From Geminicoccus roseus DSM 18922 (GTDB lineage Bacteria > Pseudomonadota > Alphaproteobacteria > Geminicoccales > Geminicoccaceae), in the NCBI RefSeq assembly GCF_000427665.1, contig NZ_KE386572.1:2132196-2196195 (forward strand): 64,000 nt of DNA, read 5' to 3'. Below, in pieces: positions 1-64,000 of this stretch. The translations under genes were made by a program, and so were the position numbers. Position 1 is the first letter of the stretch. Every line of letters starts with the position of its first letter. The notes under the pieces were generated by a model that saw nothing but the letters and a program-made list of their open reading frames with translations, ran no database searches and was not told the origin of the DNA.

Positions 1-137
1 GCTATGTTCCGCTGGAGAATCTGGTCGGTCGCGCCGAAATCCTGTTCTTCTCCACGGATGGTTCGGCCGGCTTCTTGGAGCCCTGGGCATGGCCCTTTGC
101 GATCCGCTTCGAGCGGTTGCTCTCGACGATTCGTTGA
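1..137 (+). CDS. lepB: Signal peptidase I, C-terminal end (partial)
   Basis: The window opens inside this gene; 44 codons can be read from base 3 to the TGA at 135-137. The visible peptide contains VPLENLVGRAEILFF and ends WAIRFERLLSTIR, which matches the segment after the last conserved box of bacterial leader peptidase (VPxENLVGRA, then a Trp/aromatic-rich tail). LepB is the inner-membrane Ser/Lys protease that removes Sec and Tat signal peptides; the catalytic residues lie upstream of the window. The stop codon overlaps the rnc start as TGATG, so the two are translationally coupled. The lepB-rnc-era order is the usual one in Alphaproteobacteria and supports the call. Confidence 0.85.
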   Translation, partial: YVPLENLVGRAEILFFSTDGSAGFLEPWAWPFAIRFERLLSTIR

Positions 138-868
138 TGGAGGCGAACACGCCCGCCCGTTCCGCGGGTGGGCCGGCCGTTCCGGCCGTGGAATCGGTGC
201 TCGGCTACACCTTCCGCAAGCCTGAGCTCCTGAGCGAGGCGCTGACCCATGCCAGCGCCGTGCGCCGCTCGACCGCCCGGCACAAGGGCCGCCGCTCCAA
301 CGAGCGCCTGGAATTCCTGGGCGACCGCGTGCTGGGCCTGGTGGTCGCGCACATGCTGATCGAGCATTTCCGCGCCGACCCCGAGGGCACCCTGGCCCTG
401 CGCCAGGACGGCCTGGTCCGGCGCGAGACCTTGGCCGGCATCGCCCGCAAGCTCGGCGTCGGCGGCTGGCTGGTGGTCGCGCGCAGCGAGGAGGACGGCG
501 GCGGACGGGACAATCCGGCGATTCTGGCCGACACGGTGGAAGCCCTGATCGGCGCGATCTATCTGGATGGGGGCTGGCAGCCGGCCGAGAGCTTCGTGCG
601 CCGGCACTGGCAGCCGCTGATCGCCAATGCCGGGCTGCCCAGCCGCGATCCCAAGACCGCGCTGCAGGAATGGGCGCAGGCCCGCAGCCTGGAACGGCCC
701 GCCTACCTCGTGGTCGCCACCGATGGGCCGCCGCACGCGCCGACCTTCCAGGTGAGCGTCAGCCTGCCCGGCATGCCGGACGTGACCGCGTCCGGCTCCT
801 CCAAGCGCGCGGCCGAGCAGGCCGCCGCCAGCCTCATGCTTGAACGCCTTTCCGGTATGCCCTCATGA
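137..868 (+). CDS. rnc: Ribonuclease III
   Basis: Endoribonuclease for double-stranded RNA, needed for rRNA processing; cytoplasmic homodimer. The 243-residue protein has the signature NERLEFLGD at residues 55-63 and ADTVEALIGA at 131-140. These supply the four acidic metal ligands: Glu59, Asp63, Asp132 and Glu135. A dsRNA-binding domain follows at about 168-238, beginning DPKTALQEW and ending with the SKRAAEQAAA helix. The ATG at 137 was chosen because it overlaps the lepB stop. An in-frame ATG at 89 would lie inside lepB and add 16 unconserved residues. The 3' end overlaps era by 4 bp (ATGA). Confidence 0.96.
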   Translation: MEANTPARSAGGPAVPAVESVLGYTFRKPELLSEALTHASAVRRSTARHKGRRSNERLEFLGDRVLGLVVAHMLIEHFRADPEGTLALRQDGLVRRETLAGIARKLGVGGWLVVARSEEDGGGRDNPAILADTVEALIGAIYLDGGWQPAESFVRRHWQPLIANAGLPSRDPKTALQEWAQARSLERPAYLVVATDGPPHAPTFQVSVSLPGMPDVTASGSSKRAAEQAAASLMLERLSGMPS

Positions 869-1797
869 TCACCTCCGACGACACCGCCTCGCCTGAAGGC
901 CCCGCCACCTCCTGCGGCTTCATCGCCTTCGCCGGCGCGCCCAACGCCGGCAAGTCCACGCTGCTGAACCACCTGGTCGGCCACAAGGTCTCGATCGTCA
1001 CGCCCAAGGCGCAGACCACCCGCCGGCGGGTGATCGGCATCTCCATGGTCGGCAGCACCCAGCTCCTGTTCGTCGACACGCCCGGGATCTTCGCCGACCC
1101 CAAGCGCGCCCTGGAGCGCGCCATGGTGCGGGCCGCCTGGGACGGGGTCGACGATGCCGACCTGGTCCTGTTCGTGCTGGATGCCTCCAAGGGGCTGAAC
1201 GCCCAGGCCCGCGCCGTGCTGGAAGGCCTGGGCGAGCGCCATCGCCGGGCCTGGCTGGTGATCAACAAGATCGACACGGTCCGCGGCGACCGGGCCCTGC
1301 CGCTGATCGCCGAGGCCAACCAGATCCTGCCGTTCGAGGAGACCTTCATCGTCTCCGCCACGCGCGGCGACGGCTGCGACGACCTCCTGGCCGCCCTGGC
1401 CAAGGCGATGCCGCCAAGCGCCTGGCTCTACCCCGAGGACCAGCTGTCCGACCTGTCGGACCGGGCGCTCGCCGCGGAGATCACCCGCGAGAAGGTGTTC
1501 CTCCAACTCCAGGACGAGCTGCCCTACAGCATCACCGTGGAGACCGAGCAGTACCTGGAGAGCCAGGACGGCAAGGAGATCCGCATCGACCAGGTGATCT
1601 ACGTGCTGCGCGACAGCCAGAAGGCGATCGTGCTGGGCAAGGGCGGCGCGCGGATCAAGGCGATCGGCCAGGCGGCCCGCCAGGACCTGGAGAAGCTCTT
1701 GGACGCGCGGGTCCACCTGTTCCTGTTCGTCAAGGTCCGCGAGTGGACCGACGATCCCGAGCGCTATCGGGAAATGGGGCTCGACACCCGGGACTGA
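865..1797 (+). CDS. era: GTPase Era
   Basis: Essential GTPase that binds the 3' end of 16S rRNA and assists 30S maturation. The 310-residue protein shows G1 GAPNAGKS at 24-31, an effector-loop Thr near 51, G3 DTPG at 71-74 and G4 NKID at 134-137. A C-terminal KH domain (about 210-295) carries GKGGARIKAIG. The start overlaps the rnc stop (ATGA), so RNase III and Era are co-translated, as in most bacteria. The N terminus is about 15 residues longer than E. coli Era, which is common in this class. recO follows after 4 bp. Confidence 0.96.
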   Translation: MITSDDTASPEGPATSCGFIAFAGAPNAGKSTLLNHLVGHKVSIVTPKAQTTRRRVIGISMVGSTQLLFVDTPGIFADPKRALERAMVRAAWDGVDDADLVLFVLDASKGLNAQARAVLEGLGERHRRAWLVINKIDTVRGDRALPLIAEANQILPFEETFIVSATRGDGCDDLLAALAKAMPPSAWLYPEDQLSDLSDRALAAEITREKVFLQLQDELPYSITVETEQYLESQDGKEIRIDQVIYVLRDSQKAIVLGKGGARIKAIGQAARQDLEKLLDARVHLFLFVKVREWTDDPERYREMGLDTRD

Positions 1798-1801
1798 TCC
1801 C

Positions 1802-2536
1802 TTGGACTGGCACGACGAAGGCTTCGTCCTGACCCGCCGCCGCCATGGCGAGGCCAGCCTCGTCGTGAACGTCTTCACCTTCGAGCATGGCCGCCATGCC
1901 GGCCTGGTGCAGGGCGGCGCGGCGCGGGCCAACGCCCATCTCTGGCAGCCCGGCAACCGGCTGGACCTGCACTGGCATGCCCGGATCGCCGAGCAATTGG
2001 GCAACCTGAAGGGCGAGGCGATCCGCCTGCATGCCGGCGACGTGCTCGACATGCCGCTGGCCCTGGCCGGCCTGTCGGCTGCCATGGCCCTGCTCGACCA
2101 GGGCACCGCCGAGCGCGACCCGCACCCGGTGCTCTACGCCGCCACCCTGCGCCTGGCCGATGCGCTGGGTCCCGACGAGGCCTGGCTTGCCGACTATGTC
2201 CGCTTCGAGCTGGTGCTGCTGGCCGAGGCCGGGTTCGGCCTGTCCCTGGACCGCTGCGCGGTCACCGGGGTGACCGAGGATCTGGCCTATGTCTCGCCGC
2301 GCAGCGGCAGCGCCGTGTCCCGCGAGGCCGCCGCGTCATGGGCGCCGCGCCTCTTGCCATTGCCGCCCTTCCTGGTGGACGGCAGCCGGCCCGATCGTGC
2401 ACAGGTGCTGGACGGACTGCGCCTGTCCGGGCATTTCCTCGACCAACGTCTGTTCGAGGCCGTGGACCGCCCGCTCCCGCAGGCCCGCATCCGCCTCCTC
2501 GATCTCCTGCAGCCCCCCGCCGACCCGGACACATGA
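1802..2536 (+). CDS. recO: DNA repair protein RecO
   Basis: RecO is a RecFOR-pathway mediator that anneals DNA and loads RecA onto SSB-coated gaps. The 244-residue protein begins MDWHDEGFVLTRRRHGE, which fits the N-terminal OB-fold of RecO (a DxGFVL strand followed by GE). The all-helical C-terminal domain includes FELVLLAEAGFGLSLDRCAVTG, the usual landmark before the zinc-site region. Only a single Cys is visible there, so the four-Cys zinc finger is absent, as in many alpha RecO proteins. The start is TTG, 4 bp after era. The stop overlaps the parC ATG by 3 bases. Confidence 0.93.
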   Translation: MDWHDEGFVLTRRRHGEASLVVNVFTFEHGRHAGLVQGGAARANAHLWQPGNRLDLHWHARIAEQLGNLKGEAIRLHAGDVLDMPLALAGLSAAMALLDQGTAERDPHPVLYAATLRLADALGPDEAWLADYVRFELVLLAEAGFGLSLDRCAVTGVTEDLAYVSPRSGSAVSREAAASWAPRLLPLPPFLVDGSRPDRAQVLDGLRLSGHFLDQRLFEAVDRPLPQARIRLLDLLQPPADPDT

Positions 2537-4758
2537 CCCGACCGTCCGCCGCACCCGAACATATCGAGACCGTCCCGCTCGCCCAGGCCCTGTCCGAGCG
2601 CTACCTGGCCTATGCGCTCTCGACCATCACCGCACGCTCCCTGCCCGACGTCCGCGACGGGCTGAAGCCGGTCCAGCGCCGGCTGCTCTACGCCATGCTC
2701 CAGCTGCGCCTGGACCCGGCCGGCGGCTACAAGAAATGCGCCCGCGTGGTCGGCGACGTGATCGGCAAGTTCCACCCGCACGGCGACCAGTCGGTCTACG
2801 ACGCCCTGGTCCGCCTGGCCCAGGACTTCGCCCAGCGCTACACGCTGGTGGAAGGGCAGGGGAACTTCGGCAATGTCGACGGCGATAACCCGGCGGCGAT
2901 GCGCTACACCGAGAGCCGGCTGACCAGATACGCCATGGCGCTGCTGGACGGGATCGACCAGGACACGGTCGACTTCCGCCCGACCTATGACGGCAGCGAG
3001 GACGAGCCGGTGGTCCTGCCGGCGGCCGTGCCGAACCTGCTGGCCAACGGCGCCACCGGCATCGCGGTGGGCATGGCGACCTCGATCCTGCCGCACAATG
3101 TCGGCGAATTGTGCGACGCGCTCCTGTTCATGCTGGGCCGCCCGGCCGACGCGCCGCGGCCGACCGCCTCGGAGCTGATGAAGTTCGTCCCGGGCCCGGA
3201 CCTGCCGACCGGCGGGATCATCACCGAGAGCCCGGCGGCCATCCAGCACGCCTACACCACCGGCCGCGGCGGCTTTCGCCTGCGCGCCCGCTACACGGTC
3301 GAGCAGCTCCCGCTCGGCCAGTACCGGATCATCGTCGACCAGATCCCGTTCCAGGTGCAGAAAAGCCGGCTGATCGAGGACATCGCCGAGCAGCTCATGG
3401 CCAAGAAGCTGCCGCTGCTGGCCGACCTGCGCGACGAATCCACCGACCAGATCCGCATCGTCCTGGTGCCGCGCGCCCGCACGGTCGAGCCGGAGCTCCT
3501 GATGGAGCAGCTGTTCCGCGCCTCCGACCTGGAGGTGCGGCTGTCCCTGAACCTGAACGTGCTGGACGCCACCGGCACGCCCCGGGTGATGGGGCTGGCC
3601 GAGGTCCTGCAGTCCTGGCTCGACCACCGCATGATCGTGCTGGAGCGGCGCTCGCGCTACCGCTTAGGCAAGATCGAGGACCGGCTGCACATCCTGGAAG
3701 GCTATCTGAAGGCCTTTTTGGATATCGACGAGGTGATCCGGATCATCCGCGAGGAGGACGAGCCGAAGCCGGCCCTGATGAAGCGCTTCGAGCTCACCGA
3801 GATTCAGGCCGAAGCGATCCTGAACCTGCGCCTGCGCAACCTGCGCCGGCTGGAGGAGATGGACCTGCGCAAGGAGCATGCGGACCTGGAGGCCGAGAAG
3901 GCGAAGCTGGACCGGCTGCTGGCCGACCCGAAGCTGCGCCGCAAGGCGCTGGCCGACGAGGTCAAGGCCAGCCGCAAGGCGTTCGCCGACCCGCGCCGCA
4001 CCCAGTTCGGCACCGCCCCGGTGATCGAGCCGGAGCGGTTCGAGGCCCAGGTCGAGCGATTCCCGGTGACCATCCTGCTCTCGCAGCACAACTGGATCCG
4101 CACGGTGCGCGGCCACCAGCAGGACCTGTCGGAGCAGAAGTACAAGGAAGGCGACGCGGCCCGCTTCGCCCTGGAGGCGCAGACCACCGACCGGCTGCTG
4201 GTGTTCGCCGCCGACGGCAAGATGTTCACGGTCCCGGTCGACCGCCTGCCGGGCGGGCGCGGCACCGGCGAGCCCTTGTCCCTGTTCGCGGACATCGCCA
4301 AGGGCGTGCCGATCATCGACGCGGCGGTGTTCCGGCCGGACGGCCGGATGGTGGTGGCGACCAAGGCCGGGCGCGGCTTCCTGGTGGAGGAGAGCTCGAT
4401 CGTCGCCTCCACCAAGGCCGGCAAGCAGATCGTCGACCTGGACGAGGGCGACCAGCTGGTGAAGGTCGTGCCGGTGGCCGGCGACCATCTGGCGGTGCTG
4501 GGCAGCCATCGCCGGCTGCTGGTGTTCCCGCTGGATCAGCTCAAGACGCTGGGCCGGGGCAAGGGGGTCCAGCTCATGAAGCTGCACTCCGCCGCGGTGG
4601 TGGACGTGGCGGTGATCGATCCCAAGGCCGGCTTCACCTGGCAGACCGGCAGCCGCCAGCGCCGCGAGGAATGCACGACCTGGATAGGCGAGCGTGCCCA
4701 GTCCGGGCGGGCCACGCCGGTCGGATTCCCCAAGGACCTGTCGTTCACACGTTCGTGA
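2533..4758 (+). CDS. parC: DNA topoisomerase IV subunit A
   Basis: Breakage-reunion subunit of topoisomerase IV, which decatenates daughter chromosomes; partner of ParE (not in this window). The 741-residue protein has the GyrA/ParC core from about 20 to 460. The catalytic tyrosine is Tyr125 in [10 protein letters not shown], and the quinolone-determining loop is [10 protein letters not shown] at 81-90. Position 86 (equivalent of E. coli ParC Ser80) is Gln, which I believe is usual for alpha ParC. The C-terminal half is a beta-pinwheel without a GyrA box (QRRGGKG type), favouring ParC over GyrA. The length of 741 also fits ParC. The ATG at 2533 overlaps the recO stop. Confidence 0.92.
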
Positions 4759-4817
4759 TCGAGTGACCAGGCGGCGCGGATCGTCGTACCTTCACCCATC
4801 GAAGGGAAAGGACCGAC

Positions 4818-5780
4818 ATGCTGACCCGCGCGCGCAGGATCTGGGACGTGATCGACCACCGGGTGACCGACGAGGCGCTGGCGCTCGACCGGCGCCGGCT
4901 CCTGGCCGGAATCGGGCTGGGCGCCGCCATGGCGGCGCTGCCGCTTCGCGCCCGTGCCCAGGAGGGCGGCGAGCTGATCGCCCCGGAACTCTATCCCGGC
5001 GAGCGCAATCCGGCCTTCACGCTGGACCGGCCGCTCACCGAGGAGAAGATCGCCACCAGCTACAACAATTTCTACGAGTTCGGCGGCAGCAAGGACATCG
5101 TCGACGCCGCGCAGGCGCTCACCATCCGCCCCTGGGCGCTCACCATCGATGGGATGGTCGAGGAGCCGATGGAGATCGACGTCGAGGCGGTGGTGCGGCG
5201 CATCCCGATCGAGGAGCGCCTCTACCGGCACCGCTGCGTGGAAGCCTGGTCGATGGACGTGCCGTGGAGCGGCTTCCCCCTGAAAGCCCTGCTCGACTTG
5301 GCACGGCCTTTGGGCAGCGCGCAGTACGTGCGCTTCGAGACCTTCCTCAATCCTGACGAGGCTCCGGCACAGGCGCAGTCCTGGTATCCCTGGCCCTATG
5401 TCGAGGGCCTGACGGTGGCCGAGGCCGCCAACGACCTCGCCTTCATCGCGACCGGCATGTACGGCAAGCCGCTGCTCAAGCAGAACGGCGCACCGATCCG
5501 CCTGGTCACGCCCTGGAAGTACGGGTTCAAGTCGATCAAGTCGATCCGCCGGATCACCCTGACCGACGAGCGGCCGGTGAGCTACTGGGAGGAACTGGGC
5601 CCGAGCGAGTACGGCTTCTGGGCGAACGTGAACCCCGAGGTGCCGCATCCGCGCTGGAGCCAGGCCTTCGAGCGCCCGCTGGGCGATTTCGGCTCGGTGC
5701 CGACCCGGCTGTTCAACGGCTATGCCGAGCAGGTCGCCGGCCTCTACAGCGGGATGGACGGCGAGCAGCTGTATCGCTGA
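4818..5780 (+). CDS. msrP: Periplasmic methionine-sulfoxide reductase, catalytic subunit (molybdopterin)
   Basis: MsrP (YedY) is a molybdopterin enzyme that repairs oxidised methionines in periplasmic proteins. The 320-residue precursor carries a Tat signal with RRR at 25-27 followed by LLAGIGLGAAMAALPL and a cleavage site near ARA-QE (47-49). The conserved molybdenum-ligand cysteine is Cys140 in YRHRCVEAWSM. The oxidoreductase-Mo fold continues to about 260 (KYGFKSIKSI). A ribosome site (AGGGAAAGG) lies just before the ATG. The usual heme-membrane electron donor MsrQ is not encoded next to it or elsewhere in the window. Confidence 0.95.
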   Translation: MLTRARRIWDVIDHRVTDEALALDRRRLLAGIGLGAAMAALPLRARAQEGGELIAPELYPGERNPAFTLDRPLTEEKIATSYNNFYEFGGSKDIVDAAQALTIRPWALTIDGMVEEPMEIDVEAVVRRIPIEERLYRHRCVEAWSMDVPWSGFPLKALLDLARPLGSAQYVRFETFLNPDEAPAQAQSWYPWPYVEGLTVAEAANDLAFIATGMYGKPLLKQNGAPIRLVTPWKYGFKSIKSIRRITLTDERPVSYWEELGPSEYGFWANVNPEVPHPRWSQAFERPLGDFGSVPTRLFNGYAEQVAGLYSGMDGEQLYR

Positions 5781-5803
5781 TAGTTCTGCCCATGTGGCCA
5801 CTC

Positions 5804-5837
5804 AGGACAGCGCCCTCCTACGGGAGCCGCCTGTCCT
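5804..5837 (+). terminator. Stem-loop after msrP, possible weak terminator
   Basis: Arms AGGACAG and CTGTCCT (7 bp) enclose a second helix of CTCC with GGAG. It lies 24 bp after the msrP stop. No solid T-run follows, only CATATACGGTTCTATTT, so intrinsic termination would be weak. Confidence 0.4.
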
Positions 5838-5935
5838 CATATACGGTTCTATTTGTTGCGGTGCAGCATCCACTGGCGCTTTTGCTGGGCTGGCTAAGTT
5901 GCACTGCAGCAAGAGAACCCAGCAATTGTTAAATT

Positions 5936-6007
5936 CATGCCGAAACTCGGGCGAGTTTGTATGGCATGCTTGACGACGTCCGAAATGCCGTCGATAAGGT
6001 CGGACGT
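5936..6007. other. Two consecutive long stem-loops in a gene-free stretch
   Basis: First hairpin, 5936-5968: arms CATGCC and GGCATG with an inner 6-bp stem AAACTC-gggc-GAGTTT. Second hairpin, 5976-6007: arms ACGTCCG and CGGACGT around an 18-nt loop. Neither has a T-run on either side. They sit immediately downstream, in minus-strand sense, of the terminator at 6021-6052, so they are not part of that transcript. No open frame with a credible ribosome site covers them. Base composition here is visibly less GC-rich than in the flanking genes. Function unknown. Confidence 0.5.
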
Positions 6008-6020
6008 TATCCGCTTGAAC

Positions 6021-6052
6021 AAAAAAAAGTGGCCGGGTCTTGCGACCCGGCC
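6021..6052 (-). terminator. Intrinsic terminator on the minus strand
   Basis: Perfect 9-bp stem GGCCGGGTC / GACCCGGCC with a 4-nt loop. On the plus strand it is preceded by eight A residues (6021-6028), so read on the minus strand the hairpin is followed by AC and eight T residues. It ends a transcript coming from the right, either the LysR mRNA with a roughly 240-nt 3' tail or a separate small RNA in 6053-6295. Confidence 0.85.
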
Positions 6053-6295
6053 GAGTAGATCAGGGAGGCTAAAAACCTGGGAAACGAACCGAGGTTCGTT
6101 TTGGACCCAGCGTAGCCGGATCCGGTCGGAGGAGAGCTAGGCTCGACCCTCAGACCCTAGCAACGCATCCCAGGCGGTGCGTTGCTGCAGTGCGGAAACT
6201 AATCGTGTTTCGGTGGTTTGCCTAGGCCTGTTCGAGATGGGTGGCGTGCGCTTGGCGCATGTCACCCATCGGCTGTGGCCAAAATGCCAGCGTTT
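6053..6295 (-). ncRNA. Candidate structured non-coding RNA or structured 3' UTR of the LysR gene
   Basis: No gene fits these 243 bases, but they are unusually rich in perfect stems. These are AAACGAACC/GGTTCGTTT (6082-6101) inside an outer CTGGG/CCCAG pair (6077-6110), AGCAACGCA/TGCGTTGCT (6159-6186) and GATGGGTG/CACCCATC (6236-6270) with an inner TGCGC/GCGCA. They end at the minus-strand terminator at 6021-6052. I compared the stretch from memory with 6S RNA, 4.5S RNA, RNase P RNA and tmRNA and could not match any. The strand is inferred from the terminator only. Confidence 0.4.
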
Positions 6296-7240
6296 TTACC
6301 AGACCGGCTGCTCTGCGACCTTTTCCAGCAGGAAGTCGCGGAAGACCGTTACCCGCTTGGAAGCGCGCAGCTCCTCCGGATAAACGAAATAGCAGGTGAA
6401 CACCGGGCCCTCGAGGTCGGGCAGGACCCGAACCAGGTTCTTGCTGGGGGCGCCCAGATAGTCGGGGAGCGAGGCCAGGCCCAGCCCGGCTTCCGCCGTG
6501 CGCAGCATGCCGTAGACATGGTTGACGGTCATGGTCGGCCGGCGCGGCGCCGCCTGGCCTTCCTCGTCCTTGCCTGCCGTCAGGATCCAGTTCAGCGAGG
6601 GTACCGGCGCCTCGTCGCCGTAGACGATCAGCCGGTGCCGATCCAGGTCGTCCGGCCGCTCGGGCAGGCCATGCTTGGCCAGGTAGCCCGGCGCTGCATA
6701 GATGTGGGTGTGCGAGGTCATCAGCTTGCGCTGGACGAGGTCGCCCTGGGTCGGCCGGGTCAGCCGCAGCGCCACGTCGGCCTGGCGCATCCCCAGGTCC
6801 AGGTCATCGTCGGTCACCATCAGGGCGACGGTGATCTCGGGATAAAGGTCCAGGAACGCCGGCAGGTGGTGGGTCAGCCAGACCGTGCCGATGCCCACCG
6901 TGGTGGTGATCCGCAGATGGCCGGCCGGCTCGTCACGGCGCTCCTGGAGCGCCGTGACGGTCATCGCCATCTTGCGCGCGATCTCCCGGGCGGTCTCCAG
7001 CAGGATCTCGCCCTGCTCGGTCAGCACCAGGCCGCGGGCATGCCGGTGGAACACCGCAGCGCCCAGCTCGTCCTCCAGCGCGCTGATCTGCCGGCTGATC
7101 GCCGACTGCGACAGGCCCAGCCGGTCGGCCGCCTTGGTGAAGCTTCCCGCCTCCGCCACCGAATGGAAGATCCGGATCCGGTCCCAGTCGGGGCCTTCGG
7201 TCTTGAAGAAGTCCTTGTCCTGCGTCCCTCGGGCGACCAT
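6296..7240 (-). CDS. LysR-family transcriptional regulator next to trxB
   Basis: The 314-residue protein has an N-terminal winged helix-turn-helix (about 18-78) with the classic LysR run AGSFTKAADRLGLSQSAISR and then LEDELGAAVFHR. A periplasmic-binding-like effector domain covers about 105-305. The start at 7240 was chosen because it lies 4 bp after the trxB stop and is the last ATG before the HTH. An upstream ATG at 7282 would lie inside trxB. The effector is unknown. Co-transcription with trxB suggests a link to thiol redox state or oxidative stress, but this is inference. Confidence 0.88.
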   Translation of the reverse strand: MVARGTQDKDFFKTEGPDWDRIRIFHSVAEAGSFTKAADRLGLSQSAISRQISALEDELGAAVFHRHARGLVLTEQGEILLETAREIARKMAMTVTALQERRDEPAGHLRITTTVGIGTVWLTHHLPAFLDLYPEITVALMVTDDDLDLGMRQADVALRLTRPTQGDLVQRKLMTSHTHIYAAPGYLAKHGLPERPDDLDRHRLIVYGDEAPVPSLNWILTAGKDEEGQAAPRRPTMTVNHVYGMLRTAEAGLGLASLPDYLGAPSKNLVRVLPDLEGPVFTCYFVYPEELRASKRVTVFRDFLLEKVAEQPVW

Positions 7241-7244
7241 GGCG

Positions 7245-8192
7245 TCAGTGCATCCCTTTGGCGGCCAGCCAGCGCTCCGCATCCAGCGCCGCCATGCAGC
7301 CCGATCCGGCGGCCGTCACGGCCTGGCGATAGATCTTGTCCTGGACGTCGCCCGCGGCGAACACGCCATCCACCGAGGTGAAGGTCCGGCCGCGCTCGGT
7401 GAGCAGGTAGCCCTCGTCGTCCATGGCGAGCTTGCCCTTGAACAGCCCGGTCGCCGGGTCGTGGCCGATCGCCACGAACAGGCCGTCCGCCGGGATCTCG
7501 CGGCTGGAGCCGTCCTTGGTGGAGGTCAGGATCGCCCCGGTCACCCCCTTGGGGTCGGTGGTGCCGGTGAGGTCGGTGACCACCGCATCCCAGACAACCT
7601 CGACATTGGAGCGGGCGAACAGCCGGTCCTGCAGGATCTTCTCGGCGCGCAGCGTGTCGCGCCGGTGCACCAGCGTCACGTGCGCGGCCAGCCCCGCCAG
7701 GTAGAGGGCCTCCTCCACCGCGGTGTTGCCGCCGCCGACCACGACCACCCGCTTGCCGCGGAAGAAGAACCCGTCGCAGGTGGCGCAGGCGGACACGCCA
7801 TGGCCCATGAAGCGGTTCTCGGCGTCGATCCCCAGCCAGCGCGCCTGGGCGCCGGTGGCGATGATCAGGGCGTCGCAGGTGAAGATGCTGCCGCCGTCCA
7901 TGGTCAGCCGGAACGGCCGCACCGACAGGTCGACGTCGGTGACCAGGTCGTAGATCATCTCGGTGCCGCAATGCTCGGCCTGGGCCGACATCTGCTCCAT
8001 CAGCCAGGGACCCTGGATGACCTCGGCAAAGCCCGGATAGTTCTCCACGTCCGTGGTGATCGAGAGCTGCCCGCCGGGCTGCATTCCCTGGATCAGCACC
8101 GGCTTGAGGTTGGCGCGGGCGGCATAGATCGCCGCGGTATAGCCTGCTGGGCCGCCGCCGATCACCAGCACCTGCGCGTGTCGCTCGTTCAT
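7245..8192 (-). CDS. trxB: Thioredoxin-disulfide reductase
   Basis: FAD enzyme passing electrons from NADPH to thioredoxin in the cytoplasm. The 315-residue length is normal for the low-Mr type. Visible motifs are the FAD site GGGPAG at 12-17, the redox-active disulfide CATC at 136-139, the NADPH site GGGNTA at 153-158 and the C-terminal FAD motif GVFAAGDVQD. The ATG overlaps the stop of the upstream ELM1-like gene by 4 bp (ATGA), and the LysR gene follows 4 bp later, so the three are very likely one transcript. Confidence 0.96.
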   Translation of the reverse strand: MNERHAQVLVIGGGPAGYTAAIYAARANLKPVLIQGMQPGGQLSITTDVENYPGFAEVIQGPWLMEQMSAQAEHCGTEMIYDLVTDVDLSVRPFRLTMDGGSIFTCDALIIATGAQARWLGIDAENRFMGHGVSACATCDGFFFRGKRVVVVGGGNTAVEEALYLAGLAAHVTLVHRRDTLRAEKILQDRLFARSNVEVVWDAVVTDLTGTTDPKGVTGAILTSTKDGSSREIPADGLFVAIGHDPATGLFKGKLAMDDEGYLLTERGRTFTSVDGVFAAGDVQDKIYRQAVTAAGSGCMAALDAERWLAAKGMH

Positions 8193-9208
8193 CTCGCCTC
8201 CGACAACGTCCCATTAACACGAGCGACCGGTGGGAACCACAGTTCGGCACGCTCCATGACCACCCGGGCGACCAGGCCGGCCGAATCCAGCGGCGGCGGC
8301 GGCGTGTGGTCGAACGGATCGCCCAAGGCGACAATGCGCCCTTCCTTGAACAGCCTTGCCACCAGCATCTTGAGCTTGTGGCCGACCAGCTTGTCGCCGC
8401 CATAGACGTAGACCGGCTTGCCGGTGGCGCAGGCCTCGCTCATCATCGACACCGAATCCACGCCCACCACGATCGCATCCGCCAGGGCCAGCATCCCCAG
8501 ATAGGGATTCTCGCCGGGATCGCCAGGCTTCCAGCTCACATGCGGCAGCTTCAGGGTCGCCTCCAGCTCGGCGGCGGAAGTCTCGCCGGTCCGCCGGCTG
8601 GTGGTGACCATCAGCGAGCCGCCCATGCTCTGGGCCAGCGCCATCGCCCGCAGCCCCAGGTCGCGCGCCCAGTCGCGCCGGTACTGCACGTGGCGGGCAG
8701 GCCCGCCCGCCAGCACCGCCAGCCGCGGCCGGGGCAGGTGGGCGAAGCGCTGGGCCATGCGCTCGCGCGCCTCGTTCAGGCGGCGCGCGCTCACCCGGTG
8801 CGGGGCGCCGGTGACCCGGACCACCTCCACCTCCTCGTGGGTGAGCTTGCGGTCGTGATGCGGCAGGACCAGCAGGTCGATGTCGGTGGAGACCGCCGGC
8901 CGCATCACGTGGACGATCCGGGTCCGGCCGCCGGCCTGCTTCTTGATCCAGCGCGCCACCGGCAGGCAGCGCCGGCCGCAGGTGATCAGGAGGTCCGGCC
9001 AGGGCGGCTCCAGGGCCGACCTCGCCTTGCGGTTCAGCCCGACGACGCTCGCCCCCAGGATCCGCACGTCGAAGCGCGACAGCCAGCCAAAGCCCATGTG
9101 TTTCTCGACCATGGGCCAGGGCAGCGCGTCGCCGATGCCTTGCACCTGCGTGGCATGGCCCGGCCGGTCGTCCAGCAATCCCCAGACGACCGGCGAGACA
9201 GACGACAC
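8189..9208 (-). CDS. Mitochondrial fission ELM1-like family protein (DUF1022)
   Basis: The 339-residue protein begins VVWGLLDDRPGHATQVQGIGDAL and contains PDLLITCGRRCLPVARWIKK and ADAIVVGVDSVSMMSEACATG. This looks like the ELM1 family, whose plant member gives it its name; the fold resembles GT-B glycosyltransferases. The bacterial role is not established. The second half (VDSVSMMSEA.. GKPVYVY) resembles the nucleotide-sugar side of GT-B enzymes, so a glycosyltransferase activity is possible. The start is GTG at 9208 with AAGGAG 8 bp upstream, overlapping the end of greA. It overlaps trxB by 4 bp. Confidence 0.85.
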   Translation of the reverse strand: MSSVSPVVWGLLDDRPGHATQVQGIGDALPWPMVEKHMGFGWLSRFDVRILGASVVGLNRKARSALEPPWPDLLITCGRRCLPVARWIKKQAGGRTRIVHVMRPAVSTDIDLLVLPHHDRKLTHEEVEVVRVTGAPHRVSARRLNEARERMAQRFAHLPRPRLAVLAGGPARHVQYRRDWARDLGLRAMALAQSMGGSLMVTTSRRTGETSAAELEATLKLPHVSWKPGDPGENPYLGMLALADAIVVGVDSVSMMSEACATGKPVYVYGGDKLVGHKLKMLVARLFKEGRIVALGDPFDHTPPPPLDSAGLVARVVMERAELWFPPVARVNGTLSEAR

Positions 9209-9223
9209 AGGGAACGCTCCTTT

Positions 9224-9700
9224 TTAGCCGAACCGGACTTCGAGGATCTCGAAATAGCGGGTGCCGCGCGGGGTCGAGACTTCGACCGTCTCGCCGCTTT
9301 CCTTGCCGAGCAGCGCCTGGGCGAGCGGCGAGGCGATCGAGAGCAGGCCCTGCTGGATCTCGGCCTCGTCGGGGCCGACGATCTGGTAGGAGGTCTTCTC
9401 GTCGGTCTCCTCGTCGACCAGCTTCACCGTGGCGCCGAACATCACCTTGCTGCCCGACTGGGTGGCGATGTCGATCACTTCGGCGCGGGAGAGCTTGTCC
9501 TCCAGCTCCATGACCCGGCCCTCGATGAAGCCCTGCCGTTCCCGTGCCGCGTGATATTCCGCGTTCTCGGACAGATCGCCGTGCTCGCGCGCCTCGGCGA
9601 TCGCCCGGATCACCGCCGGTCGCTCGACGGTTTTCAGGCGCTTGAGCTCTGCCTCCAGCCGCGTGTGACCCATGGGAGTCATCGGGATCTTGTTCAGCAT
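9224..9700 (-). CDS. greA: Transcription elongation factor GreA
   Basis: GreA enters the RNA polymerase secondary channel and stimulates cleavage of backtracked RNA. The 158-residue protein has the N-terminal coiled coil (about 10-75) with the tip motif [15 protein letters not shown] carrying the acidic residues that hold Mg2+. A C-terminal FKBP-like domain ends [18 protein letters not shown]. The length and motifs are standard. It lies 25 bp after carB and 15 bp before the ELM1-like gene on the same strand, suggesting one long operon. Confidence 0.96.
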
Positions 9701-9725
9701 TCAGTCAACTCTCGAGAAGCAGGAA

Positions 9726-13013
<3,288 letters not shown>

Positions 13014-13065
13014 GGTTCTGGCTCGGCCGATCGGACGTTCAGGGCAGGGCGGAGTTGGGCTCGGG

Positions 13066-14226
13066 TCAGGCGGAGGCGCGGCGGGCGCGCACAGCCTCCA
13101 CGAAACGCTGGAACAGGTAGCTGCTGTCGGCCGGACCGGGCGACGCTTCCGGATGGTACTGGACCGAGAACACCGGCCGGCCTTCCAGCGCGATGCCCTG
13201 GATCGTGCCGTCGAACAGCGAGCGGTGGGTGACCTGGATGCTGGCGGGCAGGCCGGTCTCGTCGATGGCGAAGCCGTGGTTCTGGGAGGTGATCTCGACC
13301 CGCCCAGTGGTGAAGTCCTTCACCGGGTGGTTCGCGCCGTGGTGGCCAAAGCGCATCTTGGTGGTCTTGGCGCCCAGCGCCAGGCCCAGCAGCTGGTGGC
13401 CAAGGCAGATGCCGAACACCGGCAGGTCCGCATCGACCACGTCCTTGATCACCGGCACCGCATGGGCGCCGGTGGCGGCGGGATCGCCTGGGCCGTTGCC
13501 GAACAGCACCCCGTCCGGGTCCAGCGCCCGGATCTCTTCGGCGGTGGTGGTGGCCGGGACCACCGTGATCCGGCAGCCCTGCTCGGCCAGCGAGCGCAGG
13601 ATGTTGCTCTTGATGCCGTAGTCGACCACCACGACGTGCGGGCCGTCGCCGCTGCCCACCGTGTAGCCGCCCGGGATCGACCAGCCGGCCTGCTGCCAGC
13701 CATAGCGCTGGGTGGCGGAGACGCCGGTGGCGAGATCCTGGCCGACCATCGAGGGCGCGCCGGCGGCGGCCTTCTTGAGGGCGTCGAGGTCGAGGGCCCC
13801 GTCGGGGGCGACCTGCAGGGCGGCGTTCTGCGCGCCGCGGTCGCGCAGGTGCCGGGTCAGCCGGCGGGTGTCGATGCCCGAGATCGCGCCGATCCCGTGA
13901 TCGGCCAGCCACTGCTCCAGCGAACGCTCGGCGCGCCAGTTGGAGGGGGCGGTCGGGAAGGCGCGGAACACGGCGCCGGCCGCATAGGGCGTGCCAGCCT
14001 CGGTGTCCTCGCCATTCACTCCGACATTGCCGATATGCGGAAACGTGAAGGTCACGATCTGCCCGGCATAGGACGGATCGGTCAGAATCTCCTGGTAGCC
14101 GGTGATCGCGGTGTTGAACACGATCTCGGCGGTGCGGATGCCGGCTGCACCATGGCCTCGGCCGAGGAACACGGTGCCGTCGGCGAGCGCCAGGGCGGCG
14201 GTAGGCTTGGAGCCTGGGTTGGTCAT
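13066..14226 (-). CDS. carA: Carbamoyl-phosphate synthase small subunit (glutaminase)
   Basis: Hydrolyses glutamine and passes ammonia to CarB. The 386-residue protein has the CPSase small-chain domain (about 8-140) with [17 protein letters not shown] class I glutamine amidotransferase domain (about 195-380) contains the nucleophile elbow [11 protein letters not shown]; a His-Pro-Glu triad member is visible in QYHPEASPG. The ATG is preceded by GGAAGG at good spacing. It is the first gene of the minus-strand block carA-carB-greA-ELM1-trxB-lysR. The last residues are RARRASA. Confidence 0.97.
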
Positions 14227-14288
14227 GGCGCGCCTTCCGGGAATGAGGCACGAACCGGCTTTGAGCTGCGGGCGTGCGGAACGGCGGC

Positions 14289-14304
14289 CGTGACATGCGT
14301 CACG
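14289..14304. promoter_or_regulatory. Palindrome upstream of carA, possible operator
   Basis: Perfect inverted repeat CGTGAC-atgc-GTCACG, 63 bp before the carA ATG and in the divergent carA/yqeY spacer. A TTGACC-like -35 element for carA lies at about 14337-14342 on the minus strand, so the palindrome would fall near or after the transcription start. The binding protein is unknown. Confidence 0.4.
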
Positions 14305-14525
14305 ACCCCGCCGCTTCTGCCATCCTGGCTCTTGCCGGTCAAGGCAGAGTGGTTCTACACATCATGCAGATAAACGATGAACGTAAGATGTCCTGAAATA
14401 CAGGAACGGATGCCACTTGAATCGTTTCAGGCGGGAGGATACCTGCCGCTCGCTTGGCGGCTCGCAGGGCCGTTCGGACCGTTCGTCCGCGACGAGCTAC
14501 CCATGCGTCCACCGGAGGTGGGTTG

Positions 14526-14981
14526 GTGTTACGTGAAAAACTGGCGGCCGCTCTCAAGGAGGCCTCCACCCTCAACGACGAGCGTGCGATCCGCACGCTG
14601 CGTCTCGTCCGATGTGCACTGAACGAGCGACGGTTCTGTGACAAGGAATCCGGCCGGAGCGACGAGATCGAGGATTGCGATCTCGAGCAGATGATGGCGG
14701 CGATGATCGCGCAGCGGCGCGAGCAGATCGGCCGCTACGAGGAGCAGGGCCAGCTGGAGCTGGCCCGGCAGGAAGAGGAGGAGATCGAGATCATCTCCCG
14801 CTTCCTCACGCCCGCGATGAGCGAGGAAGACACCGCCCAGGCGGTGGACGCCGCGCTGGCGCGCACCGGCGCGCAGAAGGTCAAGGACCTGGGCCGGGTG
14901 CTGGCCGAGCTGAAGGCCGAGTTCGCGGGACGGATGGATTTCAGCCGCGCGAAGCTCATCCTGCAGCAGCGGCTGCACTGA
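14526..14981 (+). CDS. GatB/YqeY domain protein
   Basis: The 151-residue protein starts MLREKLAAALKEASTLNDE and is all-helical. It is the stand-alone YqeY domain related to the tRNA-binding C-terminal domain of the amidotransferase GatB. A role in tRNA or transamidation is suspected but not proven. GTG at 14526 is the start because GGAGGT sits 7 bp upstream and the family alignment begins there; longer in-frame starts lack a ribosome site. It heads the conserved yqeY-dnaG-rpoD cluster. Confidence 0.88.
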   Translation: MLREKLAAALKEASTLNDERAIRTLRLVRCALNERRFCDKESGRSDEIEDCDLEQMMAAMIAQRREQIGRYEEQGQLELARQEEEEIEIISRFLTPAMSEEDTAQAVDAALARTGAQKVKDLGRVLAELKAEFAGRMDFSRAKLILQQRLH

Positions 14982-14997
14982 CCCGGCGACATTCGGG

Positions 14998-15057
14998 CCA
15001 TCGTCCTTCGGGCGGGCCAACATCCTTCAGGCGGGCTATCATCCTTCAGGCCACCAT
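14998..15057 (+). repeat. Three short imperfect direct repeats before dnaG
   Basis: Three successive units resembling CATCCTTCAGGCGGGCTA, at about 14998-15018, 15020-15038 and 15040-15057, fill most of the 91-bp yqeY-dnaG spacer. They end just before the dnaG ribosome site (GGAGGG, 15062-15067). They might affect dnaG expression or be replication slippage; nothing more can be said. Confidence 0.5.
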
Positions 15058-15072
15058 CTTGCGGAGGGACCG

Positions 15073-16809
15073 GTGAGCAGCGGGCCACGGCCGAACCTGG
15101 ACGAGTTCAAGGCGCGGCTGCCGCTGGTCGAGATCGTCGCCCGCCATGTCCGCATGGTCCGCAAGGGGCGCGAGTGGCAGGGGCTCTGCCCGTTCCACAA
15201 GGAAAAGAGCCCGTCCTTCGCCGTGGTGGAGGACAAGGGCTTCTTCCACTGCTTTGGCTGCGGTGCCCACGGCAACGCCATCGACTTCATCATGCGGGCC
15301 GAGAACCTGGAGTTCGGCGACGCCCTGGAGCGCCTGGAGGAGCTGACCGGCATCCTCGCACCCAGGCGCGAGGGGCCGGCCGCGCCCCGGGTCGACCAGG
15401 ACCTCTACGCGGTCAACGCCGCCGCGGCCGAGTGGTTCGCGGTCCAGCTCGCCGGGGCCGCGGGCCGGGAGGCGCGGGCCTATCTGGAGCGCCGCGACCT
15501 GCGCCCCGACAAGATCCAGGCGTTCGGCCTGGGCTTTGCCCCTGGCGGCGGCCATGCCCTGGTCGAGGCGCTCTCGGCGCGGGGCCTGTCGGTGCAGAAG
15601 CTGGCCGAGGCCGGCCTGGTCCTGATCGACCAGGAAACCGGCCGGGCACCCTTCGACCGGTTCCGCAACCGCCTGATGTTCCCGATCCGCGACGAGCGGG
15701 GCCGGGTGGTGGGGTTTGGCGGCCGGGCGTTCGGCGACGCCAAGCCCAAATACCTGAACACCGCGGAAACGCCGCTCTTCCACAAGGGCGAGCAGCTCTA
15801 CGGCCTCGACCTGGCGCTGGCCCCGGCCAGGGCCGCCCGGCGGGTCGTGGTGGTCGAGGGCTATGTCGACGTGATCGCCATGCACGAGGCGGGCCTGCCG
15901 TTCGCGGTGGCGCCGCTCGGCACCGCCCTGGGCGAGCGCCAGCTGCAGCGGCTCTGGAAGCTCTCGGCCGAGCCGGTCCTGTGCTTCGACGGCGACGAGG
16001 CCGGCCGCCGGGCGGCCGACCGGGCCGCCGAGCGGGCTTTGCCGTTCCTGGCGCCGGAGCGCTCCCTGCGGGTGGCGTTCCTGCCGCCCGGCAAGGACCC
16101 GGACGACCTGCTGCGCAGCGAGGGCGCCCAGGCGGTCCACCGGGTGGTCGAGGGGGCGGTGGCGCTGGTCGACTTCCTCTGGTCGATCGCCATTGAGGGA
16201 AGGCCGATCGACACGCCGGAGCGACGGGCGGCCCTGCGCCGCGATTCGGTCGAGCGGCTGCGCCGGATCGGCGATCCCGAGCTGCAGCGGCAGTACGTGA
16301 CCGAGTTCCGGCGCCGCCTCGACATCCTGATGCCGTTCCGCGCCCCCCAGGCGCGCCGCCAGCCCATGATCGCCCAGGTCGCCGGCAGCAGCCTGCGCCC
16401 GTTCGACGAGCGCGAGCGGCTGGAGCGGGCGCTGCTGGCGCCGGTGATCGGCGAGCCGCGCCTCTTGCGCTCCCTGGAGGAGGACATCGCCGACTTCGGG
16501 TGGAAGATTCCCGACCACCGGCGGCTCGTCAGCCACATGCTGGAGTGGTATGCGCTCTCTTTGGAGGAAGATGCCGGTGCAGAGCTTGACGGCAGCGCCC
16601 TGCACCACCATCTGGCCAGTTCAGGCTTGGGCGAACTCGTCGACCGGATCCTTGGTGATCGGTCATCTGGTAACAACCAGCGCCAGGCGACGTCGGACGA
16701 ACTGGTCCTCGAACAGTGGGCCAGGCTTCGCGGGAAGAGAGCGCTGCGTGCGCGTGCGCGTGCAGCCTTCGCGGGATCGGTGAATTCCGACGGCGACGTC
16801 GGGGATTGA
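15073..16809 (+). CDS. dnaG: DNA primase
   Basis: Makes RNA primers at the replication fork with DnaB helicase. The 578-residue protein has the CHC2 zinc finger with Cys39, His42, Cys60 and Cys63 (CPFH..FHCFGCG). The RNA polymerase core follows, with the Toprim fold: VVVVEGYVDVIAMHEAG near 258-274 and LCFDGDEAGRRAA near 303-315. The C-terminal 130 residues are the helicase-binding region and diverge from other species, as usual. Start is GTG with GGAGGG 6 bp upstream. rpoD follows after 136 bp. Confidence 0.96.
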   Translation: MSSGPRPNLDEFKARLPLVEIVARHVRMVRKGREWQGLCPFHKEKSPSFAVVEDKGFFHCFGCGAHGNAIDFIMRAENLEFGDALERLEELTGILAPRREGPAAPRVDQDLYAVNAAAAEWFAVQLAGAAGREARAYLERRDLRPDKIQAFGLGFAPGGGHALVEALSARGLSVQKLAEAGLVLIDQETGRAPFDRFRNRLMFPIRDERGRVVGFGGRAFGDAKPKYLNTAETPLFHKGEQLYGLDLALAPARAARRVVVVEGYVDVIAMHEAGLPFAVAPLGTALGERQLQRLWKLSAEPVLCFDGDEAGRRAADRAAERALPFLAPERSLRVAFLPPGKDPDDLLRSEGAQAVHRVVEGAVALVDFLWSIAIEGRPIDTPERRAALRRDSVERLRRIGDPELQRQYVTEFRRRLDILMPFRAPQARRQPMIAQVAGSSLRPFDERERLERALLAPVIGEPRLLRSLEEDIADFGWKIPDHRRLVSHMLEWYALSLEEDAGAELDGSALHHHLASSGLGELVDRILGDRSSGNNQRQATSDELVLEQWARLRGKRALRARARAAFAGSVNSDGDVGD

Positions 16810-16945
16810 CGACTCGCGCGCTCCACCAGCGTCCTTCGTGTCCAATCGGCAACAGTGAGAAATTCACCGCGCGGTGAGGGCACCGCGCGGCTTCGGCAAT
16901 TCCGGCGTTAGCGGCTTGCACCGGCCGCGACAGGAGGTTTTCCGC

Positions 16946-18991
<2,046 letters not shown>

Positions 18992-19030
18992 GCCGGACAG
19001 GGCGCCTCTCCGGCGTCCGATCCGACCCGA

Positions 19031-19073
19031 CCGACCGCGCCCGAAGCCATGCTCCGGGCGCGGTTGGCGTTTT
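19031..19073 (+). terminator. Terminator after rpoD
   Basis: Stem of about 10-12 bp (ACCGCGCCCG with CGGGCGCGGT, loop near AAGCCATGCT) followed by TGGCGTTTTC. The T-run is short, but position 40 bp after the rpoD stop fits an intrinsic terminator. Confidence 0.65.
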
Positions 19074-19137
19074 CAGCCGGCGGTTTTTTGCGCCGATTGC
19101 CAGTCCCGGCGCCAGCCGCTATCCCACCACCCCGGTG

Positions 19138-19213
19138 GGGCCTGTAGCTCAGGGGTTAGAGCGGGCCGCTCATAACGGCTTGGTCGCGGGTTCAATTCCT
19201 GCCGGGCCCACCA
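19138..19213 (+). tRNA. tRNA-Ile2 (anticodon CAT, lysidine type)
   Basis: Full cloverleaf of 76 nt: acceptor GGGCCTG/CGGGCCC, D arm GCTC/GAGC, anticodon stem GGCCG/CGGCT with loop CTCATAA (CAT at 19171-19173), variable loop TGGTC, T stem GCGGG/CCTGC with loop TTCAATT, discriminator A, and encoded CCA. CAT can mean initiator Met, elongator Met or Ile2. The paired G1-C72 excludes the initiator. The TTGGTCG variable region and overall likeness to E. coli tRNA-Ile2 favour the AUA-reading tRNA, whose C34 is converted to lysidine by TilS. Confidence 0.85.
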
Positions 19214-19348
19214 ACCCCACCCGTCCGCCTCCGCCTCTGGCGCCGCGCCGATTGCTCCCATGCCGTTTCCGACGCAGCATCGCCCGGAGCCGCGTGCGCG
19301 TGGATCCTCCGCGCGCCAACGAAGCGGCCTGCGGGAAGGAAGCGGTCC

Positions 19349-20053
19349 ATGGCGAACGACGATCTGCGGCCGGTGATCGAGGCGCCGGTCTTTCCCGGCA
19401 CGCCCGGCGAGTTCATCACCGTGCTGGCCCATTTCCACCGGGCGGAGATCGCGCGGATGGCCGGCTGGCGGGACCGGATCGACCGGACCACCAACTGGGC
19501 GATCACCGTGTCGGCGGCGCTCTTGTCGGTGTCGCTGTCCACGCCCACCGCGCATCACGGCCTGGTGCTGTTCGCCATGCTGCTGGTGCTGCTCCTGCTG
19601 GTGATCGAGGCGCGCCGCTACCGCTTCTTCGACGTCTACCGCAACCGGGTGCGCCGGATGGAGCGCAACTACTTCGCCCAGATCTTCGCGCCCGAGACCG
19701 ATACCGGCGACGAGTGGGTCCAGCTCCTGGGCCAGGACCTGCGCCGCCCGCAATTCCTGATCAACCTGCGCCAGGCGATGGCCCGCCGGCTGCGCCGCAA
19801 CTATTGCTGGATGTTCCTGATCCTGCTGCTGGCCTGGCTGCTCAAGACCACCACCACCCACCCGCCCGAGAACGCGGCGATCACCCGGCTGGTGCAGACC
19901 TTCGACGAGTGGCTGCGCAACACCGCGATCGGCCCGGTGCCGGGCTGGCTGACCCTGCTGGTTGTGGGCCTGTTCTATGCCTGGGTGGCGTTCGCCTCCT
20001 TGCAGGTCCTGCACAGCGAAGGAGAACTGGCGTTCGGCGACGTGCATGTCTGA
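19349..20053 (+). CDS. DUF2270 integral membrane protein
   Basis: The 234-residue protein has no signal peptide but shows four probable membrane segments: two near 50-85 (TTNWAITVSAALLSV then LFAMLLVLLLLVIEA), one near 150-168 (WMFLILLLAWLL) and one near 200-220 (WLTLLVVGLFYAWVAFA). Between the pairs lies a conserved hydrophilic stretch RYRFFDVYRNRVRRMERNYF. This matches the DUF2270 family of predicted membrane proteins, whose function is unknown. GGAAGG lies 9 bp before the ATG. It stands alone after the tRNA gene. Confidence 0.8.
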   Translation: MANDDLRPVIEAPVFPGTPGEFITVLAHFHRAEIARMAGWRDRIDRTTNWAITVSAALLSVSLSTPTAHHGLVLFAMLLVLLLLVIEARRYRFFDVYRNRVRRMERNYFAQIFAPETDTGDEWVQLLGQDLRRPQFLINLRQAMARRLRRNYCWMFLILLLAWLLKTTTTHPPENAAITRLVQTFDEWLRNTAIGPVPGWLTLLVVGLFYAWVAFASLQVLHSEGELAFGDVHV

Positions 20054-20441
20054 TCCGGACTGGATCCGGGCAATTGACCGCGAAGTACCGCAGGATCGTG
20101 CATTGTCCGGTATTTCGGGGCGGCCGCCGTGTCTTGTTAAACGATGAAGGGAAAAGCGTGGCGCGAAAGTAACGCCTGCCCTTCCGCGAAGAGCACGCGG
20201 CGCGTCCCGAGGTCGCGGCGCTACCTAATCGCCGGTTCCCGCACTAGCGTCGGACGCGAGCCGCGGCAGAAGCGGCGGGGACGGGCCGCGGCCGGTCCTC
20301 GTGAAAGGTCAGGGCATAGGGATCGAACAGGACCGGGCGGGGCACGCCCGATCTTCTGCCGATGTTCGGTCCCGGCAGGTCAGGATGATGCCGGCATGCG
20401 TGCGCTGGCGGCGCCGTCCTGGCGATCAGGGAAACAAGACC
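20054..20441. other. 388-bp spacer, no gene recognised
   Basis: No frame here has a plausible ribosome site and family resemblance; the open frames crossing it are in GC-rich noise. It must contain the promoter of the downstream transporter. No convincing -35/-10 pair, riboswitch or palindrome was found. A CCGCGGC-rich section (about 20255-20300) can form several alternative stems. Confidence 0.5.
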
Positions 20442-22160
20442 ATGGCTACGATGGCCGGTCGTCCCGGTGCGGGCAGCAAGACCCGACCGATGACGGCGGA
20501 AGAACGCAAGGTGATCCTCGCCTCCTCGGCGGGCACCGTGTTCGAGTGGTACGACTTCTACCTCTACGGATCCTTGGCGGTCATCATCGGGGCCAAGTTC
20601 TTCACCCAGTTCGACGAGAACACCCGCAACATCTTCGCGCTCCTGGCGTTCGCCGCGGGCTTCCTGGTCCGCCCGTTCGGCGCCCTGGTGTTCGGCCGGC
20701 TGGGTGACCTGGTGGGGCGCAAGTACACCTTCCTGATCACCATCCTGATCATGGGCGCCTCCACCTTCCTGGTCGGCATCCTGCCGACCGCCGACAGCAT
20801 CGGCCTGTTGGCCCCGGTGATCCTGATCGTGCTGCGCCTGCTGCAGGGTCTGGCGCTGGGCGGCGAGTATGGCGGCGCCGCGACCTATGTCGCCGAGCAC
20901 GCCCCGCAGGGCCGGCGCGGCTTCTACACCTCCTGGATCCAGACCACCGCGACCCTCGGCCTGTTCCTGTCGCTGCTGGTGATCCTGGCGGTGCGCTCGG
21001 CGCTGGGCGAGGAGGCGTTCGCCGACTGGGGCTGGCGCATTCCCTTCCTGATCTCGGTGGTGCTGCTCGGCATCTCGGTCTGGATCCGCCTGCAGCTCCA
21101 GGAAAGCCCGGCCTTCAAGCGGATGAAGGAGGAGGGCACCGGCTCCAAGGCGCCGCTCACCGAGGCGTTCGGCCAGTGGCGCTATGCCAAGATCGCGATC
21201 ATCGCCCTGGTCGGCCTGACCGCCGGCCAGGCGGTGGTCTGGTACACCGGCCAGTTCTACGCCCTGTTCTTCCTGCAGAGCGTCCTCAAGGTCGACGGCT
21301 ACTCCGCCAACCTCCTGATCGCCTGGTCGCTGGTGCTGGGCACCGGCGGGTTCATCTTCTTCGGCTGGCTGTCCGACCGGGTCGGCCGCAAGCCGATCAT
21401 CCTGCTGGGCTGCCTGCTGGCGGCGCTGACCTACTTCCCGCTGTTCAAGGCGCTGACCCACGCCGCCAACCCGGCGCTGGCGACCGCCCAGGAATCCACC
21501 CCGGTCACCGTGGTGGCCGACCCGGCCACGTGCGCCTTCCAGTTCAACCCGGTCGGCACCGCCAAGTTCACCAGTTCCTGCGACATCGCCAAGGCGCTGC
21601 TCGCCAAGAACGGCGTGAACTATGCCTTTGAGGAAGCTCCGGCCGGCACGGTCGCCTCGGTCCGGATCGGCGACCAGACCATTCCGGCCTTCGACGCCAG
21701 CCAGGCCGGCGCCGACCTCAAGGCGCTGAGCGACGCCTTCGCCGCGTCGATCACCACCGCGCTGACCGAGCGCGGCTATCCCTCGGCCGGCGATCCCGGC
21801 ATCGTCAAGCTCGACCACCCGTTCGACATCTTCCACGGCAGCGCGCTGATGGTCGTGCTGATCCTGACCGTGCTGGTGATCTACGTGACCATGGTCTACG
21901 GCCCGATCGCGGCGGCCCTGGTCGAGCTGTTCCCGACCCGGATCCGCTACACCGCCATGTCGCTGCCCTACCATATCGGCAATGGCTGGTTCGGCGGGCT
22001 CCTGCCGGCGACCGCCTTCGCGATGATCGCCTGGAAGGGCGATATCTATTACGGCCTCTGGTACCCGATCATCATCGCCGGGGCGACGGTGGTGATCGGC
22101 GCCCTATTCGTGCCGGAAACCAAGGACCGCGACATCTTCGCGGACGACTACCGCAGCTGA
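20442..22160 (+). CDS. MFS transporter, metabolite:H+ symporter (MHS) type
   Basis: The 572-residue protein starts MATMAGRP after AGGGAAACAAGACC. Family landmarks are SSAGTVFEWYDFYLYGSLA (29-47), the loop 2-3 motif GRLGDLVGRK (85-94), LRLLQGLALGGEYGGAATYVAE (131-152) and the loop 8-9 copy GWLSDRVGRKPI (308-319). This is the KgtP/ProP/ShiA-like proton symporter group; the substrate cannot be read from sequence. About 130 extra residues (338-467) sit between membrane segments and include two cysteines (364 and 380). They probably form a periplasmic domain; related long MHS proteins exist. It is monocistronic with a strong terminator. Confidence 0.9.
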   Translation: MATMAGRPGAGSKTRPMTAEERKVILASSAGTVFEWYDFYLYGSLAVIIGAKFFTQFDENTRNIFALLAFAAGFLVRPFGALVFGRLGDLVGRKYTFLITILIMGASTFLVGILPTADSIGLLAPVILIVLRLLQGLALGGEYGGAATYVAEHAPQGRRGFYTSWIQTTATLGLFLSLLVILAVRSALGEEAFADWGWRIPFLISVVLLGISVWIRLQLQESPAFKRMKEEGTGSKAPLTEAFGQWRYAKIAIIALVGLTAGQAVVWYTGQFYALFFLQSVLKVDGYSANLLIAWSLVLGTGGFIFFGWLSDRVGRKPIILLGCLLAALTYFPLFKALTHAANPALATAQESTPVTVVADPATCAFQFNPVGTAKFTSSCDIAKALLAKNGVNYAFEEAPAGTVASVRIGDQTIPAFDASQAGADLKALSDAFAASITTALTERGYPSAGDPGIVKLDHPFDIFHGSALMVVLILTVLVIYVTMVYGPIAAALVELFPTRIRYTAMSLPYHIGNGWFGGLLPATAFAMIAWKGDIYYGLWYPIIIAGATVVIGALFVPETKDRDIFADDYRS

Positions 22161-22182
22161 CCTGTCCGTCGGGGCAGGAGAG

Positions 22183-22215
22183 GGGGCGCCGGGGAGACCC
22201 GGCGCCCCTTTTTTT
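22183..22215 (+). terminator. Strong intrinsic terminator after the MHS transporter
   Basis: Perfect 11-bp stem GGGGCGCCGGG / CCCGGCGCCCC with a 4-nt loop (GAGA), followed by seven T residues. It begins 23 bp after the transporter stop. Confidence 0.95.
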
Positions 22216-22346
22216 GGCGATGCGACCCGCGCATGGGCGTTCTCGTCAAATTGCTGGGCGACAGTTTCGCTGATGGTGCTAAAAGCTCCGGCTGGATCCT
22301 GATCGGGCCGATGTAAGACTTGGTTCATTCAGAAAGGATCTAAAGT

Positions 22347-22362
22347 GAAACCGTTCTAAGCT
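22347..22362 (-). promoter_or_regulatory. Possible iron-regulatory half-site upstream of exbB
   Basis: Reading the minus strand, CTTAGAACGGTTTC (about 22347-22360) matches one arm and the centre of the alphaproteobacterial Irr box, TTTAGAA-nnn-TTCTAAA. The second arm is poor. It lies 14-27 bp before the exbB start, where a repressor could act. TonB systems are commonly iron-controlled, which makes the location sensible, but the match is partial. Confidence 0.3.
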
Positions 22363-22373
22363 AGAGAATTCCC

Positions 22374-23318
22374 ATGCCCCTCACCAAGGCGGCCCTGCAT
22401 TCTGATTGGGCAGTTCTTCGGCATGCCTTCCTGGCCCTGGCGCTGACTGTGCTTCTGGTGTCCCCCGGTGCAGCCCTGGCCCAGGAAAGCCTGCCCCAGC
22501 CTGGGGCGGCGGAGGAAACGACGCCGCTGGTCGTGCCGGGCCTGGGGGACGGCATGGGCATCCTCCATCTGGAGGAGGGAGTGCCCGCCGCCGATCCCGG
22601 GGTCCTGCCGCACGACCTGTCGCCCTGGGGCATGTTCATGGCGGCCGACCTGGTGGTGAAGGCGGTCATGGTCGGGCTGGCCTTCGCCTCGGTGGTCACC
22701 TGGACGATCTGCCTGGCGAAGTTCCTGGAGCTGGCGGTGGTCCGCCGCCGCGCTCGCGAGGGGGCGGCCCGTCTGGCCCGGGCGGGCAGCCTGGCGCTGG
22801 CCAGGCGGGACCTGGGCAAGCGGGACCTCGTGGCCGGCAGCCTGGTCGGCGCCGCCGAGACCGAGCTGGACCTCTCGGGCGAGGATCTCGCGTTCGCGGA
22901 AGGCGGCAAGGCCGGCATCAAGGAGCGGGTCGCGTCCAGGCTCGACCGGATCGAGGCCGCCGCCGGCCGGCGGATGATCCGCGGCACCGGCGTGCTGGCC
23001 ACGATCGGCTCCACCGCGCCGTTCGTCGGCCTGTTCGGCACGGTCTGGGGTATCATGAACAGCTTCATCGGAATCTCCGAGGCGCAGACCACCAACCTGG
23101 CGGTGGTGGCGCCGGGCATCGCCGAGGCGCTGCTGGCCACCGCGATCGGCCTGGTTGCCGCCATCCCGGCGGTGGTGGTGTACAACCATTTCGCCCGGCA
23201 GATCGCCGGTTGCCGGGCCCTGGTGGCGGACATGGCGGCCGAGGTGATGCGCCTGGTCTCCCGCGACCTGGACCGGCTGGGCGCCGTCCGGTCCGGCTTT
23301 GCCCGCGCGGCGGAGTGA
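22374..23318 (+). CDS. exbB: TonB-system energiser ExbB (MotA/TolQ/ExbB family)
   Basis: Proton-channel subunit of the inner-membrane motor that energises TonB. The 314-residue protein has a signal-like N terminus ([20 protein letters not shown], cut near ALAQE) and a 50-residue periplasmic stretch, then a membrane segment near 95-120. Two further membrane segments lie near 205-230 and 245-270, containing [20 protein letters not shown] and [19 protein letters not shown], the family's hallmark. The long N-terminal extension is typical of the ExbB type found in Pseudomonas and alphas. exbD follows 6 bp later. Confidence 0.93.
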
Positions 23319-23324
23319 GCGGCG

Positions 23325-23750
23325 ATGGCAGCCAAGCTGGACGACGGCGGCGACGACCTGGGCGAAACCCACGACATCAACGTGACGCCGTTCATCGACG
23401 TCGTGCTGGTGCTCCTGATCATCTTCATGGTGGCAGCACCTTTGGCCACCGCCGACATCCCGGTGGACCTGCCGCCGGCCAACGCCAAAACCTCGCCGCG
23501 CCCGCAAGCACCGGTGTTCGTGTCGCTGCAGCAGGACCTGAGCCTGGCCATCGACAGCCAGACGGTCGGGCGTGACCGGCTGGGTGCGGGGCTGGACAGC
23601 GCCACCGGCGGCGACCGCGAGCAGCGCATCTTCCTGCGCGCCGACCAGGGGGTGCCCTATGGCGAGGTGATGGCGGTGATGAACCTGATGCGCGGGGCAG
23701 GCTACCTGAAGGTCGGGCTGGTCGGCCTCGAGGCGGTGCCCCCGTCGTGA
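23325..23750 (+). CDS. exbD: Biopolymer transport protein ExbD
   Basis: The 141-residue protein has the ExbD/TolR layout: a short cytoplasmic N terminus with HDINVTPFIDVVLVLLIIFM, whose membrane Asp in FIDVV (near residue 25) is the proton carrier, then a periplasmic domain. The C-terminal half contains IFLRADQGVPYGEVMAVMNL, the usual ending with the GEVM motif. It works as a dimer inside the ExbB pentamer. The stop overlaps the tonB start (GTGA), so the three genes are one operon. Confidence 0.94.
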   Translation: MAAKLDDGGDDLGETHDINVTPFIDVVLVLLIIFMVAAPLATADIPVDLPPANAKTSPRPQAPVFVSLQQDLSLAIDSQTVGRDRLGAGLDSATGGDREQRIFLRADQGVPYGEVMAVMNLMRGAGYLKVGLVGLEAVPPS

Positions 23751-24673
23751 CCGGCGCGCTTCTCCCGGGCGAGATCGCCGAGGGCAGGGCGCCTGGCGAG
23801 GCAGGGCGCTGGGCCGCCGCCTTCCTGCTCGTGCTGGCGCTGCATGTCGGCGGCGTGCTGGCGCTGCTCCATGCCCGCCGCCCGGTGGAGATCCCGGGCG
23901 AGCCGCCGGCCGCGGTGATGATCGACCTGGCGCCGTTGCCGACCGCTCCGTCGGTGGAGGAGATCCTGGCGGACCTGCCCCAGCCGGAACCGGCGCCGGT
24001 GGATCTGCCCGACCCGGTCACCGAGCTGGAGATCGACGTGGCGGAGCCGGCCCCGGTGCAACTGCCGGAGCCGGTGACCGAGCTGCCGGACGTGCCGCCG
24101 GTGGAGCTGCCGATGGAGGTGTCCGAACTGGTCCTGGACCTGCCCGAGCCGGCCGAGGTGGAATTGCCCGAGCCGCCGGCGCTGGCGCCGCCGCCCACCG
24201 CCAAGCCCCGGCCGCCCAAGCCGCAGACGCGCCGGCCGCCGCCGGTGGAGCGGCCGCCCGAGCCGGTGGAGCAGGTCGCCAAGGAGCCGCCGCAGGCGGC
24301 CCCGCCCCAGCCGACCAAGGCGGCCACCGCCGCGGCCCCCAAGGCGACCAGCAACAACCGGCAGGCGGTGCAGCTGGCCCAGGCCCCGCCCAGCTGGCAG
24401 GGTGCGGTGCTCGGCCGCTTCCAGCGCGCCCTGCGCTATCCGCGCGCCGCCCAGCGCCAGCGCCAGCAGGGGGTCGCCTCGATCCAGTTCCGGATCGACC
24501 GGCAGGGCCACGTGCTGGCGGTGCGGCTGGTCGACAGTTCCGGCGCCGAGGTGCTGGACGAGGAGGCGCTGGCGGTGGTCCGCCGGGTCAGCCCGCTGCC
24601 GACGCCGCCCGCGGAGATGATGACCGCCGACGTGCTGGACCTGGCCGCCCCGATCACCTTCGCCCTGCGCTGA
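23747..24673 (+). CDS. tonB: TonB energy transducer
   Basis: The 308-residue protein has one N-terminal membrane helix (about 21-41, WAAAFLLVLALHVGGVLAL, including the His that contacts ExbB/D). A very Pro/Glu- and then Pro/Lys-rich spacer (about 75-200) spans the periplasm. The C-terminal domain (about 215-308) has WQGAVLGRFQRALRYPRAA and a final beta sheet. YP in the RYP motif is a TonB hallmark. Start is GTG overlapping exbD. No TonB-dependent receptor is in the window. A GGCCGG/CCGGCC stem (24677-24703) separates it from the convergent next gene. Confidence 0.92.
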   Translation: MTGALLPGEIAEGRAPGEAGRWAAAFLLVLALHVGGVLALLHARRPVEIPGEPPAAVMIDLAPLPTAPSVEEILADLPQPEPAPVDLPDPVTELEIDVAEPAPVQLPEPVTELPDVPPVELPMEVSELVLDLPEPAEVELPEPPALAPPPTAKPRPPKPQTRRPPPVERPPEPVEQVAKEPPQAAPPQPTKAATAAAPKATSNNRQAVQLAQAPPSWQGAVLGRFQRALRYPRAAQRQRQQGVASIQFRIDRQGHVLAVRLVDSSGAEVLDEEALAVVRRVSPLPTPPAEMMTADVLDLAAPITFALR

Positions 24674-24705
24674 AGGCCGGCCGGAACAGGCGGGACCGGC
24701 CCCGG

Positions 24706-25161
24706 TCAGCCGTCCTGCTGGGGCAGGCCGTAGCCCAGCGTGGTCAGCCGTTCCCGGGCGCCCGGCAGCATCCCCTCCAGCAGGGCCAGTTCGTCGCGCG
24801 ACATCCGGATCTCGTTGCCGGGCTCGGGATGGCGCACCAGCGTGATCGCGCCGCCGCTGTTCAGGGCCGCCAGGTCGGCTCCGTCCACGAACGGCCCGGC
24901 GCTGGCAAGCTGTCCGCCCTCGGCGGCCGCTGCCGGGTCGCTTTCCAGCGCCTGCCGGCACAGGCCGGCGAAGCCGTTGATCTCGGCCTCCTCGGCGGCC
25001 AGTTCCAGGACCTGGCCCTGCGCCGGGGTGCCGGCTTCGTCCTTGTGCCACCAGCCGATCTCGACCGTTCCCCGGTCGGGCAGGTGGCGCACGATCAGGA
25101 GCCGGGTGTCGTCCAACCTGACCGTCGCCAGAACCACCGCGTCCTCGTTCGTCCTGGCCAT
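24706..25161 (-). CDS. Hypothetical protein, 151 residues
   Basis: Not recognised. The start MARTNEDAVVLATVRL was chosen because AAGGG lies 9 bp upstream. An ATG nine bases earlier (25170) would leave no spacing from that ribosome site. The protein is soluble, acidic and without membrane segments; it has a short beta-rich start (LLIVRHLPDRGTVEIGWW) and helical acidic stretches. It is convergent with tonB and follows the TIGR02587/02588 pair on the same strand. Codon use looks like its neighbours, so it is probably real. Confidence 0.55.
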   Translation of the reverse strand: MARTNEDAVVLATVRLDDTRLLIVRHLPDRGTVEIGWWHKDEAGTPAQGQVLELAAEEAEINGFAGLCRQALESDPAAAAEGGQLASAGPFVDGADLAALNSGGAITLVRHPEPGNEIRMSRDELALLEGMLPGARERLTTLGYGLPQQDG

Positions 25162-25288
25162 CGCGTTCATCCCTTGCCGCTGCGCAACCGGCATCCGCAC
25201 CGCCCATGGGTGCGGGCATGCCCGTTCCTCATCAACCGGGTTGCTCCCCCAAGGGTTGCCATCGCCTTTGGCGGTAGTGCCTTCCGGC

Positions 25289-25690
25289 CTAGGGATCGCG
25301 GTAGCCCAGCACCTGCAGCTCGAGCCGGTCCGGGTCCGGCCGGTGGCGGAACAGCAGCGTGCCATGCCGGAGCGAATGGCCGGGAACATAGTCGAAGCTC
25401 AGCTCGCCCCGCTCCTCCTCGCCGCCCGGACCCTCGGAGCGCACGGCCACCCGCGCCTCGGCGGCGGTGCGGCCGCCCTGGTTGGCGACCGCCAGGGCGA
25501 GCTGGAACCCGGCCGGCCCCCGGGTGATCGATTCGACCCGGACCGTCAGCTCGGCCGGGGCATGCGCTCCGCTCAGCCCGTCCCACACCAGGTAGCCGAC
25601 CACGCCCGCCGCGCAGGCGCCGCCCAGGGTCGCGGCGATCCATTCCAGCAGGGGCGTGTGGGGCTCGTCCCGGTCGTGCCGTTCGCTCAT
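25289..25690 (-). CDS. TIGR02588 family protein, single membrane anchor
   Basis: The 133-residue protein begins MSERHDRDEPHTPLLEWIAA, has one membrane helix (about 16-38) and a beta-rich extracytoplasmic domain (GPAGFQLALAVANQGGRTAA) ending near LQVLGYRDP. The order and look match the TIGR02588 family, which is always found next to TIGR02587. No biochemical role is known to me. The gene overlaps nothing and lies 7 bp after its partner, so the two are co-transcribed. Confidence 0.72.
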   Translation of the reverse strand: MSERHDRDEPHTPLLEWIAATLGGACAAGVVGYLVWDGLSGAHAPAELTVRVESITRGPAGFQLALAVANQGGRTAAEARVAVRSEGPGGEEERGELSFDYVPGHSLRHGTLLFRHRPDPDRLELQVLGYRDP

Positions 25691-25697
25691 GGCCGCC

Positions 25698-26519
25698 TCA
25701 CACGATCAGGCGGGCGGTGGCGGCGCCGATCGAGGATGGGAAGCCCAGCACCACGGTCATGGTGAGAAGCTGGGTCAGCCCGGCATCGTCGCCGCGCCCG
25801 AACGTCCAGAGAATATAGGCGCTGACCGTCAGGGCCAGGCCGTAGCCGGCCAGGCTGAAGCGGAAGAACACCTCCAGGAAGCTCAGGTTCGCCGGCCAGG
25901 CCTCCTGCCCGGAAAAGCCCAGATTGTAGACCAGCAGGTGCAGGAGGGTGACGGAGACCAGCGCCAGCAGCACGGCCTGCCACGCGCTGACCTGCTGCGC
26001 GATCACCTGGATCTCGTCGGTCGGCGCCACGTTGAAGGCCACGAACACCGCGCCCGCGATCATCAGGAGCAGTTCGCCGCCATAGCTGGCTCCCTTGGGC
26101 GGGGCATCCTCCTCGTCCGGCGCGCCGGTGAACTGGGCGCGTGCCAGGATCGCCCCGATCCCGGCCGGCACCGACTGGACCGCGATCTTGCCGACCCATT
26201 CGCCGGGCGCCATGGTCCGGTCCAGCAGGCCGAACAGGGTCAGGAAGGCCAGGGCGATCAGGGTGCCGATCGCGTAGGCGGACAGGGCGTCGCAGACATC
26301 GTCGCGCCAGCGGATGTTCTGCTGGAAGCCGACCCGGCGCGACAGGCCGACCAGCAGCACCACCCCCAGGGCTACGAACAGGGCCAGGCGGAAGCGGTCC
26401 ATGTGGAAGCCCAGCCGCCACATCTCCATGGTCATCAGGAGCGGGAAGGCGAACAGGATGGCCCCGCCGGCAGCGCGGGCGATCTCGCGGGCGTAGTCCC
26501 GGTTGGAGGTGTCGGCCAT
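25698..26519 (-). CDS. TIGR02587 family integral membrane protein (DUF2391)
   Basis: The 273-residue protein has about seven membrane segments with a cytoplasmic N terminus (NRDYAREIARAAGGAILFAFPLLMT). The conserved opening YAREIARAAGGAILFA and the later LLHLLVYNLGFSG fit the TIGR02587/DUF2391 family. The function is unknown. Its gene partner of the TIGR02588 family is directly downstream, suggesting a two-subunit membrane complex. It is separated from the OmpA-like gene upstream by a strong terminator. Confidence 0.75.
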   Translation of the reverse strand: MADTSNRDYAREIARAAGGAILFAFPLLMTMEMWRLGFHMDRFRLALFVALGVVLLVGLSRRVGFQQNIRWRDDVCDALSAYAIGTLIALAFLTLFGLLDRTMAPGEWVGKIAVQSVPAGIGAILARAQFTGAPDEEDAPPKGASYGGELLLMIAGAVFVAFNVAPTDEIQVIAQQVSAWQAVLLALVSVTLLHLLVYNLGFSGQEAWPANLSFLEVFFRFSLAGYGLALTVSAYILWTFGRGDDAGLTQLLTMTVVLGFPSSIGAATARLIV

Positions 26520-26554
26520 GGCGGGCCCGGTCCATCACCGCTGGCTTGGAGCTG

Positions 26555-26594
26555 GAAAAAGAAAGACCCGCGCGGGACGGGCCGCGCGGGTCTT
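26555..26594 (-). terminator. Intrinsic terminator after the OmpA-like lipoprotein gene
   Basis: On the minus strand: 13-bp stem AAGACCCGCGCGG / CCGCGCGGGTCTT with a 6-nt loop, followed by TCTTTTTC-type sequence. It begins about 50 bp after the stop of the lipoprotein gene and isolates it from the TIGR02587 gene. Confidence 0.93.
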
Positions 26595-26644
26595 CCTGGA
26601 TCGCTACCGAACCGGACGAAGCTCGTCCGGTCCGCGCACGGAGG

Positions 26645-27481
26645 TCAGCGCTGGCGCACTTCCACGCGGCGATTGAGCGGCTCGGCCACGCCGTCGCCGG
26701 TCGGGACGGCGAGCTTGGTCTCGCCGAAGCCCTGGATGGTCAGGCGCGAGCTGTCGACGCCCTGGCTCTCCAGGTACTCGGAGACCGATTCGGCGCGACG
26801 CACCGACAGGCCCATGTTGTACTCGGCCGGGCCGACCGTGTCGGTGTGACCCCAGACCAGCAGGCGCTTGTTGGTGTCGGCGACGAGTTCCGCGGCGATG
26901 GCGTCGAGTTCAGGCTTGAACTCTTCCTTCACGACCGCCTTGTCGAAGTCGAACAGCACGTCGGACGAGAGCGAGATGATCTCGACCTCTTCCACCGGCG
27001 TCAGGGCGGCGATCGCGTCCTCGAAGCCGGTCCGGCAGGTCGTGATGTCGTTGACCTGGAAGTTCTCTTCCTGCTGCTCCATCCAGCAGTCGAAGCTGGC
27101 CTGGGCCTTCGCGGCGGTCGCCGGGTCGGCCTGGGCCTGCTCGGTCGACAGCGTGCTCACCAGCAGCGAACGCGCTTCGGTGAGCGTGCCCACCATGTCC
27201 TGCGGCAGCTTGCGGGCGCTGATCGGCGTCGGCTCCGGCGCGGTGCCGCCGGCAGCCTGCTTGGCCCGCTCGGTGTAGAAGAGCGAATCCTTCCAGTCGT
27301 ACTGGTCGTATTCAGACTGCGAAAGGGATGTGTACTCCTTGAAGAGCGCCTGGGTGAACGCGTCACCGCTGGCGTTGGTCCTCTTCAGGTCGTTCAGCCC
27401 AGACGTCGAGGTGAAGGCCGAGCACCCAGTAAGGAGCGCGAGCATTCCAACCCCGGCGATCTGGCGGATTTTGGATTTCAT
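26645..27481 (-). CDS. OmpA-family lipoprotein
   Basis: The 278-residue precursor has a lipoprotein signal with lipobox LLTGC, cysteine at residue 20. A helical middle region follows (about 25-165, possibly coiled coil), then an OmpA-C peptidoglycan-binding domain (about 168-276). Visible OmpA-C residues are GHTDTVG, YNMGLSVRRAESV and the final LNRRVEV. It probably tethers the outer membrane to peptidoglycan. It resembles Pal but has an extra middle domain with a Cys pair (near 131 and 148) that might be disulfide-bonded. GCGGAGG lies just before the ATG. It sits 196 bp after thyX on the same strand, with its own terminator. Confidence 0.9.
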   Translation of the reverse strand: MKSKIRQIAGVGMLALLTGCSAFTSTSGLNDLKRTNASGDAFTQALFKEYTSLSQSEYDQYDWKDSLFYTERAKQAAGGTAPEPTPISARKLPQDMVGTLTEARSLLVSTLSTEQAQADPATAAKAQASFDCWMEQQEENFQVNDITTCRTGFEDAIAALTPVEEVEIISLSSDVLFDFDKAVVKEEFKPELDAIAAELVADTNKRLLVWGHTDTVGPAEYNMGLSVRRAESVSEYLESQGVDSSRLTIQGFGETKLAVPTGDGVAEPLNRRVEVRQR

Positions 27482-27677
27482 GATACCTCCGCGCGTTCGT
27501 CCGTGACAAATTTCCTAACGCCTCGGACGCCGCAGGCGCCGTGAGCGGGGTTCAGCATAAGGGCTCCGCCGCAAATATGTCGCTAACACCCGGGCCCTCC
27601 CCGCATTTCTGGCCCGGTTGCGACAACGAAGCAACGTCCTGTCGGACCAAGAGCACAATTTTGCCGTCCCGTGCGTG

Positions 27678-28613
27678 TCAAACATCTAGTTTGTGCATCA
27701 GTTCCCGCCACTCGCGTGGGGAAAGTCCACTCTGTTCAACTGTCACTTTCTCGCCACCAAGCATCCGCCGCACCACCGCAAGTGCCGGGCCGGACAGTTC
27801 CAGCGCATCGAGCCGGTAGTCGGTGAAGGCCTCGTAGGTTGCCGGCACCCAGCGGCGCAGCACGTCGGCCAGCACCTCGGCATAGGCGCGGATCTCCGCC
27901 TGCGCGTGCGGGTCGAGGCGCAGCGCCACGAAATGCAGCAGGTTGTGCAGGTCGGTCTTCCAGTACCACTGCGTGTAGGTGGAGAGCGGCAGCACCACCC
28001 GGGCCAGCTCGCGGGCGACGCTGGGACTTCCCTCCGTCACCGGCTTGCCCTCGCCGTCGTCGTTGAGCAACTCGTGGTAGCGGCGGAACGCCTCCTCGCC
28101 GCCTGTACGGATGCTCTCGCGCACCGCCTCGGCGTCCTCCGGTGCCAGCGAGGCGCCGCGTCCCTGCCGGTTGTCGACCGACTGCACCGCCACCCCGGCG
28201 GCTTCCGGCACGTAGATCTCGTCGTCCAGCACCGAGTAGCGGGCCGAATACTCGTTCACCGCCGCGGTGCGGTGGCGGATCCACTGCCGGGCGATGAAGA
28301 TCGGCAGCTTCACGTGCAGCTTGATCTCGCACATCTCGAACGGCGAAGTGTGCCGGTGGCGCATCAGGTAGCGGATCAGGCCGCGGTCGTCGGACACCTT
28401 GCGGGTGCCCTTGCCGTAGGAGACCCGGGCCGCCTGGACCACCGCCGCGTCGTCGCCCATGTAGTCGACCACCCGGATGAAGCCGTGGTCGAGCACCGGC
28501 AGCGCCTGGAACAGGATCTCCTCGAGCGCCGGCACCACCGGGCGGCGGCTCGGCGCGGGTTCGGCCGCGCGCAGCTCGTCGATCTCGGCCGACTGGCTCT
28601 CGTTCAACCGCAT
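27678..28613 (-). CDS. thyX: FAD-dependent thymidylate synthase
   Basis: Makes dTMP from dUMP using methylene-tetrahydrofolate and FAD/NADPH. The 311-residue protein has the ThyX signature RHR-x7-S as RHRTAAVNEYS, followed by ARY. It also has LEEILFQALPVLDHGFIRVVDYMGDD near the N terminus. The start at 28613 has AAGAGG 6 bp upstream; an in-frame ATG at 28628 lacks such a site and cannot be excluded. ThyX replaces ThyA here, whose genes often sit at this place in related genomes. The ssrA gene is transcribed divergently upstream. Confidence 0.92.
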   Translation of the reverse strand: MRLNESQSAEIDELRAAEPAPSRRPVVPALEEILFQALPVLDHGFIRVVDYMGDDAAVVQAARVSYGKGTRKVSDDRGLIRYLMRHRHTSPFEMCEIKLHVKLPIFIARQWIRHRTAAVNEYSARYSVLDDEIYVPEAAGVAVQSVDNRQGRGASLAPEDAEAVRESIRTGGEEAFRRYHELLNDDGEGKPVTEGSPSVARELARVVLPLSTYTQWYWKTDLHNLLHFVALRLDPHAQAEIRAYAEVLADVLRRWVPATYEAFTDYRLDALELSGPALAVVRRMLGGEKVTVEQSGLSPREWRELMHKLDV

Positions 28614-28746
28614 GATCGGCCTCTTCATGGTGGGGCGCTTCAGACCGTGCGCGGGCGAGGGGCTCGCCCGGGCCGGCTTCTGGTACACGAAGGAACTGTC
28701 ACTCGGCACCCTTCCATCGTGACGGTTTCGCACCTATATTCGGGCT

Positions 28747-29008
28747 GTCGGCGCAAGCCGACTATGGCGATAAACATCACACGGCATAAGCGTTGCGGAC
28801 CCGGGGGCAGAGCCCGGCGCCTCCACCACTTCGCCGGGGCCAGTTCCTGATCAGGACTGTCCCTGGCATCCATGGGGGCGAATCAGGATCGACGTGCGTA
28901 GTAAAGGTGTGACTTTTGCCCGGCATGGTACCGCCGTTACCGGACTAAAACACAAGTGCCAACGACAATAGCCGTCTGGCCCTCGCTGCCTAATCATTAG
29001 GTAAGCGC
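28747..29008 (+). ncRNA. ssrA: Transfer-messenger RNA, circularly permuted two-piece gene
   Basis: tmRNA rescues stalled ribosomes and tags their products. In this permuted gene the acceptor piece comes first (about 28747-28828): T stem CCGGG/CCCGG with loop GGCAGAG, then CGCCTCC-A-CCA. The coding piece starts at 28874 with GGGGGCG, which pairs with CGCCTCC and gives a G3-U70 wobble, the alanine identity element. The coding piece continues to a resume codon GCC at 28958, encoding ANDNSRLALAA with TAA at 28991-28993 inside a CCTAAtcATTAGG hairpin. The outer boundaries are estimated. A TATATT box lies at 28735-28740. A GC hairpin (29014-29043) follows. Confidence 0.93.
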
Positions 29009-29013
29009 GGTTC

Positions 29014-29043
29014 GGGGGGGCGCCGGGCAACAGAAGCCCCCCC
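29014..29043 (+). terminator. GC hairpin after tmRNA
   Basis: Arms GGGGGGGC (29014-29021) and GCCCCCCC (29036-29043). It may protect or end the pre-tmRNA, but no T-run follows and sspB is close, so read-through into sspB is possible. Confidence 0.45.
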
Positions 29044-29097
29044 ACTTCGATGAGAGCTTCCGGACGTTTTCCGGCCCAGTGCGGCTTCAAGGTCGAG

Positions 29098-29610
29098 ATG
29101 AGCAAGGACACCATTTTCTACGGCCATCTGGTCGAGCAGGCGCTGCGTGGGGTTGTCCGTGACGTCTTGTCCCGGGTCGCGCGCGAGGGCATGCCGTCCC
29201 CGCATCATTTCTACATCACCTTCCGCACCGACCATCCCGGGGTCGGCCTGGCAGCCTCGCTGCGCGAGCGCTATCCCAACGAGATGACCATCGTCCTCCA
29301 GCACCAGTACTGGGACCTGGAAGTCGACGACGAGACCGTGGCGGTCACGCTGAGCTTCAACAATCAGCCGCAGCGCATCGTGATCCCGTTCGCCGCGCTG
29401 AAGGTGTTCGCCGATCCGGGCGTCGAGTTCGGCCTGCAGTTCACCATCGAGCCGACCGCCGCCGAGCCGGCCGCCGAGACCGTGCCGCTGCTGGCGGCCC
29501 GCGAGCGCGAGGCCAGGGCCGAGGTCGGGGCGCCGGGCGAGGACGCCGAGGAGCCGGTGCCCGAGGGCGGCGCTCAGATCGTTTCCCTGGACCGCTTCCG
29601 CAAGCGCTGA
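29098..29610 (+). CDS. sspB: SspB-like ClpXP adaptor (alpha type)
   Basis: SspB binds SsrA-tagged proteins and hands them to ClpXP. The 170-residue protein shows the alpha SspB core: a helix with QALRGVVRDVLSRVA, then PSPHHFYITFRT, then EMTIVLQHQYWDLEV, then VIPFAALKVFADPGVEFGL. The last 45 residues form an acidic flexible linker and end in a short basic/hydrophobic tail (QIVSLDRFRKR), the position of the ClpX-docking peptide in family members. The ATG at 29098 was chosen as it starts the conserved part; an upstream ATG at 29050 adds 16 residues. It lies directly downstream of ssrA, whose tag it would recognise. The end overlaps the convergent AraC gene by 37 bp. Confidence 0.88.
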   Translation: MSKDTIFYGHLVEQALRGVVRDVLSRVAREGMPSPHHFYITFRTDHPGVGLAASLRERYPNEMTIVLQHQYWDLEVDDETVAVTLSFNNQPQRIVIPFAALKVFADPGVEFGLQFTIEPTAAEPAAETVPLLAAREREARAEVGAPGEDAEEPVPEGGAQIVSLDRFRKR

Positions 29611-30395
29611 GCCAGGCGGCCGGGCGCCGTCCCGGTCATCCGCGCAAGCGCCTGGTGAAAGGCGCTGCGGCTGCGATAGCCCACCGCCAGCGCCGCCGCC
29701 TCGACCTTGCTCCCCGCCTGGAGCAGGGCCACCCCGCGCTCCAGCCGCATCCTCGCCCGCCAGGCGCGGAACCCGATCCCCATCTCCGCCGCGAACAGGC
29801 GCGCCAGCGTCCGCTCGCTGCTGCCGATCCGGCTGGCCCAGGTCAGGAGCGGGGCCGGGTCGGCGGGATTCGCCCGCAGCGCCGCGCACAAGCGCGCCAG
29901 CCTCGGGTCGCGCGGCTCCGGCAATAGCAGGCCCGCCTCCGGCGCACGGGTGACCTCGTCCACCAGCAGGGTCGCGAACGCCGCGGCCCGGGCACCCGCC
30001 GGCTCCTCGGCGGCAGCCTGCACGATCAACGCGCGCAGCAGCGGGCTCACCTGGATCACCCGGCAGGCCGCAGCCGCCCCGCCGGGCGGGATGCCCAGCA
30101 GGCCGGGTGCCGCATAGAGCGTGCGCATTGCGACCGCCCCGGCCACCTCGATGGCGTGCGGCATCCCGGCCGGGACCAGCACCGCGTGGCCGGGCGGCAC
30201 CAGCCAGAGCGCCGCCGGGATCCGGACCCGCATGGTGCCGTCTGCCGCGAACACCAGCTGGTCGCGCTCGTGCCGGTGGGTGGCGAACCCGGTCCCTTCG
30301 GGAATGTCCACCGCATAGGCCGAGAGCAGGCTCCGGTCCCGGTCGATCTCCCGGTCGTCGGACAGGCGGCGCAGCAGGACCCGGCTGGACATCAT
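29574..30395 (-). CDS. AraC-family transcriptional regulator with cupin sensor
   Basis: The 273-residue protein has an N-terminal cupin-like domain (THRHERDQLVFAADGTMRVR, PPGHAVLVPAGMPHAIEV) and a C-terminal AraC double helix-turn-helix (about 180-265). The latter includes SSERTLARLFAAEMGIGF and ALAVGYRSRSAFHQALARMTG. The start is uncertain: ATG at 30395 or a TTG at 30431, adding 12 residues. It is divergent from an MFS transporter gene with under 100 bp between, so it probably regulates that gene. The effector is unknown. Confidence 0.85.
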   Translation of the reverse strand: MMSSRVLLRRLSDDREIDRDRSLLSAYAVDIPEGTGFATHRHERDQLVFAADGTMRVRIPAALWLVPPGHAVLVPAGMPHAIEVAGAVAMRTLYAAPGLLGIPPGGAAAACRVIQVSPLLRALIVQAAAEEPAGARAAAFATLLVDEVTRAPEAGLLLPEPRDPRLARLCAALRANPADPAPLLTWASRIGSSERTLARLFAAEMGIGFRAWRARMRLERGVALLQAGSKVEAAALAVGYRSRSAFHQALARMTGTAPGRLAQRLRKRSRETI

Positions 30396-30484
30396 GGCAG
30401 GTAGCCGCACAAGTTCGGCAGGACGCGCCAACCTGCCATTGCGATGATCGCCCCGGCAACCCTCCCGCCAGGGAATCCGGCCCG

Positions 30485-31711
30485 ATGACCGACCACCGTC
30501 GCCTCTGCCTGCTGGTCAACGCTTCCCACTTCCTGGACCATTATCTCCTGCTGGTCCTGCCGACCGCGGCGATCGCCATGCCGGTCTGGTTCGGTGCCAG
30601 CTATGCGGAGCGTCTGGGGTTGGGCTTCGGCATGACCCTGGCCTTCGGCTTCGGCCACCTGCCGTTCGGATTCCTGGCGGACCGGGTCCCGCGCGTCGCC
30701 ATTCTGCGCCTGTTCCTGTTCGCCAGCGCCGGCGCGGCCCTGCTGGTGGCGCTGGCCCGCAGCCCGTTCGAGCTGGCGGCGGCCGGCACCCTGCTTGGCG
30801 CTGCGCTCGCCATCTACCACACGGTCGGCACGCCGTTGGTGGTGGCCTGCATGGGCAGCTCCGGCCGCCATCTGGGCGTCAACGGCGTGTGGGGCAATGC
30901 CGGCGTGGCGACCGCCTCGCTTGGCACCGCCGTGCTGATGGGCTTTGGCGGCTGGCGGGCGGCCTTCATCGTGCCGGGGCTCCTGGCGCTGGCCCTGGGC
31001 ATGCTGTCCTTGCGCCTGCAGGGCCCTCCTGCCGCCCCAAGGGAGCCCGTCGATCCGGTTCGCTCCGCAACCGGCGCCGGCAGCCGGCGTGCCTTCGGGG
31101 TGCTGGCGCTATCCGCGCTGATGGGCGGCCTGCTGTTCCAGGCGCTCACCTTCGCCCTGCCCAGGCTCCTGGCCGACCTGGCCGAAGCCGGGCAGGACGG
31201 CCTGGTGGGCGTCGGCATGCTGGTTGCCGCCACCACTCTTCTGGGGGCGCTGGCGCAGTTCGCCATCGGCCGCCTGGCCGAGCACCTCCCGGCCGGCCGG
31301 CTGTTCCAGGGCCTGAACCTGGTCCTGCTCGCAGGCCTGGCCCTGGTCGCCACCGGCCAGGCCCTGGCGGTGGCGGCCGGCGTGGCGATGGCGATGATCG
31401 CGCTGTTCGGCCTGTTCACCGTCGAGGACGGCATGATGATGGCGGTGATCCCGCCCTCCTGGCGCTCGCGCGGGATGGGGCTGGCCTACCTGGCCTCGTT
31501 CTGCACGGCCGGGGCGGCCCTGCCGCTGGTGGCCTGGAGCCGGGAGGCTGGCGGCGGCGGCTTCGGCCTCCTGGCGCTGCTCCTGCTGGGGCTGGCCGCC
31601 GTCACCTTCCTGGCCGGCCTGTTCCTGCCGGCGCGTCTCACCGGCCCGGCCGGGATCCTGCGCCAGGACGGAGCGCAACCGTTGACGGATGGCGCGAAAG
31701 TCGCGACCTGA
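30485..31711 (+). CDS. MFS transporter
   Basis: The 408-residue protein has 12 likely membrane segments in two six-helix halves, with the loop 2-3 region FGHLPFGFLADRVPRVAILR resembling the MFS motif A. The substrate is unknown. The ATG at 30485 has AGGGA upstream and the family N terminus begins with NASHFLDHYLLLVLPTAA. It is divergent from the AraC-type regulator, the usual pairing for a regulated efflux or uptake gene. fumC follows on the same strand after 30 bp and may be co-transcribed, although the functions look unrelated. Confidence 0.85.
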   Translation: MTDHRRLCLLVNASHFLDHYLLLVLPTAAIAMPVWFGASYAERLGLGFGMTLAFGFGHLPFGFLADRVPRVAILRLFLFASAGAALLVALARSPFELAAAGTLLGAALAIYHTVGTPLVVACMGSSGRHLGVNGVWGNAGVATASLGTAVLMGFGGWRAAFIVPGLLALALGMLSLRLQGPPAAPREPVDPVRSATGAGSRRAFGVLALSALMGGLLFQALTFALPRLLADLAEAGQDGLVGVGMLVAATTLLGALAQFAIGRLAEHLPAGRLFQGLNLVLLAGLALVATGQALAVAAGVAMAMIALFGLFTVEDGMMMAVIPPSWRSRGMGLAYLASFCTAGAALPLVAWSREAGGGGFGLLALLLLGLAAVTFLAGLFLPARLTGPAGILRQDGAQPLTDGAKVAT

Positions 31712-31741
31712 GCCGCAAACATGGGTGCAGGAGCGCACAGG

Positions 31742-33145
<1,404 letters not shown>

Positions 33146-36069
33146 GCTCGACCAGCTGGATCCGCCCGGGCGGCCCGACCAGGCGCAGCCCGGGCCGGTC
33201 CGGCTCCGGCAGGAGCGTGGCGTCCAGGAACCAGACCGGCAGGTCCAGCATCATCTCCAGGTAGCGCCGGCTCTCGTCGGGCAGGTCCACGGCCAGCTGC
33301 GGCGGGCTGCTGCGCAGGATGCCGCGCTCGACCTCGAACCGCCCCTCGATGCTGGAGAACGCAAACGGCGGGGCGTCGGCGCCGGTGGCCGGCGGGATGC
33401 TGCCCGGCCCCATCGCCAGCCGCACGTCGCCGATCAGGTCGCCCACCATGGCGGCCACCGAGCGGCCGCGGCCGGCCAGGTCGACCTCCCCGGCCAGCAT
33501 CCCCCGGGGCGCCCGGCCGACCCCGAGCAGCTCGCCCATCCGGCCGGCGTCGATCTCGTCGAGGGTGAGGGACAGGCCCAGCAGCGGCACGTCGCCGGTG
33601 CCGTCTAGGGCGACGTCGCCCCGCAGCCGGCCCCCCGAGGGCAGCGTCAGGTCGAGCCGCTCCAGGTCGAGCCGGCCGCCCTCCAGCCGCACCCGGCCGA
33701 GCGCGCCGTTCTCGGTGGTCCCCAGCCGGCGCAGGCTCAGGTCCAGGTCGGCGTCGAACATCCAGCCCCAGTGCAGGTCCCGGGCCGGCCAGTTGCCGGG
33801 CCAGCGCAGGGGCGAGCCGGGCGCGAAGGACAGGGCGGCCGAGGCCGTGTCGTAGAGGGCCTGTAGGGATTCCGGCGTCAGCGTGCCCAGCGCCAGCTGG
33901 CCGGCCAGGCGCGGATGGCCCTCGGTGAAGCGCAGGCCGAGCTGGCCGGTGGCGCGCAGCGGCCCGGCATCCAGCTCGACCTGGCCCAGCCAGTGGCCGT
34001 CCTTGCCCCGCGAAAGGTCGGCGCCGGCGGCCAGGGGGCCTGCCAGCGCCCGCGCCTCGACCGGCAGCAGCGCCACGTCGGCCAGCAGCGCCGCCAGGTC
34101 CGGCGCGTCGGCCTGCACCCGCAGCATGGTGGCCTCCGCCTGGGCGCCGCTGCCCAGGATCCCGCTCACCAGCAGCTGCCGCGCGCCGCTGCTGGCGTCC
34201 AGCATCACCCCCAGGCGGTCGGCCGGGCCGCGCAGCGAGGCGGTGCCCTCCAGCAGGCCCAGCCGCCCGAGCCAGGGCAGCTCCATGTCCAGGATCGAGG
34301 CGATCCGGGCGGGCTTGGGCGCGTCCAAGCCCACCACCAGGTCCAGCGCCGCCATCTCCGGCTCGATCGAGCCGGCCAGGGTCAGGTGCAGGTCGTCGGG
34401 ACTGCCGGCCGAGGCCTCGGCGATCACCAGCCGGCCCTGGTCGCGCGACGCCTCGACCGCCACGTCGCCGATCCAGGCCTGGCCGCGCGACAGCCGGCCG
34501 ATCCGCAGGTTCGCGACCCCGTCCGGCAGCCGCGCCAGCAGGCCGGACCAGCCGCCAGGCTCCGCGAACCATTCGTCCAGGTCCAGCCGGTCGACCGCGC
34601 CATCCGCCGCGATCCGCCCGCCGGCAACGGCCAGCCTGCCCTCGAAGCCCGACTGGTCGGATTGCAGCACGGCCTCGGCCAGCTCGATCCGCTCCGGGCT
34701 CCAGCTCAGCCGGCCCTCGACCAGCAGCGCGCCCGGCTTGTCGGGGGCCAGCCAGTCCGGCAGGCGGCCGAGCTGTCCCAGCACCGGCCGGGCGCTCGGC
34801 AGGTCCAGGCTGACCAGACCTTCCAGCATCGGCCGCGGCCCCGGCAGGAAGCGTCCCTGCTCCATCCGGAACGCGCCGTCGGCGGCGATCGAGGCGGCGG
34901 CACGCCCGATCGCGATGCTCCCCTCCGGCTCGATCCGCCCGGTCAGGTCCAGGCTGGGCAGGGCGACCCCGTTCAGGCTGGCGTCGCGGCCGGTGATCCT
35001 GGCCTCGACCCGGTAGCCCAGCAGCGGCTCGGGCAGGCCGGCGCTCGCCAGGGCGGGCAGGCCGTCCAGGCCAGCGCCGCGCAGGTCGAGCCGGAGCGTG
35101 CCGGTGCGGCTGGCGCTGGCCAGCTCCAGGCTGCCGGCAAGGCTGGCCTCGCCCGAGACGGCATTGAGCTCGGTCAGGCTGAACCCGGCCGGCGAGACGT
35201 CCAGGCGCGCCTCGCCCTGCCAGGGGCGGTCCGGCGGCAGCGCCGCCAGCGGGCCAAGCCAGGGCGGCAGGGCTTGGCGCGCCTCGGCGCCGATCCGGCC
35301 GAACAGGCGGTCTTGGGCCAGCAGGCCGCGCCAGGACAGGACGGTCGCCTCCGCCTCGTCGCCCAGGCGCAGGGTCACGTCCGAGGGGACCCCGCCGGTG
35401 GAATCCGCCCGGCGGAAGGAGGCGCTGAGCGTCAGTGGCTGCCCGTCGGCGCTGGCCGCCACCTCCACCCGGGTCTCGCCGGCCTCGTCCTGGCTGCGCT
35501 CCAGGCTCATCCCGGACAGGGTCAGCGCAGGCGCGCCCGGGACCACCTGCAGGTCCAGCGTCGCGTCGACGATGTCGATCGAGCCGACCCCGCCGCCTTG
35601 CGCCAGCAGGAACAGATCGTGCGGGCGCAGAGGCGCTGCCAGCTGCGGGCGCACCATGGTGAGCGAGGTCACCGGCTCCTGGCCGGTCAGCAGGTCGAGC
35701 GGGGAGAGCGCCAGCTCGATCCGGTCGGCGCCGGCCAGCAGCCGTCCGTCGCCGGCGGCCTCGACCCTGGGCGTCATGATCACCGCCTCGGGCCTCGGCA
35801 CGAAGCGCAGCCCGATCGGCCCGCTCAGCCGGATCGGGACGCCCAGCGCCTTGCCCAGCGATTCTTCGGCGGTCCGGCGGACGCGTTCCGGATCGGAGAG
35901 CAGGTAGAAGCCACCCGCCGCTCCAACAAAGATTGCCGCCGCCGCGACCAGGATCAGGAGGACGGCACGCAGGGGCATCGTATCGTTCAGGCTCGACCAG
36001 ACAAAGAACGTGGCGACCCTAGGAAAACAGATCGCACAACGCAAACAGGACTGTCACATCCAGCGCGGA

Positions 36070-36999
36070 TCACGCCCGAGGATGGGTGGCACCATAGAGC
36101 TGGTATAATTTTTCCTGATCCACGCGGGTGTATTTCTGCGTGGTCGACAGGCTGGCATGGCCCAGCAGTTCCTGGATCGAGCGCAGGTCGGCGCCGCTCT
36201 CCAGCAGGTGGGTGGCGAAGCTGTGGCGCAGGGCGTGCGGGGTGGCGCTCTCGGGCAGGTTGAGCACACCGCGGATCTGGCGGATCCGCCGGCGCACCGC
36301 GTCCGGGTCCAGGCGCTTGCCGCGGATCCCCAGGAACAAGGGCGTGTCCGGGCCGTGCGCGTGCGGGCAGGCCAGGAGATACGCCGCCAGCGCCTCGGCC
36401 ACCGCCGGCAGCACCGGCACGTCCCGGACCTTGTCGCCCTTGCCGCGCACCCGCAGCGTGCGCAGCGTGGCCGGGTCCGCCGGCAGGGCGCTGCGGGCAA
36501 GGCCCAGGGCCTCGCCGATCCGCAGCCCGCAGCCCCACAGCAGCAGGAGCAGGGCCACGTCGCGCTTGATCACGAAGGGCGGCGCCCCCTCGCCCAGGAG
36601 GCCGGCCACGTCGTGGGCCTGCTCGATGGTGAGCGGCCGGGGCAGGCGGCGCGGCACCGGCGGGGTGCGCAGGGCGAACAGAGCCGGGTTGTGCATGCCC
36701 CGGCGCTTGTCCAGCCAGCGGAAGAACGAGCGCACCGCCGCCACCCCGCGCATCACGTAGCCGCGCGACAGGCCCTGGGCCTGGCGGTCGGCCAGCCAGG
36801 AGCGAAAATCGGCCGGGGTCAGCTCCATCAGCGCCTTGAGCGACGGCGGCCCGCCCAGGTGCCGGGACAGGAACAGGGCGAAGCGCCGGACCTCGTCGCC
36901 ATAGTAGCCGACCGTCTCGGCGGAAAAGCGCCGTTCCTTGGCCAGCTCGCGCAGCCAGGCCAAAAGGGCGTCGTCCAGGTCGTCGGTACCGTGCAGCAT
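36070..36999 (-). CDS. xerC: Tyrosine recombinase XerC
   Basis: Resolves chromosome dimers at dif with XerD at division. The 309-residue protein has the SAM-like N-terminal domain (about 5-90) and a catalytic domain with the conserved residues Arg (GCGLRIGEAL), HALRHSFATHLLE (His and Arg), LGHASLSTTQKYTRV (His and the nucleophile Tyr). The length is standard. XerC rather than XerD is inferred from position next to priA, common in alphas; the two are hard to tell apart by eye. It is divergent from priA with 36 bp between the starts. Confidence 0.85.
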   Translation of the reverse strand: MLHGTDDLDDALLAWLRELAKERRFSAETVGYYGDEVRRFALFLSRHLGGPPSLKALMELTPADFRSWLADRQAQGLSRGYVMRGVAAVRSFFRWLDKRRGMHNPALFALRTPPVPRRLPRPLTIEQAHDVAGLLGEGAPPFVIKRDVALLLLLWGCGLRIGEALGLARSALPADPATLRTLRVRGKGDKVRDVPVLPAVAEALAAYLLACPHAHGPDTPLFLGIRGKRLDPDAVRRRIRQIRGVLNLPESATPHALRHSFATHLLESGADLRSIQELLGHASLSTTQKYTRVDQEKLYQLYGATHPRA

Positions 37000-37035
37000 G
37001 GCGTGATGCGGTAGCACAACGCCGCTTCCGTACCT

Positions 37036-39255
37036 ATGTTCGCCGAGCGCATGACCCCCGATCTGTTCCCCGATTCGCTCAAGACCGTGCCCGTCGTGGT
37101 GACCGCGCCACTGGACGGCCCGTTCGACTACCTCCTGCCCGAGGGCCGGGCCATGCCGGTGCCGGGCGAGGTGGTGGCGGTGCCGTTCGGCCGCCAGGTC
37201 CTGCCGGGCGTGGTCTGGGACCATCCGCCGGCCCGCGCGGTCGATCCCGGCCGGCTGCGGCCGCTGGGACCCTCCCTGCCGATCCCGCCTCTGCCGGAGC
37301 CCTTGCGCCGCCTGGTCGCCCATGTGGCGAAGGAAACGGTCAGCCCGCGCGGCCAGGTGCTCAAGCTGGCGCTGTCCACCCATGCCGCCCTGGACGAGCC
37401 GCGCACCATCGACGTCTACAGCCCTGCCGCCGACCTGGCCGGGCGCAAGCTCACGCCCAAGCAGCGCCAGGTGGTGGAGCAGGCCGCCCTGGAGGCCCGC
37501 CCGCAAGCGGATCTGGCCCGCGCCGCCGGGGTGTCGGCGGCGGTCGTCAAGAAGCTGGTCGAGACCGGCGCGCTGCTGCCCGAGAGCCGAATCGTGGAGG
37601 AGCCCTGGCCGATCCCCGACCCGGATCGTGTCCAGGTGACGCTGAACGAAGGCCAGGCCGCCGCCGCCTATCGGCTGGAGCAGGCGGTGACCGCCCGCGA
37701 ATCCGCCGCGTTCCTGCTGGACGGGGTGCCGGGCTCGGGCAAGACCGAGGTTTATTTCGCCGCGATCGCTGCCTGCCTGAAGGCCGGCCGCCAGGCCCTG
37801 GTGCTGCTGCCGGAGATCGCGCTGACCAGCCAGTGGTCGGCGCGTTTCGCCCGTGCGTTCGGGGTGCCGCCGGTCACCTGGCACGCCGATATCGGCTCGG
37901 CCCGCCGGCGCAAGATCTGGCGCGCCGCCATCGAGGGCAAGGTGCCGCTGGTGGTCGGCGCCCGCTCGGCGCTGTGGCTGCCGCTCCAGGACATCGGCCT
38001 GATCGTGGTCGACGAGGAGCACGACACCTCGTTCAAGCAGGACGACGGCGTTGCCTATCAGGCCCGCGACGCCGCCATGGCCCGGGCGCGCTTCGAGAAC
38101 TGCCCGATCGTGCTGGCCTCGGCCACGCCGTCGTTGGAGACGGTGGTCGCCACCCGCAGGGACGGCCCGGACCGGATCCAGCGCCTGGTCCTGCCCGAGC
38201 GGCACGGCAGCGCGCCGCCGCCGCCGGTCGAGATCGTCGACCTGCGCTCGACCAAGCGCCGTCGCGATTCCGGCTTCCTCGCCCCCCGGCTGGCCGACGC
38301 CCTGCGCGCCACCCTGGAGCGCGGCGAGCAGGCCCTTTTGTTCCTGAACCGGCGCGGCTACGCCCCGCTCTCCCTTTGCCGCGCCTGCGGCCACCGCTTC
38401 CGCTGCCCGAACTGCAGCGCCTGGCTGACCGCGCACCGCCTGCGCCGGCGCCTGCAATGCCATCACTGCGGCTTCTCGATGCCCGAGCCCGAGCATTGTC
38501 CGGAATGCGGCACGGTCGACGCGCTGGCCCTGTCCGGCCCGGGCGTGGAGCGGATCGCCGACGAGGTCCGCCACCGCTTCCCCAAGGCACGCACCGCCCT
38601 GCTCACCAGCGACACCGCCACCACCGCCGGCCAGGCGGCGGCGATCGTGGAAGGGGTCGAGCGCCACCAGATCGACGTGCTGATCGGCACCCAGATGGTC
38701 GCCAAGGGCCACCACTTCCCCGATCTCACGTTGGTGGGCGTGGTCGACGGCGATCTGGGCTTGAGCGGCGGCGACTTGCGCGCCGCCGAGCGCTCCTTCC
38801 AGCTGCTCTACCAGGTCTCCGGCCGGGCCGGCCGCGCCGACAAGCCCGGCACCGTCCTGGTGCAGACCCATCTGCCGAACCACCCGGTGATGCGCGCCCT
38901 GGCGTCCCGCGACCGCGACCGCTTCATCGCGGCCGAGATCGAGGAGCGCGAGGAGGGCGGGCTGCCGCCGTTCGGCCGGCTGGCCTCCCTGATCCTGTCC
39001 GGGCCGCGCCAGCAGGACGTCCAGGCCGCCGCCCGCCACCTGGCCCTGGCGGCCCCGGTGCAGCCCTCGGTGCGGGTCCTGGGCCCGGCGCCGGCGCCGA
39101 TCGCCCTCTTGCGCGGCCGCTGGCGCGAGCGGCTCCTGGTGCGCGCCAGCCCGGAGATCGACCTGCCCGAATGGCTGCGCGGCTGGCTGGAGCCGGTCCG
39201 CCTGCCGTCCTCGGTGATGCTGTCGATCGACGTCGACCCCTACGACTTCCTCTGA
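37036..39255 (+). CDS. priA: Primosomal protein N' (PriA helicase)
   Basis: Restarts collapsed replication forks. The 739-residue protein has the PriA 3'-DNA-end-binding domain at the N terminus (PVVVTAPLDGPFDYLLPEG). The helicase core has Walker A GVPGSGKTEVY, Walker B DEEHDTSFKQ and helicase motifs further on. The zinc-binding region shows eight Cys: CRACGHRFRCPNCS, then CHHCGFS and CPECG. A second ATG at 37051 (MTPDLFPD) may be the real start; neither has a good ribosome site. xerC is divergent with overlapping promoters. Confidence 0.95.
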   Translation: MFAERMTPDLFPDSLKTVPVVVTAPLDGPFDYLLPEGRAMPVPGEVVAVPFGRQVLPGVVWDHPPARAVDPGRLRPLGPSLPIPPLPEPLRRLVAHVAKETVSPRGQVLKLALSTHAALDEPRTIDVYSPAADLAGRKLTPKQRQVVEQAALEARPQADLARAAGVSAAVVKKLVETGALLPESRIVEEPWPIPDPDRVQVTLNEGQAAAAYRLEQAVTARESAAFLLDGVPGSGKTEVYFAAIAACLKAGRQALVLLPEIALTSQWSARFARAFGVPPVTWHADIGSARRRKIWRAAIEGKVPLVVGARSALWLPLQDIGLIVVDEEHDTSFKQDDGVAYQARDAAMARARFENCPIVLASATPSLETVVATRRDGPDRIQRLVLPERHGSAPPPPVEIVDLRSTKRRRDSGFLAPRLADALRATLERGEQALLFLNRRGYAPLSLCRACGHRFRCPNCSAWLTAHRLRRRLQCHHCGFSMPEPEHCPECGTVDALALSGPGVERIADEVRHRFPKARTALLTSDTATTAGQAAAIVEGVERHQIDVLIGTQMVAKGHHFPDLTLVGVVDGDLGLSGGDLRAAERSFQLLYQVSGRAGRADKPGTVLVQTHLPNHPVMRALASRDRDRFIAAEIEEREEGGLPPFGRLASLILSGPRQQDVQAAARHLALAAPVQPSVRVLGPAPAPIALLRGRWRERLLVRASPEIDLPEWLRGWLEPVRLPSSVMLSIDVDPYDFL

Positions 39256-39355
39256 CCCCCCCGGACCGGGCGGGCGACGCAACCCTCAGGGCGGCTTGCC
39301 CGTATCCTCCAGTGCCAAAGCGGCGTCGGGCCGCTTCGGCCAGGAAGGGCGGACG

Positions 39356-39406
39356 ATGACCTCTACCAGCGCCGGTGGACCAGCGGCCGGCCATGGCCAT
39401 GGCTGA
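39356..39406 (+). CDS. Possible 16-residue leader ORF before the GH15 gene
   Basis: ATG at 39356 has a good ribosome site (AGGAAGGGCGG) and encodes 16 Ala/Gly-rich residues ending at TGA 39404-39406. The GH15 gene's likely ATG at 39399 overlaps this end in another frame and has no ribosome site of its own. Translational coupling from this short ORF is plausible; a sequencing frameshift is the alternative. Confidence 0.35.
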   Translation: MTSTSAGGPAAGHGHG

Positions 39407-41342
39407 GCCGGACGAAGGCGGTCGGCCGCCGATTGCCGGCTATGCCCTGATCGGCGACTGCCATGGCAGCGCGCTGGTCAGCCAGGACGGCAGCATCGAC
39501 TGGTGCTGCATGCGCCGCTTCGACGCCGACCCGGTGTTCTTCCGGATCCTGGATGCCCGAAGGGGCGGGTTCTGGAGCGTCGTCCCTGAGGACCTCGTCG
39601 GGACCAGCCGCGCCTACCTGCCCGGCACCAACATCCTGCGCACCCTGTTCGCCACCAGGACGGGCCGGCTGTCGGTCACCGACTTCATGCCGGTCGGGCG
39701 CAGCCGCGACGCGGGGGTGCACGACTACGCCTCGCTCAGGGCGCCGTGCTGGCTGGTGCGCCGCTTCGAGGTGCTGGAGGGCCGGGTACGCTTCCTCACC
39801 AGGGTCCACCCGCGCGGCAGCGACTTCGCGACCACGCCCCTGGAACTGCACCAGGACGGCCAGGCACTGCGGTGCGGCGGGTTCACCCTTTGGTGCGGCG
39901 GCACGGCAACGCTTGGCGAGGATGGCGCCGACTTCACGTTCGATCTCGCGGCCGGGCAGGTCGAAACCGCCGTCATGACCGAGGCGGAGCCTCTGGCCGA
40001 TCCACGCCGGCACGGCGATCTGCTGTTCGGGATCACCCGGAGCTTCTGGGAGGAATGGAGCGCGTACAACCGCTATCGCGGCGAGCATGCCGAGGTTGTC
40101 CGGCGTAGCGCTCTGGCGCTGAAGCTTCTGACCTATGCCCCGACCGGCGCGGTGGTGGCGGCGCCGACCACCTCCCTGCCCGAGCAGATCGGTGGCGGGC
40201 GCAACTGGGACTATCGCTACTGCTGGCTGCGTGATTCGAGCTTCACCCTCTATGCGCTGGGGGTGCTGGGCTATTCCGGCGAGGCGGCCAGCTTCGCGGA
40301 TTTCCTCGCCCGTCGCTGCCTGCGCGAGGGCGAGGCCCCGCAAATCATGTACTCGGTCGACGGCGAGGCGAACCTGCCGGAGCGGCGGCTGGACCAGCTG
40401 GCGGGCCATGCCGGCAGCCGGCCGGTGCGGACCGGCAACGGCGCCTTCGACCAGGTCCAGCTCGACGTGCATGGCGAGGTGCTGGACTGGGCCCTGCTGC
40501 GGCGCACCCTGGGCAGCCGGCTCGGCCGCGACGAGGCCAGCCTGCTGCGCGCCTCGGCCGACCATGTCTGCCGGATCTGGCGGGAGCCGGACCAGGGCAT
40601 CTGGGAGGCGCGGGGCGGCCCGCGCCAGTTCACCCATGGCAAGGCGATGGCCTGGGTGGCGCTCGACCGGGCCCGCAGGCTGTTCGGCGACGAGCCGGTC
40701 TGGTGCCGGGAGCAGGCGGCCATCCTGGAGGCCATCCTGGGCGAGGCGCTGACCGGCGATCCGCCATACCTGGCCCGCGAGCTGGGCGGGACGGACAGCG
40801 ACGCCGCCCTCCTGCAGCTTCCCCTGCTGGGCCTGCCGATCCCGCTGCCGGTGCTGGACGCCACGATCCGGCGCATCGAGCGGGACCTGGGCGATGGCGA
40901 TCTGATCTACCGCTACCGCGGCGACGACGGCCTTGATGGTGGCGAGGGCGCCTTCTTCATCACCAGCTTCTGGCTGGTCGACGCCATGCTGGTCACCGGC
41001 CGCGCCGCCGAAGCCCGGGCGCTGTTCGGGCACCTGCTCGCAAGGGCCAACGATGTCGGCCTCTACGCCGAGCAGGTCGACCCCCAGACCGGTGCCCATC
41101 TCGGCAATTTCCCGCAGGCCTTCACCCATCTGGCGCTGATCTCCAGCGCCACCCTGCTCCATCTCCACGACCTGGCCGGACCTGAGGCCCTGGCCGGCAC
41201 CCATGCCGACCGCGCCCGCCGCCTCGTGGGGGCCACCAAAGGGGCGAAGGCCCTGTTCTACGCCCTGTGGCGCAACCGCGGCGTCCGCCTGCTCCGCTCG
41301 ACCGCCTCGGTCCTCGACCTGGACCCGGGCAACCAGGCCTAG
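39393..41342 (+). CDS. Glycoside hydrolase family 15 (glucoamylase/trehalase-like)
   Basis: The 649-residue protein starts MAMAEPDEGGRPPIAGYALIGDC and has no signal peptide. The N-terminal beta-sandwich has LVSQDGSIDWCCMRRFDADPVF; the (alpha/alpha)6 barrel has RNWDYRYCWLRDSS. Both expected catalytic glutamates are visible: IWEARG near residue 407 (general acid) and YAEQVDPQTGAHLGNFPQAFTH near 566 (general base). Bacterial GH15 enzymes of this type hydrolyse trehalose or malto-oligosaccharides; the exact sugar cannot be told. A GTG at 39375 is an alternative start. The next gene begins 91 bp downstream on the same strand. Confidence 0.9.
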   Translation: MAMAEPDEGGRPPIAGYALIGDCHGSALVSQDGSIDWCCMRRFDADPVFFRILDARRGGFWSVVPEDLVGTSRAYLPGTNILRTLFATRTGRLSVTDFMPVGRSRDAGVHDYASLRAPCWLVRRFEVLEGRVRFLTRVHPRGSDFATTPLELHQDGQALRCGGFTLWCGGTATLGEDGADFTFDLAAGQVETAVMTEAEPLADPRRHGDLLFGITRSFWEEWSAYNRYRGEHAEVVRRSALALKLLTYAPTGAVVAAPTTSLPEQIGGGRNWDYRYCWLRDSSFTLYALGVLGYSGEAASFADFLARRCLREGEAPQIMYSVDGEANLPERRLDQLAGHAGSRPVRTGNGAFDQVQLDVHGEVLDWALLRRTLGSRLGRDEASLLRASADHVCRIWREPDQGIWEARGGPRQFTHGKAMAWVALDRARRLFGDEPVWCREQAAILEAILGEALTGDPPYLARELGGTDSDAALLQLPLLGLPIPLPVLDATIRRIERDLGDGDLIYRYRGDDGLDGGEGAFFITSFWLVDAMLVTGRAAEARALFGHLLARANDVGLYAEQVDPQTGAHLGNFPQAFTHLALISSATLLHLHDLAGPEALAGTHADRARRLVGATKGAKALFYALWRNRGVRLLRSTASVLDLDPGNQA

Positions 41343-41433
41343 GGGCTGTTCGGCCGCGCTGCATGCAACCCGCTCCCGCCGCCGCCCGTTTCATGGGCTC
41401 GTGATCCAGCAGCTCCCAGTCTCAGGAAACGTT

Positions 41434-43950
41434 ATGAACAACGAGGTGGTCCTGATCACCGGCGGCAGCGGCTTCGTCGGCAGCGGCATCGTCGCCCGGC
41501 TGGAACCGCGCTACCGGGTCGTGGTCCTGGACCGGCACCCGCCGGAAGGTGCGGCGCCCGGCGTCGAGTTCGAGAAGATCGACCTCACCGCCAAGGACAG
41601 CCTGGACGAGGCGCTGGCCAGGGTCGCCGGGCGGCACGGGCCCCGGATCGCCTCGGTGATCCACCTGGCGGCGTTCTTCGACGAGACCGGCAAGCCCAAC
41701 CCGAAATACCGGGAGATCACCGTCGAGGGCACACGGCGCCTGCTGGATGCCCTGGAGCCCTACGAGGTCGATCAGTTCGTGTTCGCCAGCACCATGCTGG
41801 TGCACCGGGCCGGCCAGCCCGGCGAGACGGTGGACGAGACCACCCCGCTCGACCCGAAATTTCCCTACCGCGCCTCCAAGGTCGAGACAGAGCGGCTGAT
41901 CCACGAGCGGCACGGCGAGCGGAAGGTGGTCAATCTCCGCCCGGCCGGCATCTACGACGATGGCGGCCACAACCCGTTCCTGGCCCACCAGATCGCAAGG
42001 ATCTACGAGCGCCGCCTGGAGGGCCGCGTCTATCCGGGCGACCTCGCCACCGGCCAGTCCTTCCTGCACCGGGACGACCTGGCCGAGGCCGTGGCCCGGC
42101 TGGTCGAGCGTCGCGCCGCGCTGCCGCCCGAACTGCCGCTGCTGCTGGGCGAGCCGGACGTGATGCCGTTCGGCGAGCTGCAGGAGGAGATTGGCCGCCT
42201 GGTCCACGGCGACGCCTGGCAGACCTGGCAGGTGCCCAAGCCGCTCGCCAAGGCCGGCTCCTGGGTCCAGGCCGAAATCCTGGACGACGACCCGTTCATC
42301 CGGCCCTACATGGTCGAGATGGCCGACGACCATTACCGGCTGGACATCGGCCGGGCGCGCGACCTGCTGGGCTGGGAGCCCCGTCACCGCCTGCGCGACA
42401 TGCTGCCGGCGATGATCGCAGGCCTGAAGGCCGATCCGCCGGCCTGGTATCGCGCCAACCGCCTGAACGCCCATGCGGTGGCCGGCACCGCGCCGAAGGA
42501 GGAGGGGGATCAGGGCGGCATGGACCACGAGCACCACCAGCAGCACATGGCCAAGATGGAGGCCATGGCGAGCCGGCTGATGTGGTGCCACTTCACCGTA
42601 ATCGGTCTGGGCGCCTGGCTGCTCACCAGCCCCTTCCAGTTCGGCCTGTTCGATCCGGCCGGCTTCCAGCCGGTGCGCGACGTCACCGCCGAGCGCGGGC
42701 TTTGGGACGTCGCCACCCGCGCCGCGCTGAACGGCTGGAGCGACGTGCTCGCCGGCCTGCTCCTGATGACGTTCGGGGCGATGTCGCTCACCCGGCGCTT
42801 TGCCTGGGCGCCCTGGGGCACCACCGGCGTCGGCCTGTGGCTGCTGTTCGCCCCGCTGCTGGTCTGGTCGCCCAGCGGTGCTGCCTATGCCAACGACATG
42901 ATCGTCGGCGCGTTCGCCATCGCCCTGTCGGTGCTGGTCCCGATGATGCCCGGGATGAGCCATGAGGGCATGATGGACGAGAACGACGTGCCGCCCGGCT
43001 GGTCCTACTCGCCCTCGTCCTGGGTGCAGCGCCTGCCGATCATCGCGCTGGGCTTCTTCGGCTTCCTGATCGCCCGCCAGCTGGCCGCCTACCAGCTGGG
43101 CTACACCGACCACATCGTCGAGCCGTTCTTTGCCGGCGTCGGGGGCCGCAACGGCTCGGAGCACATCGTCACCTCCGACGTCTCCCGCGCCTGGCCAATC
43201 GCCGATGGCGGGCTCGGCGCCAGCAGCTACCTGATCGAGGCGCTGATGGGCGCCATGGGCTCGTCCAAGCGCTGGCGGACCATGCCCTGGATGGTGACCT
43301 TCTTCTTCATCCTGGTGGTGCCGCTGGGCGGGGTGTCGATCTTCTTCATCGTCATCCAGCCGATCATGATCGGCACCTACTGCACCCTCTGCCTGGTCGC
43401 CGCCGCCGCCATGCTGGCGATGATCCCGCTGACCCTGGACGAGGTGGTGGCGATGACCCAGTACATGCTGCGCAGCCGCCGCGCCGGCAGGCCGTTCTGG
43501 CGCACCTTCTTCCAGGGCGGCCCGGACATCGGCGGCGCCGTCGAGAAGGGCGTCGGCTTCGACCGGCCGCTCGGCCGGCAGGCGCTGGATTCGGTGCGCG
43601 GCGTCACCCTGCCCTGGACGCTCGCGGCCAGCTGCGCGGTCGGCGCCTGGCTGATGTTCAGCCGGCTGGTGTTCGGCGCCGAGGGGCTGCTCGCGGACAG
43701 CGACCATCTGGTGGGCGCCATGATCATCACCGTGGCGGTATGCGCCATGGCCGAGGTGGTCCGGCCGCTGCGCTTCCTGAACCTGGTCCTCGGCGCCTGG
43801 CTGGTCGCGGTGCCCTGGCTGCTGGACGGGGTCGGCGCCGCCGCGGCGGCCAACGAGGTGGCGTGTGGCCTGCTGGTGATCGGCCTCAGCCTGCCGCGCG
43901 GCCGGCGCAGCGACGCCCATTACGGGGCGGCCGACCGGTGGGTCTTCTGA
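41434..43950 (+). CDS. Fusion: NAD-dependent epimerase + SPW membrane repeats + VKOR-like domain
   Basis: The 838-residue protein has three parts. Residues 1-345 are an extended SDR (NAD-epimerase): GGSGFVG at the nucleotide site and the catalytic YRASK (Tyr/Lys). Residues about 385-505 are SPW-type membrane repeats (HFTVIGLGAWLLTSPFQFG; NGWSDVLAGLLLMTFG). Residues about 525-690 form four helices with a GTYCTLC motif, the CxxC of vitamin-K epoxide reductase-like (VKOR) thiol oxidases. A last SPW pair covers about 730-815. CAGGAAAC precedes the ATG. VKOR normally re-oxidises DsbA. What an epimerase adds is unknown; a sugar or isoprenoid quinone substrate is conceivable. No frameshift is seen between domains. 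Confidence 0.8.
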   Translation: MNNEVVLITGGSGFVGSGIVARLEPRYRVVVLDRHPPEGAAPGVEFEKIDLTAKDSLDEALARVAGRHGPRIASVIHLAAFFDETGKPNPKYREITVEGTRRLLDALEPYEVDQFVFASTMLVHRAGQPGETVDETTPLDPKFPYRASKVETERLIHERHGERKVVNLRPAGIYDDGGHNPFLAHQIARIYERRLEGRVYPGDLATGQSFLHRDDLAEAVARLVERRAALPPELPLLLGEPDVMPFGELQEEIGRLVHGDAWQTWQVPKPLAKAGSWVQAEILDDDPFIRPYMVEMADDHYRLDIGRARDLLGWEPRHRLRDMLPAMIAGLKADPPAWYRANRLNAHAVAGTAPKEEGDQGGMDHEHHQQHMAKMEAMASRLMWCHFTVIGLGAWLLTSPFQFGLFDPAGFQPVRDVTAERGLWDVATRAALNGWSDVLAGLLLMTFGAMSLTRRFAWAPWGTTGVGLWLLFAPLLVWSPSGAAYANDMIVGAFAIALSVLVPMMPGMSHEGMMDENDVPPGWSYSPSSWVQRLPIIALGFFGFLIARQLAAYQLGYTDHIVEPFFAGVGGRNGSEHIVTSDVSRAWPIADGGLGASSYLIEALMGAMGSSKRWRTMPWMVTFFFILVVPLGGVSIFFIVIQPIMIGTYCTLCLVAAAAMLAMIPLTLDEVVAMTQYMLRSRRAGRPFWRTFFQGGPDIGGAVEKGVGFDRPLGRQALDSVRGVTLPWTLAASCAVGAWLMFSRLVFGAEGLLADSDHLVGAMIITVAVCAMAEVVRPLRFLNLVLGAWLVAVPWLLDGVGAAAAANEVACGLLVIGLSLPRGRRSDAHYGAADRWVF

Positions 43951-44092
43951 GCCACGCGGTTGGGACCTCCGGTCACACCCGGGCGGTTTCCGAACCCGCC
44001 TCTTGTGGCTTTTGGGAGCCAAGCCGCCGTGCTTGCAGGGTTTTCCCGCGCGAAAAGTCCAAGACCGGAGCCCTGGCGACGGCGTCGTTCGC

Positions 44093-44146
44093 TTGCAGGG
44101 CTCACAGGGTCGTGTTATCCGCCGCACCGCCGAAAGTCGGGCGGTG
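44093..44146 (+). promoter_or_regulatory. Candidate atp operon promoter and 5' stem-loop
   Basis: TTGCAG at 44093-44098 and TTATCC at 44115-44120 are spaced 16 bp and could be -35/-10 boxes. A stem-loop CACCGCC/GGCGGTG (44125-44146) follows in the leader. The same GCTTGCAGGG string occurs once more at about 44033. The 246-bp spacer 43951-44196 holds nothing else recognisable. Confidence 0.35.
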
Positions 44147-44196
44147 TGATGCCGACGCTATACGCGTGCCGCCCGTAGCCGAAGACGGGGTTCCGT

Positions 44197-46292
<2,096 letters not shown>

Positions 46293-46312
46293 TTCGCAAA
46301 GGTCGCTGAACG

Positions 46313-48659
<2,347 letters not shown>

Positions 48660-48681
48660 TCCGGCAACGGGAGGAACGGCT

Positions 48682-49095
48682 TTGGCCGACAAGCTGCAGT
48701 TCGATCTGGTCTCGCCCGAGCGCGTGCTCGTCAGCGAGGCGGTCGACATGGTCGTCGTTCCGGGCGCCGAAGGCGACTTCGGCGTCATGGAGGGCCACGC
48801 CCCGATCATGGCCCTGCTGCGTCCGGGCCTGATCACCACCTACGAGGGCGACCGCCCCGGCAAGAAGATCTTCGTGGCCGGCGGGTTCGCGGAAGCGAAC
48901 CCCAAGGGCGTGATCGTCCTGGCCGAGGCGGCCGACGTGCTGGGCGAGATGACGCCCGAGCAGGCGCGCCAGCTCCTTCAGGACGCCGAGGAGGACCTCC
49001 AGGTCGCGACCTCGGCCGACGAGGCCGAGCGCGCCAAGCTGGAGAAGTCGGTGGAGATCGCGCGCGCCCGCGCCGAGGCGTTCGCCGCGGCCTGA
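48682..49095 (+). CDS. atpC: ATP synthase F1 epsilon subunit
   Basis: Inhibitory rotor subunit. The 137-residue protein starts LQFDLVSPERVLVSEAVDMVVVPGAEGDFGVMEGHAP, the epsilon N-terminal beta sandwich, then a helical C terminus. Start is TTG, with GGGAGG 7 bp upstream. It is the last gene of the operon; a hairpin follows. Confidence 0.95.
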   Translation: MADKLQFDLVSPERVLVSEAVDMVVVPGAEGDFGVMEGHAPIMALLRPGLITTYEGDRPGKKIFVAGGFAEANPKGVIVLAEAADVLGEMTPEQARQLLQDAEEDLQVATSADEAERAKLEKSVEIARARAEAFAAA

Positions 49096-49122
49096 AGCCG
49101 TCGCGCATCGGGAAACCAGGAG

Positions 49123-49159
49123 AAGGGGCGGGACCGTCGGTCGCCGCCCCTTCGCCGTT
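49123..49159. terminator. Hairpin between atpC and the histidine kinase gene
   Basis: 9-bp stem AAGGGGCGG / CCGCCCCTT with a 12-nt loop, then CGCCGTTTCAGG. Only a short T-run follows on the plus strand, but its place between convergent genes suits an intrinsic terminator for the atp operon. Confidence 0.6.
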
Positions 49160-50344
49160 TCAGGAACATACGGGCGGCAGGGTCAGGGTGAACACCGTGC
49201 CGCCGGCCGGGGTGGAGGAGGCGGAGATTGCCCCGCCATGGGCGCGGGCGATCTCCGCGGCGATGTAGAGGCCCAGGCCCAGCCCCGCCTGGGCTGCGTC
49301 CGCGCTGCCCCGGCTGTAGGGCTGGAAGAGCTGCGCCATCCGTTCCGGCTCGATCAGCGGGCGCGGGTTGGCCACGCTCAGGGTGAAGCCGCCGGTCCCG
49401 CCCTGCGCCGTCACCGTGACCGGCAGCGCCGGGTCGCCATGGGTCAGCGCGTTGGCCAAGAGGTTGGAGAACAGCTGCCCGATCCGGCGCGGGTCGCAAT
49501 GGACGCTGTCGGCCAGGTCGATCTGCACCTGGATGTCCCGCTCGGGATGGGAGCTCCGCAGTTCCGCGATGATCCGGGCGAGTTCCGCCGCCAGGTCGTC
49601 GACCCGGCGCGGCTCGACCGGGATGCCGCCGCCCAGGCGGCCGCGGGCGAAGTCCAGCACGTCGTCGATCAGCCCGGACATGCGCAGGCAGCTCTGCTCC
49701 ATCTGCCGCAGGATGACGGGCAGGTCCGGCCGGTCTGGCTGGCGTTGCAGCAGGCGCAATCCGGACATGATCGAGAACAGCGGGTTGCGCAGGTCGTGGC
49801 CGAGCACGGCAATGAACTGCTCGCGCAGGTTGCCGGTCTCGACCTCGCTCTGCAGGGCGGTCTGGCTGGCGGCCAGCTGCTCCTCGATCTCGAGCTGCGC
49901 CGCGATCAGCTCGGCGTAGAGCTGGACCATCTCCAGGATCTTGCCGTCCCGCAGCCTGGCCGGCAGCGGGTCCAGGGCGCAGATCGTGCCGAACATCTCG
50001 CCGTTGCGACGGATGATCGGCACCGAGATGTAGCTCTCGAACCCGTAGATCCGCGGCGTGTGGTGGCCGCAGTAGAGGGAGTCGTCGCTGACCTGCTCGA
50101 TCACGATCGGCGTGCGCGCCGAGCGGATCTCGTGGCAGAGCGTGGTGGTGACCTCCAGCTCGCCCCCCACCTTCAGGCCGAAGCCGACCTTGTCCAGGAC
50201 CGCACAGGCGGTCCAGCTGTCGTCGGTGACCCTGGCCACGGCCGCAAAGCGCAGCCCGGTCATCGCCGACACGATCTCCAGGATCGACGGGACCGCGCTC
50301 AGCCGGCCGATCTTCGCGATGTCTGCGGCAATCGCGGAATTCAT
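49160..50344 (-). CDS. GAF-domain sensor histidine kinase
   Basis: The 394-residue soluble protein has a GAF domain (about 15-160, ICALDPLPARL), a linker helix, HisKA with the phospho-acceptor His in FIAVLGHDLRNPLF (near 180), and an HATPase domain (about 260-390). Its N box is FSNLLANALTHG and its G2 box is GLGLGLYIAAEIARAHGG. The G1 box is degenerate (VANPRPLIEPE), as in several alpha kinases. No response regulator is adjacent, so it is an orphan. The Mrp gene lies 90 bp upstream on the same strand. Confidence 0.88.
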   Translation of the reverse strand: MNSAIAADIAKIGRLSAVPSILEIVSAMTGLRFAAVARVTDDSWTACAVLDKVGFGLKVGGELEVTTTLCHEIRSARTPIVIEQVSDDSLYCGHHTPRIYGFESYISVPIIRRNGEMFGTICALDPLPARLRDGKILEMVQLYAELIAAQLEIEEQLAASQTALQSEVETGNLREQFIAVLGHDLRNPLFSIMSGLRLLQRQPDRPDLPVILRQMEQSCLRMSGLIDDVLDFARGRLGGGIPVEPRRVDDLAAELARIIAELRSSHPERDIQVQIDLADSVHCDPRRIGQLFSNLLANALTHGDPALPVTVTAQGGTGGFTLSVANPRPLIEPERMAQLFQPYSRGSADAAQAGLGLGLYIAAEIARAHGGAISASSTPAGGTVFTLTLPPVCS

Positions 50345-50434
50345 CCAGTCGTCCCTGCGTTGGGATCCGGGGGCCGGAAACGAAGATGATGCCGTTTGCT
50401 GGGAACGGGAAGGTCCCGCGCCGCCGGCGGCCTG

Positions 50435-51559
50435 CTACTGCCAGACGATCTTCGGGAACGGCCGGGCGGCGCCGGTGATCGCGTCCATCTGCCGGCGCAC
50501 CTCGGCCGCCACCGAGCGGTACACCTCGGCATGGTGCGAGCCCGGGTCGGAGGCCACGATCGGCGCGCCGCCGTCCGAGGTCTCCCGGATCCGGATGTCC
50601 AGCGGCACCTCGCCCAAAAACGGCACGCCGTAGCTCTCCGCGCACTGCCTGGCGCCGCCATGGGCGAAGATGTCGGCGCGGTGCCCGCAGTTCGGGCAGC
50701 AGTAGTAGCTCATGTTCTCGACGATCCCCAGGATCGGGACGTCGACCTTGCGGAACATCTGGATCGCCTTGCGCGCATCGAGCAGGGCGATGTCCTGCGG
50801 CGTGCTGACGATCACCGCCCCGGTGAGCGGGACCTTCTGCGCCATGGTCAGCTGGGCGTCGCCGGTGCCGGGCGGCAGGTCGACCACCAGCACGTCGAGC
50901 TCCCCCCAGGCCACGTCGGTGAGCATCTGCTGGATGGCGCTCTGCACCATGGGGCCGCGCCAGATCATCGGCGTGTCCTCCTCCACCATGTAGCCCATCG
51001 ACATGGTGGGGATGCCCCAGGCGCGCATCGGGTCGAGCTTCTTGCCGTCCGGGGTGCTGGGCTTGCCGGAGGCGCCCACCATCCGCGGGATCGAGGGGCC
51101 GTAGATGTCGGCGTCCAGGATGCCGACCCGCTGGCCGATCGCGGCCAGGCCCAGGGCCAGGTTGATGGCGGTGGTGGACTTGCCCACGCCCCCCTTGCCC
51201 GAGGCGACCGCGATGATGTTCCGCACCCCCGGCACCCCCTGCGGGGCCGGCTGGCCCTGCGGCCGAGTGGCGCGGTGGGTGTGATCCTGGGCGGGCGCTC
51301 CGCCGGCGCGGCGCTCGGCGGTGAGCACGGCGGTGGCCGAGGTCACCCCGGGCAGGGCGCGCACCGCGGCCTCGGCCGCGCGCCGCACCGGCTCCATCGC
51401 TTCCGCGCGGGACGGGTCGATCTCCATGGAGAAGCCGACATTGGCGCCCTTGATGACGATGCCGCCGATGATCCCGGATTCCGCCAGGTTCGTACCGCTG
51501 CCGGGCAGCTGCACTCCGGCGAGTGCGCCCAGAACCTGTTCCTTGCTCAAGTCAGCCAT
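50435..51559 (-). CDS. mrp: Iron-sulfur cluster carrier Mrp/ApbC
   Basis: P-loop ATPase that carries and inserts Fe-S clusters. The 374-residue protein has an N-terminal DUF59/MIP18-like domain (about 1-85), a low-complexity linker, and a ParA-type ATPase with deviant Walker [11 protein letters not shown] (near 120-129). Near the C terminus [14 protein letters not shown] provides the CxxC cluster ligands. The start at 51559 gives the usual N terminus [13 protein letters not shown]; a further ATG 27 bp upstream exists. Confidence 0.94.
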
Positions 51560-51615
51560 GTTGAACCCGCCTGTTGTCGGGGACATATAGCGGACACATG
51601 GCCCGACTTGGAGGG

Positions 51616-51632
51616 CGGACAGCGTCTGTCCG
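51616..51632. promoter_or_regulatory. 17-bp palindrome in the mrp/hflK divergent spacer
   Basis: CGGACAG-cgt-CTGTCCG, a perfect 7-bp inverted repeat, lies between the divergent mrp and hflK genes (137 bp apart). It is a plausible operator for either gene. I do not recognise the regulator. Confidence 0.35.
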
Positions 51633-51696
51633 GTCTCGAGGAGAGGTTTTTCGACGATGATCCGGGACCTTGGTCCCTCCGACTAGGTGAGGCTTG

Positions 51697-52890
51697 ATGC
51701 CCTGGAACCCCAACGGTGGTGGCGGATGGAACGGCGGTCAGGGCGGCGGTGGCCCCTGGGCACCCCGTCCGGGCGGCGGCGGCGGCTCGCAGCCGCCAGA
51801 TTTGGAAGAGCTGATCCGCAAAAGCCAGGAACGGGTTCGTCAACTCTTTCCCGGGGGCGGCGGTTCCTCCTCGGGCGGCAAGATTCCGAACAAGACCGTG
51901 ATCGCGGCGGTGGCCGGCCTGGCGCTCGGCGCCTGGCTGCTCAGCGGCTTCTACTTCGTGCAGCCGGAAGAGAAGGGCGTCGAGCTGGTGTTCGGCCGGC
52001 TGAGCGACGTCACCGATTCCGGCCTGAACTACAACTGGCCCTGGCCGGTCGGCCGGGTGCTCAAGCCGCAGGTCACCCGCGTCAACCGGGTCGAGGTCGG
52101 GTTCCGCTCGTCGGGCACGACCACCCAGGGCAGCCGGGTGAACGCGCGCGAGGTGCCTGAAGAGGCCCTGATGCTCACCGGCGACGAGAACATCGTCGAC
52201 ATCAATTTCGTGGTGTTCTGGCGGATCAGCGACCCGGCCCAGTTCCTGTTCAACATCCGCGACCCGGCCGAGACGGTGAAGGCGGCGGCGGAGAGCGCGG
52301 TGCGCGAGCTGGTCGGCCAGACCCCGATCCAGGAGGTCACCACCGAGGGCCGCCGCCAGATCGAGGATCGCGGCCGCGAGCTGATCCAGTCGCTGATGAA
52401 CGAGTACGGCGCCGGCATCGTGATCGACGAGGTCCAGCTGCAGAAGGCCGACCCGCCGCAGGAGGTGATCGACGCGTTCCGCGACGTGCAGCGCGCCCAG
52501 GCCGACCGCGAGCGCGCCCAGAACGAGGCGGAAGCCTTCGCCAACGACATCATCCCGCGCGCCCGAGGCGAGGCCGAGCGGATCCTGCAGGAAGGCCAGG
52601 CCTACCAGCAAGAGCAGGTCGCCCGCGCCGAAGGCGAGGCCCAGCGCTTCCTGTCGGTGCTCGGGGAATATGCCAAGGCGCGCGACGTGACCCTGCAGCG
52701 CCTCTACATCGAAACCATGGAGGACGTCCTGAACGGCACCGACAAGGTCCTGATCGAGCAGGGTGGCGAGGGGCAGGGCGTGGTGCCCTACCTGCCGCTT
52801 CCGGAGCTGCAGCGGGGTAGCGGCCGGCCCGCCCCGGCCGAGGACACCACCTCCGTACCCAGCATTCCGTCGACCGGAGGCACCCAATGA
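51697..52890 (+). CDS. hflK: FtsH protease modulator HflK
   Basis: SPFH/band-7 protein that with HflC encloses FtsH in a large membrane complex. The 397-residue protein begins with a Gly/Asn-rich cytoplasmic stretch (MPWNPNGGGGWNGG), has one membrane helix (about 67-90) and the band-7 domain (about 90-270). A long helix with repeated RGEAERI/EGEAQRF segments follows, and then a Pro/Ser-rich tail. GGTGAGG lies before the ATG at 51697. The hflC ATG overlaps its stop by 4 bp. Confidence 0.94.
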   Translation: MPWNPNGGGGWNGGQGGGGPWAPRPGGGGGSQPPDLEELIRKSQERVRQLFPGGGGSSSGGKIPNKTVIAAVAGLALGAWLLSGFYFVQPEEKGVELVFGRLSDVTDSGLNYNWPWPVGRVLKPQVTRVNRVEVGFRSSGTTTQGSRVNAREVPEEALMLTGDENIVDINFVVFWRISDPAQFLFNIRDPAETVKAAAESAVRELVGQTPIQEVTTEGRRQIEDRGRELIQSLMNEYGAGIVIDEVQLQKADPPQEVIDAFRDVQRAQADRERAQNEAEAFANDIIPRARGEAERILQEGQAYQQEQVARAEGEAQRFLSVLGEYAKARDVTLQRLYIETMEDVLNGTDKVLIEQGGEGQGVVPYLPLPELQRGSGRPAPAEDTTSVPSIPSTGGTQ

Positions 52891-53879
52891 CCAGCCGCGC
52901 CGTCGCCGCCGCCGGAGCTGTCGCGGCCGTCGCCGTGATCGGCCTTTATTCCAGCCTGTTCACGGTCAACGAGGCGCAGCAGGCCCTGGTGGTCCGGTTC
53001 GGTGAGCCGGTCCGCGAGGTCCGGGATGCCGGCCTGCACTTCAAGGTGCCGTTCGTCGACAACGTGACCTATTTCGACAAGCGTGTGCTGGATTTCGACG
53101 CGATCTCGGTGGAGCTGATCCTGGGCGACCAGAAGCGGCTCGTGGTGGACGCGTTCGCCCGCTACCGGATCACCTCTCCGACCCGCTTCCGCCAGTCGGT
53201 GGGCGACGAGGAGGCGTTCCGCAGCCGGCTGGGGCCGATCCTGTCCTCGAACCTGCGTGGCGTTCTGGGCGAGGTCGGGCTGATCCAGGTGCTCAGCACC
53301 GAGCGGACCGACCTGATGCAGCGCATCCGCACCCAGACCAACCGGTCGATGCAGGGGTTCGGCGTCGAGCTGGTCGACCTGCGCATCAAGCGCGCCGACC
53401 TGCCGGAGCAGAACAACCAGGCGATCTACCAGCGGATGCAGACCGAGCGGCAGCGCGAGGCCAACGAGCTGCGCGCGCAGGGCGCCGAGATCGGCCAGCG
53501 GATCCGCTCGCGCGCCGATCGCGAGCGGCGCGTGCTGATCGCCGACGCCCGGCGCCAGGCCGACATCTTCCGCGGCCAGGGCGATGCCGAGGCCACCCGG
53601 ATCTTCGGCGAGGCCTATGGCCAGGACCAGAACTTCTACCAGTTCTACCGGTCGATGGAGGCCTATCGCCAGGCGCTGGCCGACGGGAAGACCAACCTGG
53701 TGATCTCGCCGGACAGCGAGTTCTTCCGCTACTTCATGCAGCCGGACCTCTCGCCCGACCGGACGGCCGGCGAGGCGTCGCCGGGCGGCGCCGCCGAGAC
53801 CAGCTCGGCCGCGCCGGACGAGGCCGAGGACGGCGCCACGGTCGGCTCCCTGACACCCGAACCCCAGGCACAACCCTGA
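52887..53879 (+). CDS. hflC: FtsH protease modulator HflC
   Basis: Partner of HflK. The 330-residue protein has a membrane helix (about 3-24), the band-7 domain with VDAFARYRITSPTRF and the DLRIKRADLPEQN motif. The helical region has ERQREANELRAQGAEIGQ and then DARRQADIFRGQGDAEATRIF. The C terminus is low-complexity (Ala/Glu/Asp-rich). It is in the hflK-hflC operon. Confidence 0.94.
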   Translation: MTSRAVAAAGAVAAVAVIGLYSSLFTVNEAQQALVVRFGEPVREVRDAGLHFKVPFVDNVTYFDKRVLDFDAISVELILGDQKRLVVDAFARYRITSPTRFRQSVGDEEAFRSRLGPILSSNLRGVLGEVGLIQVLSTERTDLMQRIRTQTNRSMQGFGVELVDLRIKRADLPEQNNQAIYQRMQTERQREANELRAQGAEIGQRIRSRADRERRVLIADARRQADIFRGQGDAEATRIFGEAYGQDQNFYQFYRSMEAYRQALADGKTNLVISPDSEFFRYFMQPDLSPDRTAGEASPGGAAETSSAAPDEAEDGATVGSLTPEPQAQP

Positions 53880-53933
53880 GGTCCGCAGGCGGGCGGGGTT
53901 CGCCCCCCGCCCGCTTCGTGAGGGTGACGAGCG

Positions 53934-54119
53934 ATGATGAATTTTTGGCAGACACTGGCGCTGGTGCTGGTGGTGGAGGGCGTGGTCTGGGCTCTCTTTC
54001 CGACCGCCATGCGCCGGCTGGCCGCCCGCGCCGCCGAAACCGAGGAAGGTGCCCTGCGCTATGGCGGGCTGGCCTTCGCGGTGACCGGCGTGGTGGTGGT
54101 CTGGTTGCTGCGCGGTTGA
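53934..54119 (+). CDS. DUF2065 small membrane protein
   Basis: The 61-residue protein has two membrane helices (about 5-23 LALVLVVEGVVWALF and 43-59) with a short loop containing MRRLAARAAET. It matches DUF2065, a small protein that often follows hflC in proteobacteria; its function is unknown. A ribosome site is weak (GAGGGTGACGAGCG). It lies 54 bp after hflC. Confidence 0.8.
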   Translation: MMNFWQTLALVLVVEGVVWALFPTAMRRLAARAAETEEGALRYGGLAFAVTGVVVVWLLRG

Positions 54120-54232
54120 TCGGGCCGCAGCTGATTGCGCGCCCTGCTCTGGCCCTGGGATCGGCCAGGGTCTAGATTGTCGAGGTCGAGACTCTGCTCG
54201 GTTCAGCGAGGTCATCCTGCGGCGAGGGCGCC

Positions 54233-55822
54233 ATGGAGGCCGACGGCCGTGCCAACGGGATGTTGGGTATGATCGTTCGAAAGCTTTCTCCGGTTCCGCC
54301 GAAGCCCGTGGGCATCCTTTCGGCGCTGGCCGTCTTGCTTCTTGGCGGCAGCATCGCCGCCGGCCCGCTCCAGGCCCAGGAGGCGGAACCCCTGGGCGAG
54401 AAGGTGACGCCTGGGCAGGACTTCGCGCCGCCGAGCTTCGCGCCCCTGGTCGAGAAGGTCGCGCCCGCGGTGGTCAACATCTCGACCAGCAAGGAGGTGG
54501 CGGCGCGCGACCAGCAGGCGATGCCGATGCCGCAGTTCCCGCCGGGCTCGCCGTTCGAGGAGTTCTTCAAGGAATTCTTCGACCAGAACCGGCCCGACCG
54601 GCCGCAGCAGCCGCAGCAGCAGCGCCGCGCTTTCTCCTTGGGCTCCGGCTTCATCGTGGATCCCAGCGGCTACGTGGTGACCAACAACCACGTCATCGCC
54701 GATTCCGACGAGATCAAGGTCATCCTGAACGACGACAGCGAGTATGTCGCCGAGATGATCGGCACCGACAGCAAGACCGACCTGGCGCTGCTCAAGATCG
54801 AGCGCGACGAGCCGTTCCCGTTCGTGGAGCTGGGCGACAGCGACCAGATCCGGGTGGGCGACTGGATGCTGGCGATCGGCAACCCGTTCGGCCTGGGCTC
54901 CACCGTTACCACCGGGGTGGTCTCGGCGCGCAACCGCGACATCAATGCCGGCCCCTATGACGACTTCATCCAGGTCGACGCCGCGATCAACCGCGGTAAT
55001 TCCGGCGGGCCGTCCTTCGCCATGGACGGCACGGTGCTGGGCATCAACACCGCGATCTTCTCGCCATCCGGCGGCAATGTCGGCATCGGCTTCGCCATCC
55101 CGGCCAACATCGCCAAGCCGATCATCGAGAGCCTGAAGACCACCGGCCGGGTGGCGCGCGGCTGGCTGGGCGTGCGCATCCAGAACGTCACCCAGGAGAT
55201 CGCCGAGGGGCTGGGCCTGGAGGAGGGCCGCGGCGCCCTGGTCGCCAGCACCCAGGAAGGCGGCCCGGCGCTGGCCGCCGGCATCCAGCCGGGCGACGTG
55301 ATCCTGGAGTTCGACCACAAGCAGATCGACAAGATGCGCTCGCTCCCGCGCATCGTGGCCGAGACCGCGGTCAACAAGGAGGTCGAGGTCCTGATCTGGC
55401 GCAAGGGCGAGCGCCAGACCGTCAAGGTCACGCTGGGCGAGCTGCCGGACGACGAGGCCCAGGCCGAGGAGACCAGCACCGGCCAGGACGAGCCCCAGGC
55501 CAGCCCGGACGCGGTGGTGTCGGTGGATGCGTTGGGCATGAAGGTCCAGGAGCTCACCGAGGAGAGCCGCGGCCAGTACCAGCTGGGCGACGAAGCCACC
55601 AAGGGCGTGGTGATCACCGAGGTCGCCCCGAACAGCGCTGCCGCCGAGGAGGCCCTGCAGGCCGGCGACATCGTGCTCGAGGCCGGCCAGGACCCGGTCG
55701 ACACCCCGCAGGCCCTGCTCGACAAGGTCGAGGAGGCGCGCTCGGCCGGCAAGAAGAACATCCTGCTGATGGTGGAGCGCCAGGGCGACCTGCGCTTCGT
55801 GGCGCTGCGCCTGGCCAGCTGA
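54233..55822 (+). CDS. degP: Periplasmic Do/DegP-family serine protease
   Basis: The 529-residue precursor has a signal peptide (about 15-48, cleavage near LQAQEAEP) and a Gln-rich loop. The trypsin-like domain has the triad His in NNHVIADSDEI, Asp in DSKTDLALLKI and Ser in RGNSGGPSF. Two PDZ domains follow: ARGWLGVRIQNV and KGVVITEVAPNSAAAEEAL. It is a periplasmic protease/chaperone acting on misfolded envelope proteins. The N terminus is uncertain; an ATG at 54269 (MIVRKLS) would still leave a full signal peptide. Confidence 0.94.
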   Translation: MEADGRANGMLGMIVRKLSPVPPKPVGILSALAVLLLGGSIAAGPLQAQEAEPLGEKVTPGQDFAPPSFAPLVEKVAPAVVNISTSKEVAARDQQAMPMPQFPPGSPFEEFFKEFFDQNRPDRPQQPQQQRRAFSLGSGFIVDPSGYVVTNNHVIADSDEIKVILNDDSEYVAEMIGTDSKTDLALLKIERDEPFPFVELGDSDQIRVGDWMLAIGNPFGLGSTVTTGVVSARNRDINAGPYDDFIQVDAAINRGNSGGPSFAMDGTVLGINTAIFSPSGGNVGIGFAIPANIAKPIIESLKTTGRVARGWLGVRIQNVTQEIAEGLGLEEGRGALVASTQEGGPALAAGIQPGDVILEFDHKQIDKMRSLPRIVAETAVNKEVEVLIWRKGERQTVKVTLGELPDDEAQAEETSTGQDEPQASPDAVVSVDALGMKVQELTEESRGQYQLGDEATKGVVITEVAPNSAAAEEALQAGDIVLEAGQDPVDTPQALLDKVEEARSAGKKNILLMVERQGDLRFVALRLAS

Positions 55823-55847
55823 TCGCGGCGTGCCGCCTGGGCTTGGG

Positions 55848-55879
55848 CCCGCCGGCCGGGAAGCATCCCGGCCGGCGGG
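55848..55879. terminator. Bidirectional GC hairpin between degP and serB
   Basis: Perfect 13-bp stem CCCGCCGGCCGGG / CCCGGCCGGCGGG with loop AAGCAT between convergent genes. There is no T-run on either side, so it may act through stability or with Rho. Confidence 0.6.
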
Positions 55880-55882
55880 GCC

Positions 55883-56758
55883 TCAGCTCAGGAACTCGCT
55901 TTTCGGGTAGCCCTGGATGAAGAGCAGCGCGGTCAAGTCGCCGTGCCGCACCACCACCCGGGCCGCCTGGGCGACCTTGGCATGCGGCCGGAACCCGACG
56001 CCCAGCCCGGCGGCCTGGATCATCGGGATGTCGTTGGCGCCATCCCCTGCGGCCAGCACGTCGGCATGGCTCAGGTCGAACCGCTCCACGAACTCGTCCA
56101 GCGCCCGCAGCTTGGCGTCGGCGTCCAGGAGCGGGGGCAGGAGCCTCCCGGTCAGGCGCTGGCCGACGATCTCCAGCTCGTTGGCGCGGTGCTCCTCGAA
56201 CCCGGCCCTGGCCGCCACCGGGGCGGTGAAGCGGGTGAAGCCGCCAGAGACCAGCGCCGTGTGCGCACCGTTCTCGCGCATGGTGCGCACCAGCGTGGCG
56301 GCCCCTGGCGTCAGCTCGATCCGCTCGGCCAGCAGCCGGTCGATCACGCTCTCCTCCAGCCCGGCCAGGAGCTTGACCCGGGCGGTCACCGAGGCCGCGA
56401 AGTCCAGCTCGCCGTTCATGGTCCGCTGGGTGATCTCCGCCACCTCCGCCCGGATGCCCACGACCTCGGCCAGCTCGTCGATGCACTCGGTGGTGATGAT
56501 CGTGCTGTCCATGTCGCAGAGCAGGATCTGCTTGCGCCGGTTCTCCGACGGCGTCACCGCCAGGTCGATCGGCCGCTCGCCCACCAGGTCGGCCAGCGCC
56601 CGGCGCATCTCCGGCGTCACTTCCGGCACCTCGAAGGCCACCGCCTCGTGGTCCGACAGGACGAGCGGCTCGGCGCGCAGCACCCGCCCGGCCTCCGCCA
56701 CCAGGGCGGGAACCAGGGCCAGCGCCTCCGGATCGCTCACCAGCGTGACCACGGTCAT
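55883..56758 (-). CDS. serB: Phosphoserine phosphatase
   Basis: Last step of serine synthesis. The 291-residue protein has an N-terminal regulatory domain (about 1-75) and the HAD core. The nucleophile loop is LLCDMDSTIITTECIDEL (first Asp near 82), motif II Ser is in HTALVSGGFTRF, and motif IV is in AGDGANDIPMI. The start at 56758 has AGGGAGGG 4 bp upstream. miaA begins divergently only 15 bp away. Confidence 0.95.
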   Translation of the reverse strand: MTVVTLVSDPEALALVPALVAEAGRVLRAEPLVLSDHEAVAFEVPEVTPEMRRALADLVGERPIDLAVTPSENRRKQILLCDMDSTIITTECIDELAEVVGIRAEVAEITQRTMNGELDFAASVTARVKLLAGLEESVIDRLLAERIELTPGAATLVRTMRENGAHTALVSGGFTRFTAPVAARAGFEEHRANELEIVGQRLTGRLLPPLLDADAKLRALDEFVERFDLSHADVLAAGDGANDIPMIQAAGLGVGFRPHAKVAQAARVVVRHGDLTALLFIQGYPKSEFLS

Positions 56759-56773
56759 GAAGTCCCTCCCTGA

Positions 56774-57724
56774 ATGCTGCACTGCAATATGAACCGGCCG
56801 GTGATCGTGATAGGCGGCCCGACCGCGAGCGGCAAGTCGGCGCTGGCGATGGCGGCGGCCAGTGCTTTGGGCGGCATCGTGGTGAATGCCGACTCGATGC
56901 AGCTCTACCGCGACCTGCCGGTGCTGACCGCCAGGCCCGTCCCCGCCGAGGAGGCGGCGGTGCCCCATGCCCTGTACGGGATCTGGGACGCGGCGGAGCA
57001 GGGCTCGGCCGGGCGCTGGCTGGCCCTTCTCGAACCTTTGCTGAAACGCGACGTTCCCCTGGTGCTGGTGGGCGGCACCGGCCTCTACCTGGACGCGCTG
57101 CTGCACGGGATCGCCCCGGTCCCGGTGATCCGGCCAGAAATCCGGGAGGAGGTCCGGGCGCTGCCGCCGGACGACCTCCATCCGCTGCTGGCCCGAGAGG
57201 ACCCGGAGATGGCTGCCCGGCTGCGCCCGAGCGATCCGCAGCGGCTGATGCGCGCCCTCGAGGTGGTCCGCTCCACCGGCCGCTCCCTTTCTTTCTGGCA
57301 GGACCAGCCAAGGGTCCGCCCGGATCTCGGGCCGCTCGCACCGCTGGGGATCGCGCTGGTGCCGCCAAGGGCCGCCCTGGTCGCCCGGATAGAGCGGCGG
57401 CTGGCCGCCATGGCCGCTGCCGGCGCCTTTGATGAGCTGGCGAGCTTCCGGGCACGGCCGGGCACCGAGCGGTCGCCGCTGCTCAAGGCGGTGGGGGTGC
57501 CGGAACTGGCCCGCCACCTGGACGGCTTGGCCGATGCCGACACCGCCCTGGCCGACGCCGCGATCGCCACCCGGCGCTATGCCAAGCGTCAGGTGACCTT
57601 TTTGCGCCATCGGCTGAGCCAGCTTCAGCCAATCGCGGGTTTCGGCGACGATCCCGCCGTCCGCGAGGCGGTCCTGGACCAAATCCTGGCCGCCACGGCG
57701 GGAATCCCGTCCCGCTCGCGTTGA
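56774..57724 (+). CDS. miaA: tRNA dimethylallyltransferase
   Basis: Adds a dimethylallyl group to A37 of UNN-reading tRNAs. The 316-residue protein has the P-loop IGGPTASGKSALA (12-24 region), NADSMQLYRDLPVLTARP with the catalytic Asp, LVGGTGLYLDALLHGIAPVP and DPQRLMRALEV. The ATG at 56774 has no ribosome site; a second ATG at 56789 (MNRPVIVIGG) is equally possible and better aligned with family N termini. Its start is 15-30 bp from serB's. Confidence 0.94.
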   Translation: MLHCNMNRPVIVIGGPTASGKSALAMAAASALGGIVVNADSMQLYRDLPVLTARPVPAEEAAVPHALYGIWDAAEQGSAGRWLALLEPLLKRDVPLVLVGGTGLYLDALLHGIAPVPVIRPEIREEVRALPPDDLHPLLAREDPEMAARLRPSDPQRLMRALEVVRSTGRSLSFWQDQPRVRPDLGPLAPLGIALVPPRAALVARIERRLAAMAAAGAFDELASFRARPGTERSPLLKAVGVPELARHLDGLADADTALADAAIATRRYAKRQVTFLRHRLSQLQPIAGFGDDPAVREAVLDQILAATAGIPSRSR

Positions 57725-57753
57725 CGCTGCCCTGTCACGAAGCTAGCTTGCCG

Positions 57754-57849
57754 CGCCCTTTGAAAAAGAGGGCGGGGCTAACGCTTTGCCCGAAGGGCCA
57801 CCCTGAAAACCGCATCCCGGGCCATTTCACGCCCGGCGGAGTTCGACCG
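57754..57849 (+). promoter_or_regulatory. Possible structured leader of ilvI
   Basis: Two hairpins lie before the gene: CGCCCT/AGGGCG (57754-57774) and CCGGGC/GCCCGG (57817-57836). The second ends one base before the ribosome site GGAG (57838-57841). No branched-chain-codon leader peptide was found, so a classic attenuator is not supported. Confidence 0.35.
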
Positions 57850-59649
<1,800 letters not shown>

Positions 59650-59678
59650 GCCTAGCCGAGCGTCGCTCGATCTCGCCG

Positions 59679-59705
59679 CGGCCGGCGCCCTCGGGGTGCC
59701 GGCCG
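59679..59705 (+). other. Hairpin between ilvI and ilvH
   Basis: 8-bp stem CGGCCGGC / GCCGGCCG with an 11-nt loop in the 93-bp gap. It could set the ilvI:ilvH ratio by partial termination or by blocking RNases; there is no T-run. Confidence 0.4.
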
Positions 59706-59742
59706 CCACCGCACATACAAGGTAACGGGGATACCCCCGCAG

Positions 59743-61325
<1,583 letters not shown>

Positions 61326-61345
61326 GCGGTTCTTCGGAACGGAAG

Positions 61346-61374
61346 CGGCCCCGGGCAATCCCGGGGCCGTTTTT
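61346..61374 (+). terminator. Intrinsic terminator after ilvC
   Basis: Perfect 10-bp stem CGGCCCCGGG / CCCGGGGCCG with loop CAAT, followed by five T residues, 21 bp after the ilvC stop. Confidence 0.93.
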
Positions 61375-61380
61375 GTTTGG

Positions 61381-61725
61381 GGTCATGCCGGCTTCGCGGA
61401 TGGTTGTACTTCCTGGCCGAAGGGCCGGCAGCCAAGCCGGTTCAACATGCGGGGACGGATATTCAGGCAATATATCAACACCGGAAACTGGTATTTTTAA
61501 CGTTTGTTTGAGCGCCTGATTTTTCTTGGGACTCGTCTGCCTGTTCTCTGGTTAATGCCGTCGATCTTATGCCAGCCGGAAGCACGGTGCTCCGGCGTCA
61601 AGGCTGCGACGGTGCCTCCTGGGCCTTTGTTCCCAGGGCCGGGAGGGCGCCTTCATGTCGTTTCGCGCTAGTCCGGCGCGACTGGGCATGCAGAATCCCG
61701 CGCAGGCAATCGTTGGGGAGGAGCA
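61381..61725. other. 345-bp spacer with an AT-rich core, no gene seen
   Basis: A markedly AT-rich stretch (about 61458-61535, including ATATTCAGGCAATATATCA and ATTTTTAACG) should hold the promoter of the next gene. A small stem ACCGG/CTGGT is followed by ATTTTT (about 61482-61500), and CCTGGG/CCCAGG forms another stem near 61618-61638. No credible protein-coding frame was found. Confidence 0.45.
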
Positions 61726-62043
61726 ATGGCGGACCGGGAACTCGAACAGCTCGACCGCCAGCTGCGGCGGATCGAGAAGGAGCTGCCCGTCCGTGCCGCC
61801 CGGACGCTGCAATGGCTGCGCGAGCCCTCGTCACGCTGGATCAGGATTCCGGTCGGCGTCCTCGCGGTGATCGGCGGCCTGCTCAGCTTCCTGCCGATCC
61901 TGGGCCTGTGGATGCTGCCCCTGGGCCTGCTGCTGCTCGCCCAGGACGTCCCGCCCCTGCGCCGCCCGACCCGCCGCGCCCTGATCCGCATCGAGCAATG
62001 GTGGGTCCGCCGCAAGCGTAAGCGTCGCCTCGCCACCCGCTGA
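61726..62043 (+). CDS. Small membrane protein, 105 residues
   Basis: The protein has a charged N-terminal helix (MADRELEQLDRQLRRIEKEL), two adjacent membrane segments (about 41-73, PVGVLAVIGGLLSFLPILGLWMLPLGLLLLA) and a very basic tail (RIEQWWVRRKRKRRLATR). GGGGAGGAG precedes the ATG. Similar small GFLP-LGxWMLPLG proteins are common in alphas; I know of no function. Confidence 0.75.
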   Translation: MADRELEQLDRQLRRIEKELPVRAARTLQWLREPSSRWIRIPVGVLAVIGGLLSFLPILGLWMLPLGLLLLAQDVPPLRRPTRRALIRIEQWWVRRKRKRRLATR

Positions 62044-62196
62044 GCAGCTTGATAGGACTATAAGCCGATAACTGCTATGCTGGCCGCCGCCGCCCCCTAT
62101 CCGGTGGAAGACCAGCCATGCCTCAAGCGAGCGCCACGGTCCCGGCCCGCATCTTCCGCCCTGCGCCAGATCCATGTCGCTGCCGTTGGCCGGGCA

Positions 62197-62960
62197 AATC
62201 CTCCCATCGCCCAAACGAACCCGAGCGCGCGAACCGGGCCGCTCCGGCCCGAAGCCTCGCCACGTGCATGCCCGGCGGATTTGCACGAACGAACCCGAGA
62301 CACCGGCTGCGAAACGAACCCGAGCGCGGGGACGATCCCGGCCCTGGCGCGCTTTGGCTCCTCATCCGCTCGAGCACTCGCCACCGACATGCCGGCGGAT
62401 TTGCACGAGCGAACCCGAGAGGTCGGCTGCGAAACGAACCCGAGCGCGGGGACGATCCCGGCCCTGGCGCGCTTTGGCTCCTCATCCGCCCGAGCACTTG
62501 CCACCGACATGCCGACGGATTTGCACGAACGAACCCGAGACACCGGCTGCGAAACGAACCCGAGCACGGGGACGATGCCGGGCCCAGCCCGCTCCAGCTC
62601 CTCATCCGCCCGAGGCCCCGCCACGGACATGCCCGACGGATTTGCACAAACGAACCCGAGCGCAGGGACGTTGCCGGCCCTGGCCTACTCCGGTCCAAGC
62701 TCACCACGGGCATGTCCGGCGGATTTACACGAACAAATCCGAGACACCGGCTGCGCGACGAGCCCGAGCCTGGGGATACCGGTCAGATGATGCTCCCGAG
62801 GCCGGCCCGGGATCCTGTTCCATGCCGCAGGGCGCGCTTTGCACGAACGAACCTGAGGATGGCGGGAACCGGGGCCAGGCCCTGTTCCCCTGGCCGCTGC
62901 CGGCCGCGATCCGCGCCACTCCTCATCAGGGATTTCCACGAACGAACCCGAGCCGTCCCG
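62197..62960 (+). repeat. Tandem 120-bp repeat tract with a CGAACCCGAG core
   Basis: Three near-identical 120-bp units (about 62266-62385, 62386-62505, 62506-62625) are flanked by degraded copies on both sides. The core CGAACCCGAG occurs exactly nine times, at 62216, 62290, 62315, 62410, 62435, 62530, 62555, 62651 and 62943. Further variants occur near 62730, 62759 and 62848. Each unit carries two cores 25 bp apart, in two contexts: TTTGCACGAACGAACCCGAG and GCGAAACGAACCCGAGCGCG. All copies lie on one strand. Because 120 is divisible by three, frames stay open on both strands; no ribosome site or family supports a protein. Probably non-coding. Confidence 0.85.
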
Positions 62961-62993
62961 CGAGGACCGGCCGCGCGGCCCGCTCCATGCGAA

Positions 62994-63027
62994 AAGGGAG
63001 CCGGTCGCTGCCCCGACCGGCTCCCTT
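62994..63027 (-). terminator. Intrinsic terminator after the Hsp20 gene
   Basis: Minus strand: 13-bp stem AAGGGAGCCGGTC / GACCGGCTCCCTT with an 8-nt loop, followed by TTCGC. It lies about 56 bp after the Hsp20 stop. Confidence 0.85.
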
Positions 63028-63082
63028 CGTCATGATGGACCGGATGCAGCCGCTCGTGCGGCGGCTGCCCCGTCGGCCGTGC

Positions 63083-63559
63083 TTACGCGGCGGCCTTGTT
63101 GTCCTGCTGCTCGATCACCTTCGGCTGCGCGGTCTTCTCGGCGCCGATCGAGATCTTCTTCGGCTGCAGGGCCTCGGGCACCTCGCGCTTCAGCTGTACG
63201 TCGAGCAGGCCGTTGACCAGGTTGGCGCTGACCACCTGGACGTGGTCGGCCAGCTGGAAGCGGTGCTCGAAGGCGCGCTGGGCGATGCCGCGATAAAGAT
63301 ACTCGACGCCCTGCTCGGGGCGGGAGATCTGGCCCTTCACGATCAGCTGGTTCTCGTGGACGGTGATGTCGACATCCTCAGGCCCGAACCCGGCGACCGC
63401 CAGGGTCACCCGGTAGGTGTCCTTGCCGTTCTTCACGATATTATAGGGCGGATAGGTCTGCTCGCGGGCAGCTTCACCGAAGGCAGTCTCGAACAGCTTG
63501 TCGAAGCGGTCGAAGCCGACGGAAGCGCGGAGCAGGGGGGAGAGGTCGAAGTTACGCAT
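63083..63559 (-). CDS. Small heat-shock protein, Hsp20/alpha-crystallin family
   Basis: ATP-independent holdase. The 158-residue protein begins MRNFDLSPLLRASVGFDRFDKLFE, as in IbpA/HspH-type proteins. The alpha-crystallin domain (about 35-130) contains YNIVKNGKDTYRVTLAVAGF and ends with the conserved GLL motif (NGLLDVQLKREVPE). A C-terminal Ile-x-Ile (ISI near 138) fits the oligomerisation contact. GGAGG lies 7 bp before the ATG at 63559. Heat control is likely, given the RpoH promoter upstream. Confidence 0.94.
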   Translation of the reverse strand: MRNFDLSPLLRASVGFDRFDKLFETAFGEAAREQTYPPYNIVKNGKDTYRVTLAVAGFGPEDVDITVHENQLIVKGQISRPEQGVEYLYRGIAQRAFEHRFQLADHVQVVSANLVNGLLDVQLKREVPEALQPKKISIGAEKTAQPKVIEQQDNKAAA

Positions 63560-63561
63560 GG

Positions 63562-63582
63562 AAGTCCTCCATTGAGCGACTT
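63562..63582 (-). promoter_or_regulatory. Hairpin over the Hsp20 ribosome site, possible RNA thermometer
   Basis: In the mRNA, AAGTC and GACTT (5 bp) close a loop that contains part of the GGAGG ribosome site (63566-63570). Small heat-shock genes in alphas often carry ROSE-type thermometers. The classic ROSE sequence is not evident, so this is a structural suspicion only. Confidence 0.3.
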
Positions 63583-63668
63583 GGCAAGGGCTGTGCGCGA
63601 ATGCCCCGACCGGAGCCCTTCGCTTCCAACCCACTCGCCGGGCCCATCGTGGCACCCGACGAATTCTC

Positions 63669-63696
63669 AAATGGGAATCGCCCAAACAGCGTCAAG
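63669..63696 (-). promoter_or_regulatory. RpoH (sigma-32) type promoter for the Hsp20 gene
   Basis: Minus strand: CTTGAC (63691-63696), 15-bp spacer, CCCATTT (63669-63675). This matches the heat-shock sigma pattern (CTTGAA... CCCATnT) well. It gives a leader of about 100 nt. The -35 box contains the TGA stop of the upstream gene. Confidence 0.75.
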
Positions 63697-64000
63697 AGGG
63701 TTTCCGGCCAAATTTTTGATGGCGCGCGCCTGGCCGGAACAGCCGGTAGGGCAGGCTGTCCGGCGGCTCCGGCGGGCCGATCAGCGGCGCCTTGAGCGGG
63801 GTGGCGAGCCCCACAAAGATCATGATGGCGTCGCCGCCCGGATTGTTCGGCAGGGCGGCGATCTTCCAGTTGTTGGCGGCCCAGACATTGCCCGACGGAT
63901 CGACCGCCACCGCGGTGATCCGGGTCAGGCCCCGGTTGGTGTAGCCCGTTTTTGGCGAGATCGGGTCGCCGGTGCGCAGGCCGGGCGGGCACGCGGCGAC
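63692..64000 (-). CDS. NHL-repeat-like protein, C-terminal end (partial)
   Basis: The gene runs in from beyond the window; 102 codons are visible before the TGA at 63692-63694. The segment TRITAVAVDPSGNVWAANNW is a typical NHL/SMP-30 beta-propeller blade with DPSGNVWAANN, and is followed by a short tail ending FGRKPS. Such propellers are often secreted. The enzymatic role, if any, cannot be judged from the end alone. Confidence 0.6.
   Translation of the reverse strand, partial: VAACPPGLRTGDPISPKTGYTNRGLTRITAVAVDPSGNVWAANNWKIAALPNNPGGDAIMIFVGLATPLKAPLIGPPEPPDSLPYRLFRPGARHQKFGRKPS

Follow-up and report, generated by a model that had tools for sequence, protein, structure and literature searches.

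A tandem array between two convergent genes

What kind of sequence would be repeated, always on the same strand, in the gap between two genes? The question is raised by positions 62197-62960 of a 64,000-nucleotide stretch of the Geminicoccus roseus genome (the window). An earlier note, made from the letters of this stretch, had reported nine exact copies of a 10-mer, CGAACCCGAG, on one strand, and we find all nine on the forward strand, starting at 62216, 62290, 62315, 62410, 62435, 62530, 62555, 62651 and 62943. The number expected is 0.37, and none of 100 shuffles reached nine. TRF assigned a period of 120 bp, with 3.4 copies and 88% matches over 62247-62660, and the three 120-bp units that had been proposed lie at 62272-62391, 62392-62511 and 62512-62631. 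Their description as near-perfect was slightly generous, since they are 100, 95 and 88% identical to the first. Each unit holds one A-type and one B-type motif, 25 bp apart, plus a spacer; the alternation of 25 and 95 bp spacings within the units was correctly read, and the two related sub-motifs turn out to be subtypes, GGATTTGCACGAACGAACCCGAG and GGCTGCGAAACGAACCCGAG, of a 20-bp motif dispersed through the genome.

All copies in the tract lie on the forward strand. In unit 1 the A-type motif (GGATTTGCACGAACGAACCCGAG, 62277-62299) is followed by the B-type motif (TGCGAAACGAACCCGAG, 62308-62324), the subtype found at orthologous sites in a sister species, and the same pair recurs at 62397-62419 and 62428-62444 in unit 2 and at 62517-62539 and 62548-62564 in unit 3. 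A B-like copy (GCCCAAACGAACCCGAG) precedes the units at 62209-62225, and an A-type copy with the CACAAACG variant follows them at 62638-62660. The degraded flanking copies that had been suspected are present at 62721-62743 (A-type), 62753-62769 (B-type, TGCGCGACGAGCCCGAG) and 62835-62857 (A-type, CGCTTTGCACGAACGAACCTGAG), with an isolated A-type copy at 62930-62952. Paired sites have here been amplified locally in tandem, and the expansion proposed in the note holds as growth of the 120-bp unit.

The neighbours are also as first described, a small membrane protein of 105 amino acids with no Pfam family (61726-62043, forward) and, convergent with it, hsp20 (63083-63559, reverse; PF00011, E = 3.5e-19). 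A perfect 14-bp inverted repeat with a 6-nt loop (62994-63027) lies apart from the motif array and is the probable terminator of hsp20. In the leader of hsp20 (63553-63659, reverse) a match to the ROSE RNA thermometer stayed below threshold (RF00435; 26.5 bits against a cut-off of 45), with most of the helix that would mask the Shine-Dalgarno sequence preserved. In the comparison with Geminicoccus harenae, gene order at the tract diverges just after ilvC; the IlvC protein of a sister Geminicoccus (L070) is 97% identical.

A 20-bp motif dispersed through the genome

When the 120-bp unit was searched against the G. roseus genome, many other places matched it in part, and the core was all that they had in common. 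The tract is one cluster among many of a motif with the consensus TTTTGC-(ACGA|GAA)-ACGAACCCGAG. Allowing up to three mismatches, ATTTNCACGAACGAACCCGAG occurs 64 times on the forward and 75 times on the reverse strand of the 5.7-Mb genome, 139 times in all, where the reversed control gave none, and these copies fall in about 58 clusters. Several of the arrays are plain tandem duplications, so the copy number overstates the independent gains. Within 55 regions around motif sites we counted 191 core copies at up to three mismatches (control, 0). The conserved span in these regions is about 20 bp (CG-n-TTTTGCACGAACGAACCCGAG-C); core positions carry 1.2-2.0 bits, the flanks are near background and show little beyond base composition, and no longer shared unit was found among the copies. 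The subtypes differ to the left of the core, with TTTTGCACGAACGAACCCGAG in one and TTTTGCGAAACGAACCCGAG in the other. The motif is non-palindromic, and a paired-position test for covariation between positions -8 and -2 was not significant (p = 0.08), for which reason we rejected a hairpin or single-stranded DNA fold. In our literature search no paper described the core as a repeat or reported repeats of this type from Geminicoccus.

The motif is essentially restricted to the Geminicoccaceae, and other Alphaproteobacteria are essentially without it. Counts of AACGAACCCRAG were 134 in G. roseus, 50 in the sister species of the same genus (G001) and 115 in G009, and roughly 0-20 in the other members of the family, with controls of 0-2. 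In a sample of 385 genomes from the class, ACGAACGAACCCRA gave scattered single matches outside the family, except in one genome (G059) with four. The repeated elements in this genome, which belongs to a different family, place ACGAACGAACCCAA about 50 bp from a copy of ACGAAGCCAA (L160, L166, L168 and L170, near 1450-1560) and adjoin a DnaA-box-like TGTGGATAA or similar. Within the Geminicoccaceae, another genus (g13) packs the core into compact arrays that repeat about every 21 bp (L279, 1438-1521; L277, 1419-1501).

The earlier note had offered a protein-binding array, a source of small RNAs or a decaying repeat family, and had suggested that a conserved core with an unconserved spacer would favour the first. 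This is the pattern that we observe genome-wide, and the motif recurs in both the same genome and its relatives, so that DNA recognition sites are supported and the interpretation in the note is right in part.

Orientation follows the local GC skew

Every cluster in G. roseus with at least two good copies has a single orientation, and this orientation is coupled to the composition of the surrounding DNA. Over 8 kb, with the cluster itself removed, the local skew is -0.015 for forward clusters and +0.036 for reverse clusters (p = 4e-8). The skew at third codon positions, corrected for gene strand and with motif-bearing genes excluded, is -0.036 and +0.054, respectively (AUC 0.10, i.e. 0.90; p = 2.3e-7). 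The link holds for single motif copies (p = 4e-4), and the skew at the clusters is a C-for-G exchange that is flat across ±4 kb. Because orientation tracks the local third-position skew, we consider it established that the motif is strand-polar in its own genome. In G009, a member of a second genus, the link has the same direction, below significance (raw p = 0.06, gene-corrected p = 0.11). We rejected composition alone as setting the orientation; the excess of C over G is about two bases and by our own estimate gives odds near 1.1 at the observed skew.

We infer that this polarity has a replication origin. Across the genome the skew divides weakly into two arcs and reverses locally in many places, and within a 400-kb stretch it varies on a 10-kb scale, so that it does not form a simple two-replichore pattern. 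Orientation is coupled to the local third-position skew and not to the two-arc coordinate pattern. Simple replichore polarity was rejected, as orientations are mixed on the long G-rich arc, with 22 forward and 23 reverse clusters. That near equality also weighs against a chromosome-polarity sequence (KOPS or AIMS, or a fork or recombination signal) that first lay on a single replication strand and was later scrambled, together with the skew, by inversions. Such a history would agree with a motif strand that is C-rich at third codon positions across ±4 kb, and is therefore probably the lagging strand, and with the readiness with which synteny with relatives breaks. AIMS are abundant leading-strand 8-mers that become denser toward the terminus (PMC5993296), whereas here we see about 58 clusters of a 20-mer. 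We regard this explanation as unlikely.

Placement between and within genes

Genes were predicted with a codon-usage caller made for this analysis, and gene edges are for this reason approximate. Intergenic clusters make up 41 of the 58, though about 84% of the sequence is coding. Convergent gaps are enriched, accounting for 16 of 44 gaps with a motif compared with 29 of 199 (p = 0.002), and clusters are rarest between divergent genes. Beside genes running in the same direction the orientation is even, 11 against and 9 with, and a small-RNA or terminator role was rejected on this ground. The suggestion that the tract might be a source of small RNAs is not supported either by the Rfam covariance models, none of which matched the tract even at E ≤ 5.

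The other 17 clusters lie within predicted genes, 16 of them in the sense direction (p = 3e-4) and with all three frames in use. The hosts include CysS, LeuS, HtpG, a PKS, an SMC-like ATPase, an SDR and a TatD nuclease, and the sole antisense copy is in an amidase gene. A preferred orientation within genes has been reported for DNA uptake sequences (PMC2346458; PMC3630211), and the motif could in principle mark self-DNA for natural transformation, its dialects and in-place gain arising from biased uptake or recombination. It is short and non-palindromic, has dialects around a fixed core and sits at permissive intergenic positions. Uptake sequences number thousands of copies in the Neisseriaceae, against about 140 here, and their reported pairing is inverted, long direct-repeat arrays being atypical (PMC3630211 for the copy numbers). 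Nor did we detect the machinery, as PilQ was above the cut-off in none of 31 family genomes and the matches to PilM were weak and FtsA-like. Taken together, an uptake function appears rather unlikely.

Changes in place against the sister species

Orthologous sites in the sister species (G001) were located with one concatenated query and then aligned; the coding comparisons cover few genes, and the direction of change is mostly unpolarised. In HtpG, in the SMC-like gene and in the region upstream of an oxidase gene (L183) the motif is present in one species and absent from the other without an indel. In CysS two motif sites are common to both species, and G. roseus is 57 bp longer, which gives two extra copies; a third site, aligned without gaps, reads GCTGCAAAACGAACCCGAGG in the sister species and GCTGCAGGCCGAGCCCGAGG in G. 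roseus. At two intergenic clusters (L190 and L196) and in the PKS gene (L187) the sister species has the GCGAAACGAACCC form and G. roseus the CACGAACGAACCC or CACAAACGAACCC form. The sites in HtpG and CysS sit in loops that vary from one member of the family to another. In the coding comparisons that could be aligned, the motif mostly replaces sequence in place, without an indel, and at orthologous sites one subtype is swapped for the other. Separately, several orthologous matches in the sister species (L238, L241, L242, L244 and L248) break off where the motif lies and go on to one side of it alone; the clusters may thus lie at breaks in synteny or in the assembly.

Gapless changes of this kind in several coding comparisons have already weakened the idea that the motif is a selfish dispersed repeat, akin to RPE or REP elements, which inserts both between genes and into open reading frames. 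The presence of the motif in essential genes and in several frames, and the large differences in copy number between genera, are what such an element would produce. It would have to do so with no palindrome, a negative paired-position test (p = 0.08) and a shared unit not longer than about 20 bp, and we find this account doubtful. It is also conceivable that the motif was written in place by a strand-specific process, for instance one in which short single-stranded DNA, always of one defined strand, enters and anneals at lagging-strand gaps. Entry of this kind would jointly explain the gapless rewriting, the common orientation of a cluster's independent copies, the lagging-like composition and the swap of dialect throughout the genome; we think it quite improbable.

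Tandem growth and arrays in frame

Some clusters have grown by tandem duplication, with 30-bp flank identities of 0.7-0.9 (L180, L185, L195, L197, L199, L204, L213, L226 and L229). In others the spacers are unrelated (0.26-0.5, compared with 0.32 between clusters), yet the copies have the same orientation. Inspection of the spacings by eye revealed no apparent helical phasing. In L229, L199, L185, L208 and L219 all spacings are multiples of three. The 24 copies of L229 (about 3700-6570; G000:C5:5047500-5050369) lie inside one open frame of 2134 codons and possibly encode a repetitive protein built from the motif. L199 (3189-4400, reverse) is predicted to encode a protein of 404 amino acids with alternating TNEPK..RNEPG repeats formed by the motif, and the same site in the sister species has a single motif copy.

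Spacings of this kind would suit a repeat conserved at the protein level, in which the DNA is kept since the encoded TNEPE or HERTR peptide matters. Copies within genes translate as TNEPE, HERTR or RTNP; similar NEPN/KTNPI peptides may occur in planctomycetes and Bradyrhizobium, and broad enrichment was absent from the alphaproteobacterial sample. A coding role could hold for L199 and L229, but is refuted for the tract in the window, where the spacings are not multiples of three and break the frame, and where no open frame matched Pfam; the earlier note had kept a protein repeat in reserve. With 41 of the 58 clusters intergenic and three frames used in genes, it is very improbable for the motif as a whole. 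Plain replication slippage without function, the outcome foreseen in the note for a unit unique to this locus, fits the tandem duplicates of 120 bp and is already refuted as a full account of the tract, the same core occurring at about 58 unrelated sites and also in relatives of other genera; we give it next to no weight. The tract is properly viewed at the scale of the genome; slippage by itself does not explain it, and at this locus it is not coding.

A candidate site for a direction-sensitive factor

The reading that we prefer, with a probability of about one in two, is that the tract is a cluster of DNA-level recognition sites for a candidate sequence-specific, direction-sensitive factor, the sites being copies of a strand-polar 20-bp motif of the Geminicoccaceae. 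The argument combines a signal at the level of DNA with its lack of a palindrome, its polarity, its gain in place, the switch of dialect, its confinement to one family and its permissive sites. From these properties we infer a trans-acting factor for which direction is important, as in DNA uptake, recombination or segregation; the analysis identified neither a binding protein nor a machine. The candidate factor would read the motif in one direction. Sites would arise and be rewritten in place at permissive positions, such as 3' intergenic gaps and variable protein loops, and their dialect would come to differ between species, evolving in the manner of uptake-sequence dialects. Some clusters, that of the window among them, then grow by tandem duplication of a two-site unit, here one of 120 bp that pairs an A-type with a B-type site.

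The motif is clean and restricted to a single family; its dialect differs from one relative to the next, and essential genes contain copies of it. Should it be a recognition site, it would give a direct means of finding an as yet undescribed alphaproteobacterial factor for DNA uptake, recombination or segregation, with the relatives that have near-zero copies as natural controls.

Comparison with known systems

The DUS of Neisseriaceae and the USS of Pasteurellaceae resemble the motif in being short, non-palindromic and dispersed, with a fixed core and species dialects, and in their permissive sites, orientation bias inside genes and strong genome-wide over-representation (here 139 copies against none in the control). 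They differ in number, in length, the motif being longer at about 20 bp, and in arrangement, with direct arrays here in place of inverted pairs. The motif is in addition coupled to strand skew, and neither the type IV pilus secretin nor PilM was detected in the family. We do not claim membership of this class, because there are too few copies and neither PilQ nor PilM was found. AIMS and KOPS share a strand polarity tied to compositional strand asymmetry, but the motif is 20 bp and not an octamer, occurs in about 58 clusters and in arrays, lies on the C-rich strand and follows a local pattern rather than that of a chromosome arm.

Rickettsia palindromic elements are dispersed palindromic sequences found within protein genes as well as between them. 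The motif is likewise present inside and between protein genes, but is not palindromic, is far shorter and in the coding comparisons mostly lacks an insertion footprint, several genes being gapless against the sister species and CysS showing the length difference of 57 bp. REP and BIME sequences are short, clustered, hairpin-forming inverted units enriched at 3' ends and between convergent genes. The motif shares the short clustered repeats and this placement, without a hairpin or covariation, and its orientation does not alternate but is single in each G. roseus cluster of two or more good copies. Membership of the AIMS/KOPS, RPE or REP classes fails on length, number, palindromy or insertion signature. 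Iterons and transcription-factor binding arrays are alike in their direct repeats, conserved core and variable spacers, whereas the motif is dispersed over the chromosome, has no evident fixed helical phase and is rarest between divergent genes. The known dispersed polar motifs, DUS/USS, KOPS/AIMS and Chi, each led to a dedicated machine.
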